From: Thermodesulfobacterium geofontis OPF15
Lineage (GTDB): Bacteria > Desulfobacterota > Thermodesulfobacteria > Thermodesulfobacteriales > Thermodesulfobacteriaceae
Length of the DNA stretch: 64,000 nt
Assembly: GCF_000215975.1 (NCBI RefSeq)
Contig: NC_015682.1
Span: 868,001 to 932,000, forward strand
Direction: 5' to 3'
This document shows, in pieces, positions 1 through 64,000 of this stretch. The notes beneath the pieces were generated by a model that saw only the letters and a list, made by a program, of their open reading frames with translations, made no database searches and was not told where the DNA came from. Numbering within the stretch: the first letter of the stretch is position 1; every line of letters starts with the position of its first letter. Made by a program: the position numbers and the translations under genes.

Positions 1-795
1 CTTAAATTAAGAGCTGAAGGATATGAAATAAAGCCTGTTTCTTCAGCTCTTGAAGCTTTAAAACTTGCTATGGAAAATCCGCAAAAGAAAGTAATATTTT
101 TTGCTATAGGATTTGAAACTACCTCACCTCATACAGCAGTGCTAATAAAACAAGCAAAGGAATTAGGAGTTAAAAATTTATGGGTAGTTTGTAATCATAT
201 TTTAGCTTTAGTTGTGTTAGAATATCTTCTTCAAAGCGAAGAAAAACCTCTTATTGATGCCTTTATTGGACCTGGACATGTAAGCACCATTACAGGAAGT
301 AGAGCCTATGAGCCTATAGTAAAAAAATATCAAACTCCTATAGTAATTTCTGGTTTTGAGCCTCTTGACCTTATTCAAGCTGTTTATTTAATAGCTAAAC
401 AAATGAGAGAAGGTAGATGTGAAGTTGAGGTTCAATATACTCGTTCTGTTACTCCAGAGGGAAATATTAAAGCTAAGGAGTTTTTAAAAGAAGTATTTAA
501 TATTAGAAAATCCTTTCCTTGGAGAGGATTAGGAGAGATTCCTTATAGTGCCTATGAAATAAAAGAGGAATATCAAAAATGGGACGGAGAAAAGTTTTTC
601 AAAGTTTCTGTTAATTCTGGAAAAGAAAATCCTTTATGTCTTTGTGGAAAAGTAATAAAAGGTTTGAGTAAACCACCAGAATGTAGACTTTTTGGAAAAG
701 TTTGCACTCCTCAAAATCCAATAGGTCCTTGTATGGTTTCTTCAGAAGGGGCTTGCTTGGCTTATTTCAAATATAGAAAAAATCTACAAAAATAA
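1..795 (+). CDS. hypD: Hydrogenase maturation protein HypD (5' end outside window)
   Basis: HypD carries a [4Fe-4S] cluster and works with HypC to assemble the Fe(CN)2CO group of [NiFe] hydrogenases in the cytoplasm. The frame is open from base 1, so the first ATG at 70 is internal and the N-terminal part of a roughly 360-residue protein lies off the left edge. The motifs GFETTSPHTA, GPGHVSTI and PIVISGFEPLD are typical of HypD. The Cys-rich C-terminal part has CLCG, then ECRLFGKVCTP and GPCMVSSEGACLAY, matching the cluster-binding region. It converges on the hydrogenase structural genes, whose large subunit it would help mature. The identification is secure; only the start is missing. Confidence 0.95.
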   Translation, partial: LKLRAEGYEIKPVSSALEALKLAMENPQKKVIFFAIGFETTSPHTAVLIKQAKELGVKNLWVVCNHILALVVLEYLLQSEEKPLIDAFIGPGHVSTITGSRAYEPIVKKYQTPIVISGFEPLDLIQAVYLIAKQMREGRCEVEVQYTRSVTPEGNIKAKEFLKEVFNIRKSFPWRGLGEIPYSAYEIKEEYQKWDGEKFFKVSVNSGKENPLCLCGKVIKGLSKPPECRLFGKVCTPQNPIGPCMVSSEGACLAYFKYRKNLQK

Positions 796-828
796 AAAGG
801 GGGCGCTTTTTGCGCCCCCCTTTTTTTA
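794..828. terminator. Bidirectional intrinsic terminator between hypD and hydrogenase large subunit
   Basis: A perfect 8-bp GC stem (GGGGGCGC, loop TTTTT, GCGCCCCC; bases 799-819) is flanked by A's on the left and T's on the right. It can therefore end transcription from both convergent genes. It is by far the most GC-rich element nearby. Confidence 0.9.
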
Positions 829-845
829 TTAGAGTTTTGTTTCTT

Positions 846-2546
846 TTAGAGAACTTTTATTCTCTTAATTTCTTTTCCTTTAGCATCAATGATATGAACA
901 GCACAAGCTATACATGGGTCAAAGGAATGGATAGTTCTTAAAACTTCTAAGGGTTTTTCAGGATCTACAATTGGATGATTATCAACTAAGGCTGCTTCAT
1001 AAGGTCCCATTTTACCCTTAGCATCTCTTGGGCTTACGTTCCAGGTAGAAGGAACTACACACTGATAATTTTTAATCTTTCCATTTTCAATAACTACCCA
1101 ATGAGAAAGAGTTCCTCTTGGTGCTTCATGAAAACCAAATCCTTTAATTTCTCCAGCTGGGAATTTAGGTTCATTCCAAATAGAAAGATCTCCTTTAGCA
1201 ATATTTGCTTCTAAAAGATCAAGATGCTTTAAAGCAAGGTCACAAAGTACTGCAGCTCTAATTGCTCTTGCTAAATGTCTTCCAATAGTAGAATGGAAAG
1301 CATTTACATCTATATTGACACCGAGAGCCTTTGCTTTTTCAATAGAATAATTTACCCACTTCATAGTAGGTTCATGTTTAGAGGCAATGCCTGCTAATAC
1401 CTGAGCTACAGGACCAACCTGCATAGGTTCACCTTTGAAACGAGGAGCCTTAGACCAGCTATATTTACCATCAGGATTAAAATCAGTATAGTTAGGAACT
1501 GTTTCACCCTGCCATGGATGTCTTGGTCCAGTGTCTTTATACCATGAGTGTATAACATCTTCTGTTACATTATCTCTAAAGTATGGATCATTAAAGCTCT
1601 TAATCGGTGTAAAGGTACCAAGGTCTCTATTAAAGATAGTTCCACCAGGAAGATCAAATTGAGTTCCCTTTGTATCAAGAGGCATATCAGGAACAGCTAA
1701 GTAATTGGGAACACCTCCTCCAATCTTAGTCCATTCTTTATAAAGACAACCAACTGCAATAACATCATTAAGATAAACCTTTTGAACAAAATCTTTTACC
1801 TGTAATAATACTTCACGAGCAAGGTCTAGTCTTTCCATATTTAAAGCTGCTTCTTCATTTGGATCAATAGCTAAGGCTATACCACCTACTGCTAAAGTTT
1901 GAATATTAGGATTTTTTCCACCAAAAATAGCTACTGCTTTATTAGGTAAGAATTGATATTCAAGAGCAGAAAGATAATGAGCAACAGCCATTAAATTAGC
2001 TTCAGGAGGAAGTTTCATTTGAGGATGTCCCCAGTAACCATTAGTAAAAGGTCCAATTTGACCACTCTCTACAAAGGCTTTAAGTTTTTCTTTAACAGCC
2101 TTGAAATAGGTTACACTATTTCCTTCCCAATCAGAAAGACTTTGAGCAAGTTCAGCAGTCTTTTTAGGATCAGCCTTTAAAGCAGAAACAATATCTACCC
2201 AGTCAAGGGCAGAAAGATGATAAAAATGAACTAAATGGTCATGAATACCATGAGCAGCAATTATAATATTTCTAACTAATTGAGCATTTAAAGGAATCTC
2301 CATACCTAATGCATTTTCAACAGCTCTAACAGATGCAATAGCATGAACTGTTGTGCAAACATTACAAATTCTTTGAGTGAATAACCAAGCATCTCTCGGA
2401 TCTCTACCTTTTAGAATCACTTCAAATCCTCTCCACATCTGAGCAGAGGACCAGGCATTTACTATTTTTCCTCCATCTACCTCTACATCAATTCTTAAGT
2501 GTCCTTCAATCCTTGTTATAGGATCAATTGTAATTTTCTTACCCAT
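846..2546 (-). CDS. [NiFe] hydrogenase large subunit (group 1-like)
   Basis: Catalytic subunit of an H2-oxidising [NiFe] hydrogenase, 566 residues. The N-terminal active-site motif is R59-I-C61-N-V-C64 and the C-terminal one is DPC545-I-A-C548-A-V-H551; these four cysteines should bind Ni and Fe. A 15-residue tail follows His551 and should be removed by a maturation endopeptidase, which is not encoded in this window. The usual glycine in RxCGxC is asparagine here. It lies 35 bp downstream of the small-subunit gene in the same operon and should be co-exported with it through the small subunit's Tat signal. No cytochrome b subunit gene is adjacent. Confidence 0.95.
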   Translation of the reverse strand: MGKKITIDPITRIEGHLRIDVEVDGGKIVNAWSSAQMWRGFEVILKGRDPRDAWLFTQRICNVCTTVHAIASVRAVENALGMEIPLNAQLVRNIIIAAHGIHDHLVHFYHLSALDWVDIVSALKADPKKTAELAQSLSDWEGNSVTYFKAVKEKLKAFVESGQIGPFTNGYWGHPQMKLPPEANLMAVAHYLSALEYQFLPNKAVAIFGGKNPNIQTLAVGGIALAIDPNEEAALNMERLDLAREVLLQVKDFVQKVYLNDVIAVGCLYKEWTKIGGGVPNYLAVPDMPLDTKGTQFDLPGGTIFNRDLGTFTPIKSFNDPYFRDNVTEDVIHSWYKDTGPRHPWQGETVPNYTDFNPDGKYSWSKAPRFKGEPMQVGPVAQVLAGIASKHEPTMKWVNYSIEKAKALGVNIDVNAFHSTIGRHLARAIRAAVLCDLALKHLDLLEANIAKGDLSIWNEPKFPAGEIKGFGFHEAPRGTLSHWVVIENGKIKNYQCVVPSTWNVSPRDAKGKMGPYEAALVDNHPIVDPEKPLEVLRTIHSFDPCIACAVHIIDAKGKEIKRIKVL

Positions 2547-2581
2547 AGTTACCCCTCCTTATTTTTTAAATTTTTTTATTT

Positions 2582-3499
2582 TTATCCTAAGGATTTATAA
2601 AATGGGCTCATCTCATCCCAGAAATTAGGCTCAGTGCAACCAATACAAGGATGACCAGAACCTACAGGCCAGGTTCCAACATCACAAAATCTTATAACTG
2701 GACAGTTAGCATAAGTAACTGGTCCCTTACAACCAAGTTTATATAAGCAATATCCCTTTCTATGTCCTTCATCTCCAAATTTTTCTGCGAATCTTCCTTC
2801 ATCAAAATGAGCTCTTCTTTCACAGTGATCATGAATAAGTCTTCCATAAGCAAATTTAGGTCTTCTAAGCTTATCAAGCTCAGGAAGTTTACCAAAAGTT
2901 AAAATATAACTAACTGTAGCAAGGAAATTATAAGGATTAGGTGGGCATCCAGGAACATTTATAAGTTTGTCTACCCCAATTACATCTTTAACTCCTACTG
3001 CACCTGTGGGATTAGGAGCTGCTGCTTGAACTCCTCCAAAAGAGGCACAAGTTCCTATAGCAATAACTAACATAGCATCTTTAGCTACATCCTTTAAAAT
3101 CTGAATAGCAGGTTTTCCTGCTATTTTACAATAAATTCCTCCATCCTTTGTAGAGACAGCACCTTCTACTACACAGATATACTTTCCTTTATACTTCTCC
3201 ATAGTCTGATGAAGAACTTCTTCTGCCTGTTTTCCAGCAGCAGGCATTAAGGTTTCATGATACTCTAAATTAATAATATCAAGAACAAGTCTACCAATAG
3301 GAGGATGAGATGCCCTTAAAAGTGATTCTGTACAACCTGTGCATTCCATAAAGTGAAGCCAGATTACAGTAGGTTTAGGACCCTTTTTCATTGCAGCTTC
3401 TACTTTCTCTACCATTGAATAAGGAAGTCCCATAGTAGCTGTTACAATTGTGCATATTTTAAGAAAATCACGCCTACTTAGTTCTTTTAAATTAAGCAT
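2582..3499 (-). CDS. [NiFe] hydrogenase small subunit with Tat signal
   Basis: The Fe-S electron-transfer subunit, 305 residues. It begins with a twin-arginine signal (SRRDFLK at residues 8-14, hydrophobic stretch to about 30, likely cleavage near 36). CTGCTES (C53, C56) starts the proximal-cluster ligands, HDHCERRAH the distal region, and the C-terminal Cys pattern (ANCP, RFCDVG, HPCIGC) the medial and remaining ligands. The protein ends at about residue 305 without the C-terminal membrane helix found in HyaA-type subunits, so the heterodimer is probably soluble in the periplasm and donates electrons to a diffusible carrier such as cytochrome c. A strong AAGGAGGT ribosome site precedes the ATG. 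Confidence 0.95.
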   Translation of the reverse strand: MLNLKELSRRDFLKICTIVTATMGLPYSMVEKVEAAMKKGPKPTVIWLHFMECTGCTESLLRASHPPIGRLVLDIINLEYHETLMPAAGKQAEEVLHQTMEKYKGKYICVVEGAVSTKDGGIYCKIAGKPAIQILKDVAKDAMLVIAIGTCASFGGVQAAAPNPTGAVGVKDVIGVDKLINVPGCPPNPYNFLATVSYILTFGKLPELDKLRRPKFAYGRLIHDHCERRAHFDEGRFAEKFGDEGHRKGYCLYKLGCKGPVTYANCPVIRFCDVGTWPVGSGHPCIGCTEPNFWDEMSPFYKSLG

Positions 3500-3533
3500 A
3501 CCTTACCTCCTTTAGTTTTATTTTATAATATTT

Positions 3534-3561
3534 ATCATATTAAGTTTTACGAAAAAGACAA
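3534..3561 (-). promoter_or_regulatory. Likely sigma70 promoter of the hydrogenase operon
   Basis: On the minus strand TTGTCT (3556-3561) and TATGAT (3534-3539) are separated by 16 bp. They lie about 35-60 bp upstream of the small-subunit start and its strong ribosome site. Assignment is by match to consensus only. Confidence 0.45.
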
Positions 3562-3598
3562 GAATAAAAAATTTCAAAATTAGATAGTATTTTAAGAC

Positions 3599-3650
3599 TT
3601 TTTAAATTTTTTTTAAATTTTTTTAAATTTTTTTTATTTTTTAAAAATTT
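3599..3650. other. Helically phased T-tracts (predicted bent DNA)
   Basis: Runs of 7-8 T are interrupted by short A steps beginning near 3604, 3615, 3625 and 3636, a period of 10-11 bp that matches the DNA helix. Such phasing causes intrinsic curvature. It lies between the AOR stop codon and the putative hydrogenase promoter. Confidence 0.55.
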
Positions 3651-3658
3651 GAATGAAA

Positions 3659-5620
3659 TTATTTAATTAAGGAAAAATCTAATCCTACATGATAAATATA
3701 GGAAATGAAAAACCTTTCAAACCATTCTTGATAAGCCCTTCTTTTGTCTTTAGAAAATTTTGTATTCCATCTTTGAACTTGGAGTTCTTCAGCTAAGGTG
3801 CTAAAAATATCTATGGCTTTTTCTCCCTCAAGAGGTTTAGGAATTGAACCAGCTTTAATATTATAGATAGCTATATTTTTATATACCTCCTTTAATTTTT
3901 CTTCTAAATTTTTTATCCCAAAAATTTCATAAAGTTTTTCAAGAAAATTTTCAGCCCAACCTCTATGAAATCTACAAAATCCTGCATTGGAAATAGCAAG
4001 TTCTTTAATTACTCTTTCATAAACAAGTTCTACAAATTCTTCAGGTTCGGTAAAAATTAATCTATATTCAGTCCAGTATTTTCCATTAACAAAAATGGGG
4101 ATGAAGAAGCCAGGAGTCCAATAAAAATTGGGAGTCATATATCCATCCTCTCCATAGGGCTGATAAAGAGCTATATCTTTAAAAGAAGTCCCTGCTTTTT
4201 CAATTCTTTCTTCATATTTTTGATCTAAAATTTTTATTGTTTTTCTTAACCCCTTTTCTGCAATATCTTTTAAAACTGGGGTTTTTTTATTAAGTAAGTT
4301 TTGAATAATTTCTTCAGCTAATAGCCCATTTATATGCCATTTTTCAGGATTTAAAATTAAGGGATCAAGATTGGGATGAGAAGAAATTCCTACTTCTTCA
4401 CAAGTTAGTAATCCTCTATTTACAGCCTCTAAAAGAAAAGAAACTATATGTCCTGTAGTAATGGCATCAAGACCTGCATTATCTATAAGGTCAACTATTC
4501 GTGAAGCTTCTTTTAGATCAAAAACACCTATTAAAGGTCCAACCCCTTGGAATGGTTCATAATCTACTTTTTTTCTTTTCCAGATCTTTTTACAGGCAAC
4601 TGAGCAAGGTTCTCCACAGGTTTTCCAATTTTTAGTTTTTACAAAGGTTTCTTCCTTAAAAGGTTCCCAGTAGTTTTTTAAAACTATATCGGAGATTTTT
4701 CTTCTTATTTCTTTTTTTAAATAAATACTATTATAACCGAAAGTAGGAAGCCACTCCTTATAATAGGGATAATTGGAACCAAAGGTTCCTCCTGCTCCTG
4801 TTTTAGGATCAAATCTATATTTAGTAGTTGCTAAATTAACTGCATTAAAATATTCTCTTCCTGTAATTTTTTTAAAAAATTCATTAAAGTTTCTAATATT
4901 TACTAAAATTTCAGGAAGCTGAGGTTTTATTTTTCCACCAGCAATTATTCCTGCCACATTATGCGCTTGAGCTAAAATTGAGCCTGCTCCTCCTCTGCCT
5001 GCAAAATCTTCACTTCCTATAATTAAATCTTTTGTCTCAGGATTTACATCTATAGAAACAAGGGAACCAAATCTTGTTTGCCATGCTCCAGGACCAACAA
5101 CTACTGCTCTGGCATTATTTTCAATGTAAAAGTCACTATAAATATCTAATAACCACTTTGTTAAAGCATAAGCTCCAAAATAATTCCCATAACCTTCATA
5201 TATTCTGTTTAAATTATCAAAACTAATTTTTTCAAAAATAACTTTGGTTTTTTCTTCTCCTTCAACAAAAATAAGAAGAGGTTCTTCACTTTTACCATAA
5301 ATGACCAATCCATTTATACCAGAGCCTATAAACTTATAGGCAACTCCTCCAGCTTCAGAAATATGAAGACCTAAACTTTCTGGACTTCTAAAAACTGCTA
5401 CCAATCTATGAGTTCCAAAAATTTTGCTTCCAGCAAAAGGACCTGTTCCAAGGAATAAAACATTTTGGGGGCTAAATATTTCATACTTCCAGCTTTCAAT
5501 TTCTTCTAAATGGATTTTAACTCCAATTTCAACAGGTCCTAAATAAGGAGGGATTTCATATTCTTTTATTTCCCATCTTAGAGAACCTACATCAATAAAT
5601 AGAACTTTATAAATAATCAT
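3659..5620 (-). CDS. Aldehyde:ferredoxin oxidoreductase family protein (tungsten enzyme)
   Basis: AOR-family enzyme, 653 residues, expected to oxidise aldehydes to acids (or the reverse) with ferredoxin, using a bis-pterin W/Mo cofactor and one [4Fe-4S] cluster in the cytoplasm. The pterin-binding region has FAGRGGAGSILAQAHNVAG. Cluster ligands are supplied by CGEPCSVAC and a late Cys in CRFHRGW. The Cys spacing is C-x3-C-x3-C rather than the C-x2-C-x3-C of the Pyrococcus enzyme. It has its own promoter region, diverging from the arsR-type gene. The modABC uptake genes at 50-52 kb could supply its metal. The specific aldehyde cannot be told from sequence. Confidence 0.88.
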   Translation of the reverse strand: MIIYKVLFIDVGSLRWEIKEYEIPPYLGPVEIGVKIHLEEIESWKYEIFSPQNVLFLGTGPFAGSKIFGTHRLVAVFRSPESLGLHISEAGGVAYKFIGSGINGLVIYGKSEEPLLIFVEGEEKTKVIFEKISFDNLNRIYEGYGNYFGAYALTKWLLDIYSDFYIENNARAVVVGPGAWQTRFGSLVSIDVNPETKDLIIGSEDFAGRGGAGSILAQAHNVAGIIAGGKIKPQLPEILVNIRNFNEFFKKITGREYFNAVNLATTKYRFDPKTGAGGTFGSNYPYYKEWLPTFGYNSIYLKKEIRRKISDIVLKNYWEPFKEETFVKTKNWKTCGEPCSVACKKIWKRKKVDYEPFQGVGPLIGVFDLKEASRIVDLIDNAGLDAITTGHIVSFLLEAVNRGLLTCEEVGISSHPNLDPLILNPEKWHINGLLAEEIIQNLLNKKTPVLKDIAEKGLRKTIKILDQKYEERIEKAGTSFKDIALYQPYGEDGYMTPNFYWTPGFFIPIFVNGKYWTEYRLIFTEPEEFVELVYERVIKELAISNAGFCRFHRGWAENFLEKLYEIFGIKNLEEKLKEVYKNIAIYNIKAGSIPKPLEGEKAIDIFSTLAEELQVQRWNTKFSKDKRRAYQEWFERFFISYIYHVGLDFSLIK

Positions 5621-5773
5621 ATTATTTTTCCCCTCTTTAAGATTCTCACAATTTTTATTACTTTAGCATAATTTTTTTGTTATTCCACTAAATTAAAGAA
5701 ATTCTAAAAATTTTTTTAATAAAAATTTTTAAATTTGCTTTTTACAATCCTAAAATTTTTTAACTAATTTAAC

Positions 5774-5801
5774 TTGACATATATAAAAAATTTTTTATAT
5801 T
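5774..5801 (+). promoter_or_regulatory. Promoter with palindromic operator for the ArsR-type operon
   Basis: TTGACA (5774-5779) and TATATT (5796-5801), 16 bp apart, overlap a perfect 20-bp palindrome ATATAAAAAATTTTTTATAT at 5781-5800. The expected start point is about 2-4 nt before the ATG at 5811 and no Shine-Dalgarno is visible, so the transcript may be nearly leaderless. Placement suits autorepression by the ArsR-type protein. Confidence 0.6.
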
Positions 5802-5810
5802 TTTTAAGAT

Positions 5811-6152
5811 ATGGATTTAAAAGATTTGGTTAAGATTTTTAAAGCACTTTCTGAGGAAATAAGATTAAAAATTTTAAAGATTTTAGAAAAGGGAGAATTT
5901 TGTGTGTGTGAAATTGTCTCTCTTCTAAATATGGATCAACCAAAGGTTTCTTTCCATTTAAGTATTTTAAAAGATGCTGGGTTAATAAAAAGTAGAAGGG
6001 AAGGAAATCGTATCTTTTATAGCCTGGATGATTCTGATTTATTTAAAAGATTTTTAATTTTGTCGGTTCTTGAAAAATTAAAATCCTTTGAAAAGGAAAA
6101 TCCAAGTAGATATGAAGAAATTACCAAAGATTTAGAAGGAGGTATTCTTTGA
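5811..6152 (+). CDS. ArsR/SmtB-family transcriptional repressor
   Basis: A 113-residue winged-helix regulator. The core has EEIRLKILKILEKGEFCVCEIV, then a recognition helix in QPKVSFHLSILKDAGLI and a wing in RREGNRIFYSL. The C-V-C pair just before the recognition region matches the ELCVC metal(loid)-sensing motif of ArsR-type sensors, so thiol binding of arsenite, another metal ion or a reactive sulfur species is plausible. It is the first gene of an operon with a permease (4-bp overlap) and a redox thioredoxin. It probably represses its own promoter through the palindrome at 5781-5800. Confidence 0.88.
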   Translation: MDLKDLVKIFKALSEEIRLKILKILEKGEFCVCEIVSLLNMDQPKVSFHLSILKDAGLIKSRREGNRIFYSLDDSDLFKRFLILSVLEKLKSFEKENPSRYEEITKDLEGGIL

Positions 6153-7207
6153 TGATTAAAGAATTATTAATGGCTGGGCTTTTGGCTTTAGAAGATTACA
6201 TTGCTAAACATGTTATTACTTGTCTTATTCCTGCTTTTTTATTAGCTGGTGCTATGGTCACCTTTATAGATAAATCAGTAATAATTAAGTATTTAGGTTC
6301 TGAGGCAAATAAAATTAGATCCTTTTCTTTAGCAAGTATTTCAAGTTTTTTATTAGCTGCCTGTTCATGTACTGTAATTCCTGTTGCAAGTGGGCTTTAT
6401 TATACAGGAGCAAGCATTGGAGTTGTTTTTATTATTCTCTGGGTTGCACCTGCAGCTAACATATTAGCTCTTATTTATACAGGGGCAATTCTTGGAACTA
6501 AAATGGTATTATCAAGAATTGTTTCAGCTCTCCTCATGGCTTTTATAGTTGGTTGGATAATGGTTTTAGTCTTTGAAAGAAAATCTAAAGAATCTTTATT
6601 AAAAGCTGAGTTAAAAGCTGAATTTGGAGAAAAAAGTATCCTTCCTAAAAAATATTTAATTTTAATAATTTTAATACTTTTGTCTTTACTTTCTCCAAAC
6701 TATTTAGTAAGAAGTGGACCTTATTGGCATAAAGTTTTAGTATGGGCTTTTTTTACATTTATAATGGTTATTTATGCAATTATTAATATTCCTAAAGATA
6801 AAATAAGGGATTGGCTTAGAGAAACATGGTGGTTTATAAGACTTATTTTTCCTCTTCTTTTATTAGGAGTTTTTATTGTAGGGATAATTGGGAAAATTTT
6901 GCCTGAAGAATGGATAAAAACTTGGCTTGGAGGGAAAAGTTTATCAGCTTCTTTTTTTGCAACTTTTATAGGTGCTGTAAGTTACTTTGCTACTATGACT
7001 GAGGCTCCTTTTGTAGATACTCTTATGAAGTTAGGAATGGGGAAAGGACCTGCTCTTGCCTTACTTTTAACTGGACCAGGGATAAGTCTTCCCAATTGGT
7101 TAGCTATAGCAAAAGTTTTCGGGGTTAAAAAGGCTTTAGTTTACATTCCCACTATCATAATACTTGGGACCTTAGTGGGTTGGTTTTTTGGAAATTTTAT
7201 ATTTTAA
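6149..7207 (+). CDS. COG0701-type permease (ArsP / SO_0444-like)
   Basis: An integral membrane permease of 352 residues with about eight hydrophobic segments arranged as two related halves. The first half has AACSCTVIPVASGLYYTGAS followed by a loop-rich APAANILALIYTGAILG; the second has GAVSYFATMTEAPFVDTLM. The CSC motif is characteristic of the family, whose members include the organoarsenical exporter ArsP and Cu/Zn efflux proteins. Its start overlaps the ArsR-type stop (ATGA-type junction) and a small thioredoxin follows. The set resembles known arsR-permease-thioredoxin operons, but the exported substrate is not proven. Confidence 0.82.
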   Translation: MMIKELLMAGLLALEDYIAKHVITCLIPAFLLAGAMVTFIDKSVIIKYLGSEANKIRSFSLASISSFLLAACSCTVIPVASGLYYTGASIGVVFIILWVAPAANILALIYTGAILGTKMVLSRIVSALLMAFIVGWIMVLVFERKSKESLLKAELKAEFGEKSILPKKYLILIILILLSLLSPNYLVRSGPYWHKVLVWAFFTFIMVIYAIINIPKDKIRDWLRETWWFIRLIFPLLLLGVFIVGIIGKILPEEWIKTWLGGKSLSASFFATFIGAVSYFATMTEAPFVDTLMKLGMGKGPALALLLTGPGISLPNWLAIAKVFGVKKALVYIPTIIILGTLVGWFFGNFIF

Positions 7208-7249
7208 AATTTTAAAATTTTATTTTAAATTTTAAAAAGGGGGATTAAG

Positions 7250-7492
7250 ATGGAAATAATAGTTGCTGGACCAGGTTGTCCAAGATGTATAGCTACTGAG
7301 AATAATATTAAGAAAGCTTGCGAAGAATTGGGATTAGAAGCTAGAATTACTCATCTTTACGATGTAAAAGAATTTCCCAAATTAGGAATAATACTTACGC
7401 CTGCTATAGTAATTAATGGACAAGTAGTAGTTTCTGGTAAAGTTCCTACTGTTGAAGAATTGAAAGAGATTTTGTCAAAAATGGCAAAATAA
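7250..7492 (+). CDS. Small redox-active thioredoxin-fold protein
   Basis: An 80-residue thioredoxin-like protein of the small redox-active disulfide protein 2 type. The active site GPGCPRC lies near residues 8-14 (C-P-R-C), and the cis-proline region is ILTPAIVINGQVV. It has no signal peptide, so it should act in the cytoplasm. It is preceded by an AAAGGGGG ribosome site and sits in the ArsR operon after the permease, an arrangement in which such proteins are thought to reduce the metalloid or a cysteine in the permease. That role is inferred from context. Confidence 0.85.
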   Translation: MEIIVAGPGCPRCIATENNIKKACEELGLEARITHLYDVKEFPKLGIILTPAIVINGQVVVSGKVPTVEELKEILSKMAK

Positions 7493-7525
7493 AAAAATTT
7501 TAGAAAATTTATTTAAAAGAACATC

Positions 7526-8254
7526 ATGAAAAAATTTTTTATCCTACTGTTTTTTGTTTTTATAATAAATATAAATTTTAAATCTAAGGCCTGTGATGAA
7601 TTTTTACCAGATTGGTATTATCCTGAGTGGGTAGCTAAAGCAAAATATAATACACCTATCAAGGTTCTTGATACAGAAAGTGCCTTAGGAAGATATGCAT
7701 TAAAATATAAAGAAATAGGACTTAAAGATTTGATTAAATTTCATGGGCATCTTTGTGATGGGCTTGTAATTGCTTATATAGAAATAAAGGAGGTTTTAAA
7801 ACTTCTTTTTCCTGATGGTATTGTTGATAAAACTGATTTAATAGCGGTTTCAAAAAATGGTCCCTGTTGGGTTGATGCAGTTAGTTATTTGACCGGAGCA
7901 AGAATAAACTTTAAAACTTTAAGAATAGATAATTCCATAGGAGACGGATTTATTATCCAAAGAATATCAACTGGGGAAACCTATCAAGTTCATCTAAAAC
8001 CTGGTGTCTTTCCAGAAGAAATGAGTAAGCTTGAAGCAAAAATCAAAAAATTAAGATTTGAAGGTAAAAGTGTTGATCCAGAAGATATAGATAGACTTGA
8101 AAAAATGGCAGAGGATTTAATAAAAAAACTTTTAAATACACCACCTACGGAAATTTTAGAAATTAAAAAATTAGAAAATTATCAATTTGTTCCTATAGAT
8201 CTTTTTGGAGAGCGCACAGATATAATAAATAAGAATATACCAAGGAGAAAATAG
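7526..8254 (+). CDS. Exported FmdE-domain protein
   Basis: 242 residues with an N-terminal signal peptide (hydrophobic residues about 4-20, ending near KSKAC). The FmdE family core follows: KFHGHLCDGLVIAYIEIKEVL, with GPCWVDAVSYLTGAR further on. The His and Cys of HGHLC and the later Cys are the metal-binding positions of the family, whose first-described member maps to formylmethanofuran dehydrogenase operons. The usual HGHxCPG has Asp in place of Pro. The C-terminal zinc ribbon of many FmdE proteins is absent. It is followed after 2 bp by the TauE gene. The enzymatic role is unknown; a metal or thiol chemistry in the periplasm fits its operon. Confidence 0.8.
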   Translation: MKKFFILLFFVFIININFKSKACDEFLPDWYYPEWVAKAKYNTPIKVLDTESALGRYALKYKEIGLKDLIKFHGHLCDGLVIAYIEIKEVLKLLFPDGIVDKTDLIAVSKNGPCWVDAVSYLTGARINFKTLRIDNSIGDGFIIQRISTGETYQVHLKPGVFPEEMSKLEAKIKKLRFEGKSVDPEDIDRLEKMAEDLIKKLLNTPPTEILEIKKLENYQFVPIDLFGERTDIINKNIPRRK

Positions 8255-8256
8255 GT

Positions 8257-8995
8257 ATGGAAAACTTAGTAATAGTTATAGGATTAGCTATTCTTTCTTT
8301 TATTTCAGGAATGCTTGGTTTGGGGGTTGCCTTTTCTGCTATTCCTTTTTTAGGTCTATTTATGCAAGACCTTGTACATCAAGTCCAACCTTTAAGTCTT
8401 TTATTAAATGGAGTAACTGCTTTTCTTAGTGCCTTAGGATTTGCTAAAAGTGGCTTTGTAGATTGGAAAAAAGCAATTTATCTCTCATTTATTACTACGC
8501 TTTCAGCTCCTATAGGTGCACTTATTGCTCAATTTATAAATCAAAATATAATCTGGGTAATTTATTTTTTAGCAGTTCTATATCTTGCTTATAGACTTTT
8601 TAAGCCCTTTAAAGCGCGGAAAGTTGTTAAGGAAAATTTTAAATTAGTTACTATTCTTGCTATTCCTATATCTGTTTTAAGTGGTCTTCTTGGAGTAGGT
8701 CCAGGCTTTTTACTTATGCCAACTCTTATTTTATGCGGTTTTGATCCTAAAAAAGCTGCAGGAATTAACGCCTTTGCAGTATGTCCTCCCTCTTTTTTCA
8801 GCACTTATCCCCCATTTAAGCTTAGCCCATTGGAATCTAAATTTAACCTTTATTTTAGTAATTATAGGTGCTATCTTTTCTTTTCTTGGTGCAAGGGCTA
8901 CCAGTCTCTATGTTCCAAGTGGAAGAATAAAGCAAATTTTTGGCATCTTGATCGTAATAGTAACAGCCTATAAAATAGCCTCCATATTTTCATAG
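8257..8995 (+). pseudogene. TauE/SafE-family exporter, interrupted by a frameshift at a T6 tract
   Basis: Sulfite/sulfonate-exporter-family membrane protein. One frame (from 8257) gives the first repeat, GMLGLGVAFSAIPFLG, and the start of the second, GLLGVGPGFLLMPTLI, then runs off into an unrelated tail ending at 8973. Dropping one T from the run at 8793-8798 joins it to the frame ending at 8995 and gives a smooth 245-residue protein (PPSFSALIPHLSLAHWNLNL and so on) with the closing GARATSLYVPSGRIKQIFG segment. The break is a single-base homopolymer event, so it may be sequence error, slippage or recent inactivation. Last gene of the ArsR operon. Confidence 0.8.
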
Positions 8996-9083
8996 AATTG
9001 TAATTCTCAAAGTAGATCTTGTTTATTTTAAAATTTGTTACATTTTAATATAATAAAATTACTTTATAAGAGAGATTTTAAAT

Positions 9084-10744
9084 ATGTTAAATAAGTTCAA
9101 AATTTTAAATTTTATAATTATTTTTCTTTTATTTTTTTTATAACAAGTTGTTCAAGAAATAAATCTAAACAATCTATAGAATCTAAAGCTGAAACTAATG
9201 CAATTCTAACTGGTTCTCCTTTAGTAATAGGACTTTTAAATGTAGATTCTCCTCAACAAACTTTTTTACAACTTTATCCATTAAAAACTTTCTTAGAAAA
9301 AAAGATTAAAAGACCAGTTTTTATAGATATATCTGCGGATTTTGATGAAATCGCTAAAAAAATTAAAGAAGAAAAGCTTCATCTCTTGATAATTGATCCA
9401 GCCTTTTATTGTGAATTAAAAGCTCTTTATCCAGAAAAAATATTTCCATTAGTAAAGCCTAAAGGAGGACAGGGAGAAGCAAGTAGTGTTTTTGTAACCA
9501 AAGAAAATTCTGGTATAGAAAGAATTTTTGACGCAGTAAATAAAAAACTTGCTTTAGGAGATAAAAGATCTTCTTTTAGTTACCTTATACCTCTTTCTAT
9601 GTTAAAAGATTTAGATTTGTCCTTGAATGATTTTTCGAAAGTAGATTTTTTAATTAAAGACAAAAGAATTGCTTTATCAGTATTATTAGGAGATTATGAA
9701 GTGGGGGCTCTAAGTGAGATTGTAGCCCAAACTTATCTAAACTCTGGCCTAAAAATAATAAAAGCATCCGAAAAAGTACCCGTATATTTAATAGCTTCCA
9801 CAAATTCTTTAAAAGAAAAAGAATCTTTTAAAGAAATTTTTTCTTCTCTTCCTGAAGAAGTTTTAAGTTCTTTAAAGGTTGAAAAATTTGTTCCTGCTGA
9901 GGATAGAGATTTTGACTACATAAGGGTTTTAATTAAATTATTTAAAGGTAAAGACTTAATAGAATACAAACCCGATACTATTAAAGTAGCCATACTTCCT
10001 CTTTATAGTCCACTCACCATTTACAAAAGGTTTGACCCTCTAATGAGATATCTCTCAGAAAAGACAGGAAGAGAATTTAAAATAGTTATTCCTAAGGATT
10101 TCGAAGAGTTTATTAACATAGTAAAAAAAGGGAAAGTACATTTTAGCTATCAAAATCCTTATGTATATGCTATTTTGTCAAAAGGTGGGTATGCTAAAGC
10201 GATAGCATTGACAGTGGGAGAAGATTGTACAGATAACCCAAGTGAAATCTGTGGAGGAGATAAATTTAGAGGGGTAATTATTGTAAGAAAAGACAGTCCT
10301 ATTAAAAATATAGAAGATCTGAAAAATAAAAAAATTTTGATAGTATCCCCTTATTCTGCTGGGGGCTTTTTATCTCAAAAAATTTATTTAGAGAAAAGAG
10401 GGTATAAATTAAAAAAAGATTTTCATCTAATTGACGCCAAAAGACAAGAAAAAGTTATCATAGGTGTATATAAAAAAATGGCTGACGCTGGATTTATAAG
10501 AGAATCAGCTCTTGGAGTATTTAGTGAAGAGGTAGATATTTCTCAAATAAAAATTTTAACTCCTACAGAATTTCTTCCTAATTGGCCTTGGGCAGTAATT
10601 AAAGCAGATAAAGATCTTGAAAGAATGGTTAAAGAAACAATAATTAATTTGCCTGACCCGATATTAAAAAATTTAAAAGTAAAAGGATTTAGACCTGTTG
10701 ATGAGAGAGAATTTGAACTACTTAAAAAATATGTTAATTTTTAA
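9084..10744 (+). CDS. Tandem PhnD-like periplasmic binding lipoprotein, frameshifted in its signal peptide
   Basis: A substrate-binding protein for the adjacent sensor kinase. Starting at ATG 9084 a lipoprotein signal MLNKFKILNFIIIFLLFF is read, which then hits a stop at 9141. Adding one T to the T8 run at 9132-9139 restores ITSC, with the lipobox Cys, and the long frame to 10744 (about 553 residues). Without repair the first in-frame start is TTG at 9386, in mid-domain. The mature part has two PhnD-like modules: one from PLVIGLLNVD to about AEDRDFDYIRVLI, the second from IKVAILPLYSPL to the end, with FSYQNPYVYAIL and SAGGFLSQKIYL. The 3' end overlaps the kinase gene. Related domains occur in TtrB/TtrS-type oxyanion sensing. 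Confidence 0.75.
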
Positions 10745-12332
10745 AGACCCTCTATCTTCTTTTTATAAACTTTTAAGAAGATTCAGTATCAGAAACAGAC
10801 TGTTTCTTTCTTTTTTGTTTATTATAATTTTATTAATTTTTAGCGTTAATTTTCTAATTATAAATTATCAAAAAAAATCTTTAAAAAAACAATATTATCA
10901 AGGATTAAAGCACAATTTAGAAATTTTTTCTTTAGAATTAGTAGATGGGTTAATTTTTTTTGATCCATTAAAGCTTGACGAAAAGGTTAATTCTCTTAAA
11001 ACTACTCCAGGAATAGTTTATGTAATGGTAATTGATAAAAAAGGAAAAATAGTAGCTCATAGTAATGCTTCACAATTAGGGAATTTTATACCTATAAATA
11101 GTTTTACTTTTAGAAATTGGGAAATAGTTGATTCAAATAAAATAAGGCATATTAATCTACCGGTTTTTAAAGAAGATTTTTACTTAGGTGCAGTAAGAGT
11201 AGGAGTTTCAGAGGTAGAACTTGAAGAATTTATAAATCAATCAATAAAAACTCTCAAGAATTATATGATTTTTATTTCAGGAATTTTTTTAGTAATAGCT
11301 TTAATTGTTTCTTATTTTATTTCTATTACTCTTACTCAACCGCTTGCTAAACTTAAAGAAAGCATTAAGAAAGCTCAAATAAATGAATTTGAACTTTGCG
11401 AGAATGAAAACCTTATTCTTTGTAAAGATTTTTACAAATGTCAAGAGACTCAATGTCCTGCTTATGGTAAAACAAGGTGTTGGCTTTATGAAACCTCAAG
11501 AAAATGGTGTAAAGAGGTATTACAAAAAGATTGTGAAGATTGCTATGTTTATAAATATTCTTGTAAAGACGAATTGGGTTATGTAATAGAAAGTTTTAAT
11601 AAAATGATGGTAGACCTTAAATTTTATATGGAAGAACTTCACAGAGCTACTCAAGAAAAAATTAAACTTGAAAAGATTTCTGCAGTTTCAGAAATGGCTA
11701 TGGTAGTAGCGCACGAAATTAAAAATCCTTTAAATTCTATTAAAGCTGCTTGTTCGTATTTGAAGGCTAATTTTAAAGGAAAAGTATTTCAAGAGTTTCT
11801 CTCAATTATAGATAGAGAGACTCAAAGATTAAATGAACTTATAACCAGCTTCTTAACTTATGCAAGGCCTATTTCCCTAAAACTTGAAAAAGCCAATATC
11901 AATACTATTATTAAAGATGTAATAAATTTGATGAAAACAGAATTTGAAGAAGAGGAGAAGATAATAGAAATGAACTTAGATCAATCTATTCCAGAATTTT
12001 ATTTTGACCCATCCCAGATTAAACAGATGATTCTAAATCTATTGGTAAATGCAGAAGATGCTACCAAAGAAGGTGATAAAATTTGGGTGATTACTCAAAA
12101 AGAAGGAGATTTTGTGGTAATTTCTGTAAAAGATACTGGAGAGGGGATTCCAGAAGAAATTCTTGACAAAATTTTTGAGCCCTTTTTTACTACTAAAGTT
12201 ACAGGGTCAGGGTTAGGTCTTGCTTGTGTAGAAAGAATTGTTAGAGAACATGGTGGGAAGATTACCGTTTTTAGTAAAAAAGGAGAAGGAACAGAATTTA
12301 AGGTTTTTCTTCCGATAAAATATGAGTTATAA
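10731..12332 (+). CDS. Membrane sensor histidine kinase with Cys-rich two-CW-like insert
   Basis: About 533 residues from the ATG at 10731 (an upstream in-frame ATG at 10698 would overlap the preceding gene by 47 bp). Order: transmembrane segment near residues 22-44; extracytoplasmic sensor region; second transmembrane segment near 177-200; HAMP-like start; a nine-cysteine stretch near residues 223-278 including CKDFYKCQETQCPAYG, CWLYETSRKWC and CEDCYVYKYSC; then the H-box AHEIKNPLNSIKA (His328) and a HATPase domain with DTGEGIPEEIL and GSGLGLAC. The Cys pattern resembles the two-CW motif found in HAMP proteins of sulfate reducers and may sense redox or bind metal. Its stop overlaps the regulator start by 11 bp. 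Confidence 0.88.
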   Translation: MLIFKDPLSSFYKLLRRFSIRNRLFLSFLFIIILLIFSVNFLIINYQKKSLKKQYYQGLKHNLEIFSLELVDGLIFFDPLKLDEKVNSLKTTPGIVYVMVIDKKGKIVAHSNASQLGNFIPINSFTFRNWEIVDSNKIRHINLPVFKEDFYLGAVRVGVSEVELEEFINQSIKTLKNYMIFISGIFLVIALIVSYFISITLTQPLAKLKESIKKAQINEFELCENENLILCKDFYKCQETQCPAYGKTRCWLYETSRKWCKEVLQKDCEDCYVYKYSCKDELGYVIESFNKMMVDLKFYMEELHRATQEKIKLEKISAVSEMAMVVAHEIKNPLNSIKAACSYLKANFKGKVFQEFLSIIDRETQRLNELITSFLTYARPISLKLEKANINTIIKDVINLMKTEFEEEEKIIEMNLDQSIPEFYFDPSQIKQMILNLLVNAEDATKEGDKIWVITQKEGDFVVISVKDTGEGIPEEILDKIFEPFFTTKVTGSGLGLACVERIVREHGGKITVFSKKGEGTEFKVFLPIKYEL

Positions 12333-13674
12333 AATACTTTTTATTGATGATGAAATAAATAGCTTAAAAACTATCTCAGTTATTCTTAAAAAACATAATT
12401 ATACTGTATTTACTGCCCAGACAGTCGAAGAGGGTATCTCACAACTTCAAAAACATAAACCTCACTGTCTCCTTCTTGATTACAGACTCCCAGGGAAAGA
12501 TGGAATAGAGATGTTAAAATGGTTAAAAAAGGAGAATATTAACATTCCAGTCATTATGCTTACTGCTTATGGAACTATAGAAAAAGCAGTAGAAGCAATG
12601 AAATTAGGAGCTTTTCATTATTTAGTAAAACCTGTAGATCCTACAGTTCTTCTTGAAACCATTAAAGAAGCTATTTCTAAACATGAAATCTTAAGCCATC
12701 AGGAAGATATCTCTTATAAGTTTCCAGAAATAATAGCTAAAAGTCAGGCAATGCGAGAAATTTTTTATATTATAGAAATGGTAGCAGATAGCAACTCTAA
12801 TGTGCTTATAACAGGAGAATCTGGTACAGGTAAGGAATTAGTAGCACGAGCTATTCATCGACTTTCAAAAAGAAAAAACCACCCTTTTATAGTGGTTGAT
12901 TGTGCTACTATACCAGATAATCTTTTAGAGTCTGAACTTTTTGGATACGAAAAAGGAGCTTTCACAGGAGCTACCGAAAGAAAAATTGGATTAATAGAGC
13001 TAGCAAACAGTGGTACAATTTTTTTAGATGAAATAGGAGATCTTTCTTTAAATTTACAAAAAAAATTGCTCAGGTTTCTACAAGAAAGAGAAATACAAAG
13101 ATTAGGAAGTCTCAACAAAATTAAAGTTGATGTAAGAGTTATTGCTGCAACTAACAGAGATCTTGAAAGAGCAGTAAAAGAAGGTGTCTTTAGAGAAGAT
13201 CTTTATTGGAGACTAAATGTAGTAAGAATACATTTACCTCCTCTTAGAGAAAGAAAAGAAGATATCCCTCTTCTTGTCCAACACTTTGTTCAGAAGTTTG
13301 CTAAAGAAAACAACCGTCCTATCCCTACTATAGAACCTGAAGTACTGGATGTTCTTCTTAATTATGATTGGCCTGGGAATGTAAGGGAGCTTGCAAATGT
13401 AATCGAACGTGCAGTTATTCTTTCTACCTCTGGAGTTATATCTCTCAAACACTTACCTAAGAGAATTTTAGGTAAAGAAAGTAAAACAAATGATTTTTCT
13501 TTAAATACTTTAAATTTATTAGAGATGGAAAAAGCTCTTATTATAAAAGCGTTAAATGAAACTGGCTGGAATCAAACAAAAGCTGCCCAATTATTAGGTA
13601 TTTCAAGAAAACAACTTCGAACTAAAATGAAACATCATGGATTGCTTCCTATTTCAAGCAATCAAAATAATTAA
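12322..13674 (+). CDS. NtrC-family sigma54-dependent response regulator
   Basis: 450 residues in three domains. The receiver has acidic pocket DD and phospho-acceptor D53 in LLLDYRLPGKDG. The AAA+ domain has Walker A GESGTGKE near residue 162, the sigma54-contacting loop GAFTGA at 209-214, DEIGDL and R-finger motifs. A C-terminal Fis-type helix-turn-helix (GWNQTKAAQLLGISRKQLRTKM) completes it. It is translationally coupled to the kinase. It is the only sigma54 activator in the window, and two sigma54-type promoters with a shared palindromic site lie 4.6 kb downstream, making those its likely targets. Confidence 0.95.
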   Translation: MSYKILFIDDEINSLKTISVILKKHNYTVFTAQTVEEGISQLQKHKPHCLLLDYRLPGKDGIEMLKWLKKENINIPVIMLTAYGTIEKAVEAMKLGAFHYLVKPVDPTVLLETIKEAISKHEILSHQEDISYKFPEIIAKSQAMREIFYIIEMVADSNSNVLITGESGTGKELVARAIHRLSKRKNHPFIVVDCATIPDNLLESELFGYEKGAFTGATERKIGLIELANSGTIFLDEIGDLSLNLQKKLLRFLQEREIQRLGSLNKIKVDVRVIAATNRDLERAVKEGVFREDLYWRLNVVRIHLPPLRERKEDIPLLVQHFVQKFAKENNRPIPTIEPEVLDVLLNYDWPGNVRELANVIERAVILSTSGVISLKHLPKRILGKESKTNDFSLNTLNLLEMEKALIIKALNETGWNQTKAAQLLGISRKQLRTKMKHHGLLPISSNQNN

Positions 13675-13691
13675 AAAACACGTTTAAAAAT

Positions 13692-14168
13692 TTATTGAGT
13701 TGCTGTTTTCTTTGTTTTTTTCCTAATAATTTCCCATTTCAAAGCATGGGTGGTACATTTTGATACACAAGCAGGAAGAAGTCCTTGATCGATTCTATCT
13801 TTACAATAATCACACTTAACAACTTTACCAGTTTCTGGATCAAATTGTGGTATATTCCAAGGACAAGCTGTAATACATTCTTTACATCCTATGCAAAGAT
13901 CTTGATCTATAAAAACTATGCCGTCTTTTGATCTTTTTTGTATTGCTCCTGTGGGACAGGCTTTCATACATTCTGGATCTTTGCAATGAAAGCATGTCAT
14001 AAAAACAAATCGCTGAGTTATTCGCCCATTTTCTATTTTTATTTCCTTAGGAATTATATTACAAAGCCTTGGACCAGGAGCTAATCCTTTGTTGGTTTTG
14101 CAATGAACTATACAGGCAAAACAGCCGATACATCGATTATGATTTTGTAATATTCGATAAATTGCCAT
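13692..14168 (-). CDS. Four-cluster ferredoxin subunit (PhsB/HycB-like)
   Basis: The 158-residue electron-transfer partner of the molybdoenzyme encoded 13 bp upstream. Four Cys groups are visible: CIGCFACIVHC near the N-terminus, CFHCKDPECMKACP, CIGCKECITACP, and CDYCKDRIDQGLLPACVSKC, enough for four [4Fe-4S] clusters as in PhsB, PsrB and HycB. There is no signal peptide, and as a ferredoxin subunit it would follow the location of its catalytic partner, which also lacks one. No NrfD/PhsC membrane subunit follows; the next gene is convergent. Confidence 0.9.
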   Translation of the reverse strand: MAIYRILQNHNRCIGCFACIVHCKTNKGLAPGPRLCNIIPKEIKIENGRITQRFVFMTCFHCKDPECMKACPTGAIQKRSKDGIVFIDQDLCIGCKECITACPWNIPQFDPETGKVVKCDYCKDRIDQGLLPACVSKCTTHALKWEIIRKKTKKTATQ

Positions 14169-14181
14169 AAAATCAACCTCC

Positions 14182-16269
14182 TTAAACTTTTTTTACTTTT
14201 ACAAAGACCTCAAAAAGTGCTCCAGTATAGCTACCAAATGCAAATTTATCAAGAACTCCTTTAAGGAGCCTTCCCTCATTAAGACCTTTACCATAAACTC
14301 TACTAAGCCAAGGAATATCATTCTGATAACCTCTCACCATAAATACAGCCTCAGGATGGATATAAGGAGTTACTTTAGCTTTAATTTTTCCAGTATAATC
14401 TCCTGAGGAGACTTCTATCAAATCTCCATCTTTTATATTCAGCTTTTCTGCTATCTCTGAGTTTATCCAAAGTTCGTTTTCTGGTTTAATTTCATTTAAC
14501 AAAGGATTGTTCTGGGTTCTTGAATGGGTATGCACAGCTATCCTCCCAAAAATAAGTCTAAATTCACCCTCTTCAATTTTAGGTCTTTCTGGAGATTTAT
14601 AGGAATAAAAAATAGGTACCTCTCTTTCTTGCATTTTTGAAGAAACTATTTCTATCTTTCCAGAGGGGGTTTTAAACTTAAGTTGATCTCTTGGATAAAG
14701 AAGAGGTTCTTTACAAAGAGGAACCAAACCTTTCTCATCAAAGTCCTCTATTTTTATTCCTGTCCCTTCTAATTGATAATTCCAAATGTCTTCTATGGTT
14801 TCATAGGGGACATATTTTTCTAAACCAAGCCTTTTACATAATTCAGTGAAGATCCACCATCTCGGTTTAGTATCATAAACAGGATCTATCGCTTTTTTTC
14901 TTACTATAAATGCAGGTTTAGCTCCTCTTTGTAATCCTATAATATCATCCCTTTCAAGAAAAGTTGATTCTGGGAGGATAACATCAGCAAACCAACCAGT
15001 AGTTCCGTAATCCACTGGGATATGGACTAAAAGATCAAGATTTTTGATAATTGCTTTTATGTCTTCTAAAGGTATTCCTGCAAAAGGATCGTATCTATAG
15101 ACAATTAGCGCTTTTATGGGATAAGGTTCCTCTGTTTTTATTGCTTTAAAAAGATGTAAAATATGCCCGGCTCCGTCATACAAAAAACCTTTCCCCAATT
15201 CTGCTTCAATCCTTTTATCCTGAGGTGCTGGGATTGGGTCTAAAAGACTTTTTAAGGGATTTGCTCCTACTTCCTTAGGAGATTTAGCTAAAATTAAGCC
15301 ACCTTTTTGCTCTAAATTTCCAAGTAAAAAGTTTAGTATCCAAACAGCCCTGGCAAAGTAGAAAGAATCTACATATCTTGCACCAAACCAATAGGGATAG
15401 ATAATTACTTTAGGTTTAGCTTCACCAAGTTCTCTTGCAAGATTTATAATTTCAGATTCAGGAACTTCAGATTCTTTTTCAGCCCATTTAGGTGTGTAGG
15501 GTTTGATAAATTCTTCAAGTTCAGAAAGTCCCATTATATATTTTTCTACAAAATCTCTATCATAAAGTTCTTCCTTTAAAATTTGATATATAAGAGCTAA
15601 TATAACTGCGTAATCTGTTCCAGGTCTTATTCTTAAATATTTTGTTGCTTTAGTTGCAGTAACATTTACTCTTGGGTCAAAATAAGTAAACTTAGCACCA
15701 TTTTCTAAAGCTTTAAGTATGTTATTAGCCTCTCTTACAGATAATGCATCAAAAAAAGCCCTTCCAAAAGAAACTATATGTTTAGTATTAGCAAAATCGT
15801 AACTTATTTGATTTCTTGGAATGCCTATTAAACTTTGTAAGGCAAGATCAACATTCTTTCTGCAAAAATCATCATGGTTGAAATAATTGGGGGATCCAAT
15901 AGCTCTAATAAAAACTCTTTGCATCTCTCCAAAAATACCAGCACCTCTATCTAAAAGAGCAACTGATTTAGCTCCATACTTACCAATAATTTCAAAAAGA
16001 CGATTAACTACATAACTCATTGCCTCTTCCCAGGAGACCCTTTTCCATTTCCCAGAACCTCTTTCTCCAGTTCTTATCATTGGTCCTTGTGGACGTTCAT
16101 TATCATATATATGAGCTATAGCAGCAGAGCCTCTTGCACAAAGAGCTCCTTCTAATCCTGCTACATAAGGATTTCCTTCTATCCAAGTAATTTTTCCATC
16201 TTCAACCTCCACTCTTATAGGACAGCGAGCAGAACACATACCACATACTGAAAAAACTTGCTTTTTCAT
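14182..16269 (-). CDS. Molybdopterin oxidoreductase, PhsA/PsrA-like, without export signal
   Basis: The catalytic subunit, 695 residues, of the DMSO-reductase superfamily. An N-terminal [4Fe-4S] motif uses C9, C12, C16 and C44. Cys136 in DDFCRKN is at the position of the Mo ligand in Cys-type members (thiosulfate, polysulfide and arsenate reductases). The C-terminal pterin-binding domain has FRLIFGRIAVHTHSRTQNNPLL and LWINSEIAEKLNIKDGDLIEV. The start is fixed by GTAAGGAGG just upstream, and no twin-arginine signal precedes it, so the enzyme should be cytoplasmic, unlike typical PhsA/PsrA/TtrA. It is the third gene of an operon led by a DUF302 lipoprotein and an anion-type porin. The substrate is unproven; a sulfur oxyanion is my inference. 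Confidence 0.88.
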   Translation of the reverse strand: MKKQVFSVCGMCSARCPIRVEVEDGKITWIEGNPYVAGLEGALCARGSAAIAHIYDNERPQGPMIRTGERGSGKWKRVSWEEAMSYVVNRLFEIIGKYGAKSVALLDRGAGIFGEMQRVFIRAIGSPNYFNHDDFCRKNVDLALQSLIGIPRNQISYDFANTKHIVSFGRAFFDALSVREANNILKALENGAKFTYFDPRVNVTATKATKYLRIRPGTDYAVILALIYQILKEELYDRDFVEKYIMGLSELEEFIKPYTPKWAEKESEVPESEIINLARELGEAKPKVIIYPYWFGARYVDSFYFARAVWILNFLLGNLEQKGGLILAKSPKEVGANPLKSLLDPIPAPQDKRIEAELGKGFLYDGAGHILHLFKAIKTEEPYPIKALIVYRYDPFAGIPLEDIKAIIKNLDLLVHIPVDYGTTGWFADVILPESTFLERDDIIGLQRGAKPAFIVRKKAIDPVYDTKPRWWIFTELCKRLGLEKYVPYETIEDIWNYQLEGTGIKIEDFDEKGLVPLCKEPLLYPRDQLKFKTPSGKIEIVSSKMQEREVPIFYSYKSPERPKIEEGEFRLIFGRIAVHTHSRTQNNPLLNEIKPENELWINSEIAEKLNIKDGDLIEVSSGDYTGKIKAKVTPYIHPEAVFMVRGYQNDIPWLSRVYGKGLNEGRLLKGVLDKFAFGSYTGALFEVFVKVKKV

Positions 16270-16295
16270 GTTTCCTCCTTACAATTTAAAAATAT

Positions 16296-17633
16296 TTAGA
16301 ATATTAGCTGTAAACCTACTCCGATATAATCTCCCGCTGCTCCTTTCTCCATTTTTATATTTGGATTATATGAATTATAAGCTGACCTTGCTGAACCATC
16401 TTGATCAACATAATGAATACTTAATTTCAATTTGTTTTCTTTTATATACCAATTTAACCCTATATCTATAACTCTTAATTCACCGTCACCATTTAAACTA
16501 TTTTTATCTCCTTCCCATTTTTGGTAAGTTATTGCTGGCTCAAGTATAGTTTTATTTGGAAGAACAAAATTATAACCTATTCTTATATGCCATACTTTAT
16601 CATCATAGTTAAAATCAGATTCATCAAAATTTCTTTTTAGCACATCATATTCGGCATTGAAAGTAAAGTTTTTATAATTAGCAAGTATATCAAAACCTAT
16701 CATTTGATTATTTTTAAATGGTTTATTTAATTTGCTATTTTTAGGATCAAAATATTTGGTACTATTTCCAAGTGTATACCAAATATCAGCAGCTAAAGGA
16801 TAAGAGATTGTGGGTTTTGCTCTTCCTTGATAAGCATAATTTATAGCAAAGGTGATACCATTTCTTTTTCCAAAATAATTTACTTTATATCCTAAGGTAT
16901 ATTTTTTCATTTCTGGATCACCAAGAGTGATAGCTACTCTTCCAGTATAAAGAAGATTGTCTCCACCTTTATCACCACTAAATTTATCTACATTAAATAC
17001 ACCAAAATTATAGTTTATTCCCCATTTTCTTTTTTCATCATTATACAAACCACCTATATTAATACCTGTTTCACGTCCAGGTCCTGTACCTACTAAATGC
17101 ATTCTTGGATAAAAATTTGCTAATGCTTTTTCCAAAGAAGGAACTTCAAAACCTGCTGTGATGCTCTCTCTTCCTACTTGTGGTCTAAAATATCCTATAG
17201 TTATGTTAGCCCAGTTTTTATGAAGTGCATATGTAAACATGGCATCCCAAATATAAAACTCTCGGTTATTAACATTGTAATTTACCAACCCTACATTGTT
17301 ATTATTAGTAATAGCAGTATGTGGATCCATTCCTACATTATCATAAGCAAACCAAACTCTCCAAGACAAATTTTCACTTATCTTTCCTTGGAAACCAAGC
17401 CTTGATCTTCTGAGGAAAAAATCCCATCTATTGTCATATTTTGTACCATTTTCTACTCTATCCATTGTATAAATAGCCCAGAGTTGATTGCAGAAAAAGA
17501 TTTCAAGTTCTTGACCTTCTCCAAAGGTAAATGTGGGCGCAGCATTAGTTGATGTAGTAAATAATATTGCACTTGCCAATCCTACCTCTGTTAATAAAGC
17601 TTTTTTCTTTAATTTTTTTACTATTTTTTTCAT
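16296..17633 (-). CDS. Outer-membrane porin, phosphate-selective OprO/OprP-like
   Basis: A 445-residue beta-barrel protein with an N-terminal signal peptide (Lys-rich start, hydrophobic ALLTEVGLASAILF, cleavage near TNAAP). Features include an early RRSRLGFQGKISENLSWRVWF segment, alternating aromatic strands throughout, and a C-terminal strand ending in phenylalanine (GVGLQLIF), which are typical of trimeric porins of the OprO/P type. These favour anions. It lies between the DUF302 lipoprotein and molybdoenzyme genes in one operon, so it may admit the anionic substrate of that enzyme. A GGAGGGGGG-type ribosome site precedes the ATG. Confidence 0.8.
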   Translation of the reverse strand: MKKIVKKLKKKALLTEVGLASAILFTTSTNAAPTFTFGEGQELEIFFCNQLWAIYTMDRVENGTKYDNRWDFFLRRSRLGFQGKISENLSWRVWFAYDNVGMDPHTAITNNNNVGLVNYNVNNREFYIWDAMFTYALHKNWANITIGYFRPQVGRESITAGFEVPSLEKALANFYPRMHLVGTGPGRETGINIGGLYNDEKRKWGINYNFGVFNVDKFSGDKGGDNLLYTGRVAITLGDPEMKKYTLGYKVNYFGKRNGITFAINYAYQGRAKPTISYPLAADIWYTLGNSTKYFDPKNSKLNKPFKNNQMIGFDILANYKNFTFNAEYDVLKRNFDESDFNYDDKVWHIRIGYNFVLPNKTILEPAITYQKWEGDKNSLNGDGELRVIDIGLNWYIKENKLKLSIHYVDQDGSARSAYNSYNPNIKMEKGAAGDYIGVGLQLIF

Positions 17634-17650
17634 AATCCACCCCCCTCCTT

Positions 17651-18202
17651 TTATTTTGCTATCTTGTCTATTATTTCTTTAAGTTCTAAATCCAACTCTT
17701 TTAAAGCTTTTATACTTTCAGTGTCCAAATTACCCATATATCTAATCGCTGTACTTGGTTTAAATGTTCCCACTATTATTCTTCCATTTTTTTCGTATAC
17801 GTATATTTTGAAGGGAAATTGTGATATAAGCTGTGGATTATGTTTTATTATTTTTGCATATTGAGGTGTTTTATAGATAAGATATATGCATATATTTCCC
17901 CATAAATCCTTATTTTCTTGTTCTTCTAATAATTTTAATATATGGAAAATTTTAAAATTCTTTTTTTCAAGTTCAGTTCTTAAGAACTTATCCAGTTCTT
18001 CATAAGACCATCTGGTTGCTTTTTCATATACATCAGACATTTCTTCCTCTTCTGAAGGTTCAGGGATTGCTTCTTTTTCATCATATCCTGTTCCTAAATA
18101 GTCTCCAGTTTCAAAAGATATATCCTTTATCACACCCCCACAAGAAATAATAGTCATAGAAAAAATAGTTATAAATACATTTTTAAGCAAATCTTTCCTC
18201 AT
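17651..18202 (-). CDS. DUF302-domain lipoprotein
   Basis: 183 residues. The N-terminus MRKDLLKNVFITIFSMTIISC has a lipobox with Cys21, so the protein should be anchored to a periplasm-facing membrane surface. After an acidic linker (EPSEEEE) comes a DUF302-like domain: NFKIFHILKLLEEQEN, then ICIYLIYKTPQYAKII, LISQFPFKIYVYEKNGRIIVG and a closing helix. DUF302 function is unknown, but such proteins often accompany sulfur or thiol metabolism genes. It is the first gene of the leftward operon and its start lies about 35 bp from the sigma54-type promoter at 18237-18251. Confidence 0.72.
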   Translation of the reverse strand: MRKDLLKNVFITIFSMTIISCGGVIKDISFETGDYLGTGYDEKEAIPEPSEEEEMSDVYEKATRWSYEELDKFLRTELEKKNFKIFHILKLLEEQENKDLWGNICIYLIYKTPQYAKIIKHNPQLISQFPFKIYVYEKNGRIIVGTFKPSTAIRYMGNLDTESIKALKELDLELKEIIDKIAK

Positions 18203-18236
18203 AATGCTTTTTACTGAAATTTTTAATTATGAAAAA

Positions 18237-18251
18237 GCAAAGTTGATGCCA
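18237..18251 (-). promoter_or_regulatory. Sigma54 promoter of the DUF302-porin-molybdoenzyme operon
   Basis: On the minus strand TGGCATCAACTTTGC matches the -24/-12 consensus, with GG and GC separated by exactly 10 bp. The expected transcription start is near 18225, about 23 nt before the lipoprotein start codon. Confidence 0.75.
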
Positions 18252-18314
18252 AAAATTTAATAATGTTAAATTGATTGAAATTATTAATTTTTAAAAAATT
18301 TTAAAAAATAAATA

Positions 18315-18353
18315 TTGTCCGAAAGGGAACAATGGTTGTTCCGAATGGGACAA
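18315..18353. promoter_or_regulatory. Tandem 18-bp inverted repeats, likely enhancer for the sigma54 activator
   Basis: Two near-palindromes, TTGTCCGAAAGGGAACAA (18315-18332) and TTGTTCCGAATGGGACAA (18336-18353), lie with centres 21 bp apart, i.e. two helical turns. Each pairs a TTGTCC arm with a TTGTTCC arm. The midpoint (about 18334) is 83-84 bp from the GG of both divergent sigma54-type promoters. A further half-site-like GGAACG follows at about 18357. Confidence 0.75.
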
Positions 18354-18416
18354 TGGAGGAACGAAAATAAAAAACTAAAAGATTTGAATTTTAGAAATTT
18401 AGGAAATTTTTTAATA

Positions 18417-18431
18417 GGCACATTCTTTGCT
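18417..18431 (+). promoter_or_regulatory. Sigma54 promoter of the split TauE genes
   Basis: GGCACATTCTTTGCT has GG and GC separated by exactly 10 bp and matches both half consensus elements apart from the leading T. The expected start is near 18442, leaving a roughly 24-nt leader containing AAGGAGGGG before the ATG at 18466. This also shows that an upstream in-frame TTG at 18427 cannot be the start codon. Confidence 0.78.
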
Positions 18432-18465
18432 CACACTTTTTAAAAACCAAAAGGAGGGGAGGGTT

Positions 18466-19761
18466 ATGCGGTACAAATTAAAATTTAATTTTATTTCCTT
18501 TCTATTATTTATTTTTATTCTTTTTTCTAACCATCTTTTAGCACATTCCCAGGTTAAGCTTACCGAACCTACTAAGGAAGCACCATCTTTAAAAATTGAG
18601 CTACAGGCTGATAAAACATCCTTTAAAGGTGGTGAAAAAATCAAACTTACAGGAAAAGTGCCTGAAGGTTACAGAGTAAATTTTATAGAAATTACTTCTA
18701 AGGAAAAAGTACAAGTTAGTAGATTGGATAGAAAGGATTTTAAATTTTATTTAAGTAAAGAAATACCAGCTTTTTATCAAATATGGATCGCCGATGATTA
18801 TATAGCTAAGGTAGATAAAAATGGAACGGTAGAAGAAAGACCCGTAAAAGAAATCTATCAAAAATACAAACAGGATAAAAAATGGAGAATAGGAGAATTT
18901 TTAAAGGAAAGTAATGCTAATGTAGCCTTTATCACCCCTGTTAAAGAAATTAAACAAATTGATGTGTGGAAGACTACAGTATTAAGGGCTATTATAGGCT
19001 CAAGAGGTATTAAATTAGAACCTCTTACTGATAAAAAGGACATAAGTAAGGAAGCTGCCAGATTAATTCAAACAAGGTTTAAAGAATTTGAGAAAATTTT
19101 TATACTTACAAAAATTAAAAACAATCCTGATGGAACCTTTGAGACAGAGATAACACTTCCTGAGAATGCTCCCAAAGGGGAGTTTATAGTGGTAGCTGTA
19201 GCTAATAAAGAAGTAAAAAGTGACCCTATTCAACTAACTCATAATATTTCTTTTCCTAAGGTATATTTTCCTGTAGCCGGGACTTCTACTAATATGTTTG
19301 GACCTCTTATATTATCTTTTCTTATTTGTACTTTTGGAGTAATAATGGGAGCAGGTGGAGGTTTTATTTTAAATCCTTTATTGATTCTTATTTATGGATT
19401 ACCTCATGGTGTGGTTGCTGGTTCAGTAATGCCCACCGTACTTTTTAGCCAGGCTTCAGGGATTTACAATTACTCAAAAATAGGATTTATCAATTGGAAA
19501 CTTGGAATCGGAGTAGGTATTTTTATGTTAATCGGTGGTTTCTTAGGTCCTCTTTTAAATCAGTTTGTTACTTTAGAGGAATATAAGTTTATCTTTGGAA
19601 TTATACTTTTAATACTTGCAGCCCTTCTTCTCTGGCAGACAACCCCAGGTTATATTGAAAAGAATAAGAAGGAAAGGGCTATTCTTCAAGAATATCTAAA
19701 ACGTGCTAAGGAAGCTAAGGAAAGAAAATCCAAAATAGGAGGTGAAACGTATGAAGCTTAA
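18466..19761 (+). CDS. TauE/SafE-type exporter, first half, with large ectodomain
   Basis: 431 residues. The N-terminal hydrophobic segment (ISFLLFIFILFSNHLL) is followed by about 230 residues that should lie outside the cytoplasm and look beta-rich (SLKIELQADKTSFKGGEKIKLTGKVP; a second such region with DGTFETEITLPENAPKGEFIVVAV). Then come about four transmembrane segments that form one TauE repeat, with VIMGAGGGFILNPLLILIYGLP. The C-terminus is a charged Lys/Glu-rich tail. The second TauE repeat is in the next gene, which overlaps by 11 bp, so the working transporter is probably a two-subunit complex. Controlled by the sigma54-type promoter at 18417. Confidence 0.82.
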   Translation: MRYKLKFNFISFLLFIFILFSNHLLAHSQVKLTEPTKEAPSLKIELQADKTSFKGGEKIKLTGKVPEGYRVNFIEITSKEKVQVSRLDRKDFKFYLSKEIPAFYQIWIADDYIAKVDKNGTVEERPVKEIYQKYKQDKKWRIGEFLKESNANVAFITPVKEIKQIDVWKTTVLRAIIGSRGIKLEPLTDKKDISKEAARLIQTRFKEFEKIFILTKIKNNPDGTFETEITLPENAPKGEFIVVAVANKEVKSDPIQLTHNISFPKVYFPVAGTSTNMFGPLILSFLICTFGVIMGAGGGFILNPLLILIYGLPHGVVAGSVMPTVLFSQASGIYNYSKIGFINWKLGIGVGIFMLIGGFLGPLLNQFVTLEEYKFIFGIILLILAALLLWQTTPGYIEKNKKERAILQEYLKRAKEAKERKSKIGGETYEA

Positions 19762-20155
19762 GGTAGAATTTTGGGGACAAGAGTTTGAAGCTAATATGAT
19801 AATTGGTGCTATAGGAGGGTTTTTGATCGCTGTTGCCTCAAGTTTAGGAGGTTTCGGAGGAGGACCCTTTGTAGTTCCCCTTATGACAGTTATCATGGGT
19901 CTTCCAATTTATGTAGTAGTAGGAAGTTCACTTTTAGCTATCTTTTTTAATACCCTTATGGGGAGCTTACGTTATTTCTTTTTTGGACAAACTGACCTTT
20001 TGTTATTTATAGTTATGGCTATAGGTGCAGTAGCAGCTGGTTTTGTAGGACCAAGAATTGCTAAAAGATTGAGTCCTGTCTGGGTTAAAAGAGTTGCTGC
20101 TATAGGTATAATTTATCTTGGATTAAAACTCTTAAATGTTCCATTTATTCCTTAA
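19751..20155 (+). CDS. TauE/SafE-type exporter, second half
   Basis: 134 residues from the ATG at 19751, which has AGGAGG eight bases upstream (a GTG at 19742 is less well placed). About four transmembrane segments form a single TauE repeat, with ASSLGGFGGGPFVVPLMTVIMGLP as the conserved repeat motif and MGSLRYFFFGQTDLLLF next. It complements the repeat at the C-terminus of the preceding protein; together they make one full-length TauE-type permease core. The overlap of the two genes argues for a stable complex. Family members export sulfite or sulfonates; the true substrate is unknown. Confidence 0.82.
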   Translation: MKLKVEFWGQEFEANMIIGAIGGFLIAVASSLGGFGGGPFVVPLMTVIMGLPIYVVVGSSLLAIFFNTLMGSLRYFFFGQTDLLLFIVMAIGAVAAGFVGPRIAKRLSPVWVKRVAAIGIIYLGLKLLNVPFIP

Positions 20156-20179
20156 TCCTCTAATCCTCCATATTCCTCT

Positions 20180-20220
20180 AAGGACCGGCCTAACTTAGTC
20201 TTAGGTCGGTCCTTTAATTT
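20180..20220 (+). terminator. Intrinsic terminator after the split TauE genes
   Basis: A 14-bp stem (AAGGACCGGCCTAA / TTAGGTCGGTCCTT, one G-T pair; 20180-20193 with 20201-20214) and a 7-nt loop are followed by TTAATTT. It separates the sigma54-controlled pair from ileS. Confidence 0.85.
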
Positions 20221-20320
20221 AATCAATATTTTCTTTATAAAAAGTCTTACTATAATCTTTTTAGTAAAGTTGTGATAAAATAGAAAATCTGATTTGAGAT
20301 TTTTCAAAGGAGGGATCTTG

Positions 20321-23137
20321 ATGGATTGGAAAGAGACTTTAAATCTTCCAAAGACTGAGTTCCCTATGAAAGCCAATCTCACTCAAAGAGAGCCCTTATT
20401 TTTAGAATTTTGGGAAAAAGAAAAGATATATGAAAAAATGTTAGAAAAAAGGGCAAATGCACCTTTATATATTTTGCACGACGGTCCTCCTTATGCAAAT
20501 GGACCTATTCATTTAGGAACTGCTTTAAATAAGATTTTAAAAGATATTATCGTAAAAAGTAAATCTATGTTAGGATATAGAGTGCCTTTTGTTCCTGGTT
20601 GGGACTGTCACGGATTACCTATAGAACTTAAGGTAGAACAAGAATTAAATGTTAAAAGGGGTGAGCTTCCACCTTTGGTAATAAGAGAAGCCTGTAGAAA
20701 ATATGCAGAAAAATATATAAACATTCAGAGAGAAGAATTTAAACGTCTTGGAGTATTTGCTAAGTGGGGTTCTCCTTATCTTACTATGGATTTTAAATAT
20801 GAAGCTACAATTGCAAGGGAATTTTTAAGATTTTTGGAAAGTGAGCAAGTTTATCAAAGAAAAAAACCTGTTTTTTGGTGCCCTAATTGTGTTACTGCCC
20901 TTGCAGAGGCAGAAGTTGAATATGAACCTCATAAATCCCCTTCCATTTATGTTAAATTTCCTTTAACTAAGGAGACAAAAGAATTTTTAGAAAAAGATCT
21001 AAGTTTAAAAATTTCAAAACCCATCTCTATTTTTATTTGGACAACAACCCCTTGGACACTGCCTGCTAATCTTGCTTTAGCATTTAATCCAGAATTTGAC
21101 TATCTTATTATTGAATGGGATGAAGAATTTTATATTGTTGCTGAAGGAAGGATATCTTCTTTGTGTGCTGAATTAGATAAAGAGCTTCCTAAAATAATTG
21201 CTAAAATTGATACTAAAAAACTTGAAGGTAAAAAAGCTTTTCATCCCTTTTATGAAAAAGAAAGTTTAATTATTTTAGCAGACTTTGTAACCTTAGAGAC
21301 AGGAACAGGTATTGTTCATATAGCACCAGGACATGGAGAAGAGGATTATCAAATAGGTTTGAAATATAATCTTGAGGTTTATGTTCCTGTAGATGAAGAA
21401 GGAAAATTTTATTCTCATATTCCTTTAGTTGGAGGAATGAATATCTATGAAGCTAATGAAGTTATTCTATCGGTTCTTAAAGAAAAGGGTAACCTTTTAT
21501 ATCATACTACAATTGAGCATAGTTATCCCTATTGCTGGAGATGTAAAAAACCTATTATTTTTAGAGCTGAAGACCAATGGTTTATTTCCATGTCAGCTAA
21601 GGGATTAAGAGAAAAGGCTTTAAAAAGTCTTGAAAAGGTAAATTTTATTCCTTCCTGGGGGAGGAATCGTCTTTATTCCATGCTTGAAAAAAGACCAGAC
21701 TGGTGTATTTCTCGCCAAAGGGTGTGGGGAGTTCCTATAACTGTTTTCAAATGTAAAAACTGTAAAGAAGTTTTAAAAGATTTTAAGTATTATGAAAAAG
21801 TTATTTCTTTATTTGAAAAAGAAGGGTGTGATCCTTGGTTTATAAAATCTCCTAAGGAACTATTGCCAGAAGACATAACTTGTCCCAAATGCGGAAGTAA
21901 AGAATTTGAAAAAGAAAAAGATATTCTTGATGTTTGGTTTGATTCGGGAGTTTCTTTTGCAGGGGTTCTTGAAAAGAATGAAGAACTTTCTTTTCCTGCT
22001 GATTTATATTTAGAAGGTTCTGACCAACACAGAGGTTGGTTTCATAGCTCTCTTTTATGCTCTATAGGAACAAGAGGAGTCCCTCCTTATAAAACTATAT
22101 TGACCCATGGTTTTGTAGTTGATGGACAAGGAAGAAAGATGTCAAAAAGTCTTGGAAATGTTATTCATCCACAAGATTTAATTAAACAGTACGGAGCAGA
22201 AATTGTAAGACTTTGGGTTTCTGCTGAAGATTATAGGGACGATATCAAAATTTCTAAAGAAATTTTAGATCGTTTGGTTGAATCTTATAGAAAAATAAGA
22301 AATACCTGTAGATTTCTTATAGGGAATTTATACGATTTTGATCCCAAAAAAGACCTAATTCCCTTTGAAAAACTTCCAGAATTTGAAAAATATATTCTTT
22401 ATAGACTTAGCAAACTAATTGAGAAAGTTAGAAAGGCTTATGAAAGATTTGATTTTCATATTGTATATCATGAACTTCACAGATTTTGTGTAGTAGAGCT
22501 TTCTTCTTTAATTATAGATATTAACAGAGATTATCTTTATTGTGAACTCCCTGATAGCTTTAAAAGAAGAGCAACTCAAACAGTATTTTATTATGCTCTT
22601 GATAGTTTAGTAAAATTGATGGCACCTATTCTTTCGTTTACTGCTGAAGAGATATGGCAAAGTTTACCTTATAAAGCTGAAGAAATGTCTGTATTTTTAA
22701 CAGATTTTCCTTCCTATACTTTTGAACTTTCAGAAAGTGATATCAAAAAATGGGAAAAATACTTAAAATTAAGAGAAGAAATTTTAAGAGCTTTAGAAAG
22801 AGCAAGAAAAGATTATAAGATTATAGATACCTTTCTTTCTGCAGAAGTATTTGTAAAGGCTGGAGAAGAGCTGAAACCATACTTAGAAAATTCCTCTTTC
22901 TGGGAATATTTTCTTATGGTGTCTAAATTTGAATTAACTGAAAAAATTGAAAAGAGTAATGAATCAGAAGTGGTTTATCAATCAGACGAAATTGAGAATT
23001 TAGTTATAAAAATAAAACCTACAGAAAATAAAAAATGTGAAAGATGCTGGCAAAGAAAACCAGAGGTAGGTAAACTTGAAATTCCTGATCTTTGCAATCG
23101 TTGTTATGAGGTAATAAAGTCTTTAAATAAACAATAG
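20321..23137 (+). CDS. ileS: Isoleucyl-tRNA synthetase
   Basis: Charges tRNA-Ile in the cytoplasm; class I synthetase of 938 residues from the ATG at 20321, preceded by AAAGGAGGG. The HIGH motif is HLGT in PPYANGPIHLGTALNK; the KMSKS motif is present as KMSKSLGNV. The CP1 editing domain (TTPWTLPANLAL, GTGIVHIAPGHGEEDY) and Trp-rich zinc sites are intact. The C-terminal zinc finger is CERCWQRKPEVG followed by CNRCYE, giving the eubacterial type. No T-box leader is visible. lspA follows after 2 bp, a common pairing. Confidence 0.98.
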   Translation: MDWKETLNLPKTEFPMKANLTQREPLFLEFWEKEKIYEKMLEKRANAPLYILHDGPPYANGPIHLGTALNKILKDIIVKSKSMLGYRVPFVPGWDCHGLPIELKVEQELNVKRGELPPLVIREACRKYAEKYINIQREEFKRLGVFAKWGSPYLTMDFKYEATIAREFLRFLESEQVYQRKKPVFWCPNCVTALAEAEVEYEPHKSPSIYVKFPLTKETKEFLEKDLSLKISKPISIFIWTTTPWTLPANLALAFNPEFDYLIIEWDEEFYIVAEGRISSLCAELDKELPKIIAKIDTKKLEGKKAFHPFYEKESLIILADFVTLETGTGIVHIAPGHGEEDYQIGLKYNLEVYVPVDEEGKFYSHIPLVGGMNIYEANEVILSVLKEKGNLLYHTTIEHSYPYCWRCKKPIIFRAEDQWFISMSAKGLREKALKSLEKVNFIPSWGRNRLYSMLEKRPDWCISRQRVWGVPITVFKCKNCKEVLKDFKYYEKVISLFEKEGCDPWFIKSPKELLPEDITCPKCGSKEFEKEKDILDVWFDSGVSFAGVLEKNEELSFPADLYLEGSDQHRGWFHSSLLCSIGTRGVPPYKTILTHGFVVDGQGRKMSKSLGNVIHPQDLIKQYGAEIVRLWVSAEDYRDDIKISKEILDRLVESYRKIRNTCRFLIGNLYDFDPKKDLIPFEKLPEFEKYILYRLSKLIEKVRKAYERFDFHIVYHELHRFCVVELSSLIIDINRDYLYCELPDSFKRRATQTVFYYALDSLVKLMAPILSFTAEEIWQSLPYKAEEMSVFLTDFPSYTFELSESDIKKWEKYLKLREEILRALERARKDYKIIDTFLSAEVFVKAGEELKPYLENSSFWEYFLMVSKFELTEKIEKSNESEVVYQSDEIENLVIKIKPTENKKCERCWQRKPEVGKLEIPDLCNRCYEVIKSLNKQ

Positions 23138-23139
23138 AT

Positions 23140-23610
23140 ATGCGACCATTTTGGTTAAGTGCAAGTTTAATTTTTATTTTAGATAGAATTAGTAAATATT
23201 TAATTCTTAAAGCTCAATTTGAGAAAATAGAAATTTTGCCGATTTTAAATATAGTTAAAGTGTGGAATAAAGGAATAGCCTTTGGATTATTTTCTAAAAC
23301 TGGAATCCTTAATACTATCCTTTTAATTTTTGTAACCTTAGTTGTTTTACTAATTATCTATGTTTGGGCAAAAAAGATTTATTTTCAGAATAAAGAAGAC
23401 AAAATCTCTTTGATATCACTTGGAATGTTACTTGGAGGCGGACTTGGTAATTTGATAGATAGAATCTTTTTTGGAAAGGTATTTGATTTTATAGATCTTC
23501 ATATTAAAAATCTGCATTGGCCTGTTTTCAATGTAGCAGATATAGCTATTACTTTAGCTCTTTTTTTATTAATTTTTAGAACTTTAAAAATTCGAAATGT
23601 ATTATCTTAA
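23140..23610 (+). CDS. lspA: Lipoprotein signal peptidase
   Basis: The inner-membrane aspartyl protease that removes signal peptides from prolipoproteins. 156 residues, four transmembrane segments. Conserved regions: DRISKYLI near the N-terminus, NKGIAFGLF (family NxGxAFG), GGGLGNLIDR with the first catalytic Asp, and VFNVADIAITLA with the second. Several lipoproteins in this window (CsgG, the secretin, the DUF302 protein) would be substrates. Confidence 0.96.
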   Translation: MRPFWLSASLIFILDRISKYLILKAQFEKIEILPILNIVKVWNKGIAFGLFSKTGILNTILLIFVTLVVLLIIYVWAKKIYFQNKEDKISLISLGMLLGGGLGNLIDRIFFGKVFDFIDLHIKNLHWPVFNVADIAITLALFLLIFRTLKIRNVLS

Positions 23611-25507
23611 AATAATAAAACATCAAAAACTAATGGATTTTCTTTTTCAAGCTCAGGCCTTTTCTGCAGAAACATTTTTAAAAGATTTATTGTCAAGAAG
23701 GTTAGCGATAGTTGATAAAAATATTTATAAGTTAAATCCTGAAGACATTCTTTATTTAGATAAAATTTTAGAAAAATTTAAAACCGAATTTTCTCCTCTT
23801 TTAAAATCAGCACCAATTCCTTTTTCTTTCCTGTTAACTAAATCTCAAACAGAAAAGATCTCTGATACAATTCTTAGAGCCGGAAAAATTTATTTGGAAG
23901 ACCCATCTATCAAGGAAGGAGTAAATTCCTTTTTAAAGCATAGTAATATCTTTTATAAAATAGATTCTTGGAAGAACTTATGGGAACTCATTTTACCTTC
24001 TACAGTTGACCCAAAAATTGAACTTTTTTATAAAGATATTTTTTGGTATGGAAGCAAAGGACCGTGTTTTTTTTGCAAAACCTTTTGGCATGATTCTTTA
24101 AATTGCCCATCATTGTTAGATTCAGAACCAAGAAATACCTTTTTGTCTTCCTTAAACTTTCATTTTAGAGAAATTTCTCAACTTCTTTGGAAGGGGATAT
24201 ACGAAAAAGATTTAGATTTTAATGAACTTAAATATTTTTATATAAGAAACTTTTATTTATTACCTGAATTTTTAAAAGTAGTATTTTATAGATACGATAC
24301 TATAGAAACCTGGGGTCATCTAAAACTTGATATAGAAACACCTATTAGAGGAGGAAATCTCGGTTTAGGATTGGAATATCTAATAAAAAAGAATTTTGAG
24401 AGTGCAAAAAGAGAGTTTTCTGAAATAGAAGATGATTTTAGAGCAAGTATAGGGCTTTCTTTAATAAATATTATAAATAAAGATTTAAAAAGTGCCCTCT
24501 ATTATATAGAAAAAGCTCTTTTTCAAGTAAAAACACCTTTTTTAAAAAGTTACCTACTTTTTTTAAGGGGTTATTTCCATGAATATATGGGTGAGAGCTT
24601 TATAGCAGATGAATTTTATAAGTCCGCTTTAGAAGAGGATTCTACTTGTTTGCCTGCTTTATATTATTTTAACTTGGCAAAATATGTAAAAGGTTCTCCT
24701 CTTTCAGAAATCCTTGTTTATTTTAATCATCCTTATCTTTTATATTGGAGTTATTTAGAGCCTCTCTTTATAAAAGATCAAAGGGAATTAGAAGAATTTT
24801 TATATGAAAAAATTGCAGAAAAAAGGGAGCAAGCCTCTCAAAGACTTAAAGAAACAGAAGATCGCTATCACAAAATAAAAATTTTTTTATCTGATTCTGA
24901 GAAAAAAGAATATGAAGAAAGATTATCTCAGATAAGAGAAAATATTCATAAAGGAGGATTAGGATTAATTGAAAGTGGTTATTCAAAAGCATTAGAAATA
25001 GATCTTGAATTACAAGGCTACATTTACAGAATTATTAAAAATCTTAGAGAAGATTTTGAAAAAATTAAAAGTGATTATAAAAATCTTAGTTCTTTTTGGA
25101 GAAAATATCCTTATAAGTATGAAGACGTAAATTTTGGGAAGGAATTAAAAATCTTCTCAGATCTTGTGCAAAAAATTGAAGTAAAATTAAAGAGAAGGGA
25201 CCCCTCAGATGTTTTATCGTTCTTAATTTCTGAAATAAATTCTTGTAAAGAAAAGGCAGAAACTCTAAAAACTTTAAAAGAAGATCTTATCAAAAAGTGG
25301 AGTTTTAGAATAAGATTGGCTGATTTTTTAAGAAATTTTTCGCTTTTAGAATTTATTATAGCAGGTGTTTATATAATCGTTCCTTATTTACCTATTTCTG
25401 AAAATTTTAAAAATTTTTTTAGTACTTCTTCTTTTCTTTTGATTTCCCTTCTTTTACTTATAATCTGTCTATTCTTTTCATATTTTAAAAAATATGAGTT
25501 TGAATAA
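23597..25507 (+). CDS. Unknown TPR-like membrane protein with a CCHC zinc-knuckle motif
   Basis: 636 residues; I do not recognise the family. It overlaps lspA by 14 bp. A compact CFFCKTFWHDSLNC at residues 157-170 fits the C-x2-C-x4-H-x4-C zinc-knuckle spacing exactly. Residues about 270-360 look like tetratricopeptide helices (FESAKREFSEIEDDFRASIG; AADEFYKSALEEDSTCLPAL-type repeats). A long charged coiled coil occupies about 390-570. Two transmembrane segments close the protein (LLEFIIAGVYIIVPYLPI and FLLISLLLLIICLFFSYF). An inner-membrane scaffold with its bulk in the cytoplasm is the simplest reading. Confidence 0.6.
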   Translation: MYYLKIIKHQKLMDFLFQAQAFSAETFLKDLLSRRLAIVDKNIYKLNPEDILYLDKILEKFKTEFSPLLKSAPIPFSFLLTKSQTEKISDTILRAGKIYLEDPSIKEGVNSFLKHSNIFYKIDSWKNLWELILPSTVDPKIELFYKDIFWYGSKGPCFFCKTFWHDSLNCPSLLDSEPRNTFLSSLNFHFREISQLLWKGIYEKDLDFNELKYFYIRNFYLLPEFLKVVFYRYDTIETWGHLKLDIETPIRGGNLGLGLEYLIKKNFESAKREFSEIEDDFRASIGLSLINIINKDLKSALYYIEKALFQVKTPFLKSYLLFLRGYFHEYMGESFIADEFYKSALEEDSTCLPALYYFNLAKYVKGSPLSEILVYFNHPYLLYWSYLEPLFIKDQRELEEFLYEKIAEKREQASQRLKETEDRYHKIKIFLSDSEKKEYEERLSQIRENIHKGGLGLIESGYSKALEIDLELQGYIYRIIKNLREDFEKIKSDYKNLSSFWRKYPYKYEDVNFGKELKIFSDLVQKIEVKLKRRDPSDVLSFLISEINSCKEKAETLKTLKEDLIKKWSFRIRLADFLRNFSLLEFIIAGVYIIVPYLPISENFKNFFSTSSFLLISLLLLIICLFFSYFKKYEFE

Positions 25508-25637
25508 AAAATTCCTTATCCAAGATAATACCTGTTCCTCTGAATTAGATATGGGTTGTTTTAGCATATCAAGAGCAAATTTTATTTACTTGGTAAAAAT
25601 TTTAAAATAAATTATATTATGTTATAAACTTTTAGTA

Positions 25638-27404
25638 ATGAAATTTATCTGGGCAAATGCAAAAGCTTTTCCATATAAGCTCTTAGTTTTTGAAAATCCG
25701 TTAGAAGTTTTAAAATTAGAGACCCCTTCTCAGTTAACTTCCTTTTTTGATAAATTAAAAAATTTTATAAAAAGGGGCTTTTATGCATGTGGATTTTTAA
25801 CTTTTGAACTGGGTTATTTATTAGAAAATAGGTTGAAAAAGCTTTTAAGAAAATCTGACCTTCCGCTTGCTTGGTTTGCTATTTATTCTAATCCTACCTC
25901 CCTTTTTCTTAATCCTTTAGAGTTAAAAAAAGATAAATTTGATGTAGATGGAATTACTTTAAATATTTCTAAAGATATTTATTTGGAAGATCTTACAAAA
26001 ATAAAAGAATATATTGCTTCAGGGGATGTTTATCAAATTAATTACACTATTAAACTTAAATTTATTTTTAAAGGTCATCCTTTAGATTTATTTTACTTTC
26101 TTCTTTTTTCTCAACGTTGTAAATACGGTTGTTATATAGAAGAAGACAGTATTTTAATAACTTCTTTATCTCCGGAACTTTTTCTTAAAAAGAAGGCTTT
26201 TTTTATTAAGTTCACCAATGAAAGGGACAATAAAAAGGGGGAGTTCATTTAGTGAAGACCAGAAAATAAAAAGAGAGTTTTTTCTTGATGAAAAAAATCG
26301 AGCAGAAAACGTAATGATAGTAGATTTACTGAGAAATGACTTAGGTAGAATTTGTTTTCCGGGGGAGGTTTGGGTTAAGGATCTTTTTAAAATCGAGACC
26401 TATCCTACTCTTCATCAAATGATATCTACTATAAAAGGAAGGTTAATTAAAAAAGATTTGTTAGAAATCCTGAAAGCACTTTTCCCCTGTGGCTCAGTTA
26501 TAGGAGCACCTAAAATAAGAGCAATGGAAATTATAGCCGAACTTGAAAAAGAACCTCGAGGTGTTTATACAGGGGCAATAGGTTACATAAACCCCAAAGG
26601 AAATTTTCTTTTTAATGTTGCTATAAGGACTTTACTATTTTTTAAACAAAATCAAAATTCTTACTATGGAGAAACTGGGATCGGAAGCGGTGTTGTTTGG
26701 GATAGCAAATCTGAAGAAGAATATGAAGAATGTTTACTTAAAGCTAAATTTTTCTTAAATCCTTTACCTTATTTTCAATTGATAGAAACCTTTTGGTTTG
26801 ATCTTAAAAAATTAATCCCCTTCTAAAACTTCATTATCAAAGGTTAATTCTTTCTGCTAAATACTTTAGGTTTAAAATACCTAAAGTTTTACAAACCTTC
26901 TCTACCTTTAAGCAGTTTATTAGTGAAAGAACTCCGGATCAAGGAAAATACAAGATAAAATTTCTTCTTTATCCTGAAGGAAAAATAGAACTTTCTTTTT
27001 TTCCTTATGAAGGCTGGAATAAAGATTTAAAAATAATTTTTATGAAACGCGATTTTGATTTAGGAGACCTTTTTTACCATAAAACTACTGTAAGGTCAAA
27101 TTTTGACCAAGCTCTTAAAAAAGCAAAAGAATTAGGATTTGATGAAGTAGTTTTTTATGATGAAAAAGGAAGAATTCTTGAAGGGTCTATATCTACATTT
27201 TTTGCAAAAAATGAAAATAAACTTTACACCCCACCATTAAAACTTAAAATTCTTGATGGAGTATTGAGAAAGTTTTTAGTAAGAAAGAAAATAGCTTTAG
27301 AGCAAGAAATTTTTCTTAAAGATTTAAAAGGTTTTTCAAAAATTTATATTGGTAATGCAGTTCGTGGGCTTGGTAAAGTAAAAGATTGGTTTATATTAGA
27401 ATAA
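25638..27404 (+). pseudogene. Aminodeoxychorismate synthase I / aminodeoxychorismate lyase fusion, broken by two frameshifts
   Basis: PabB-PabC fusion for p-aminobenzoate (folate) synthesis. Three frames are needed: 25638-26252 (N-terminal PabB, with GDVYQINYTIKLKF and SLSPELFL), 26218-26826 (rest of PabB, with PMKGTIKRG, AENVMIVDLLRNDLGRI and GSVIGAPKIRAMEII), and from about 26820 to 27404 (PabC, with LKLHYQRLILSAKYF, then HKTTVRSNFDQAL and EGSISTFF). Removing one T at 26198-26204 and adding one C at 26817-26820 gives a continuous 588-residue protein. All family motifs are intact, which argues against old decay; sequence error or slippage is as likely as a true pseudogene. Confidence 0.8.
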
Positions 27405-27444
27405 ATCAAAAATTTTAAAAAAGTATAAAAGGGAGGGGTTATAG

Positions 27445-28524
27445 ATGGAGGAAAAAGCTTACAAAATTGCGGTTATTCCTGGAGATGGAACAGGTCCTGA
27501 AGTAATAAGAGAAGGGATAAAGGTTTTAGAAGCTGTTGGAAGAAAATTTAATATAAAATTTAATTTTACCTTTTTTGACTGGGGAGGAGAAAGATATTTA
27601 AAAACAGGAGAAACAATTCCAGAAGGTGGAATTGAAGAATTAAAAAAACACGATGCTATTTATCTTGGAGCAATTGGACATCCTCAAGTTAAACCAGGAA
27701 TTTTAGAAAAGGAAATACTTTTAAGAATTCGTTTTGAACTTGATCAATATATAAACTTAAGACCTGTAAAACTTTATCCTGGGGTTTGGACCCCTATTAA
27801 AGATAAAGGTCCTGAAGATATAGATTTTGTAGTGGTAAGAGAAAATACTGAAGGTCTTTATGCAGGAGGAGGTGGTTTTTTAAGAAAAGGAACTCCCTAT
27901 GAAGTAGCTATTCAAGAATCTATCAATACTCGTTATGGGGTTGAAAGATGTATAAGATTTGCCTTTGAATATTGTAGAAAAAGAAATAAGAAGAAAAAAG
28001 TAACCTTAGTTGGGAAAACTAATGTTTTAACTTATGCCTGGGATCTTTGGTATAGAGTATTTGAAGAGGTAGGAAAGGAATATCCTGATATAGAAAAAGA
28101 TTATGCCCATGTTGATGCAGTATGTATGTGGTTTATAAAGAATCCTGAGTGGTTTGATGTAATAGTTACTGATAATATGTTTGGAGACATTATTACAGAT
28201 CTTGGAGCTATAATTCAGGGAGGGATGGGAATTGCTGCAGGTGGAAATATTAATCCTAATGGAGTTTCTATGTTTGAGCCTATCGGGGGTTCGGCACCTA
28301 AATATACTGGGAAAAATGTTATTAATCCTTTGGCTGCGATCTGTGCTGGAATGATGATGCTTGAGTGGCTTGGGGAAGAAAGTTCAGCTAAAGCCATAGA
28401 AAAAGCTGTAATAAAGGTTTGTAGAGATCATCTCAAAAGTCTTTCTGCAGGAAAAATGGGATATACAACCAGTGAAGTAGGAGATTTAGTTGCTAAATAT
28501 GTGGAGGAGGGTGTTGAGCTTTAA
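27445..28524 (+). CDS. leuB: 3-isopropylmalate dehydrogenase family protein
   Basis: 359 residues of the NAD-dependent beta-decarboxylating dehydrogenase family. Motifs: [10 protein letters not shown] at the N-terminus, [10 protein letters not shown] with substrate-binding residues, [15 protein letters not shown] with the metal aspartates, and [20 protein letters not shown] at the nucleotide-binding end. LeuB, which oxidises 3-isopropylmalate in leucine synthesis, is the most likely assignment; isocitrate, homoisocitrate or tartrate dehydrogenase cannot be ruled out without a tree. A strong GGGAGGGG site precedes the ATG. uvrC starts directly after the stop. Confidence 0.78.
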
Positions 28525-30333
28525 GTGCTTAATCTAAACTTAAAAGAAATTCCCCAAGCACCAGGGGTTTATCTTTTTAAATCAAAAAGAGGCGAAGTTC
28601 TCTATGTGGGTAAAGCTAAGGATTTAAGAGCTCGCCTTTCTACCTATGTAAGAGAACCTTATCTGTCTCCTAAATTAGAGCACCTTCTTAGAAATACAGA
28701 AAGTGTTGAATACTTTCTCACTGACACAGAAAAAGCAGCTCTTCTTTTAGAGGCAAATCTTATTAAAAAATATCGTCCTAAATATAATGTGCTTCTAAAA
28801 GATGACAAAAATTATCCCCTTTTAAGAATCCCTATTAAAGAAAAATATCCAAGTTTACAAATTGTGAGAAAAAGAAAAAAGGGAGATCAGGCGCTTTATT
28901 TTGGTCCTTTTACTTCAGCAAGAGGGTTGAGAGAAATCTTAAAGCTCCTTTCTAAAACTTTCCCTTTAAGAAAATGTAGTCTTGCTGAAATGAAAAGAAG
29001 AAAGACCCCTTGTATTTATTATCAAATCAAAAAATGCCTCGCTCCTTGTGTTAATCCTATATCAGAGGAAGAATATAAAAAAATGGTAGATGGAGTAATA
29101 GAATTCTTTCAGGGAAAAGGAAAAGAACTTATAAAAAAACTTGAAGAGGAAATGCATCATCTTGCTGAAAATTTAGAATTTGAAAGAGCTGCCTTCTTAA
29201 GAGATAGAATTGAAGATTTAAAAAAGGTGCTCGAAACTCAAGCAGTAGTGCTTGATACACCCTTAGATTTAGATCTTTGGGAATATAAAAAAGAAAATTC
29301 CAATGAATATTTTATTGTTCTTTTTGTAAGATATGGATATCTTTATGGATTTCAGACTTTTCAAATAAAAAATCCTTTAGGAGAAAAGCCAGCTTTAAAG
29401 GAAGTGATTTTACAATTTTATATGGAAGGAAAAATAATTCCAGAAAAAATATTTTTACCTGAAAAACCTGAAGAAAAAGAAGAATTAGAAAGTATTTTAA
29501 GTGAACTTTCTGGAAAGGAAATAAAAATCTTAGAAAGTTTTCAAGATGAAAAGATAAAAATTTTAAGAGACTTAGCCTTAAAAAATTTGGAGAATTTTAT
29601 CCTTTCAGAAAAAAGGAGAGAAAAACCATGGTATGCTGGGCTTTCAGAGGAGTTGGTTGAGGTTTTAAGGCTTTCTCGTGAACCAAGATGGATTGAAGCC
29701 ATAGATCTTTCTCAATTCTATGGAACTGCAAGGGTTGGAGCATTAGTTTGCTTTTTTGAGGGAGAGCCTGAAAAATCTCGCTACAGACACTATCATATAA
29801 AGGGAGAAGGAAAAGACGATTATGCTATGTTATATGAAGTAGTTTATAGAAGATTAAAGCGTGGTTTAGAGGAAAACAATTTACCAGATCTTATTTTAAT
29901 AGATGGTGGAAAAGGGCATTTAGAAACAGCTTTGAGAGCTGGGGAAGACCTTGAAGTAAAAGAAGTTGAGTTTAGAGCTATAGCAAAAAATGAAAAAAGA
30001 CAACCTGAAAAACTTTATATTCCCGGGAGAAAAAACCCTCTCTTTTTACCAAAATATAAAGAAGTATATCATTTTATTGGAAGGGTTATGAGTGAAGCCC
30101 ATAGATTTGCTAAAACCTTTGCAGAAAAAACAAAAGAAAAAGAAACTTTAACAAGTATTTTAGATAGAATAAAAGGAATTGGTCCCAAGAGAAAAGAAGT
30201 ATTGTTAGAAAATTTTAAAGATTTAGAAGAAATTTTGAATGCCCCTTTAGAAAAACTTTCAAATCTTCCGGGTTTTAATCTAAAAATTGCTAAAACCTTA
30301 AAAAGGGAATTACAAAAACAAATTCAAACTTAA
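28525..30333 (+). CDS. uvrC: Excinuclease ABC subunit C
   Basis: The dual-incision nuclease of nucleotide excision repair, 602 residues from a GTG start. The N-terminal GIY-YIG domain shows APGVYLFKSKRGEVLYVGKAKDLR. A Cys cluster CIYYQIKKCLAPC follows, then the UvrB-interacting UVR motif (LAENLEFERAAFLRDRIEDL), the RNase H-like nuclease domain (IEAIDLSQFYGT, LILIDGGKGHL), and a tandem helix-hairpin-helix end (IKGIGPKRKEVLL, LSNLPGFNLKIAKTL). Full length and intact. Confidence 0.97.
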   Translation: MLNLNLKEIPQAPGVYLFKSKRGEVLYVGKAKDLRARLSTYVREPYLSPKLEHLLRNTESVEYFLTDTEKAALLLEANLIKKYRPKYNVLLKDDKNYPLLRIPIKEKYPSLQIVRKRKKGDQALYFGPFTSARGLREILKLLSKTFPLRKCSLAEMKRRKTPCIYYQIKKCLAPCVNPISEEEYKKMVDGVIEFFQGKGKELIKKLEEEMHHLAENLEFERAAFLRDRIEDLKKVLETQAVVLDTPLDLDLWEYKKENSNEYFIVLFVRYGYLYGFQTFQIKNPLGEKPALKEVILQFYMEGKIIPEKIFLPEKPEEKEELESILSELSGKEIKILESFQDEKIKILRDLALKNLENFILSEKRREKPWYAGLSEELVEVLRLSREPRWIEAIDLSQFYGTARVGALVCFFEGEPEKSRYRHYHIKGEGKDDYAMLYEVVYRRLKRGLEENNLPDLILIDGGKGHLETALRAGEDLEVKEVEFRAIAKNEKRQPEKLYIPGRKNPLFLPKYKEVYHFIGRVMSEAHRFAKTFAEKTKEKETLTSILDRIKGIGPKRKEVLLENFKDLEEILNAPLEKLSNLPGFNLKIAKTLKRELQKQIQT

Positions 30334-30347
30334 GTATAATAAAAATT

Positions 30348-30405
30348 AACTTTAGTTTATTTATTTTAGACTTTATTTTTTTTAAAAAAAATTTAAACTA
30401 AAGTT
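30348..30405. repeat. 12-bp inverted repeat in the uvrC-luxR gap
   Basis: AACTTTAGTTTA (30348-30359) and its exact complement TAAACTAAAGTT (30394-30405) are 34 bp apart, around a T8A8-type centre. It may fold as a uvrC terminator or act as a regulator site for the LuxR gene at 30444. Confidence 0.45.
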
Positions 30406-30443
30406 TAATAAATTTTAAAATTAGTCGATAAATAAAATTACTT

Positions 30444-31067
30444 ATGGAAGTTTTAATTAATTTTAAGAATAAACTTTTGGCTTATGCTTTTTTTGAGATT
30501 TTGGGAAAAATAGAAGGGATTATTCCTTGTCTGCCTGAGGAAAGAAAATGTAAGGAACCAAATATTATTTTAACTGATTATTTCAGTCTAAATAAAGAGA
30601 TCATTTCTAAATTTCCGAAAGCTAAGCTTGTTCTTGTTGATTCAGGATTAAGGGTAAAGTCTTTATTAAGGGTTTTGATGCAATATAAAGTAGCAGGAAT
30701 AATAGCACCTTATACTGATTTAAATCTTTTTAAAAAAGCTTTAAAGGTTATTAGTGATGGGCAGATCTGGCTTGATAATAAATATCTCAAACATTTACTT
30801 AATGGTATGGATAAAGTTTCTTCTAAAGGAATTTCTTTAACTTCTAAAGAAAAAGATATAATTTATCTGGTTTGTGAAGGTTTATCAAATAAAGAAATTG
30901 CTGATAAATTAAATATTAGTGAACAAACAGTTAAAGCTCACCTTCACAAAATATTTAGAAAATTTAACATTTCAAGTAGAACTCAGCTAATTAACATCTT
31001 TTTGAATCTATTAATGACTACTAAAGTTTATAAACAAAAGTTAAATTTTTATTATCTAAATTTTTAA
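30444..31067 (+). CDS. LuxR-family regulator, CsgD-like
   Basis: 207 residues. The C-terminal LuxR-type helix-turn-helix is clear: LTSKEKDIIYLVCEGLSNKEIADKLNIS with EQTVKAHLHKIFRKFNISSR. The N-terminal half (about residues 1-130) resembles a degenerate receiver: it has ILTDYFSLNKE and KLVLVDSGLRVK, but the acidic pocket is incomplete, as in CsgD. It lies directly upstream of, and is codirectional with, the curli genes, so it is the natural candidate for their activator. A receiver-less ligand or partner-controlled mode is inferred. Confidence 0.75.
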   Translation: MEVLINFKNKLLAYAFFEILGKIEGIIPCLPEERKCKEPNIILTDYFSLNKEIISKFPKAKLVLVDSGLRVKSLLRVLMQYKVAGIIAPYTDLNLFKKALKVISDGQIWLDNKYLKHLLNGMDKVSSKGISLTSKEKDIIYLVCEGLSNKEIADKLNISEQTVKAHLHKIFRKFNISSRTQLINIFLNLLMTTKVYKQKLNFYYLNF

Positions 31068-31102
31068 TACTAAATTATCTCAAAATTAATTCTTATTACT
31101 TA

Positions 31103-31131
31103 TTTACTTCCGAGAGATTCCTAACTATAAA
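31103..31131 (+). promoter_or_regulatory. Possible sigma70 promoter of the curli operon
   Basis: TTTACT (31103-31108) and TATAAA (31126-31131) are 17 bp apart. The -35 is weak, which would fit activator dependence. About 75 nt of leader precede the first curlin gene. Confidence 0.35.
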
Positions 31132-31160
31132 TATCTTATGAAAAAAATTAAAAAGGAGGT

Positions 31161-31174
31161 ACCCAGCGCTGGGT
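31161..31174. promoter_or_regulatory. Perfect 14-bp palindrome in the curli leader
   Basis: ACCCAGCGCTGGGT lies immediately after an unused AAAGGAGGT and 36 bp before the curlin ATG, which has its own AAAGGAGGT. The GC-rich self-complementary core stands out in very AT-rich surroundings and could be an RNA hairpin or a regulator site. Confidence 0.55.
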
Positions 31175-31210
31175 TGTTGTAAAAACAAAAAAACTTAAAG
31201 GAGGTGTCAC

Positions 31211-31684
31211 ATGTTAAAAAAATTAGCAGTTGGTTTAGGTTGTTTAGGTCTTTTGCTTGGTGCAACAACAATGTCTTATGCCCACGGCGGCAATAGCGGT
31301 AATGGTGGTGGTTGTTCTGGTGATGCTTGTCAGGTATCCCACGCCGTGGATGTTGAACTCGGCGTGAATGTAAAGCTTGATGTTGATGTTTGTATCGATG
31401 CCGGAAACATGAACGACGATTTCTGGAGCACTCAAGCTTCTATCGGTCAGTATGGAGACGAAAACACTGCATCAATTACTCAAACTTCTACCTCACAGCT
31501 TGCTGGTATCTTGCAAGTTGGCGACCAAAACAAAGCTGGTATTAGTCAGACCGGGAACAACGAGTACGCAGCAATCGGTCAGTATGGAGATCTTAACAGC
31601 GCATATATTAATCAAACTTTGCAGAATGCAGCAGCTATCACCATTCAGTGGGGGAACTCCAACATAGCTTCTATTAGTCAGTAA
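31211..31684 (+). CDS. csgA: Curlin subunit, CsgA-like
   Basis: 157 residues with a signal peptide ending near MSYAHGG. A short alternating hydrophobic stretch (VELGVNVKLDVDV) precedes about four curlin repeats of 22 residues, with the pattern ASIGQYGDENTASITQ, GILQVGDQNKAGISQ, AIGQYGDLNSAYINQ and ITIQWGNSNIASISQ. Repeats 1 and 3 also share an exact 17-base DNA repeat (31442 and 31574). The protein should be secreted by CsgG and polymerise as amyloid on the cell surface. Codons are much more GC-rich than in neighbouring genes (for example GGC and GGT for glycine). Two cysteines early in the mature part are unusual for curlins. Confidence 0.85.
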   Translation: MLKKLAVGLGCLGLLLGATTMSYAHGGNSGNGGGCSGDACQVSHAVDVELGVNVKLDVDVCIDAGNMNDDFWSTQASIGQYGDENTASITQTSTSQLAGILQVGDQNKAGISQTGNNEYAAIGQYGDLNSAYINQTLQNAAAITIQWGNSNIASISQ

Positions 31685-31694
31685 GGTGTAAAAG

Positions 31695-31716
31695 ACGAGG
31701 GGGTTATCCCCCTCGT
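31695..31716 (+). terminator. Strong hairpin between the two curlin genes (attenuator or RNA stabiliser)
   Basis: ACGAGGGGG and CCCCCTCGT form a perfect 9-bp stem around TTAT, 11 bases after the first curlin stop. It is not followed by a T run, so it may act as a partial terminator or protect the upstream message and raise major-subunit output. Confidence 0.6.
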
Positions 31717-31737
31717 ATCCTCATTTAGAGGTGAACA

Positions 31738-32244
31738 ATGAAAAAAATGAAAAAAATAAAAAAAATAAAAAAATTTCTTTTCAGCCTCTCCTTGCCCCTT
31801 CTCCTTTCAGCTAATTTTTCTTTTTCTCAGCCAACAGACCTACAAAAACTTGATCCAAACGTAGCCTTAAATTTGGATGTAAACCTTGATGTTTCAGTTG
31901 ATGTAAAATTAAACTTACCGAGCGATTATGCTAAAACTGTTACTATCCAAATGGGAAACCAAAACGAAGCCTATCAAATACAAAATGGAATAGCAAACAC
32001 TGCTTTCATTTATCAAGAGGGGATTTTAAATTATGCTTCCCAGTTGCAAGAGGGAGATCATAATGAGGCATATATTATTCAAAGCGGCTCAGGAAATAAA
32101 GCTTATCAAAATCAGTATAACGACTATAACACTGGTATAATAATCCAGATTGGACATGGAAACGAAGCTCATCAGAATCAATATGGATATGCAAAAGGAA
32201 TTATCATTCAAAATGGAAATGGGCACATAATTACTCAAAATTAA
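31738..32244 (+). CDS. csgB: Second curlin-repeat protein, CsgB-like
   Basis: 168 residues with a Lys-rich start and signal peptide ending near FSFSQ. Like the first curlin it has an alternating hydrophobic segment (LNLDVNLDVSVDVKLNL) before the repeats. About five curlin-type repeats follow: TIQMGNQNEAYQIQ, FIYQEGILNYASQLQ, YIIQSGSGNKAYQNQ, IIIQIGHGNEAHQNQ and IIIQNGNGHIITQ. Composition is AT-rich like the rest of the genome. By position and its more divergent repeats it is probably the minor subunit or nucleator, though which of the two curlins nucleates is not decided by sequence. Confidence 0.78.
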   Translation: MKKMKKIKKIKKFLFSLSLPLLLSANFSFSQPTDLQKLDPNVALNLDVNLDVSVDVKLNLPSDYAKTVTIQMGNQNEAYQIQNGIANTAFIYQEGILNYASQLQEGDHNEAYIIQSGSGNKAYQNQYNDYNTGIIIQIGHGNEAHQNQYGYAKGIIIQNGNGHIITQN

Positions 32245-32253
32245 GGTAAAGAA

Positions 32254-32625
32254 ATGAAGGGAATAATCTTAGGAATGCTTCTTTTAGTGGTTTTACCTTT
32301 AAAAATTGAAAATTTTCCTGCAGAAATAAACTTAGAGATAGAAAGAGAAAATTCTCTTTTAAAGGTTTATTTAAAATGTTATAATCCCACTTCAGAACCT
32401 ATTAGCTTTAAAGTTGGCTTAAATGTAATCAAAAATGGAGCTGAAGGAAAAGCAACTATTTTACAAAAACAAAACATAAAAATTTTGCCAAAAGAGAAAA
32501 TAAAACCCACAATAGGGGTTATAAAAATAAATCCTCAAGACATTTACCTTATAGAAGTTAAAATTTGGAATAAAGAAGGGGATCTTATTTTTGAAAAAAC
32601 TATAACTTCAGAGAATTTGGTATGA
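32254..32625 (+). CDS. CsgC/CsgH-like periplasmic curli chaperone (probable)
   Basis: 123 residues with an N-terminal hydrophobic signal (GIILGMLLLVVLPL) and a predicted all-beta, immunoglobulin-like body (LEIERENSLLKVYLKCYNPTSEPISFKVGLNV; KILPKEKIKPTIGVIKI). It sits between the curlins and csgE and overlaps csgE by 4 bp. In other curli operons this slot holds CsgC or CsgH, small beta-sandwich proteins that stop curlin polymerising in the periplasm. Assignment rests on position, size and predicted fold; sequence similarity is weak by eye. Confidence 0.6.
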   Translation: MKGIILGMLLLVVLPLKIENFPAEINLEIERENSLLKVYLKCYNPTSEPISFKVGLNVIKNGAEGKATILQKQNIKILPKEKIKPTIGVIKINPQDIYLIEVKIWNKEGDLIFEKTITSENLV

Positions 32626-33035
32626 AATACATTTTTTTAATTTTTTTATTTTTCCTTCTTTGCAATCCCTTATGGTCTCAGGAAAATGAAGAAAAAAAAG
32701 CTGAAAAAGTTATAAAAGAGCCTACTTTTTATGGTTTCATTTTAGATAGAACCAAATCTAAAATAGGAAGGGATTTTTTTGAAAATTTTTCAGGTCTATG
32801 GGAATTTCCCCCTGGAACAGAACATCTTAACATTGTTATAGATGAACAAAGTGATCCAAGATGGGGAAGTCAAATCCTAATTTTTGTTGAGGATACCTTA
32901 GTTTATTATACTTTATTAAAACCCCGTTCAGAAGACATTGATCAAAAAGCAGAAGAAGCAGTTCAGGTAGTTTTTAATTATCTTATGGATTATCTTAAGT
33001 ATCAAAAATATTTAGAAGAAGAAAAATTTATGTAG
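32622..33035 (+). CDS. csgE: Curli export gatekeeper CsgE
   Basis: 137 residues with a cleavable signal peptide (FLIFLFFLLCNPLWSQ). The CsgE core is visible: GFILDRTKSKIGRDFFENFSGLW, then LNIVIDEQSDPRWGSQILIFVEDTLVYYTLLKPR and a closing helix. CsgE caps the periplasmic side of the CsgG channel and guides curlins into it. It starts within an ATGA-type overlap with the preceding gene. Confidence 0.88.
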   Translation: MKYIFLIFLFFLLCNPLWSQENEEKKAEKVIKEPTFYGFILDRTKSKIGRDFFENFSGLWEFPPGTEHLNIVIDEQSDPRWGSQILIFVEDTLVYYTLLKPRSEDIDQKAEEAVQVVFNYLMDYLKYQKYLEEEKFM

Positions 33036-33046
33036 GAGGGTTAAAA

Positions 33047-33478
33047 ATGAAAATAGTAAAATCCCTTTTTATTAGCCTTATTTTAAGTTTGAGTTTTATT
33101 TCCTCCTCTAAAGCTACTGAACTTATTTTTCAGTTTACTAATCCTGCTTTTGGAGGAAATCCCCTTTATGGTTCTTATTATCTTCAGAGTGCTCAAATGC
33201 AAAATATTTTCAAAGAAAAAAAAGAATCTTGGTTTAAATCAAAATCTTTAATTGAGAGATTTACAGATAGTTTTACAAGCCAACTTCTTTACCGAATGTC
33301 TGATTATATTTTAGATCAGCTTTTTGGAGAGGATAATACCTTACCTGAAAGCCCTATGACTTATACCATAGGGAATTTTAGAATTGAGTATAATCCCTCA
33401 GGTGATTATTATACCTTTACTATAACAGATCTTTCAACAGGAGAATCAAGCACCATACAAGTGCCTAAGTTTATGTAA
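33047..33478 (+). CDS. csgF: Curli assembly protein CsgF
   Basis: 143 residues with a signal peptide ending near SSSKA. The mature N-terminus ELIFQFTNPAFGGNPLYGSYYLQSAQMQN is the hallmark CsgF sequence that inserts into the CsgG pore. The C-terminal part (MTYTIGNFRIEYNPSGDYYTFTITD) matches the surface-exposed region that links nucleator and pore. An AGGAGG site precedes the ATG. Confidence 0.92.
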   Translation: MKIVKSLFISLILSLSFISSSKATELIFQFTNPAFGGNPLYGSYYLQSAQMQNIFKEKKESWFKSKSLIERFTDSFTSQLLYRMSDYILDQLFGEDNTLPESPMTYTIGNFRIEYNPSGDYYTFTITDLSTGESSTIQVPKFM

Positions 33479-33502
33479 ATTTCTATTTTATGGGAGGATA
33501 AA

Positions 33503-34408
33503 ATGAAGATAAAAAAGTATGGAAGTCTTTTTTTGGGTTTAAGCCTTCTCATTACCGGATGTGCTGGTCCTGTATATTCTCCATTTTATGAAAAAGCAAT
33601 AAGTGGAACAGAATACATTACCTCTGTTCATAAAGACCTGACAAGTCTTCCTCCTCCTGAAAAACAAATTCCAGTTGCAGTATATAAATTTAGAGATCAA
33701 ACTGGACAGTATAAATATTCTACCACTGTTACCAGTTTTTCTACTGCAATAACTCAAGGTGCAACAGCTATACTTATTAAAGCTTTAGAAGATAGTGGCT
33801 GGTTTATTCCTTTAGAAAGGGAAAACCTTGCTAATCTTCTGCAAGAAAGAAAAATAATTTTACAGATGAGTCAGCAATATAATGATGATCACTTGAAAGA
33901 AACAGCGCTTAAAACTTTACAACCTTTGATTTTTGCTGGTGTCATTTTTGAAGGAGGAATTATTGGTTATGATACCAATATTGTTACTGGAGGGTTTGGA
34001 GCAAGATATTTTGGAGTAGGTGGTGCAGTTCAGTATAGAGTTGATAGAGTAACTGTTTATTTAAGAGCAGTTTCAGTAAAAAATGGAGCTATCCTTAAGA
34101 CAGTTCAAGCAACTAAAGTGGTTCTTTCTCAAGAACTTTCAGGTGGATTTTTTAGATTTGTAAGATTAAATAGATTACTTGAAATTGAAACAGGAATTAC
34201 TTCAAATGAACCAGTTGAAATGGCAGTGCAAGAAGCTATTGAAAAGGCTGTTCATGATTTGATTATTGAAGGAGTTAAGATCGGAATGTGGAAACCTAAA
34301 GATCCTGAAGCTTTTAAGACTGTAACGGAAAGATATGAGAAAGAAAAGGAAGAGGCTTTAAAACGTCTTAAAAGTGCAGGAGAGGCTGAATTTTGGGGAG
34401 TAAAATAA
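33503..34408 (+). CDS. csgG: Curli secretion channel CsgG
   Basis: 301-residue outer-membrane lipoprotein (lipobox LLITGC, Cys20) that forms the nonameric curlin channel. Recognisable segments: IPVAVYKFRDQTGQYKY, ITQGATAILIKALEDSGWFIPLERENLANLLQERK, and VGGAVQYRVDRVTVYLRAVSVKNG. A charged helical tail of about 30 residues extends beyond the usual length. Last gene of the curli operon; thi4 converges 7 bp downstream. Confidence 0.95.
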   Translation: MKIKKYGSLFLGLSLLITGCAGPVYSPFYEKAISGTEYITSVHKDLTSLPPPEKQIPVAVYKFRDQTGQYKYSTTVTSFSTAITQGATAILIKALEDSGWFIPLERENLANLLQERKIILQMSQQYNDDHLKETALKTLQPLIFAGVIFEGGIIGYDTNIVTGGFGARYFGVGGAVQYRVDRVTVYLRAVSVKNGAILKTVQATKVVLSQELSGGFFRFVRLNRLLEIETGITSNEPVEMAVQEAIEKAVHDLIIEGVKIGMWKPKDPEAFKTVTERYEKEKEEALKRLKSAGEAEFWGVK

Positions 34409-34415
34409 AAGTTTT

Positions 34416-35180
34416 TTACCCTCTTAAATCCTTTTCAATAATTTCTGCTATTTTTTTTCCGCTCATAAGCATCCCACCAAAAATGGGACCCATTCTTGGA
34501 AGCCCAAAAACTTCACAAACTGCTATTCCTGTAACATAAAGCCCCTCCGCCACCTTTCCAGTATAATCAACTACCAATTTTTCAGAAACCTCACTCCAAT
34601 TAGATTTTTCCCCTTTTATAATTATATTTAATTCAGGATTTTTCTCTGCTGCAATTTGAACAATCTCAGCTCCATGTCCTGTTGCATCAATAAGTGCCTT
34701 TGATTGAGTATAGAGGGGATCTACGTGAAGTCCAGAGATTTCAATTGCTGTCCATCTCCATAAAACTCCTGTAACTCTTGGAGGGTTATCCCTTACTATA
34801 ACATCTTCTACATGAACTCCCAGAATTATTTTAGCCCCTGCATCAAGTGCTCCAACTGCAAGTTTTGCTATAAGTTCTGCAGGATCAATAGTATAAAGAT
34901 TTTTTTCAGCTTCTTTATATTTTATTTTAAAATCTTTTAGAATAGGAAGAGCCTCTTCTTGAACAACTATTTTTGGAATCATATTTCCTCCGCCTCCTAT
35001 ACCGCCACCAAAGGAAAGCCTTTTTTCATAAACAAGAACTTTAAATCCCTTATCTGCTAAATATTTAGCTGAAGTTAAACCAGATGGACCTGCACCTACA
35101 ATAAGCACATCTACATCACTATACTCATAAAGATCTTCCATTCCGAATTTAACTATAGCCCTTTGAATTTTTAATTCCAT
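34416..35180 (-). CDS. thi4: Sulfide-dependent adenosine diphosphate thiazole synthase
   Basis: Makes the thiazole precursor of thiamine from NAD and glycine. 254 residues with an FAD/NAD-type Rossmann start (DVLIVGAGPSGLTSAKYLADKG), GGGIGGGGNMIPKI, and GLYVTGIAVCEVFGLPRMGPIFGGMLMSG. The residue that is the sulfur-donating Cys in yeast Thi4 appears as His in GLHVDPLY, as in the archaeal enzymes that use free sulfide catalytically. That fits a sulfide-rich anaerobic life. I saw no TPP riboswitch in the 135 bp upstream. Confidence 0.92.
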   Translation of the reverse strand: MELKIQRAIVKFGMEDLYEYSDVDVLIVGAGPSGLTSAKYLADKGFKVLVYEKRLSFGGGIGGGGNMIPKIVVQEEALPILKDFKIKYKEAEKNLYTIDPAELIAKLAVGALDAGAKIILGVHVEDVIVRDNPPRVTGVLWRWTAIEISGLHVDPLYTQSKALIDATGHGAEIVQIAAEKNPELNIIIKGEKSNWSEVSEKLVVDYTGKVAEGLYVTGIAVCEVFGLPRMGPIFGGMLMSGKKIAEIIEKDLRG

Positions 35181-35263
35181 TTGCCCCTCCTCTGATAAAA
35201 TATTTAAAATGAAAATTTTTACACAAATTTTATATAAATTAATATTCAGTGAAAAAAGTAACT

Positions 35264-35290
35264 TTGTTATTTTCTGAATTTTATTATAAT
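35264..35290 (+). promoter_or_regulatory. Possible promoter of the MSHA-like operon
   Basis: TTGTTA (35264-35269) and TATAAT (35285-35290) lie 15 bp apart, upstream of AAGAAGGG and the ATG at 35316. The -10 is perfect but the spacing is short. Confidence 0.35.
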
Positions 35291-35315
35291 AACTTTAAAA
35301 AAGAAGGGATTTGAA

Positions 35316-36956
35316 ATGGAAAAAAAACCTATAGGTCAGCTTCTTAAAGAAAAGGGATTTATTAGCGAAGATTATATTCAATTTGCTTTACTTGAGCAAA
35401 AAGCAACAGGAGAAAAACTTGGAGAGGTTTTAGTAAGAACAGGTCTGGCAACAGATTTAGAAATTGCTATGGTTCTTGCTGAACAAAGTGGTTTGCCTTT
35501 TCTTGACCTTTCTGAAATTTCACCCTCTCAAGAAGCTTTAAATAAAGTTCCTCCTTCTTTTGCAAGAAAATATGAAGTTTTGCCTATAAGAATTAATCCT
35601 GATAGAACTCTTGAGGTGGCTATTTCAGATCCCTTTAATTTTTACCTAATTGAGGCAACTTCAAGGGTTTCAGGATTAAAAGTAGCTCCTTTTGTATCTG
35701 CATCTTCTCAAATTAAAAAAACTATAGAAAAATTCTATTATTTCTTAGAAAATCCCGTTGAAGCACAAATTTCAACTGTTATTGAAAAATTAAAGATTAA
35801 TCCTCAGGCGGACTTTGATGCTGAAGATCTTTTGGAAAAACTTTTAATCTTAGCCATTATAAAAAGAGCTACAGATTTACATATCACTCCCACTGAAAAG
35901 AGTGTTCAAATTCATTTAAGAATAGATGGAGTGCTTGAGCCTTTAATAGTTTTTCCCAGAGCTATATATGGAAAGTTGGTAAATGTGGTAAAAATAAAAG
36001 GGCAGATGGATATAGCTGAAACAAGGCTTCCTCAGGATGGGAGAATGCAATTTTCCTTCTTAGGAGAATCTTTTGATTTGAGAATTTCAAGCATAAGAAC
36101 AACCTTTGGAGAAAATTTAGTCTTAAGATTTCTCCCTTTAGGTGCTTATGCACAACATCTTTTTTATTTGGGTTTTTCTAATGAACAGATTGAGCTTATT
36201 CGTCAAATTATGGGTTCTCCCTATGGAATGTTTTTAGTTACTGGACCAACTGGTTCTGGTAAAACAACAACTTTATTTGCCTGTCTTAGAATTCTTAATC
36301 TCCTTGAAAAAAATGTTCTCACTGCAGAGGATCCTATTGAATATAGGTTACCTTTAGTAAGACAAACACAGGTGCATGAAGAAATTGGTTATACCTTTGC
36401 AAAAGCTATAAGGCATTTTTTGCGTCAAGACCCTGATGTAATTATGGTAGGTGAAATAAGAGATGAAGAAACAGCTCAAATGGCAGTAAGAGCATCTCTT
36501 ACCGGGCATCTTTTTCTCTCTACCGTTCATACCAATGACGCACTTTCCACTATTTTTAGATTAAGAGATCTTGGAATTTCTCCAGATATGCTTTCTTCTA
36601 CTCTGATAGGACTTTTAGCACAAAGATTAATAAGAAAAATCTGTCCCTATTGTAAAGAAGAATATAAACCTGATCCTAAACTTTTAAAATATTATGGACT
36701 TCCTGAAAATTATGTCTATTATAGAGGGAGAGGGTGTGAGTCCTGTAGATTTAAAGGCTATCTTGGAAGAACTGTAATTGCAGAAATTTTTTATATAGAT
36801 GAAGACTTTATTAAACTTCTTTCTAAAGATGCAACCTTTCCAGAATTTTTAGAACTTGCTAAATCAAAAAATATTAAATTTTTAAAAGATGATGCTAAAA
36901 GAAAAGTTTTAGAAGGAATAACAACTGTGGAAGAGATAAAAAGAGTAATTGGGTAA
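35316..36956 (+). CDS. Type II secretion / type IV pilus assembly ATPase (GspE/MshE-like)
   Basis: 546 residues. An N-terminal MshEN domain (GQLLKEKGFISEDYIQFALLEQ, and SGLPFLDL) precedes the secretion ATPase core: Walker A GPTGSGKTTT at 310-319, Asp box EDPIEYRLPLVRQTQV, Walker B RQDPDVIMVGEIRDEET, and the His box TGHLFLSTVHTND. A tetracysteine zinc site (CPYC and CESC) follows. It should drive pilus or pseudopilus assembly at the inner membrane. First gene of an eight-gene operon. Confidence 0.93.
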   Translation: MEKKPIGQLLKEKGFISEDYIQFALLEQKATGEKLGEVLVRTGLATDLEIAMVLAEQSGLPFLDLSEISPSQEALNKVPPSFARKYEVLPIRINPDRTLEVAISDPFNFYLIEATSRVSGLKVAPFVSASSQIKKTIEKFYYFLENPVEAQISTVIEKLKINPQADFDAEDLLEKLLILAIIKRATDLHITPTEKSVQIHLRIDGVLEPLIVFPRAIYGKLVNVVKIKGQMDIAETRLPQDGRMQFSFLGESFDLRISSIRTTFGENLVLRFLPLGAYAQHLFYLGFSNEQIELIRQIMGSPYGMFLVTGPTGSGKTTTLFACLRILNLLEKNVLTAEDPIEYRLPLVRQTQVHEEIGYTFAKAIRHFLRQDPDVIMVGEIRDEETAQMAVRASLTGHLFLSTVHTNDALSTIFRLRDLGISPDMLSSTLIGLLAQRLIRKICPYCKEEYKPDPKLLKYYGLPENYVYYRGRGCESCRFKGYLGRTVIAEIFYIDEDFIKLLSKDATFPEFLELAKSKNIKFLKDDAKRKVLEGITTVEEIKRVIG

Positions 36957-38161
36957 TGCCTGTTTACAAATACGAAGCATTAAATAGAGAAGGACTAATT
37001 GTAAAAGGGGAGATTGAGGCCTTAAATTTGGAAGAATTTTTTAATTATCTTTCTCAAGAAAGGCTTACCCTCTTAAAATATAAAACTAAGATATTTCCTT
37101 GGGAAAAATTATTTAAAAGAATAAAAAGGAAAGAATTAGCTGAATTTTGTCACAATTTAGCTTTTTTAATTTCTGCTGGAGTTCCTATAATTTCAGCTTT
37201 AAAGGATTTAAAAGAAACTATTGTTAATCCTCTTCTTAAAAGAAAGGTAGAGAAAATCATATCTGAAATATTAAAAGGAGAAACCCTTTCTTCTGCCTTT
37301 GAAAAGGTTAATATTTTCCCACCTATCGTTATCTCTTTAGTAAAAATAGGAGAAGAAACTGGAAGACTTGACAAAACTTTAGAGGAAGCTTCAAGACATC
37401 TTTATCGTGTAGAAGAAATAATTTCTCAAACCAAAAGGGCTATGATGTATCCTACGTTTGTAATATTTTCTATTTCAGGAGCTTTTCTTTTTTGGATGAT
37501 TTATGTATTACCTAAAATTTTAGAAGTTTTTAAACAAATGCAAATTAAATTGCCACTTCCAACCATTATTTTAATGAGAGTGGTAGAGACCTTTCAGAAA
37601 CATTATCTTTTAGTTTTAGTTTTGTTAACCCCGATTATAGCTATTATTTTTTTAATTGCTTTATACAAAAATCCCAAAACTCAGGCTAATGTTGAGAAAT
37701 TTTTGTTAAAACTTCCTTTTATAGGATTTGTAAAAAGATCAAGTTTTCTTGCCTTCTTTTTTGAATACTTTTCTTTACTTTTAGAAGCTGGAATAGATAT
37801 TTTAAGAAGTTTTGATTTAATGCATGAATCTTTAAATACTCATCTTCCCAAAAAAATAGTTTTAAAGGTTAAAGATAAAGTTGTAGCTGGTTTTCTTTTA
37901 AGTGAGGCTTTAAAAACAGAAGAAATTTTTAATCCCTTTGATATAAGATTAGTTAGTGTGGGAGAACAAACTGGTAAATTACCAGAGCAAATGAAAATGT
38001 TATCAGATCATTATTTTAATGAAGTTCAAAATTTAATTCAAACTATGAGTAAAGTACTTGAACCAACGATTATTGCAATTGCTGGAATTATATTTTTAAT
38101 TATCGTAATAGCTCTAATTGGACCTATATATGAGCTTGTTTCACAACTTGGGAGAATGTAA
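36956..38161 (+). CDS. Inner-membrane assembly platform protein (GspF/PilC/MshG-like)
   Basis: 401 residues with two GspF domains. The first has LAEFCHNLAFLISAGVPIISALKDLK and SLVKIGEETGRLDKTLEEAS; the second SFLAFFFEYFSLLLEAGIDILRSFDL and LVSVGEQTGKLPEQMKMLSDHY. Three transmembrane segments are visible (near 170, 220 and the C-terminus). It starts on the last base of the ATPase stop codon region, so translation is coupled. Confidence 0.94.
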   Translation: MPVYKYEALNREGLIVKGEIEALNLEEFFNYLSQERLTLLKYKTKIFPWEKLFKRIKRKELAEFCHNLAFLISAGVPIISALKDLKETIVNPLLKRKVEKIISEILKGETLSSAFEKVNIFPPIVISLVKIGEETGRLDKTLEEASRHLYRVEEIISQTKRAMMYPTFVIFSISGAFLFWMIYVLPKILEVFKQMQIKLPLPTIILMRVVETFQKHYLLVLVLLTPIIAIIFLIALYKNPKTQANVEKFLLKLPFIGFVKRSSFLAFFFEYFSLLLEAGIDILRSFDLMHESLNTHLPKKIVLKVKDKVVAGFLLSEALKTEEIFNPFDIRLVSVGEQTGKLPEQMKMLSDHYFNEVQNLIQTMSKVLEPTIIAIAGIIFLIIVIALIGPIYELVSQLGRM

Positions 38162-38165
38162 AAAT

Positions 38166-38339
38166 ATGGTTTTTATTTTAATAATATCACTTATTTTAAT
38201 AGGATTTGGATATTTTACTCTTTTTACCCTTGATCCTAATTTAGCTTATGAAAAGCTGGTATTTGAGGTTAGAATGGCTCAGATTTCTATTATAATAGGA
38301 AGTTTTTTATTAGCCTTTTACCTTTACAAAAGACTATAA
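38166..38339 (+). CDS. Small two-helix membrane protein of the MSHA-like operon
   Basis: 57 residues from the ATG at 38166, with GGGAGA upstream. Nearly all of it is two hydrophobic helices (VFILIISLILIGFGYFTLF and ISIIIGSFLLAFYLYKRL) linked by about 18 residues. I do not recognise it. It sits between the platform protein and AAA ATPase genes, 4 bp after the former, and is probably an accessory inner-membrane subunit. An in-frame TTG or ATG further upstream would overlap the platform gene by over 40 bp and is less likely. Confidence 0.55.
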   Translation: MVFILIISLILIGFGYFTLFTLDPNLAYEKLVFEVRMAQISIIIGSFLLAFYLYKRL

Positions 38340-38355
38340 AATGAGATTTTAAGAA

Positions 38356-39270
38356 ATGGATTTTTTAGATAAAAAAGAAGAAAAATTTTTTGATTATTTA
38401 GAATTTTTTGGACTTAAAGAACCTCCCTTTTCTCTTACACCAGATCCTAATTATTTCTTTCCAGCATCTACTCATATAAAGGTTATAGAAGTTTTTAAAT
38501 ATGGATTTTTAAAAAAAGAAGGATTTATGATATTAACTGGAGAGCCAGGACTTGGAAAAACTTTACTTATAAAATTAATTTTAAAAAATCTGCCTGAAAA
38601 TTTTGAAAAAATTTTCCTTCTCACCCCAACACTTTCTCCCTACGAATTGATATTAAGTATTTCTCAAAAATTGAATCTTATTTCAGAAAAAGAAAGTATA
38701 TCAAAAGAGATTTTGTTAAATCTTTTACAAAAATATTTGGAAAACTTAGAAAAAGAAGGGAAAACTTTATTAATAATAATAGATGAAGCCCAAAATCTTC
38801 CTTTAGAAACACTTGAGGAATTAAGACTTCTTAGCAATTTTGAAACAGAAAAAAATAAACTTATTCAATTTTTTCTTGCAGGACAACCCCTTTTAACAGA
38901 AAAATTAAAAAGTTATCAGCTTTATCAATTAGCTCAAAGGATAACTATATGGGAAAATTTAGCTCCTTTCAATAAAAACGAAACAGGAGAATATGTTAGA
39001 TTTCGCCTTGCTAAAGCAGGACATCCTATTATAACTTTTGAAAGGAATTTTGAAAAACTTTTATATGAATTTACTAAAGGGATACCAAGACTAATAAACA
39101 AACTAATGGATAGAACTTTGTTAGTAGCTTTTGCTGAAAGATCTCAAAAAATTAAAAAGAAACACTTAAAAATTGCCAGAAACTCCTTTCCAGATGAGGT
39201 ATTTCCTGTAAAATCTAAGAAAAAATTTTGGAGATTAATCAAAGGTCTAAGATGGATAGCATCTGGATAA
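38356..39270 (+). CDS. AAA ATPase, MshM/ExeA-like
   Basis: 304 residues. The ExeA/MshM N-terminus is clear: FGLKEPPFSLTPDPNYFFPASTH. Walker A is GEPGLGKT near residue 71 and Walker B is LLIIIDEAQNLP, followed by LEELRLLSNFE and QRITIWENLAPF. A C-terminal basic tail has no obvious peptidoglycan-binding domain. Such ATPases help secretin or pilus complexes assemble across the cell wall. Confidence 0.9.
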   Translation: MDFLDKKEEKFFDYLEFFGLKEPPFSLTPDPNYFFPASTHIKVIEVFKYGFLKKEGFMILTGEPGLGKTLLIKLILKNLPENFEKIFLLTPTLSPYELILSISQKLNLISEKESISKEILLNLLQKYLENLEKEGKTLLIIIDEAQNLPLETLEELRLLSNFETEKNKLIQFFLAGQPLLTEKLKSYQLYQLAQRITIWENLAPFNKNETGEYVRFRLAKAGHPIITFERNFEKLLYEFTKGIPRLINKLMDRTLLVAFAERSQKIKKKHLKIARNSFPDEVFPVKSKKKFWRLIKGLRWIASG

Positions 39271-40565
39271 TAAAGCCTTTAAAAGAAAACCTATTTGAAG
39301 GTTTTAAGTTTGATAAAAAATTTAAAAATTTTGAATTTTTTTCAGAAATAGAAGTTTCTCAACTTAAAAATCAAAGAGTTTATTTAATTTTAGAACCTCA
39401 GCTTTTTTTTGTCGAAATTGTAGAAATTCCTGGCAAAATAAGAGAATTTATTAGAATACAAGCAGAAAATAGGGTAAAAGAAAGTGGTATTTTTTTAAGC
39501 CCTCCTAAAACAATTTACAAAATTCTTGAAACACTTGAGGTAAGTTCAAAAGTTTTTGTTTTTGGTATAGAAGAAAAAATTATTAATACCTATCTTGAAA
39601 AGTTAAGAAAAGCTCAGGCAAGAGTAGAAGTTATCACCCATAAACTACTTTCTACCTTTTGTTGGTTTAAAAGAGTATTTGCTTATAAAGATATTAATTA
39701 TCCTGTTTTGTTGGTTATTTTAGATCCTACAGGAATATGGTATTTAGCTGTTTCTGAGAAGGCACCCTTGTATGGAAAATTTTCTCCTGTAGATGAATTT
39801 ATTGGAATTTCCCCTCAAGCCCTTTTAGGAGATATATTAACTTTAAAAGATTATTTGTATAGATTTTTTAGAGAAGACTTAAAGGGATTAATTCTCTTGG
39901 GTAAGGAAAAAGAAAAGATAGGAAAAGAAGCTCTTATAGAAGCAACAAAATTACCTATAATTAATCTTACTTCTATAGCACAAGAAGCTTACATCTATCC
40001 TGAAATATTTGGTGCTATAGAACTTGAACCAGAATTTAATTTTCTACCCTATTTAGAAAAAGTTTTTTTAAATCAGATAAAATGGATTGAAAAATTAACA
40101 CCCCTCTTTTTAGGCTTGGCAAGTTTAAATTTTCTCTTAGGCATTGTTTTTTATAAAATGAATTCGGATTTAGAGGAAAAAATTGATCTTGAACTACTTT
40201 CTACAAGAAAATTAATAAATGAAATTTCTTATAAATTGCCAGAAGAATCTCTTCAAAAAATAAAAACATATATAAATTTGGAAAAAGAAAAGATAGCAAG
40301 TTTCAGACTTGATGAGTTTTTAATATGGCTTTCACAAAATTGGGATAATAAATTGGTTTTAAAAAATTTAAAAATAGAAAATGTTGGAAATAATACCTCT
40401 AAAATTTTGATAGATATTGAAATTAGAGGTGATTTTTTATCTGCCCAAAAAAAGACAGATGAGTTGATTAAAGATTTTGGTAGATACTTCAAAATAGAAA
40501 GTAGCAATTTTAATTTTTCAGGAAAAGAAAATAAAGCAACCTTAAGTTTATCTTTAATAAAATGA
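39252..40565 (+). CDS. Pilus biogenesis protein, PilM-PilN / GspL / MshI-like
   Basis: About 437 residues from the ATG at 39252 (AAAGG seven bases upstream), overlapping the ATPase gene by 19 bp. The first 260 residues look like the actin-like cytoplasmic PilM/MshI domain (VYLILEPQLFFVEIVEIPGKIREFIRIQAENRVKES). A transmembrane segment (LTPLFLGLASLNFLLGIVFY) and a PilN-like periplasmic part (KNLKIENVGNNTSKILIDIEIRGDF) follow. Members link the cytoplasmic ATPase with the inner-membrane complex. Family assignment rests mainly on domain order and operon place. Confidence 0.75.
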   Translation: MDSIWIIKPLKENLFEGFKFDKKFKNFEFFSEIEVSQLKNQRVYLILEPQLFFVEIVEIPGKIREFIRIQAENRVKESGIFLSPPKTIYKILETLEVSSKVFVFGIEEKIINTYLEKLRKAQARVEVITHKLLSTFCWFKRVFAYKDINYPVLLVILDPTGIWYLAVSEKAPLYGKFSPVDEFIGISPQALLGDILTLKDYLYRFFREDLKGLILLGKEKEKIGKEALIEATKLPIINLTSIAQEAYIYPEIFGAIELEPEFNFLPYLEKVFLNQIKWIEKLTPLFLGLASLNFLLGIVFYKMNSDLEEKIDLELLSTRKLINEISYKLPEESLQKIKTYINLEKEKIASFRLDEFLIWLSQNWDNKLVLKNLKIENVGNNTSKILIDIEIRGDFLSAQKKTDELIKDFGRYFKIESSNFNFSGKENKATLSLSLIK

Positions 40566-40996
40566 AAGAATTAATAAAGGGTTACCAAAGAAAACTTATT
40601 TTTTGGTGTTTCTCTTTAATACTCTTTTTCTTGTCTTTAATTTTTGTCTTCTCTCAAGTTATTAAAATATTTGATAATTCTCAGAAACTTAGTTCACTCT
40701 TAGAAAATAAAAATAATTTAATTTCTCAAGTAGAAAATCTTAATCTTTTGATTTTAAAGATTCATCCAGAAAGATTAATAGAACCTCAGACTATACCTGT
40801 AAATATAGCCTTTGAAATAAATAGTCTTTCTTCTGCCCTTTCAAATCTATCTTCTTTATATTCTGAAAACGGAAGTCTTTTTAGAATAAAAGAAGCTACT
40901 ATTTCTACTTGTGAAAAAAGTGAAAACGAAACTTTAAACAGTACCTGTTTTTATACGATAAGATTATCAGGGGAAAAAGTAAAATATGCTTTTTAG
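40562..40996 (+). CDS. PilO/MshJ-like inner-membrane protein
   Basis: 144 residues: one transmembrane helix near the N-terminus (IFWCFSLILFFLSLIFVFSQV), a coiled coil (LSSLLENKNNLISQVENLNLLI) and a periplasmic alpha/beta region. Two cysteines near the C-terminus (STCEKSENETLNSTC) could form a disulfide. The PilO/MshJ assignment comes from size, topology and position after the PilM/PilN-type gene; the sequence itself is divergent. Confidence 0.6.
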   Translation: MKELIKGYQRKLIFWCFSLILFFLSLIFVFSQVIKIFDNSQKLSSLLENKNNLISQVENLNLLILKIHPERLIEPQTIPVNIAFEINSLSSALSNLSSLYSENGSLFRIKEATISTCEKSENETLNSTCFYTIRLSGEKVKYAF

Positions 40997-41007
40997 GTTA
41001 AGTAAAA

Positions 41008-41484
41008 ATGAAAGAGATTTATAAAATTTATTTGATTTTTTGGGGACCTATTTTGGTTTTAGCAATTTTTTCTATTTTATTTCTTTTAAAATATAAAAAT
41101 ACTTTAACCCCCTTTTCCGAAATAAAGCTCTCTTCAAGCTACATTGAGGTAGCAAATGAGTTAAATAAACTAAGTTCCTTAAAACCCTTTAGACTTGTAG
41201 AAAACTATAATATAATTGTAGATCCCTTTTTAACTGGTTTTAAAGAAAAAGTTCCCAAAGAAAAAACAATAGCTTCAGAGTTAAGACCTATAAAAACACT
41301 ACATTTAAGTATGATTTATATAGAAGGAACGAAAAAGATATGTATAATAAATAATAGTAAGTTTACTGAAGGAAGTAAATTAGAGAAGGACATAAAAATA
41401 GTAAGGATAGGTGATTATTATGTGGATTTACAAATTAAAGACAAAACTAAAAGGCTCCTTTTGGGGCAAGCTATTAGTTTTTAG
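41008..41484 (+). CDS. PilP/GspC-like inner-membrane protein
   Basis: 158 residues with one N-terminal transmembrane segment (LIFWGPILVLAIFSILFLL) and a C-terminal beta domain (LHLSMIYIEGTKKICIINNSKFTEGSKL followed by VRIGDYYVDLQIKDKTKRLLLG) that matches the homology region of PilP/GspC/MshK proteins, which dock on the secretin. Its last 65 bases overlap the start of the secretin gene in another frame, an unusually long overlap. Confidence 0.65.
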   Translation: MKEIYKIYLIFWGPILVLAIFSILFLLKYKNTLTPFSEIKLSSSYIEVANELNKLSSLKPFRLVENYNIIVDPFLTGFKEKVPKEKTIASELRPIKTLHLSMIYIEGTKKICIINNSKFTEGSKLEKDIKIVRIGDYYVDLQIKDKTKRLLLGQAISF

Positions 41485-43003
41485 TTCATTAATTTTCTTA
41501 GTAAGTTGTGCTACAAAAGAGCCTGAACTGGAAAAGGCATCTTCTGAATTTTTGAAAAAAGCTTATGGAAATGAAACTAAAGAAGAAATTAAAGAAAATT
41601 CTTTCCAAACCCAAGAAACTCAATTAACTCCTCTTTATAAAGAAATTTCTCCTCTTGAAACCAAAACCCTTACCCTTTCTTTTAAAGAAGAAAACTTTGA
41701 AAATGTGCTTTATTTTCTTGCAAAGGAAGCAGGACTTAATTTGGTAATTTCTCCAGAAATTTACACACTTATTCCAGAAGGTTCAAGAAAAATAAGCTTT
41801 CAGTTTAAAAATCAAACTTTAAAAAATATTTTGGAATCTGTTTTGGAGTCCCTAAATTTGCACTATCAAATTAAAAAAGGGATTCTTTATGTTGTTCCTT
41901 TTGAAGAAAAAACCTATTCCTTAGGATTTTTACATGTAATCCAAGGAAGTGAATTTAAATTAGGAGGGGATGTTCTTGGTGGTGAAATGATGATGGGAGG
42001 TTATGGAGGTTATGGTGGTTATGGTGGTGTAGGGACACCTACAATTATCTATACACCTTTGAAAGGTAAATATGAGGTAAAAGGAGAGTTAGAAAAAAAG
42101 CAAATAGATATATATACTCAATTAGAAGAATCTATTAAAGCTCTCCTAAGTGATAAAGGAATCTATACTTTAAATAGGTTAACAGGGACTTTATATGTAA
42201 AAGATAGACCAAGTCACATTAAAATGGTTTCTAAATTTATAGAGGATTTAAAATCAAGATATGAAAAGCAAGTCCTTATTGAGGCAAAAATAGTAGAAGT
42301 AGCTCTTAATAAAGAACACGATATGGGAATTGATTGGTTAGAAATTGCTAATTATTCTTTAGAAAATAGGATAAGACTTGATGAATTAACTTCCAGATTT
42401 ACTACCAGACCAAATGAGCCAACCATCGCTCTTACTATTACAGGAAGACCTGATATTAATTTGGTTTTAAATCTTTTAAAACAATACGGAAATCTTAATA
42501 TTCTTTCCAATCCTCGATTAAGAGTTATTCATGGACAACCAGCCTTAATAAGTGTAGGACGCTCAGTAGAATTTGTAAAACAAATTATAAGAGAACTCGT
42601 TACAGCTGAACAAGTTGCCCGGGTTCAAATAAGTGTTACTACTTCCTCTATTTTTGATGGTGTCTTATTAGGAGTAACTCCTTATATTACAGAGGGAAAC
42701 GAAATTCTTCTTCATGTAGTTCCTATAAAAAGTGATATTATTTCTTTAAGAAGAGAAGATTTTGGTCAAGATACCTCAGTAACCCTTCCTGAAGTTAATT
42801 TAAGAGAGGCAACTTCCATAATAAAAGTTAATCCGGGAGATATAATTGTCTTAGGTGGGCTTATTTTAGAGAAAGAAAGTGTTAATGAGAAAAAAATTGC
42901 AGGCTTTGGAGATATTCCTATTTTAGGAAACCTCTTTAAAAGAGAACAAAAGGCTACACAAAAAACAGAACTTGTAATTATTATAAAAGTAAATTTGGTA
43001 TAA
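41420..43003 (+). CDS. Secretin lipoprotein (MshL/PilQ/GspD-like)
   Basis: About 527 residues from the ATG at 41420 (a GTG at 41411 is possible). The lipobox LIFLVSC (Cys30) points to outer-membrane anchoring. An N-domain region (FENVLYFLAKEAGLNLVISPE) is followed by a Gly/Met-rich loop (GGEMMMGGYGGYGGYGG), KH-like domains (RYEKQVLIEAKIVEVAL) and the secretin core (LNILSNPRLRVIHGQPALISVG; VNPGDIIVLGGLI; IPILGNLFKRE). It forms the outer-membrane ring through which the pilus or cargo leaves. Confidence 0.93.
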   Translation: MWIYKLKTKLKGSFWGKLLVFSSLIFLVSCATKEPELEKASSEFLKKAYGNETKEEIKENSFQTQETQLTPLYKEISPLETKTLTLSFKEENFENVLYFLAKEAGLNLVISPEIYTLIPEGSRKISFQFKNQTLKNILESVLESLNLHYQIKKGILYVVPFEEKTYSLGFLHVIQGSEFKLGGDVLGGEMMMGGYGGYGGYGGVGTPTIIYTPLKGKYEVKGELEKKQIDIYTQLEESIKALLSDKGIYTLNRLTGTLYVKDRPSHIKMVSKFIEDLKSRYEKQVLIEAKIVEVALNKEHDMGIDWLEIANYSLENRIRLDELTSRFTTRPNEPTIALTITGRPDINLVLNLLKQYGNLNILSNPRLRVIHGQPALISVGRSVEFVKQIIRELVTAEQVARVQISVTTSSIFDGVLLGVTPYITEGNEILLHVVPIKSDIISLRREDFGQDTSVTLPEVNLREATSIIKVNPGDIIVLGGLILEKESVNEKKIAGFGDIPILGNLFKREQKATQKTELVIIIKVNLV

Positions 43004-43004
43004 A

Positions 43005-43793
43005 ATGGGTAGTTTTTACGAAATTATTAAAAATCTTAAAATTCCTGAGGAAAAAAGAAAACCTGAAGGAAAAAGAGTCTTTAAAATAAAACCTCGGATT
43101 TTATTTTTATCCTTTTTTTCTTTATTAGTTTTATCTGGTTTAGCTTTGGTTATTTTTAGTTATTATATGAAAAGTTACTATACGAAGGATGTAAAAATAA
43201 CTTCTCAAGAAGGTTTAAAACCTCCTATATCATCTCCCCAAGTAAATGAAACAGTAAGCATTACAAAACCCCTTCCTCAAGAAGAAGTTGCAAAACCTAT
43301 ACCTAAGAAAAAACTCGCTAAAACGTCTCCTATTTTTAAAAATGCTTTAGCTAAAAATATTTCTAAACCTAAGACTACTCAAACATCTGTTATCTCAAAG
43401 CCTAAAGAGGAAAAGGAGCCTTCTATAGAGGGGTTTCTTTTAACTAAGGAAGATTTATTAAATAACCTTCTTCTTGTTGCTGAAGAGGAAAGAAAAGGAG
43501 GGAATTGTAGAAAAGCCATCTCTTATTATAAAAGTTATTTAAAAGAAAGAGAAAATCCTTTGGTAATGAATAATTTGGGAGCCTGTTTAATTGAACTTGG
43601 AGATTTTGATTCTGCTATAAATATTTTTAATAGGGCATTCTCTTTAAAAAATGATCCAGAAATAAAATATAATTTAATAATAGCTTATTTTAAAAAAGGA
43701 GACAAAGAGAAGGCTTGTTTTGAGCTTAAAAAATTGGATGCCAATTCCTTTTTAGATGAAAGAATAAAAAGGCTTATAGAACTTTGTAAATAA
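43005..43793 (+). CDS. TPR protein, MshN-like
   Basis: 262 residues. A short cytoplasmic segment and one transmembrane helix (ILFLSFFSLLVLSGLALVIFSYYM) are followed by a long Pro/Lys-rich linker (about residues 65-140) and tetratricopeptide repeats at the C-terminus (NCRKAISYYKSYLKERENPLVMNNLGACLIELGDFDSAINIFNRAF). This architecture matches MshN, and the gene directly follows the secretin. Last gene of the rightward pilus operon. Confidence 0.78.
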   Translation: MGSFYEIIKNLKIPEEKRKPEGKRVFKIKPRILFLSFFSLLVLSGLALVIFSYYMKSYYTKDVKITSQEGLKPPISSPQVNETVSITKPLPQEEVAKPIPKKKLAKTSPIFKNALAKNISKPKTTQTSVISKPKEEKEPSIEGFLLTKEDLLNNLLLVAEEERKGGNCRKAISYYKSYLKERENPLVMNNLGACLIELGDFDSAINIFNRAFSLKNDPEIKYNLIIAYFKKGDKEKACFELKKLDANSFLDERIKRLIELCK

Positions 43794-43802
43794 AATTAAT
43801 AA

Positions 43803-44645
43803 TTAATAATCATTAGGTACACAACTATTGCCTTGTTTTAGGATTCGGATTTTACAGTTTTTATTAGCATCATAAGAAAGTAGATTAGAATAAGTAAAAT
43901 TTCCACAAAGATTATTACAATTGTTACCAATGTAAGTTTCCAAATAATCAATTTGATTAAGAACAACAAGATTTCCAGAAGAACAAGTTCCTCCGCTTTT
44001 CCTATAAGAGTTGATATTATTGTCTAAATAAACTTCTAAAGATGTGCAAAGAGATGGGGAAGAGGTTGCATAACTACATCTTTGCTGTTGAAGCTCAAAA
44101 AGGGAAACATACTCTACTATATCATCATATTCTTCAGGTCTTGTAAAATCATAAGGAAAATCATCTACATTATTTTGTCCTTGAGGATAAATAGCTGTAT
44201 TTGTTTGAATATTAAAATTAAGCCCTCCGCTTATAATTATAAAAGTAATATTATTTTTGGGTTGTCCCTTATCAGTTATAGAAAGAGAGGTTGAATTTAA
44301 ACTGCAAAGATCAGTAGAGTTATTAGTTAATTCAGAGGAAACTATATAAAGGAGAGCCTTTCCTTGAGCATCAAAACCATTAACCCCTACTTGATTAAAA
44401 GAAGGATCGGGAGAGGAAGGATTATAATTATCAATAGGTCTTGCAGGAGGTAAGTATCCAAATCTTATTCCATAACCCTTAAAGGCTTCAACTGCTCTTT
44501 TTACTGCTTCCTTACTTTCAGTATATTTTGTTCTTTTGGTAAGAGTTCCTATTAAAGTTGCACCAAGCCCAATAAGAAGTCCAATAACTACAAGAATAAT
44601 AGCAAACTCAACAAGAGTAAAAGCAAAATTTTTAGAAGTCTTCAC
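43803..44645 (-). CDS. Prepilin-type protein (second of pair)
   Basis: 280 residues with a class III signal: KTSKNFA then FTLVEFAIILVVIGLLIGLGATLIG. The residue before cleavage is Ala rather than the usual Gly, and Glu at +5 is kept. The globular part carries many cysteines (about a dozen), suggesting several disulfides in the assembled fibre. It is 2 bp downstream of the other prepilin and converges on the assembly operon. Likely a minor pilin or pseudopilin. Confidence 0.78.
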   Translation of the reverse strand: MKTSKNFAFTLVEFAIILVVIGLLIGLGATLIGTLTKRTKYTESKEAVKRAVEAFKGYGIRFGYLPPARPIDNYNPSSPDPSFNQVGVNGFDAQGKALLYIVSSELTNNSTDLCSLNSTSLSITDKGQPKNNITFIIISGGLNFNIQTNTAIYPQGQNNVDDFPYDFTRPEEYDDIVEYVSLFELQQQRCSYATSSPSLCTSLEVYLDNNINSYRKSGGTCSSGNLVVLNQIDYLETYIGNNCNNLCGNFTYSNLLSYDANKNCKIRILKQGNSCVPNDY

Positions 44646-44647
44646 TT

Positions 44648-45220
44648 TTATAATCTAATATATAAATCATAAATAGTATTAGGATTAGCTCTGTAGTCTC
44701 CACTACCTCTTATAGAACCGGTATTATAAACACCATCATCATATTGCTGATCAATTGATAAACATACATCACCGGGAACATTATCAAAACCAATCCAATG
44801 GGTAGTTAATCCTTGAACTGTTGCATATCCTACTCCTACAGTTCCTCCATAAGGATTTCTTGGCGCTGTATTATCAAGACTTCCTGTGATGATGTTAGCA
44901 AGTTTTAAATGATGCCAAAGATAACAAGTTTCACCTCCACCAGTTGTTGGACAATTAAAAGTAAAACCTCCAATTAATCCATCTCCATTACCTGGGGTAG
45001 TTGACCAACGAGTATTTGCAGTAGGATCATCTCCTGGGAAGGCTCCATATCTATCATAATAGGTATAAATTGCTGCTAAAACTTCTCTATATTGGTTATA
45101 AAGACGCTTCATCTTAGCATTATTAATTAATTCCTGCCCTTTTAAAATAGCTCCTAAAATTAAACCAATAATTACTAAAACAATTGCTAATTCAACTAAA
45201 GTAAATCCTTTCCTTTTCAT
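44648..45220 (-). CDS. Prepilin-type protein (first of pair)
   Basis: 190 residues with a canonical class III signal MKRKG then FTLVELAIVLVIIGLILGAILKGQELI, to be cut by the prepilin peptidase. The globular domain has YDRYGAFPGDDPTANTRW, like pilins of the MSHA/GspG-like type, and four cysteines. Preceded by TGGAGGTAGGG. Probably the major pilin for the system encoded at 35-44 kb. Confidence 0.83.
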   Translation of the reverse strand: MKRKGFTLVELAIVLVIIGLILGAILKGQELINNAKMKRLYNQYREVLAAIYTYYDRYGAFPGDDPTANTRWSTTPGNGDGLIGGFTFNCPTTGGGETCYLWHHLKLANIITGSLDNTAPRNPYGGTVGVGYATVQGLTTHWIGFDNVPGDVCLSIDQQYDDGVYNTGSIRGSGDYRANPNTIYDLYIRL

Positions 45221-45240
45221 AACCCTACCTCCATTTTTAG

Positions 45241-46656
45241 TTATTTTATTATTTTATGTTCGGTTTTTAAAATATATTCTTTAATTTTTTCTAATTCCTC
45301 AAAATAGGCACTTGACATAAATATAAAAAGGGTTTTTTTAAAAATTTTATCAAACTTTAAATTATTTTCAAGAAAATAAGCCTTTTTTCCTAAATTTTTT
45401 AAAGCCTTTAATAAAAAATCTATATCAAGCCTTTCCTCTTCTGGAATTTTTTCCAAATTTGGAGGAATCTTTAAATAGATCTCATCTGCAAGACTTAAAC
45501 TTTTTACATAATCTTCTTGAAAAACTTTTCTCTTACTGGAATTGGTTCTTGGTTCAAAAATAACTATTGTTTTTTGAGGCTTAATAGCTTTTTTAAGTTC
45601 TTCTAAGGTAACTCTTACCTCGGTTGGATGATGAGCAAAATCATCAATTATCACTAAGTTTTTGTCTGTATATAAAATTTCCTGTCTTCTTTTAACTCCT
45701 GGAAAGGTTTTAAAAGCCTCTCTCCAATTAATATTTAATAAATTTAAACCATAAAGTAAAGAAAGTACACATAAAGCATTAAGGGCATTATGCTCTCCTG
45801 GGAGAGAAAGATAAAATTTTAAATTCTTTTCAAAAGGAGTATTTACAACAATAGAATTCAAAAAAGATTTATTTTTAAATTGGGTTTCACTTTTTAATAA
45901 AACAAAATCAGCTTTAAGGTTCTTACCATAAGAGATTATCTTAGCTTTAGAAGAGGTGGTTTTTATAATTTTTGCTAAATTTTTATCCTCAAAATTATAA
46001 ACTATGACTCCTTCTTCTGAGACAAGACTTATTAGTTTTTTAAAAACCTCTTTAAGACTTTCAATATCCGGATAGACATCAGCATGATCATATTCTAAAT
46101 TTGTCAATATAATTGAGAAAGGTTTATAATACAAAAACTTAGGCTCCTTATCGAAAAAGGAAGCAGGATATTCATCTCCTTCAACCACAGCAAAAGAACC
46201 ATCTCCCTTTCTAAAATTAAGTTCAGTATGTCTTAAAACACCTCCTACAAGATAGGTAGGGTCTAATCCAAGGTATTCAAGGGTGTAACTTAAAAGAGCT
46301 GTAACAGTTGTTTTTCCGTGAGTTCCTGCACAAACTAAAACTTTTTTATCTTTAAAGATGAATTGGTTTAAAAAAGAGGGAAAGGAGTAAAGAGGGATTC
46401 CTAATTTTTGAGAAGCTAAAACCTCTACATCATCTTTTTTAGCAATATTTCCCACTATAACAGCATCTGGTTTAATTTTTTCAATATTTTGGGGATCGGG
46501 CTCATATATGGGAATAGATAATTTTTTTAGAACTTGAGATGAGGGAGGATAAAGCTTTCCCTTTTCTGACCCAAAAACCTTAAAACCAGATTCCTTTAAA
46601 ATACCTGCAACCCCACACATCCCTATTCCACCAATTCCAATTAAATAAACTTTCAT
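45241..46656 (-). CDS. mpl: UDP-N-acetylmuramate:L-alanyl-gamma-D-glutamyl-meso-DAP ligase
   Basis: Peptidoglycan recycling enzyme that reattaches recovered tripeptide to UDP-MurNAc. 471 residues of the Mur ligase family: IGIGGIGMCGVAGIL, P-loop AGTHGKTTVTALL, and the Mpl-typical stretch VVEGDEYPASFFDKEPKFLYYKPFSIILTNLEYDHADVYPD, which separates it from MurC. DDFAHHPTEVRVTLE and FEPRTNSSKR complete the C-terminal domain. The true murC is at 62 kb. Confidence 0.88.
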   Translation of the reverse strand: MKVYLIGIGGIGMCGVAGILKESGFKVFGSEKGKLYPPSSQVLKKLSIPIYEPDPQNIEKIKPDAVIVGNIAKKDDVEVLASQKLGIPLYSFPSFLNQFIFKDKKVLVCAGTHGKTTVTALLSYTLEYLGLDPTYLVGGVLRHTELNFRKGDGSFAVVEGDEYPASFFDKEPKFLYYKPFSIILTNLEYDHADVYPDIESLKEVFKKLISLVSEEGVIVYNFEDKNLAKIIKTTSSKAKIISYGKNLKADFVLLKSETQFKNKSFLNSIVVNTPFEKNLKFYLSLPGEHNALNALCVLSLLYGLNLLNINWREAFKTFPGVKRRQEILYTDKNLVIIDDFAHHPTEVRVTLEELKKAIKPQKTIVIFEPRTNSSKRKVFQEDYVKSLSLADEIYLKIPPNLEKIPEEERLDIDFLLKALKNLGKKAYFLENNLKFDKIFKKTLFIFMSSAYFEELEKIKEYILKTEHKIIK

Positions 46657-47438
46657 TTTTCCTCCTCCAAGATAACTTCTATTTCTGGATTTAAAAGGAC
46701 TTTAAAAGCAGAACCTTCTCTTATTGCAATTTCAAGAAGTCCTTCACTTCCAAAAAGAGCTATTAATTCCCCTTTTTTAGCATATCCGTAAGATTTAACT
46801 AAAGGCACCTCTTTTTTATTAACCAGAACTTTAAAAGTTCCTTTTACTATATCTTTGTGAAAATTGGTAATAATATTTCCGAAGCTATCCACATACCAAA
46901 TTGAAAGCTTATATCCATTTAAAGTTTTTTCAGGAAGGGGAAAATCTAAGACTTTAAGCTTATCCTTAGGAATAGGTTTTAAAAATTCTTCAAAGGGGGT
47001 CTTATCTAAAATATAGGCTACAGCAGGAGCAAATAAATCTCTTCCGTGAAAAGTTGAGCTATAAGGTGGTTTTAAAACCTTGCTTTCTATTATTTCAAAA
47101 GAGATAAAATCTGGATTTTCTGAATAAATTAAAGAGAATATTCCATTATCTGGACCAACAAAAATAAATTTATCAGTTTTAATTACTAATGCTTTTCTTT
47201 CCGTTCCTACTCCTGGGTCAACTATAGTTAGAAAAATTGTTCCTTTAGGAAAGTATTTATAAGAAAAATAAAGACTAAGTGCTCCCTTCCTTACATCTTG
47301 AGGAGGTATTTTATGGGTTATATCAATAAAATTTACATTTAAAGGCTTTTTTAGTTCTTTTAAAATTCTTCCTTTAATTACACCAACATAATGGTCTTTT
47401 ATTCCAAAATCAGTAAGTAATGCAACTATCTTAAACAT
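46653..47438 (-). CDS. SAM hydroxide adenosyltransferase (DUF62)
   Basis: 261 residues. Family motifs: LLTDFGIKDHYVGVIKG, IDITHKIPPQDVRKGALSL, TIFLTIVDPGVGTERKALVI, and GPDNGIFSLI, with YVDSFGNIITNF at the start of the C-terminal domain. The family splits S-adenosylmethionine with hydroxide to adenosine and methionine. It overlaps mpl by 4 bp and the PP-loop gene by 8 bp. Confidence 0.9.
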   Translation of the reverse strand: MFKIVALLTDFGIKDHYVGVIKGRILKELKKPLNVNFIDITHKIPPQDVRKGALSLYFSYKYFPKGTIFLTIVDPGVGTERKALVIKTDKFIFVGPDNGIFSLIYSENPDFISFEIIESKVLKPPYSSTFHGRDLFAPAVAYILDKTPFEEFLKPIPKDKLKVLDFPLPEKTLNGYKLSIWYVDSFGNIITNFHKDIVKGTFKVLVNKKEVPLVKSYGYAKKGELIALFGSEGLLEIAIREGSAFKVLLNPEIEVILEEEK

Positions 47439-48366
47439 TTTGGGATATAAGAAAAACTTCTTCTCCTTTTGAAATTTTATTTTTTGCTTTTTTAGAATAT
47501 TTTATAAGTAAATCCTTAATAAAGTTTTGTGGTGGATCTCCTTCTATCACTACAGCTGTAGGTGCAGGAACATTTAAAGTATAGGTTTTATATTTGTTTT
47601 CAACTATCCTTTTTATTTTTTCGTTTTCTTCTTTATTTCTTCCAAGAACTATCCAAAGTTCCTCTTCTAAGAAATGCCTTCCTAATACTAAAAGTTGGCA
47701 AGTTTTGTAATTAAGAGGTCTTTTTTCTTTTATAATTTTTAAAACCCTTTCTCCAATTTGTGGATCTGTAAGTAAGCATCCGCCTGCTGGGGTAGGGATT
47801 TCTTTTAGATTAAATTTTTTTGCCAATTCTAATTGAAAAGCCCTTTTTCTACCAGAAATACTATAAAGTTTTTCCCTATTTACAAGTCCTTTTTTTTCTA
47901 CTTCTGTTATAGAAAGAAGTTTAGCTGAAAGGGGTCTTAATAAAATCCCTTTAACTCCAGCTTTTTCTTCTATTAATTCTAAAGTATTTTTGTTTTGGCT
48001 CATAGGTCTTTGTCCTAAAACTTCTCCTGTAGCAATAAAATCTGCCTTATATTTTTCCATTAGCTCTTTGGCTTTTTTTAACATAAAAATTTTACAATCT
48101 ATACAGGGATTAGCATAATCTCCATATCCATATTCAGGTTTTTTAAGAATTTCTATATATTCTTCGGTTATATCTATTATAAGTCCCTCATCAAAATTAA
48201 GAGTCTTTATTTTTTCATAAAAAGGAGAAGGATTTTCTTTATATTTCCATCCAAAAAAGGGAGTAATAAATTTTATAGCTATTATTTTTATGCCTTGTTC
48301 TTTAAGTATTAATCCTGCTAAATGACTATCAAGTCCTTCTGAGAAAAGAAGAAGGGCTGTAAGCAT
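47431..48366 (-). CDS. PP-loop (MnmA/ThiI-like) protein
   Basis: 311 residues. The nucleotide loop is SEGLDSHLAG; the usual SGGxDS has Glu in the second place. PCIDCKIFMLKKAKELM and FIATGEVLGQRPMSQ resemble MnmA and ThiI family thiolation enzymes, and PAGGCLLTDP is a conserved family segment. The C-terminal part (VVIEGDPPQNFIKDLLIKY) looks like an RNA- or protein-binding add-on. It is probably a tRNA or sulfur-carrier modifying enzyme; the exact reaction is unknown. Confidence 0.65.
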   Translation of the reverse strand: MLTALLLFSEGLDSHLAGLILKEQGIKIIAIKFITPFFGWKYKENPSPFYEKIKTLNFDEGLIIDITEEYIEILKKPEYGYGDYANPCIDCKIFMLKKAKELMEKYKADFIATGEVLGQRPMSQNKNTLELIEEKAGVKGILLRPLSAKLLSITEVEKKGLVNREKLYSISGRKRAFQLELAKKFNLKEIPTPAGGCLLTDPQIGERVLKIIKEKRPLNYKTCQLLVLGRHFLEEELWIVLGRNKEENEKIKRIVENKYKTYTLNVPAPTAVVIEGDPPQNFIKDLLIKYSKKAKNKISKGEEVFLISQNV

Positions 48367-48372
48367 TTTAAG

Positions 48373-50013
48373 TTAGACTTGAGCTTCTAAGAAGCTTTTT
48401 GCTAATTCTAAATTTTGGGGATCGCCAAGCATCCTTGCAATTTCTTTCAATCTTTCTTCTCCTTCTACTTTTTTAATCTTGGTTTTAGTTTCTTTTTCTT
48501 TTATTTCCTTTTCTACTACATAATGAATATCAGCTAAAACAGCAATTTGAGGAAGATGGGTGACACATAAAACTTGGTAATTTTGAGAAAGATCTTTTAA
48601 TTTCTGAGCAATTTTTTTAGCAGTAGTACCCCCAATTCCAACATCCACTTCATCAAATATTAAACTACCTGCCTCAGTTTTTTCTTTTAAAATGGATTTA
48701 CAAGCAAGAAAAATACGAGAAAGTTCTCCTCCTGAAGCAACTTTTTCAAGGGGCTTTAAAGGAACCCCAGGATTAGAGGAAAATAGAAATTTTACCTCAT
48801 CAAGCCCTAAGGGACCGAGATTTTCAATTTTAGGTTCTCTAAGTATTAGCTCTATTTTAAAGTCAGCTTTTTCCATTCCCAAATCTTTTAATTCTTTTTT
48901 TAAAAGGCTCTGGAGTTTAGGGATTCCCTTTAATCTTTCTTCACTTAATTTTAAAGCAGACTCTATCAATTTCTTTTTTAGTGTTTCTTCTTCCTTTAAT
49001 AAATTTTCATAATTTTCCTCTCCTACTTCCAAAAGGCTTATTTCCTCTTTTAATTCTTCTAAAAGTTTTATCAGTCCTTGGGTATCTCTTTTATATTTTC
49101 TTTTGAGTTTTTCGTATTTAGAAAGCCTTTCTTCTATTTCATTTAATGCTGTATCATCTTCAGGAAGATGGCTTGAGTAATCAATTAGATCTCTTGCTAT
49201 TTCTTTTAGCTCATAATACATAGAAAAAACTTTAGAATAGTGATCTTTAAATTTATGCTCAATTTTGCTTAAGCTTTCAAAAGAAGAAACGATCTGATAA
49301 AAGTTTTTTTCAATTTCTTCAAGGTTTGAAAGAAGAAATTGGGTTTTTTCTTTTAAAAGGGAAAGATTTTTTAATTTTTCTCTTTCTTTTTGAAGATTTT
49401 CTTCCTCTTCCGGATTAGGTTTTAGTTCTTCAATTTCTCTAATTTGGAAAAGCAAAAAATCTTTTCTTAGCTGAGAGGAAGCTATTTTTTCTTCTATTTC
49501 TTTTATTTGCGATACCAAGCTTTTGTATTTATAATAAAGTTCTTGATATTCTTTTAAATAAGGGATAAGTTCTAAAAAGTGATCTAAAAATTCAAGTTGT
49601 TTTTCTGAAGATAAAAGAGTATAAAATTCGTGTTGGCTTGTAAGTAAGATTAAATCTTTTGTGAGTTTAGAAAGTTCAGTAAGGGTTACTGGGGAACCAT
49701 TTATATAAATTTTTTGTCTATTAGGGGAAAAAATTCTTCTAACATGTATTTCTTCCTGAGGGGTATATCCTGCTTCTTGTAATTTTTGAGAAAGTTTTTC
49801 TCCTCCCCAAATAATAGCCTCGATCTCTCCTTCTTTAGCTCCGGGTCTTATATAATTAGCGCCTCCTTTTTCTCCCAAAAGGAGTTTCACAGCTTTTATA
49901 AGAAGAGATTTTCCTGCTCCTGTTTCTCCAGTAAAGACAACAAATCCTTTATCTAAATCTAAATGAATATTTTCTATAAGTACAAGATTACTAATTTTTA
50001 ATTCTAAAATCAC
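48373..50013 (-). CDS. recN: DNA repair protein RecN
   Basis: SMC-like ATPase for double-strand break repair, 546 residues. Walker A is FTGETGAGKSLLI, with QHEFYTLLSSEKQLEFLD after it. A central coiled coil spans about residues 150-370. The ABC signature LKPLEKVASGGELSRIFLA, Walker B SLIFDEVDVGIGG and TAKKIAQKL follow. It heads the leftward series recN, PP-loop, DUF62, mpl and two prepilins. Confidence 0.96.
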   Translation of the reverse strand: MILELKISNLVLIENIHLDLDKGFVVFTGETGAGKSLLIKAVKLLLGEKGGANYIRPGAKEGEIEAIIWGGEKLSQKLQEAGYTPQEEIHVRRIFSPNRQKIYINGSPVTLTELSKLTKDLILLTSQHEFYTLLSSEKQLEFLDHFLELIPYLKEYQELYYKYKSLVSQIKEIEEKIASSQLRKDFLLFQIREIEELKPNPEEEENLQKEREKLKNLSLLKEKTQFLLSNLEEIEKNFYQIVSSFESLSKIEHKFKDHYSKVFSMYYELKEIARDLIDYSSHLPEDDTALNEIEERLSKYEKLKRKYKRDTQGLIKLLEELKEEISLLEVGEENYENLLKEEETLKKKLIESALKLSEERLKGIPKLQSLLKKELKDLGMEKADFKIELILREPKIENLGPLGLDEVKFLFSSNPGVPLKPLEKVASGGELSRIFLACKSILKEKTEAGSLIFDEVDVGIGGTTAKKIAQKLKDLSQNYQVLCVTHLPQIAVLADIHYVVEKEIKEKETKTKIKKVEGEERLKEIARMLGDPQNLELAKSFLEAQV

Positions 50014-50065
50014 AAACTTATTTTAAAAACATTTTAAAAATTTTTCAAACCTTTTTACCTTTTCG

Positions 50066-50096
50066 CACTTACGAAGTGAGATAAGGTAAAGTAATT
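50066..50096. repeat. 31-bp direct repeat, left copy, flanking the mod genes
   Basis: Shares 29 of 31 bases with the copy at 52900-52930. The core CACTTACGAAGTG is a small hairpin; TTTACC to the left and GGTAAA to the right extend an imperfect inverted repeat. It lies 2 bp beyond the modC stop. Confidence 0.75.
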
Positions 50097-50097
50097 T

Positions 50098-50772
50098 TCA
50101 AAGTATTTTACCTTTCATAAACTCAAGGGCTTCAGATGCTGAAGCAAGATGAATAAGCTCTCCATCAGTCACAACCGCAAATCTTTCCCCTATTAACTCA
50201 GCTTCATAAACATCATGTGTAACATACAACACCGGTATATTTATACTTTTTATTACTTTATAAAATTCAGGCAAAAGCTTTTTTTTGGTGGGAGCATCAA
50301 ATTCTTTTAAAGGCTCATCCATAAGCAAAACCGATGGCTCAGACACTAAAGCTCGTGCTAACGAGACCCTGCTTTTATATCCACCACTAAGTTGTTGTGG
50401 CTTAAACTGTAAATAGTCTTTTAACCCCAACATTTTAATTATTTTTTCCGCTGTTTTCTCACAACCCCGCCGATTTTTCAGCGAATACATGATATTGTCT
50501 TTTACCGAAAGATGATTAAAAAGGGCAGGAGATTGTGGAACATACCCAACCTTCCTACACTCAGGAGGTAGCATAGTTACATCCTGACCATCAATAATTA
50601 TTTTACCTTCATCCGGTTTTATTATCCCAGAAATGATCTTAAGCAATGTAGATTTCCCGCTTCCATTTAATCCTAAAATAACCATTATTTCAGATTTTTT
50701 TACTTCTAATGTTACGTTTTTCAAAACTTTACGATTTACAAAACTTTTACTTATATTTTTAACCTCAAGCAT
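50098..50772 (-). CDS. modC: Molybdate/tungstate ABC transporter ATP-binding protein
   Basis: 224 residues. Walker A GLNGSGKST, Q-loop VGYVPQSPALFNHLSV, signature LSGGYKSRVSLARAL, Walker B PSVLLMDEPL and the His switch LYVTHDVYEAE are all present. There is no C-terminal TOBE/mop domain, so it resembles the shorter TupC/WtpC forms more than E. coli ModC. It overlaps the permease gene by 8 bp. Composition is noticeably less AT-rich than that of surrounding genes. Confidence 0.85.
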   Translation of the reverse strand: MLEVKNISKSFVNRKVLKNVTLEVKKSEIMVILGLNGSGKSTLLKIISGIIKPDEGKIIIDGQDVTMLPPECRKVGYVPQSPALFNHLSVKDNIMYSLKNRRGCEKTAEKIIKMLGLKDYLQFKPQQLSGGYKSRVSLARALVSEPSVLLMDEPLKEFDAPTKKKLLPEFYKVIKSINIPVLYVTHDVYEAELIGERFAVVTDGELIHLASASEALEFMKGKIL

Positions 50773-51571
50773 TTATTTTTTCCCATTTATTTATTAAATT
50801 TAAAAATCCTACTATTAATAAAGACAATAAAATACAGAATGCACTTGCAGTCACCGCCATATCAATTTCACCCTCTTCAACTTTAGTAAAAACATAAGAT
50901 GCTAAAACCTGAGTATCACCCGGAACATTTCCTCCAAACATAAGCACAGCAGCAAACTCACTTATTGACCTGGCAAAGGCTAATCCGAAACTTGAGAACA
51001 TAACCGTTCCCAAAGAAGGAATCACAATCCGCAAATATACTTTACCAGGGGTGTCTCCCAATGTGCGGGCTACATCAATTACCTCTGGTTCTATTTTGTC
51101 TACACCGGCAGATATAGCTCTTGCTGCTAGAGGGTATGAAACAAAAAACATAGCAAGCACTACAGAAACCTTCGTAAATGCCAATCCTGTATCACTTACA
51201 AAACCTAAGACATTACGTCCAAAAGCTAAAAGCAGAGCAAGTCCAGCAACAGTATGCGGTAAAGCAGCAGGTAAATCATTCATAAAATTGGCAATCTTGT
51301 ATAAAATCCTGTATAAATATGAATCTTTTGCAAAAAGATGATAATATCCAAATCCTATTGCCATTACAAGACATAATCCAGAAGCTATAAATGCAGCCCC
51401 TATAGTATTTTTTACGCTTTGCCAGAATAATACATCATGAAAGGTCTTAAGAATACCTGCACCATTAACATGCCCTAATAATGCAAGAATAGGATAAATT
51501 ACCAATAAAAAAAATAGTGGAATAAATAAAGCGCTAATAATATTGTTTTTCATTTTTTTACAGCTCTCCAA
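50765..51571 (-). CDS. modB: Molybdate/tungstate ABC transporter permease
   Basis: 268 residues, about six transmembrane segments, with the ATPase-contacting EAA-type loop VARTLGDTPGKVYLRIVIPSLG. DLPAALPHTVAGLALLLAFG and ARSISEFAAVLMFGGNVPGDTQVL are typical of the Mod/Wtp permease group. Overlaps modA by 22 bp and modC by 8 bp, so the three are one transcription unit. Whether molybdate or tungstate is carried cannot be settled by eye. Confidence 0.88.
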   Translation of the reverse strand: MESCKKMKNNIISALFIPLFFLLVIYPILALLGHVNGAGILKTFHDVLFWQSVKNTIGAAFIASGLCLVMAIGFGYYHLFAKDSYLYRILYKIANFMNDLPAALPHTVAGLALLLAFGRNVLGFVSDTGLAFTKVSVVLAMFFVSYPLAARAISAGVDKIEPEVIDVARTLGDTPGKVYLRIVIPSLGTVMFSSFGLAFARSISEFAAVLMFGGNVPGDTQVLASYVFTKVEEGEIDMAVTASAFCILLSLLIVGFLNLINKWEKINA

Positions 51572-52350
51572 CCATATTTTTCAAATATGTTGATGTTGTC
51601 ATTGGCTATATTCAAGAATTCCTTGGCAAGTTTTTCATTTCCGCCTTTAATGATAGCTGCGCCAAAAATAATCTCTCCAGTAAATTTTTGGGGTATTTCT
51701 TCAACATATTCCACATTAAATGCTTTGGCTACGCTACTATAAATTAAACCTGCATCAAGTTCATTTTTTTGAAGCATAATAGCAAGCTGATTTACTGTTG
51801 CAGGACGCGCTCTGAGATTTCCCGAAGAAACCAGCTTATCCCAAATATTCATTCTCTTTAAAGCTCTTTCAGAATAAACACCGACTGGTGCTCTGGTATC
51901 AGCTACCCCTACTACTACTCCTGGTTTTATCAAATCTTTTACACTTTTAACTTTGTTTTTACCAGTTTGTGACACTGCCAGCACCAATATATCTTGCACG
52001 AATTTTTGACCTTCAGCCAGTTTTCCGTCTTCTTTGAGCTTTTCTATATAAAGCCAGTCTGCAGAAAAAAATATGTCACAAGGCTGACCCATTTTGATTT
52101 GTGTGTAAAGTCCACCTGAGGGACCATAATTTGGTACTACCTTTGCACCAGTTTTTTTCTCAAAAATGGCGATAATTTCATCCATTGGTTTTTTAAGTCC
52201 TGCTGCTACATAAAGCTTAAGTTTCTGTCCTTTAAAAACTGCACTTTCGCTCTTTGGAGCCCCCTTAAGATCCTTATAAGCATAAACGTATCCAAAATTA
52301 AAAAACATTAGTAACACAAAAATCAAAAGCACCCAAATTTTTCTTTTCAT
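51550..52350 (-). CDS. modA: Molybdate/tungstate-binding periplasmic protein
   Basis: 266 residues with a signal peptide (KIWVLLIFVLLMFFNFGYVYA). The ModA fold is clear: LKLYVAAGLKKPMDEIIAIFEKKTG, VPNYGPSGGLYTQIKMGQPCDIFFSAD, and GVADTRAPVGVYSERAL, with oxyanion-binding Ser and Tyr positions. It follows a ModE-type operator (52364-52387) and a GAGGAGGTG ribosome site. The cofactor users in this window are the AOR and the molybdopterin oxidoreductase. Confidence 0.92.
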   Translation of the reverse strand: MKRKIWVLLIFVLLMFFNFGYVYAYKDLKGAPKSESAVFKGQKLKLYVAAGLKKPMDEIIAIFEKKTGAKVVPNYGPSGGLYTQIKMGQPCDIFFSADWLYIEKLKEDGKLAEGQKFVQDILVLAVSQTGKNKVKSVKDLIKPGVVVGVADTRAPVGVYSERALKRMNIWDKLVSSGNLRARPATVNQLAIMLQKNELDAGLIYSSVAKAFNVEYVEEIPQKFTGEIIFGAAIIKGGNEKLAKEFLNIANDNINIFEKYGWRAVKK

Positions 52351-52363
52351 TTTGACACCTCCT

Positions 52364-52387
52364 CATTATATTTAATTTTATATAACG
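52364..52387 (-). promoter_or_regulatory. ModE-type operator upstream of modA
   Basis: On the minus strand CGTTATAT, eight bases, then ATATAATG: the same 8-8-8 layout as the E. coli modA operator (CGTTATAT, N8, ACATAACG). The arms are complementary at 7 of 8 positions. It lies 14 bp upstream of the modA start codon. Confidence 0.7.
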
Positions 52388-52406
52388 CTGTACCTAAAAA
52401 ATTAAT

Positions 52407-52811
52407 CTAAATTTCAAAATTTTTAATTTGCTCTGAAAGAAATTTCTTAAAATTTTCATGAATTTTCCAGAATTGTTCGATCGCCTTTTCAGCGGTCTCA
52501 GTAATCCTTGTTCCTCCACCCCCTTTGCCTCCAACTTGAGTTTCAACAAGAGGTTTTTTTGCCTGTCTATTCATTGAAGCAATAAGTCTCCATGCCTGTC
52601 TGTATGACATATTTAGAGCTTTGGCTGCCTTTGAAATTGAGCCATACTGCTTGATTTTTTCAAGTAAAGCTATTCTTCCATAACCCAAAAATGTTCCCTC
52701 ACTCCCTTCAATCCATATTTTACCTTTAAGTGTATACTCTCCATGTTTCTCACTATCTACAATGCAAAACTGGTGCGGATCTTTTAATGGTTTCCTTCCT
52801 TTTTTCTTCAT
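52407..52811 (-). CDS. modE: ModE-type regulator, DNA-binding domain only
   Basis: 134 residues from the ATG at 52811. The LysR-like winged helix of ModE is clear: GRIALLEKIKQYGSISKAAKALNMSYRQAWRLIASMNR, then LVETQVGGKGGGGTRITETA. The two C-terminal molybdate-binding (mop/TOBE) domains of E. coli ModE are missing, so metal sensing must involve another protein or the short tail. A longer reading from a TTG at 52859 is unlikely because it would place the promoter inside the gene. It probably represses itself and modABC. Confidence 0.83.
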   Translation of the reverse strand: MKKKGRKPLKDPHQFCIVDSEKHGEYTLKGKIWIEGSEGTFLGYGRIALLEKIKQYGSISKAAKALNMSYRQAWRLIASMNRQAKKPLVETQVGGKGGGGTRITETAEKAIEQFWKIHENFKKFLSEQIKNFEI

Positions 52812-52816
52812 AATAT

Positions 52817-52849
52817 GGCAATATATAACAAAACATAACGATTTGTCAA
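52817..52849 (-). promoter_or_regulatory. modE promoter with overlapping ModE-like site
   Basis: On the minus strand TTGACA (52844-52849) is followed 17-18 bp later by an AT-rich -10 (about 52820-52826). A 24-bp site at 52817-52840 has a good left arm CGTTATGT and a weaker right arm ATATTGCC, so it overlaps the -10 and spacer, consistent with autorepression. Confidence 0.55.
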
Positions 52850-52899
52850 GAACTATCAAGAAAAAGTTTTACCTGAAATTACTAATAAGCAGTTTATCC

Positions 52900-52930
52900 C
52901 ACTTACGAAGTGGGATAAGGTAAAATAATT
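52900..52930. repeat. 31-bp direct repeat, right copy, flanking the mod genes
   Basis: Differs from the left copy (50066-50096) at two bases. This copy sits in a perfect 11-bp inverted repeat, TTATCCCACTT / AAGTGGGATAA with loop ACG. The pair encloses modE-modABC exactly, with mraZ beginning about 100 bp further on. Confidence 0.75.
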
Positions 52931-52966
52931 ATAAAATAAAATTTAATTAAATTTATAAAATAGGTC

Positions 52967-53025
52967 TTGACTTTTTATTTTTTTTTAAATAATCTAAGTG
53001 GTATAAAGTGGAATAAAGTGGAATA
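52967..53025 (+). promoter_or_regulatory. mraZ promoter with three 10-bp MraZ-type repeats
   Basis: TTGACT (52967-52972) and TAATCT (52990-52995) are 17 bp apart. Three direct repeats AAGTGGTATA, AAGTGGAATA and AAGTGGAATA follow without gaps at 52996-53025, ending 2 bp before the mraZ ATG. GTGG repeats with 10-bp period are the known binding sites of MraZ, so autoregulation of the whole dcw operon is likely. Confidence 0.8.
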
Positions 53026-53027
53026 AA

Positions 53028-53492
53028 ATGTTTAGAGGTAAGTTCAAGCATACTCTTGATGAAAAAGGAAGATTTAGCTTACCTGCTAAATTTAGAGAAG
53101 TCTTAAGAGTTAAATATGGAAGTGAAAATTTAGTAGTTACCAATTATCCAGACTGTTTGGTTGCCTATCCTTTAGAAGAATGGCAAAAGATAGAAAATAA
53201 ATTATTATCCCTTCCTTGGGACATTCCAGAAGTAAGACAATATGTAAGATATTTTTTAGGCGCTGCTGAAGAATATCAACCCGATAAACAAGGGAGAATC
53301 CTTCTTTCTCAATCCTTAAGAGAAGAAATAAAATTGGAAAGAGAAGTAATTCTTTTAGGAATGCTAACCCATTTTGAAATTTGGAATCCTAAGTATCTGG
53401 AATCTAAATTTAAAGAAACTAAAGAAAACTTTAGTAAGGTTATGCAAATTATAAATCCTTATCTTACAGGAGTAAAAAATTTATCACCATGA
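53028..53492 (+). CDS. mraZ: Transcriptional regulator MraZ
   Basis: 154 residues with two SpoVT/AbrB-like halves: MFRGKFKHTLDEKGRFSLPAKFRE at the N-terminus and FLGAAEEYQPDKQGRILLSQSLRE in the middle. MraZ forms a ring that binds GTGG repeats and represses the division and cell-wall cluster. It is the first gene of the dcw operon, and its 3' end overlaps the beginning of rsmH. Confidence 0.97.
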   Translation: MFRGKFKHTLDEKGRFSLPAKFREVLRVKYGSENLVVTNYPDCLVAYPLEEWQKIENKLLSLPWDIPEVRQYVRYFLGAAEEYQPDKQGRILLSQSLREEIKLEREVILLGMLTHFEIWNPKYLESKFKETKENFSKVMQIINPYLTGVKNLSP

Positions 53493-54339
53493 GCCTGTAT
53501 TATTAAAAGAAGTATTGGAGTGGCTAAATGTGAAGGAAAATAAAATTTATGTAGATGGAACTGTTGGATTAGGAGGGCATAGTTCTGCAATTTTAGAAGC
53601 TTCCAAACCATCAGGTATTTTATATGGCTTTGAATGGAATGAGGATTCCTTTAAAATAGCTCAAGAAAGACTAAAAAAATATGGAGAAAGAGTAAAACTT
53701 TTTAATAAAAATTTCGTTTTTATAAAAGAGATTCTTCAAAAAGAAGGTGTTTTAGCAGATGGAATCCTTTTAGACCTTGGAATTTCATCCTTTCTTTTAG
53801 AAGGAAGTAAAAGAGGATTTTCCTTTCAAAAAGATGAACCATTGGATATGAGAATAAATCTTTCTATAAATCTTACCGCTAAGGATATTTTAAATAATTA
53901 TGATTTTGTAAGTTTAAGCAATGTTTTTAAAAAAGGAGAAGTTCCTAAGGCAGATAAGTTTGCCAAATTTATTTGTGAAAAAAGAAAGAAAAAACCCTTC
54001 GAAACAACACAAGATTTAGTAAAAGCAATAAAAGAATTTTATAAAACTTCTAAAAAAGATTTATTAGCAGTTATTTTTCAAAGTTTAAGAATAGAAGTTA
54101 ATAAAGAGCTTGAAAACTTAGAAATTGCTCTTCAAAAACTTCCAGATGTTTTAAAATCCTCTGGAAGAATTGTAGTTATCTCTTTTCACTCTTTAGAAGA
54201 TAGAATTGTAAAGACTTCTTTTAAAAATGATCCCAGAATTAAGGTTCTTACTAAAAAACCTATTACTCCTTCGGAAGAAGAAATAAAAAGAAATCCGAGA
54301 GCAAGAAGTGCAAAAATGAGGGTAGGGGAAAAAATATGA
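53479..54339 (+). CDS. rsmH: 16S rRNA (cytosine-1402-N4) methyltransferase, likely AUU start
   Basis: 286 residues if started at ATT 53479. The conserved N-terminus HHEPVLLKEVLEWL lies upstream of the first ordinary start (TTG 53515), and the frame closes at a stop at 53473. The only codon that keeps the motif and has a ribosome site (AGGAG at 53468-53472, 6 nt away) is ATT. Other motifs are YVDGTVGLGGHSSAIL, DGILLDLGISSFLL, ALQKLPDVLKSSGRIVVISFHSLEDRIVK and a C-terminal NPRARSAKMR. Function: methylates C1402 of 16S rRNA with SAM. Confidence 0.9.
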   Translation: MYHHEPVLLKEVLEWLNVKENKIYVDGTVGLGGHSSAILEASKPSGILYGFEWNEDSFKIAQERLKKYGERVKLFNKNFVFIKEILQKEGVLADGILLDLGISSFLLEGSKRGFSFQKDEPLDMRINLSINLTAKDILNNYDFVSLSNVFKKGEVPKADKFAKFICEKRKKKPFETTQDLVKAIKEFYKTSKKDLLAVIFQSLRIEVNKELENLEIALQKLPDVLKSSGRIVVISFHSLEDRIVKTSFKNDPRIKVLTKKPITPSEEEIKRNPRARSAKMRVGEKI

Positions 54340-54683
54340 ATAACAAAGCTATGATTTACAGACCAACTATAGAGTATAACTATAAAAATAAAAAGGATAG
54401 AAACAAAGAAGAAGCTATTTCTTTAAAGGAATGGATAAAAGAATTTGTAACTGATATTGTGATTTTTTTCCTTGGAATCTTGGTTTTTGTTTTAAGTATA
54501 GCTAATGCTTATAATACTTATCTTCTTATAAAACTAAAAGTAGAAAAAGTTTCTTTACTTAAAGAAAATCAAGCTTTAAAAAGAGAATATCAATTTTTAA
54601 CCTCAAGGGATGTTGTCTTAAGAAAGGCAAAAACTCTTGGACTTTATCCACCCCAAAAAGAAGATATACTTAGGTTAGAGTAA
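54336..54683 (+). CDS. ftsL: Cell division protein FtsL-like
   Basis: 115 residues. A cytoplasmic N-terminus of about 45 residues, one transmembrane helix (FVTDIVIFFLGILVFVLSIANAY) and a short periplasmic coiled coil (LIKLKVEKVSLLKENQALKREYQFL) ending in the SRDVVLRKAKTLGLYPPQ segment typical of FtsL. It overlaps rsmH by 4 bp and abuts the FtsI-like gene, the standard place of ftsL. It should join FtsB/FtsQ in the divisome. Confidence 0.8.
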   Translation: MNNKAMIYRPTIEYNYKNKKDRNKEEAISLKEWIKEFVTDIVIFFLGILVFVLSIANAYNTYLLIKLKVEKVSLLKENQALKREYQFLTSRDVVLRKAKTLGLYPPQKEDILRLE

Positions 54684-55685
54684 ATGGGAAAAAAGCAAAA
54701 TTTTTTGTTATTTTTAAGTATCCTTTCAGTTTTAGTAGTTTTAATGGTTAATTTTTCAGCAGAAAGAGTAACTGGAAAACCTACTGAATATAGAGTTAAA
54801 AGAGGCTACATTTTTGATAGAAACTTAAATCCTCTTGCTATATTCTTAGAAAATTATAAAGCCTATTATTTACTTAAAAATGATAATCTTTTCAGTTCCC
54901 CAGATATTAAACTTCTTAAAAAATATTTAGGTTCTACTATAAATTTATCTAAAAAAGGGGTTGTTCTTCTCTCAGAAGATCTTAGCTTGGAAGAGGTTGA
55001 AAATTTGAAAAAAGAAAAAAATGTAATAATTGAAAAAACTTACAAGAGAAAAGTTTTACAACCTTATTTAAAATCTCTCATAGGAGAAACTTTTAATGAA
55101 TATGGAGTTTCAGGATTAGAAAAAATTTTTGATGAACACCTAAGTATGGGGAATCCTCTTATTTTGTCTATTGATTTAAATTTAGAAAAAAGGGTTTACA
55201 ATATTATTAGTAGATTAAATCTTTTATCCTTTGGGATAGCTATTTTTGATCTTAAAACTGGTGAATTGCTTTGTTATTTAGAAAGTGAAAATTTAAGACC
55301 TTTTGGTAGTTATTATCCTTTAAACTTATTTAACATTCCACCATCTGAAATAAAAGATTTTAAATGGGTTTTAGGAGAAAATTTAGCACTTAAAGAAAAA
55401 GATACTATAAAAATAAATATTTGGCATATTGCTAAATGGTATATGGATAAAGTTTGCAATAAACCTGTTGAGCCTACTGTTTTGCTTAGAGAGACAAAAA
55501 TTTGTGAACCAAAATCGGAAATCTTTAAAGATAAGGAATACATTTATAATTTAGGTAATAGTTTTGTTACAGTTGCCTTTAAGGAAGATAAAATGGCTCT
55601 TTCTTTGTTTGTTTTTGATCCCCAAGAAAAAGATTTACTAAATAAAAATAAAACAACAATAAATTATTTAATTTCTATGTTATGA
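54684..55685 (+). CDS. FtsI-like protein lacking transpeptidase motifs
   Basis: 333 residues at the ftsI position. It keeps the N-terminal membrane anchor (LLFLSILSVLVVLMVNFSA), the class B PBP signature EYRVKRGYIFDRNLNPLAIFLENYKAYYLL, and GLEKIFDEHLSMGNPLILSIDLNLEKRVYNII with FDLKTGELLCYLESENLRP. After this point a normal FtsI has SxxK, SxN and KTG motifs over 250 more residues; none is visible and only remnant-like segments remain (KINIWHIAKWYMDKVCNKPVEP, NSFVTVAFKEDKMALSLFVFD). There is no internal stop or frameshift and both junctions overlap or abut neighbours, so it looks like a maintained, catalytically dead protein. Confidence 0.75.
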   Translation: MGKKQNFLLFLSILSVLVVLMVNFSAERVTGKPTEYRVKRGYIFDRNLNPLAIFLENYKAYYLLKNDNLFSSPDIKLLKKYLGSTINLSKKGVVLLSEDLSLEEVENLKKEKNVIIEKTYKRKVLQPYLKSLIGETFNEYGVSGLEKIFDEHLSMGNPLILSIDLNLEKRVYNIISRLNLLSFGIAIFDLKTGELLCYLESENLRPFGSYYPLNLFNIPPSEIKDFKWVLGENLALKEKDTIKINIWHIAKWYMDKVCNKPVEPTVLLRETKICEPKSEIFKDKEYIYNLGNSFVTVAFKEDKMALSLFVFDPQEKDLLNKNKTTINYLISML

Positions 55686-57175
55686 AACCTTTAGGAGAAC
55701 TTATTAAAAATTTAGAAATTATAAAGGCTTATTATGGAAGCCAACCTATAGAAAATTTTGCACCATATAAATATTTAAAAATAAGGGGAATTTCTGAAAA
55801 TTCTAAAGAGATTGAAGATGGATTTATCTTTGTTGCAAGAAAGGGAACTAATTTTAATGGAGAAGCTTTTATAGAAGAGGCTATTAATAATGGAGCTTTG
55901 ATAATTATTAGAGAAAGTGATATTAATTCTAAGGAGACTTACCCAGGAACTATTCAGATTCAAGTTAAAGATATTAAAAAAGCCTTATCTACCCTTTCTT
56001 TGAATTTTTTTGAAAATCCTCAAGAAAAAATATTTTTAATTGGTGTTACAGGAACAAATGGAAAAACTTCAGTAAGTTATTTCACTAAAAACATTTTAAA
56101 TTTTTTAGGTGTTAAATGTGGATATATAGGAACTCTTTTTTACGAAACAGATAGAATTATTCCTGCCCTTGAAACTACACCTTCCATTTTAAAAATTTCC
56201 AGTCTATTAAAAGAAATGGTAGATAAAAATTTTAAAGCTTGTGTAATTGAAGTTTCCTCACATGCTTTACATCAAGATAGACTTTTGGGGCTTTTCTTTG
56301 ACATAGCAGCTTTTACTAATCTTTCAAGAGATCATTTAGATTATCATAAAGATATGGAAGATTATTATCAAGCAAAGAAAAAACTTTTTAAAGAATATTT
56401 AAAAGAAAATTCTAAAATAGTTATTTCCTTAGAAAGCGAATATGGTAAAAGATTAGCTGAAGAATTAAAAGATTTTTCTCCGCTTTTAGTTAACAATGAA
56501 GAAATTAAAAGTGAAATATTAAGGAAAAAAAACAAATTAAGCCTTAAGATTAAAATTAAAGACAAAGAATATGAAATTTCAACACAACTTTTAGGAGATT
56601 ATCAAGCTAAAAATCTGACCACCACTTTAGGAATTCTTTTAGCTATGGGATATAAAATTGAAGACCTCTTAGAACCCATTAAAAAACTTAAAAATCCTGT
56701 TGGAAGACTGGAATTGGTAACTGAATATAAAGGTGCTAAAATATTCGTAGATTATGCACATACACCAGAGGCATTAGCTGAAGCTTTAAAAAGTTTAAGT
56801 TCGATTAAAGAAAATAGATTAATTGTGCTTTTTGGTTGTGGTGGAAATAGAGACAAAGGTAAAAGACCTCTTATGGGTAAGGTCGCAAGTATGCTTGCTG
56901 ATGGAATAATTTTAACTTCAGATAATCCAAGATTTGAAGATCCATTAAAAATTATTGAAGATATTGAAAAAGGTATTAATTCGTCAAAGCCTTATAAAAT
57001 TATTCCTGACAGAAGATCTGCTTTAGAATTTGCTATTAAAAATTTACAAGAGGGGGATGTTCTTTTAGTTGCCGGGAAGGGGCACGAAACTTATCAAGAG
57101 ATAGAAGGTAAAAGATATCCTTTTTCTGATCAGGAAGAAATTTTGAAAATTATAAGTACCTTAGACTTAAAATGA
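55682..57175 (+). CDS. murE: UDP-MurNAc-L-Ala-D-Glu:meso-diaminopimelate ligase
   Basis: 497 residues. P-loop GVTGTNGKTSVSYF; VIEVSSHALHQDRL and FTNLSRDHLDYHKDMEDYYQAK (Mur ligase core with the region of the carbamylated lysine); FVDYAHTPEALAEAL; and TSDNPRFEDP, whose DNPR motif is characteristic of DAP-adding enzymes. This indicates meso-DAP peptidoglycan. Starts within the ATGA overlap with the FtsI-like gene. Confidence 0.96.
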   Translation: MKPLGELIKNLEIIKAYYGSQPIENFAPYKYLKIRGISENSKEIEDGFIFVARKGTNFNGEAFIEEAINNGALIIIRESDINSKETYPGTIQIQVKDIKKALSTLSLNFFENPQEKIFLIGVTGTNGKTSVSYFTKNILNFLGVKCGYIGTLFYETDRIIPALETTPSILKISSLLKEMVDKNFKACVIEVSSHALHQDRLLGLFFDIAAFTNLSRDHLDYHKDMEDYYQAKKKLFKEYLKENSKIVISLESEYGKRLAEELKDFSPLLVNNEEIKSEILRKKNKLSLKIKIKDKEYEISTQLLGDYQAKNLTTTLGILLAMGYKIEDLLEPIKKLKNPVGRLELVTEYKGAKIFVDYAHTPEALAEALKSLSSIKENRLIVLFGCGGNRDKGKRPLMGKVASMLADGIILTSDNPRFEDPLKIIEDIEKGINSSKPYKIIPDRRSALEFAIKNLQEGDVLLVAGKGHETYQEIEGKRYPFSDQEEILKIISTLDLK

Positions 57176-58587
57176 ATGTAGAAATTAATCTATCTACAGA
57201 AGACATAATAAAAGCTACTTCAGGTATCCTTATAAATGGAGATATGGGGATATGGTTTAAAGGAATTTCAACAGATACAAGGGTTATTAAACCAGGTTAT
57301 CTTTTCTTTGCTTTAAAAGGTGAAAAATTTGATGGGCATGAATTTTACAAAGATGCTATAGAAAAAGGTGCTAAGGGTTTAGTCATTTCTCGTTTTCCAA
57401 AAGGGTTCAAAATTGAGGAAATTCCTAAAACCATTTCTATAATTTTGGTAAAGGATACTCTTAAAGCTTTAGGAGATTTGGCAAGTTTCTGGAGAGGTAA
57501 ACTTAATTCTATTTTTGTAGCTATAACAGGTTCATGTGGAAAAACCACTACCAAAGAATTAAGCTATAATATAATTTCTAAGTTTTTCAAAACTTCTAAA
57601 AACCAAGCTAATTATAATAATTTAATAGGTGTACCTCTTACACTTCTCTCTATAAAAGAAGATACAGAAGTAGTTATACTTGAACTTGGAACTAATCAAA
57701 AAGGAGAAATAGAAAGGCTTTCTCAGATTGTAAAACCTCATATTTCAGTTATAACCTCCATTTATCCTGCCCATTTAGAGGGATTAAATTCTATTGAAGG
57801 CGTTTTAGAAGAAAAAATAAGTTTATTTAAAAATACCTATAAAGATGGGATTCTTATTTATAATTTTGATCAAGAAATTTTAAGAAAAAGGGTAGAACCC
57901 TTTTCACAAAATAAGCTCTCTTTTGGATTTGATGAAAATGCAGATTTATCTATAAAAAATTTAGTTTTTTCTGAAAACAAAATACAAGGTGAAATAATTT
58001 TTAAAAAAAGCTCTTATCCTTTGGAGATAGAAAATATAGGAAAATACAATCTTTTAAATCTTTTAGCAAGTCTTTGTGTAGCTATTTCCTTAAAACTTGA
58101 TTTAAAAGAAATTGTTCCTTTAGTAGGAAAAGAAATTCCTCTTTATAAAAGATTTAAAATTTTTGAGAAAGAAAACTTTCTCGTTATAGATGATACTTAC
58201 AATGCTAATCCTGGCTCTGTTAAAGCAGCTTTAGAATTTTTAAAAGAAATTTCAAAAGACTACGAAAAAAAGATAGTTATTTTAGGAGATATGAAAGAAT
58301 TGGGAAAAGACTCAGAGAAATTTCATAAAGAAATAGGGAGTCTTGTGGCTAAGGTTGCTGATTTCGCTATCTTTATAGGTGAGATGGCAAAAAGTTATAA
58401 AGAGGGTTTTAAAAGAGAAACCCAAAATAAAAATTGTGAAATTTTTAATAGTGTTGAAGAATTTTTAGAAAAAATTCCCTTTAAGAAATTTAAAGAAGAA
58501 AAGGCGAAAACAAATATTTTAGTAAAGGGTTCAAGAGCTCTAAGAATGGAAAGGGTAGTAGAAAAGCTATATGAGGAGCTAAATTAA
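57172..58587 (+). CDS. murF: UDP-MurNAc-tripeptide D-alanyl-D-alanine ligase
   Basis: 471 residues. Motifs: STDTRVIKPGYLFFALKGEKFDGH at the N-terminus, P-loop ITGSCGKTTTKELS, NYNNLIGVPLTLL, VVILELGTNQKGEIERLS, and DDTYNANPGSVKAALEFL with ILGDMKELG in the C-terminal domain. Adds D-Ala-D-Ala in the cytoplasm. Overlaps murE by 4 bp. Confidence 0.96.
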   Translation: MNVEINLSTEDIIKATSGILINGDMGIWFKGISTDTRVIKPGYLFFALKGEKFDGHEFYKDAIEKGAKGLVISRFPKGFKIEEIPKTISIILVKDTLKALGDLASFWRGKLNSIFVAITGSCGKTTTKELSYNIISKFFKTSKNQANYNNLIGVPLTLLSIKEDTEVVILELGTNQKGEIERLSQIVKPHISVITSIYPAHLEGLNSIEGVLEEKISLFKNTYKDGILIYNFDQEILRKRVEPFSQNKLSFGFDENADLSIKNLVFSENKIQGEIIFKKSSYPLEIENIGKYNLLNLLASLCVAISLKLDLKEIVPLVGKEIPLYKRFKIFEKENFLVIDDTYNANPGSVKAALEFLKEISKDYEKKIVILGDMKELGKDSEKFHKEIGSLVAKVADFAIFIGEMAKSYKEGFKRETQNKNCEIFNSVEEFLEKIPFKKFKEEKAKTNILVKGSRALRMERVVEKLYEELN

Positions 58588-59666
58588 TGCTTTATCACCT
58601 TCTTTATTCTTTAAAAGATATCTCTATTATATTTAATGTTTTTAAATATATAACCTTTAGAATGATTTGTGGAGCTTTGACTGCCTTTATCTTGGTGTAC
58701 ATTTTTATGCCCTATTTTATAAGATTTATGAAACAAAAACAATTTGGACAGATTGTAAGAGAAGAGGGCCCCTCTCATCATAAAGCTAAAACAGGTACCC
58801 CTACCATGGGAGGTGTCATTATAGTTACCTCTATTATGATTTCTGCTCTTTTGTGGTGTAATCTTACCAATTATTTAATTTGGATAGTTTTATTTGTTCT
58901 TTTAAGCTTTGGATTTGTAGGGTTTTTAGATGATTTTTTAAAAATAAAAAGAAAAAAAAATTTGGGATTAAGGGCAAGGGAGAAATTTTTAGCTCAAATT
59001 ATAATAGTAAGCATATTTTATTTAGTTTTATTTAAATTTTTAAATTTCTCTACAACCCTTAATTTTCCTTTTTTTAAAAAATTAATTATTGATATTGGTA
59101 TCCTTTATTTAATTTTTAGCATGTTGGTAATAATTGGTAGTTCCAATGCTATGAATTTAACTGATGGACTTGATGGACTTGCTATAGTGCCTTTCATAGT
59201 GGTTGCTGGAGTTTATAGTATTTTAAGCTATGTAGCTGGGCATATAAAATTTTCGAGTTATTTATACCTTCCCTATGTACCTAATGCTGGAGAATTAGCT
59301 ATTTTATGTGCTATTTTGGTGGGAGCTGGATTAGGGTTTTTGTGGTATAATTCTCATCCTGCTGAAATTTTCATGGGAGATGTAGGTTCTCTTGCTTTAG
59401 GAGCAACCTTAGGAGCTATTGCTATAATAATAAAACAAGAATTTCTTTTGGTCATAGCTGGAGGTTTATTTGTCCTTGAGGCATTATCAGTTATATTACA
59501 AGTTGCCTATTTTAAAATTACTAAGGGAAAAAGAATTTTTAAGATGGCTCCTTTACATCATCATTTTGAGCTAAAGGGTTGGCCAGAAAATAAAGTAGTA
59601 GTTAGATTTTGGATTGTATCTATAATTTTTGGACTTATAGCTTTAAGTACTTTAAAGATAAGGTAG
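58587..59666 (+). CDS. mraY: Phospho-MurNAc-pentapeptide transferase
   Basis: 359 residues with about ten transmembrane helices. MraY landmarks: GPSHHKAKTGTPTMGGVIIV, GFLDDFLKIKRKKNLGLRAREKFLAQI with the DD metal pair, SNAMNLTDGLDGLAI, and HPAEIFMGDVGSLALG near the conserved catalytic Asp. The C-terminal MAPLHHHFELKGWPENKVVVRFWI is diagnostic. Makes lipid I at the inner membrane. Confidence 0.97.
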   Translation: MLYHLLYSLKDISIIFNVFKYITFRMICGALTAFILVYIFMPYFIRFMKQKQFGQIVREEGPSHHKAKTGTPTMGGVIIVTSIMISALLWCNLTNYLIWIVLFVLLSFGFVGFLDDFLKIKRKKNLGLRAREKFLAQIIIVSIFYLVLFKFLNFSTTLNFPFFKKLIIDIGILYLIFSMLVIIGSSNAMNLTDGLDGLAIVPFIVVAGVYSILSYVAGHIKFSSYLYLPYVPNAGELAILCAILVGAGLGFLWYNSHPAEIFMGDVGSLALGATLGAIAIIIKQEFLLVIAGGLFVLEALSVILQVAYFKITKGKRIFKMAPLHHHFELKGWPENKVVVRFWIVSIIFGLIALSTLKIR

Positions 59667-59671
59667 AACCT

Positions 59672-61075
59672 ATGGAATTAAAAAGTAAAAGGGTAGTAGT
59701 TTTAGGTTTTGGAAAAAGTGGAAAAGCAGTAACTAAGCTTCTTTTAAAAGAAGGAGCTGAGGTTATAGTTTCTGAGGTAAGAAAATTAGAAGAGTTTCCT
59801 TCAGAAATTTTAGAATCTTTTAGAGCACAGGGAGTTTATTTTGAATTAGGGGGACACAAAAAGAATACTCTCCTTTCAGCAGATCTTATTATAACAAGTC
59901 CCGGGGTTCCAAGAGAAATATATAAAGATTGTCTTAAAAAGGATATACCAGTGTTGAGTGAGCTTGAAATTGCTTGGCAATTTTTAAAAAATAAAGAAGA
60001 AACTATTGCTATAACTGGTACTAATGGGAAAACAACAACTACTGCTATGGTTTCAGAACTTCTTAAACTTTCGGGATACAAAGTTTTTACAGGTGGAAAT
60101 TACGGAATTCCTTTATCTGAACTTGTAGTTTCAAATGTTTTGGTAGATAAGATCGTGCTTGAGGTTTCAAGTTTCCAATTAGAAAATATTTATACCTTTT
60201 CTCCTAAGGTAGGAATCCTTTTAAATATTAGTCCTGATCATTTAGAAAGATATAATTCCTATGAAGAATATGCCTACTATAAATATAGACTTTTTGAATT
60301 TCAAAAAGAAGATAACTATGCCATTTTGCCTTTTAATGAACCTTGGTTTGAAAGGTTTGGTAAATTAATAAAAAGTAGAATTCTCTTTTTTGATGAAAAA
60401 GAAAATGAGAAAGCTACAGCTTATCTCAAATTAAGTAATATTTCCTCTGAAGACCTCTTTATTATCAATCTGGGGAATAAGGAATTTTATTCCTTTTCTG
60501 GTTTTAAACTTCTTGGAATTCATAACAAAATAAATTTTATGGTAGCAAGTTTAGGAGCAAGGCTTCTTTCTGCAACTAAAGAAAGTATAGAAAGATTAAT
60601 AAAAGAATTTAGAGGCTTTCCTCATAGACTTGAATATATAGGAGAATTTGGAGGGGTTTATTTTATAAATGATTCTAAAGCAACTAATGTTGATGCAACT
60701 TTACAAGCCTTAAAAAGCCTTCCAGGACCTATAATCCTTATTCTTGGAGGAAAACACAAAGGTGCTTCCTATGCTCCTTTAATCTCTTATATAAAAGAAA
60801 AGGTAAGAATTTTGATTTTAATGGGTGAATCTCGTTTTATTATGGCTGAAGAATTAAATGGAATTACTGAAACATACTTAAGTGAAACCTTAAGTTCTGC
60901 AACCCTTTTAGCTATAAAATTTGCTAAACCAGGAGATACAGTGCTTCTTTCTCCCGCCTGTTCAAGTTTTGATCAATTTAATGATTATAAAGAAAGGGGA
61001 GAAGTTTTTAGAAAAATAGTTTTAGAAGTAGCTCCCTTTTATTTTAAAGAAAAGAAAGAGGTGATACTCCATTGA
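59672..61075 (+). CDS. murD: UDP-MurNAc-L-alanine:D-glutamate ligase
   Basis: About 467 residues from the ATG at 59672, just past the mraY stop (an earlier in-frame start at 59609 would overlap mraY by 58 bp). VVVLGFGKSGKAVTKLLL at the N-terminus, P-loop ITGTNGKTTTTAMV, VLEVSSFQLENIYTF, NISPDHLERYNSYEEYAYYK, FINDSKATNVDATLQAL, and LLSPACSSFDQFNDYKERGEVF. In most bacteria ftsW follows; here the next gene is murG, whose start overlaps. Confidence 0.96.
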   Translation: MELKSKRVVVLGFGKSGKAVTKLLLKEGAEVIVSEVRKLEEFPSEILESFRAQGVYFELGGHKKNTLLSADLIITSPGVPREIYKDCLKKDIPVLSELEIAWQFLKNKEETIAITGTNGKTTTTAMVSELLKLSGYKVFTGGNYGIPLSELVVSNVLVDKIVLEVSSFQLENIYTFSPKVGILLNISPDHLERYNSYEEYAYYKYRLFEFQKEDNYAILPFNEPWFERFGKLIKSRILFFDEKENEKATAYLKLSNISSEDLFIINLGNKEFYSFSGFKLLGIHNKINFMVASLGARLLSATKESIERLIKEFRGFPHRLEYIGEFGGVYFINDSKATNVDATLQALKSLPGPIILILGGKHKGASYAPLISYIKEKVRILILMGESRFIMAEELNGITETYLSETLSSATLLAIKFAKPGDTVLLSPACSSFDQFNDYKERGEVFRKIVLEVAPFYFKEKKEVILH

Positions 61076-62157
61076 AGTGGCTTATTGTTGCTGGTGGAAC
61101 AGGAGGGCATATAATCCCTGGAGTGGCTATTGCTCAAGAATTATTAAAAATGCAAAGAGAAATAGCTTTTGTTTCTGGCACAAGGAAAATAGAAGAAGTA
61201 ATTTTAAGAAATAAGCCCTTTAAAGTTTATAGATTAGATGTAGAAGGTTTTATAGGAAGATCCTTAAAAGATAAAATAAGAGCCTTTATAAAAATGATTA
61301 AAGCTACGGGATCTGCATATAAGCTTATCAAGGATTTTAATCCCCATATTATTTTTGCTACAGGAGGTTATATTTCCTTTCCAGTTGTGGTAGCAGGAAA
61401 ACTTAAAAACAAAAAAATTGGGCTTCATGAGCAAAATATAGAACCAGGATTAGCCAACAAAATTCTAAGCTATATGGTAGATAAGATTTTTGTAAGTATA
61501 GAAGAAAGCAAAAAATATTTTACTGAGAAAAAAGTAGTCTTTTCAGGAAACCCTGTAAGAGAAGACTTATTAAATTTGAAACCAAGAGAACATTCTGGAA
61601 AAGGTTTATTAATTTTAGGGGGTAGCTTAGGAGCAAGGTTTATAAATGAGCTATCTTTAAAGATAGTGCCTATACTTTTGGATGAATATAAGAACCTCTT
61701 AATTATTCATCAAACCGGTTTAGATGACTTTGAAAGAATTAAAGAAGAATATAAAAATTTGATAAAAGAAGAAAATAAATCCCGTTTAAAGGTTTTTCCT
61801 TTTATAGAAGATATGAGCTGGGTTTATGGTCAAGTTGATTTGTTCTTAGGAAGATGTGGAGCAACCACTCTTGCTGAACTTTTTGCAGTTGGACTTCCTG
61901 CTATTTTTATTCCTTTTCCTTATGCTACAAAGAATCATCAAGAAAAAAATGCAAAAATTCTTGAAGAAAAAGGCGGAGCAATTTTAATAAGACAAAAGGA
62001 GGCTACTCCTGAAAGAGTTTTAAAAGAGATAAAATCTTTACTTGAGAATGAAGAAAAATTGAAAAAAATGTCTCAAATTATGAAAAGTTTTTTTGTTAAA
62101 GATTCAAGGAAAATAATTATAGAAGAGATGGAGGGGTTAGTGAAAAATGTCTCATAA
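61072..62157 (+). CDS. murG: UDP-GlcNAc:lipid I GlcNAc transferase
   Basis: 361 residues from a TTG start that overlaps the murD stop by 4 bp and has GAGGTG about 9 nt upstream. GT28 landmarks: VAGGTGGHIIPGVAIAQEL, ATGGYISFPVVVAGKL, HEQNIEPGLANKIL, ILGGSLGARFINELS, and RCGATTLAELFAVGLPAIFIPFPYATKNHQEKNA. Makes lipid II at the inner face of the membrane. Confidence 0.96.
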   Translation: MKWLIVAGGTGGHIIPGVAIAQELLKMQREIAFVSGTRKIEEVILRNKPFKVYRLDVEGFIGRSLKDKIRAFIKMIKATGSAYKLIKDFNPHIIFATGGYISFPVVVAGKLKNKKIGLHEQNIEPGLANKILSYMVDKIFVSIEESKKYFTEKKVVFSGNPVREDLLNLKPREHSGKGLLILGGSLGARFINELSLKIVPILLDEYKNLLIIHQTGLDDFERIKEEYKNLIKEENKSRLKVFPFIEDMSWVYGQVDLFLGRCGATTLAELFAVGLPAIFIPFPYATKNHQEKNAKILEEKGGAILIRQKEATPERVLKEIKSLLENEEKLKKMSQIMKSFFVKDSRKIIIEEMEGLVKNVS

Positions 62158-63541
62158 GAAGAAAATTCACTTTATCGGTATTGGTGGAGTTGGAATGAGT
62201 GGTCTTGCCTTAATAATGCATTCCTTAGGATATGAGGTAGATGGGTGTGACATTGCAAAAAGCAAATATACAAAATTATTAGAAAAAAGAGGAATTAAGG
62301 TATATTATCAACACTCCCCTTCTCATTTAGATTCAGTTGATATTGTGGTTTATTCTTCAGCTATTTCTCAAGATAATCCTGAACTTTTAAAAGCAAAAGA
62401 GTTAGGAATATGGGTAATTCCAAGAGCTCAGATGTTATCAGAGGTAATGAATCTTTATCCTAAAAATATTGTGGTAGCAGGATCACATGGTAAAACAACC
62501 ACAACTTCTATGATTGCTGAAATCTTAATTAAACTTGGGAAAAATCCTACTGTAGTAGTGGGAGGAATAATAAATAATTTTAAAACTCATTCCCTTCTTG
62601 GTGAGAGAGAATTTTTAGTTGCTGAAGCAGATGAAAGTGATGGTTCCTTTCTTTGTTATAATCCCTATATAGAAGTTATTACAAATATTGATAAAGAGCA
62701 TCTTGATTTTTATGCAGATTTTAACGCAATTAAAAAAGCTTTTATAAATTTTATAAAAAGATGTTCTCCAGAAGGAAAAGTAATTTTGTGTGGAGATGAT
62801 CTTGGGGTGAAGGAAATTTTAAAAGAAATTTCAGGTCCATTTTTACTTTATGGATTTTCCAAGGAAAACCATCTTGTAGGGAAAATTGTTGAAGATTCTG
62901 CCTATCCAAAAGTTGAAGTTTACTATTTAGATAAACCTCTTTCCTCTTTTAAACTTTCTGTTCCAGGAAAACATAATGCTTTGAATGCTTTAGCAGCCAT
63001 AGGAGTTTCTCTAATACTGAACCTTCCCATTTCTGAAGTAATAAAGATATTAGAAAATTTTAAAGGTGTTGAAAGAAGACTTGATTTTAAAGGTATTTGG
63101 AGGGGAGCAATTTTATTGGATGATTATGCCCATCATCCTACAGAAATTAAAGCCACCCTTTCTACGATTAAAGAAGTTTATCCAAATAAAAAACTGGTGC
63201 TTGTCTTTCAACCTCATCGTTATACCAGAATGAAAGCTTTATGGGATGAATTTTTGCTTGTTTTAAAAGAACCTGAAATATTAATTTTAACTGATATTTA
63301 TCCTGCCAGTGAAAAACCAATTCCTGGAATTTCTGGTTTTATCTTTTTTGAAAGTATTAAAAACATAAGGACTCCTAATCCTACCTTTTATGGAGAAACT
63401 TTCGAAGAAATTTTTGCACTCCTTGAAAAAATAGCAGGAGAAAATCAAATAATTTTAACTATGGGAGCAGGGAATATTTATAAATTGCATAAAATGCTTC
63501 TTGAACAAGAAAATGAAGAAAGATCAAAAAATGTGGTTTAA
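62147..63541 (+). CDS. murC: UDP-N-acetylmuramate:L-alanine ligase
   Basis: 464 residues. FIGIGGVGMSGLALIM, VVYSSAISQDNPE, P-loop AGSHGKTTTTSMIAEIL, EADESDGSFLCYNPYIEVITNIDKEHLDFYADF, GKHNALNALAAIG, and LDDYAHHPTEIKATLS with FQPHRYTRMKALWDEF. The TNIDKEHLDFY stretch is MurC-type and distinguishes it from mpl at 45 kb. Overlaps murG by 11 bp and murB by 11 bp. Confidence 0.96.
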   Translation: MSHKKKIHFIGIGGVGMSGLALIMHSLGYEVDGCDIAKSKYTKLLEKRGIKVYYQHSPSHLDSVDIVVYSSAISQDNPELLKAKELGIWVIPRAQMLSEVMNLYPKNIVVAGSHGKTTTTSMIAEILIKLGKNPTVVVGGIINNFKTHSLLGEREFLVAEADESDGSFLCYNPYIEVITNIDKEHLDFYADFNAIKKAFINFIKRCSPEGKVILCGDDLGVKEILKEISGPFLLYGFSKENHLVGKIVEDSAYPKVEVYYLDKPLSSFKLSVPGKHNALNALAAIGVSLILNLPISEVIKILENFKGVERRLDFKGIWRGAILLDDYAHHPTEIKATLSTIKEVYPNKKLVLVFQPHRYTRMKALWDEFLLVLKEPEILILTDIYPASEKPIPGISGFIFFESIKNIRTPNPTFYGETFEEIFALLEKIAGENQIILTMGAGNIYKLHKMLLEQENEERSKNVV

Positions 63542-64000
63542 AGAATTAGACGAAGGATTAAGGAAATTAAATGTGTTTTTTAAAATTGATGAACCTTTAG
63601 CTCCTTATACAAGTATTAAAGTTGGTGGTCCCTGTAGAAGAATGATTTTTCCAGAGAAAGAAGAATATTTATTAGCTATTTTAAAATTTCTTGAAGAAAA
63701 AGAAATTCCCTTTTTTATACTTGGTGGAGGGAGTAAACTTCTTGTATCTGATGAGGGGTTTGACGGAGTAGTGATTAATCTCAGTAAGTTTAGAGGAATA
63801 CAAATAGTTAAAGAAAGCAAAGAAAATATCATTTTAGAAATACTTGCAGGTACAAGGATTAATGAAATTATAGGAATGGGAATAAAGGAGGGATTTGGAG
63901 GCATTGAATTTTTGGGAGGCATTCCTGCAACTTTGGGTGGGGCTATAAAAATGAATGCAGGAGCCTTTGGAAATACTATTTCTCAACTGGTAAAAAGCAT
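63531..64000 (+). CDS. murB: UDP-N-acetylenolpyruvoylglucosamine reductase (3' end outside window)
   Basis: About 156 residues of the N-terminal part are present. The FAD-binding landmarks are APYTSIKVGGPCRRM, PFFILGGGSKLLVSDEGFDGVVINL, and GFGGIEFLGGIPATLGGAIKMNAGAFGNTIS. Start at ATG 63531 within the end of murC. MurB reduces enolpyruvyl-UDP-GlcNAc to UDP-MurNAc. The rest lies beyond the right edge. Confidence 0.95.
   Translation, partial: MWFKELDEGLRKLNVFFKIDEPLAPYTSIKVGGPCRRMIFPEKEEYLLAILKFLEEKEIPFFILGGGSKLLVSDEGFDGVVINLSKFRGIQIVKESKENIILEILAGTRINEIIGMGIKEGFGGIEFLGGIPATLGGAIKMNAGAFGNTISQLVKS

Follow-up and report, generated by a model that had tools for sequence, protein, structure and literature searches.

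Genes flanking the gap

The window, by which we mean the whole 64,000-nucleotide stretch of the Thermodesulfobacterium geofontis OPF15 genome analysed here, contains a 263-bp gap (18203-18465; 25% GC) between an operon on the minus strand and TauE/SafE genes on the plus strand. The minus-strand operon starts with a DUF302 lipoprotein-like gene (17651-18202; PF03625 at 24.8 bits, barely above the cut-off of 23), followed by a porin of the Porin_O_P family (16296-17633) whose nearest NCBIfam family, ExtI, scores below its cut-off, a molybdopterin oxidoreductase referred to as MopB (14182-16269), and a 4Fe-4S electron-transfer subunit (13692-14168). In comparisons with profiles and with a solved structure (2vpw), MopB is closest to sulfur reductases of the PhsA/PsrA type. 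It was rejected as a true PhsA because it scores 525 bits against the curated NCBIfam PhsA family, below the cut-off of 694, and it is treated here as PhsA/PsrA-like only. No export signal was seen at its N-terminus.

On the plus strand, the gene at 18466-19761 encodes an N-terminal domain and the first half of a TauE/SafE (TSUP) transporter, passing the PF01925 cut-off of 32.6 bits with 67 bits over half of the domain. The second half is assigned to 19742-20155 from its location and because it is consistently paired with the preceding gene, a counterpart following the same gene in 11/11 relatives read. The transporter (18466-20155) is thus divided over two overlapping reading frames, and it likewise occupies two frames in all relatives read. 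A second TauE/SafE gene in the window (8257-8973) has an apparent frame change near its 3' end, with a transporter-like C-terminus continuing in the other frame. The labels "import, enzyme, export" given to these functions in the initial annotation are putative and derive from family names only (Porin_O_P, PhsA-like molybdopterin protein and TauE/SafE).

Three plus-strand genes elsewhere in the window encode a probable signalling system. The first product is a PhnD-like periplasmic binding protein (9386-10744; PF12974 at 248 bits, with a weak TtrS match), a probable sensor partner of the adjoining histidine kinase (10737-12332), which has a Cache domain (Pfam sCache_3_2, HisKA and HATPase_c). 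The third is an NtrC-type response regulator (12322-13674) with a PF00072 receiver, a PF00158 AAA+ domain and a PF02954 Fis-type HTH, all above cut-off; the GAFTGA motif attributed to it earlier is indeed present in the AAA+ domain. The TtrS match reaches 41 bits against 750 required, and the PhnD-like protein and the kinase are separate genes in the window; a function like that of the TtrS/ThsS-type sensors is possible despite the failed score. In the PhnD-like lipoprotein, the signal peptide (from the ATG at 9084) and the mature part lie in different frames on either side of a T8 tract near 9132 (within 9084-9386); in the congeners G028, G065 and G175 a single frame covers the whole gene and the lipoprotein signal is intact. 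The break may be a real frameshift, a slippery tract or a sequencing error. Because the signal peptide is out of frame in this genome, sensing may be altered in the strain.

Promoters and dyads in the gap

Each strand of the gap carries one sigma54 -24/-12 element with GG-N10-GC spacing. On the minus strand, TTGGCATCAACTTTGCT (18236-18252) agrees with the consensus at 12/12 positions and faces the lipoprotein-porin-MopB-FeS operon; on the plus strand, TAGGCACATTCTTTGCT (18415-18431) agrees at 11/12 positions and faces the TauE/SafE genes, and its ortholog in G028 reads TTGGCATAATCTTTGCT. Between the two promoters, and upstream of each, sit two 18-bp dyads of the form TTGTYC-N6-GRACAA, TTGTCCGAAAGGGAACAA (18315-18332) and TTGTTCCGAATGGGACAA (18336-18353), which are probable regulator sites and whose starts are 21 bp apart. 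Measured to the first G of the GG in each -24 element, the midpoint of this tandem array is at distances of +83 and -84 bp. Both the promoter pair and the inverted repeats had been proposed in the initial annotation, and both are borne out.

These elements are rare in their surroundings. The pattern GGCAY-N5-TTGCW has two strict matches in the 64-kb window, one per strand and both in the gap (0.13 expected), and TTGTYC-N6-GRACAA also has two, again both in the gap (0.02 expected). Dinucleotide shuffling of the gap gave a promoter pair at the observed score in 0/20,000 shuffles and a tandem dyad in 0/5,000. The genome, a single contig of 1,634,377 bases, contains the tandem array once in its 1.63 Mb and encodes sigma54, whose presence the earlier reading presupposed, in one rpoN copy (PF04552 at 210 bits). 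Single dyads with up to two mismatches were found elsewhere in the genome at 46 vs 26 per strand for a reversed-pattern control; at this ~1.8x ratio, the lone dyads were set aside as regulon members. Among 148 genomes of the phylum, a search for the array pattern as it stands, allowing three mismatches, matched the window alone; this pattern is over-strict, since the spacing is 21 or 22 bp and the half-sites are variable.

Conservation of the arrangement in relatives

Strong relatives of TauE2 occur in 12/41 genomes of the order, and the analysis covered the regions around them. Comparison of the gap recovered the dyads and the -24/-12 elements in sister genera as well as in congeners, as the initial annotation had anticipated. 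Seven other Thermodesulfobacteriaceae genomes (G100, G158, G161, G162, G163, G183 and G174) have an array of this kind with opposed -24/-12 elements on either side. The first six belong to two sister genera, in which MopB is ~45-48% identical to that of the window; here the array lies upstream of the MopB operon and, wherever the contig continues, also of TauE2, with a -24/-12 element each way. Most of the six have two sites 22 bp apart, while G183 has three at 21 bp and G161 has two at 30 bp. The contig of G158 stops past the plus promoter, so that the partner gene falls outside the sequence, and in G100, G162 and G183 an extra stretch between array and MopB resembles, by eye, universal-stress-protein coding sequence.

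Gene order in the congener G174 matches that of the window (PhnD, kinase, response regulator, FeS-MopB reading back, array, TauE-family gene), with array distances of +82.5 and -74.5; the TauE-family gene there and the one in the window are not closely related. In four further congeners (G028, G065, G166 and G175) the TauE genes are either ~40-65 kb away from MopB or on a different contig, and each of the separated operons retains a strong dyad and a -24/-12 element; the second dyad is degenerate in most, and the sites of the separated operons are partly degenerate. Over the relatives, array-to-promoter distances range from 58 to 122 bp. The symmetry claimed for the array therefore holds in the window and fails in its relatives, and exact centring was rejected as a functional requirement or family rule. 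The predicted regulon comprises several operons, and in the window, as in a number of relatives, two of them are served by one enhancer.

Further loci carry related sites. On contig C18 of G158 (L365, ~2036-2160), a near-perfect tandem array and a separate -24/-12 element, TAGGCATTTTTTTTGCT, accompany another TauE-family gene, which, judged from these elements, is a further predicted regulon member. Dyads and, by eye, a GG-N10-GT element also occur at a gene that lies upstream of the regulator operon in G174. On contig C22 of G159 (L367, from 84000-87801; ~2290-2550), dyads upstream of MopB lie between two opposed GG-N10-GT elements, also identified by eye, and the outward element has no correctly oriented gene behind it; the pair is possibly a relic of the shared arrangement.

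Co-occurrence of regulator and sites

Close orthologues of the 12322-13674 regulator are restricted to the genus. A search with its DNA-binding segment gave as best match a regulator on the array's own contig, ~10-17 kb from the TauE/MopB genes, in G100, G158, G159, G160, G161 and G183, and one on a different contig in G162. These regulators have in common the recognition helix NQT..A..LG[IL][ST]RKQL, which is absent from the other NtrC-type regulators examined in the same genomes. Reading frames of ~845-875 aa with a PhnD-like domain are also present on the array's contig in G100, G159, G160, G161 and G183.

The helix is found in 13/41 genomes, and all of these (13/13) have dyads at the operons in question, compared with 2/28 genomes that lack it (G163 and G165). 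This gives a Fisher p of 6e-9, which favours the positives because their loci also received relaxed scans, whereas for most of the 28 the profile was the sole scan; under a uniform profile criterion the counts are 10/13 vs 2/28 (p 1.4e-5), and for both p values the genomes are related, so that the counts are not independent. In G163, which is 83% complete, there is an array and no such regulator was found. The regulator of G165 is broken, with sites still present at these operons, and G170 has no regulator; the sites are decayed in both. Since the helix tracks the sites across genomes, the 12322-13674 regulator is the likely activator acting through the dyads, and the connection that had been drawn between the two is strengthened by this co-occurrence.

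The profile, for which eight array copies were taken exclusively from the sister genera, recovers the window array with an E of 0.024, as well as held-out sites beside the expected genes in G161, G165, G174, G159 and G028. The window array ranks second in its own genome, behind a match at 1267328 (E 0.0098) inside a long carboxylase-type reading frame, which was taken as a chance match in coding sequence. Two other matches were discarded as sites, one in G170 that lies in coding sequence and one in G167 that lies between listed ORFs beside a coding region, with no promoter seen.

Two of these genomes contain altered versions of the system. In G165 (L124, contig C89), the kinase and the regulator are frameshifted fragments, and dyads persist both upstream of MopB and close to the beginning of the contig, an apparent case of regulon decay as read from the sequence. 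The regulator of G167 ends before the HTH, and on contig C10 (L127) a perfect dyad at 3391-3408 lies upstream of a porin-like gene without a proper -24.

Tandem arrays in other phyla

Genome contigs were scanned with the pattern TTGTYC-N6-GRACA-N5..6-TGTYC-N6-GRACA, and 80 of the loci listed (L189-L268) were examined. Among the matches listed, tandem arrays with sites 21-22 bp apart belong mostly to Bacteroidota, plus some other phyla. A correctly oriented -24/-12 element lies at 25-200 bp in 39/80 loci among the matches listed, against ~4.8 at random positions, and 18/80 of them have an NtrC-type regulator in the surrounding stretch. This suggests that the tandem TGTYC-N6-GRACA array is a widespread enhancer class.

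Control of the gap and alternative explanations

We consider it probable that the gap controls sigma54-dependent transcription in both directions, with one array and the 12322-13674 regulator inducing both operons. An unlikely alternative is that the array and both promoters are real and that the dyads are bound by another NtrC-type regulator encoded elsewhere. The genome does encode several further NtrC-type regulators, and the array of G163 stands without a detected regulator of the RKQL type. Against this, tracking of the arrays is confined to regulators with the RKQL helix, such a regulator sits on the array's contig at ~10-17 kb in 6/7 sister genomes having one, and the sites decay where it is broken or missing (G165 and G170). 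Use of the array in one direction only, with the other -24/-12 element being a chance match or unused, is slightly less likely again. The array upstream of TauE2 serves a single direction in G028, G065, G166 and G175, and the second element of the G159 locus, seen by eye, has no correctly oriented gene; however, opposed elements recur in the seven other genomes, the minus-strand element is the better of the two matches, and the separated MopB operons have kept a dyad and -24/-12 element of their own.

We regard as very improbable a third reading, in which a repressor or a sigma70-type activator uses the dyads as operators and the -24/-12 resemblance is incidental. Symmetric dyads alone do not reveal the class of their regulator, but their position at 58-122 bp from a -24/-12 element at nearly every locus is that of an enhancer and not of an operator, and arrays with this spacing from other phyla adjoin -24/-12 elements far more often than expected.

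Proposed mechanism and signal

For the bidirectional control region, the following sequence of events is proposed. The PhnD-like binding protein and the histidine kinase (9386-12332) would detect a small anion, with a sulfur oxyanion as the likeliest candidate, and the kinase would then phosphorylate the NtrC-type regulator. Regulator dimers would occupy the tandem dyads (18315-18353) and build an AAA+ ring, and looping of the A+T-rich DNA would allow sigma54 polymerase to be opened at either -24/-12 element. The predicted output is the lipoprotein, porin, PhsA-like molybdoenzyme and FeS protein on the minus side and the split TauE/SafE transporter on the plus side, with both promoters presumably firing in the same cell.

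Since the PhnD-like protein recalls TtrS and ThsS, which are encoded beside matching reductases, a sulfur oxyanion would by analogy be the likeliest signal. Phosphite, selenite, tellurite and arsenic oxyanions are possible alternatives; ExtI, the nearest named family of the porin, is associated with selenite/tellurite reduction.

Comparison with known systems

The nifF and nifLA promoters of Klebsiella pneumoniae are divergent and use the same sigma factor, with activator sites between them, and are under NtrC/NifA control in nitrogen fixation. In the sulfate reducer Desulfovibrio vulgaris, the two divergent sigma54 operons orp1 and orp2 are jointly activated by DVU2106 at palindromic sites (PMC3897727), and thus share with the window divergent sigma54 operons, a single enhancer-binding protein, palindromic sites and a sulfate-reducing host. 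They differ in the regulator, in their cell-division genes and in mapped IHF sites, and they were shown by experiment, whereas the window is known from its sequence; their sites are also described per promoter, while the window has one central array for both. In the zraP/zraSR system of enterobacteria, ZraR acts on divergent sigma54 promoters in response to zinc and envelope stress (PMC4987338). Like the window, it combines a two-component NtrC-type regulator with divergent sigma54 promoters; one of its divergent operons encodes the regulator, which in the window belongs to a third, nearby operon. Joint control of divergent sigma54 operons has also been predicted for the DVUA0100 regulon of D. 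vulgaris (PMC4641369), which has a different regulator and functions in type III secretion.

The PhnD-like domains of TtrS and ThsS sense tetrathionate and thiosulfate, respectively, and their genes lie beside those of the matching reductases (PMC5408782). As in the window, a PhnD-like sensing domain adjoins a PhsA-like or tetrathionate reductase operon. In TtrSR and ThsSR, the PhnD-like domain and the kinase form one protein, in contrast to the separate PhnD-like protein of the window's genus. The response regulator of ThsSR is FixJ-like (PMC5408782), whereas that of the window is NtrC-type and is predicted to act via sigma54. Joint control of divergent sigma54 operons is therefore already known as a kind, and what is new is the set of regulator, site and targets, for which no description was found in the open-access literature searched.

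Significance

Arrays with sites 21-22 bp apart, ~60-95 bp upstream of a -24/-12 element, could form one undescribed sigma54 enhancer class across Thermodesulfobacteriota, Bacteroidota and other phyla, which in Thermodesulfobacteriaceae has moved between single- and two-promoter use; we put this forward tentatively, the odds being somewhat against it. If true, enhancer sharing would be traceable as an evolutionary state. The genomes form a natural series in which similar operons have shared or separate enhancers, so that the effect of sharing on co-expression is directly testable, and the site definition would make the regulon readable from sequence in relatives. In thermophilic sulfur bacteria, for which little regulation has been mapped, the analysis gives a two-component system linked to sulfur a probable DNA site and target genes.
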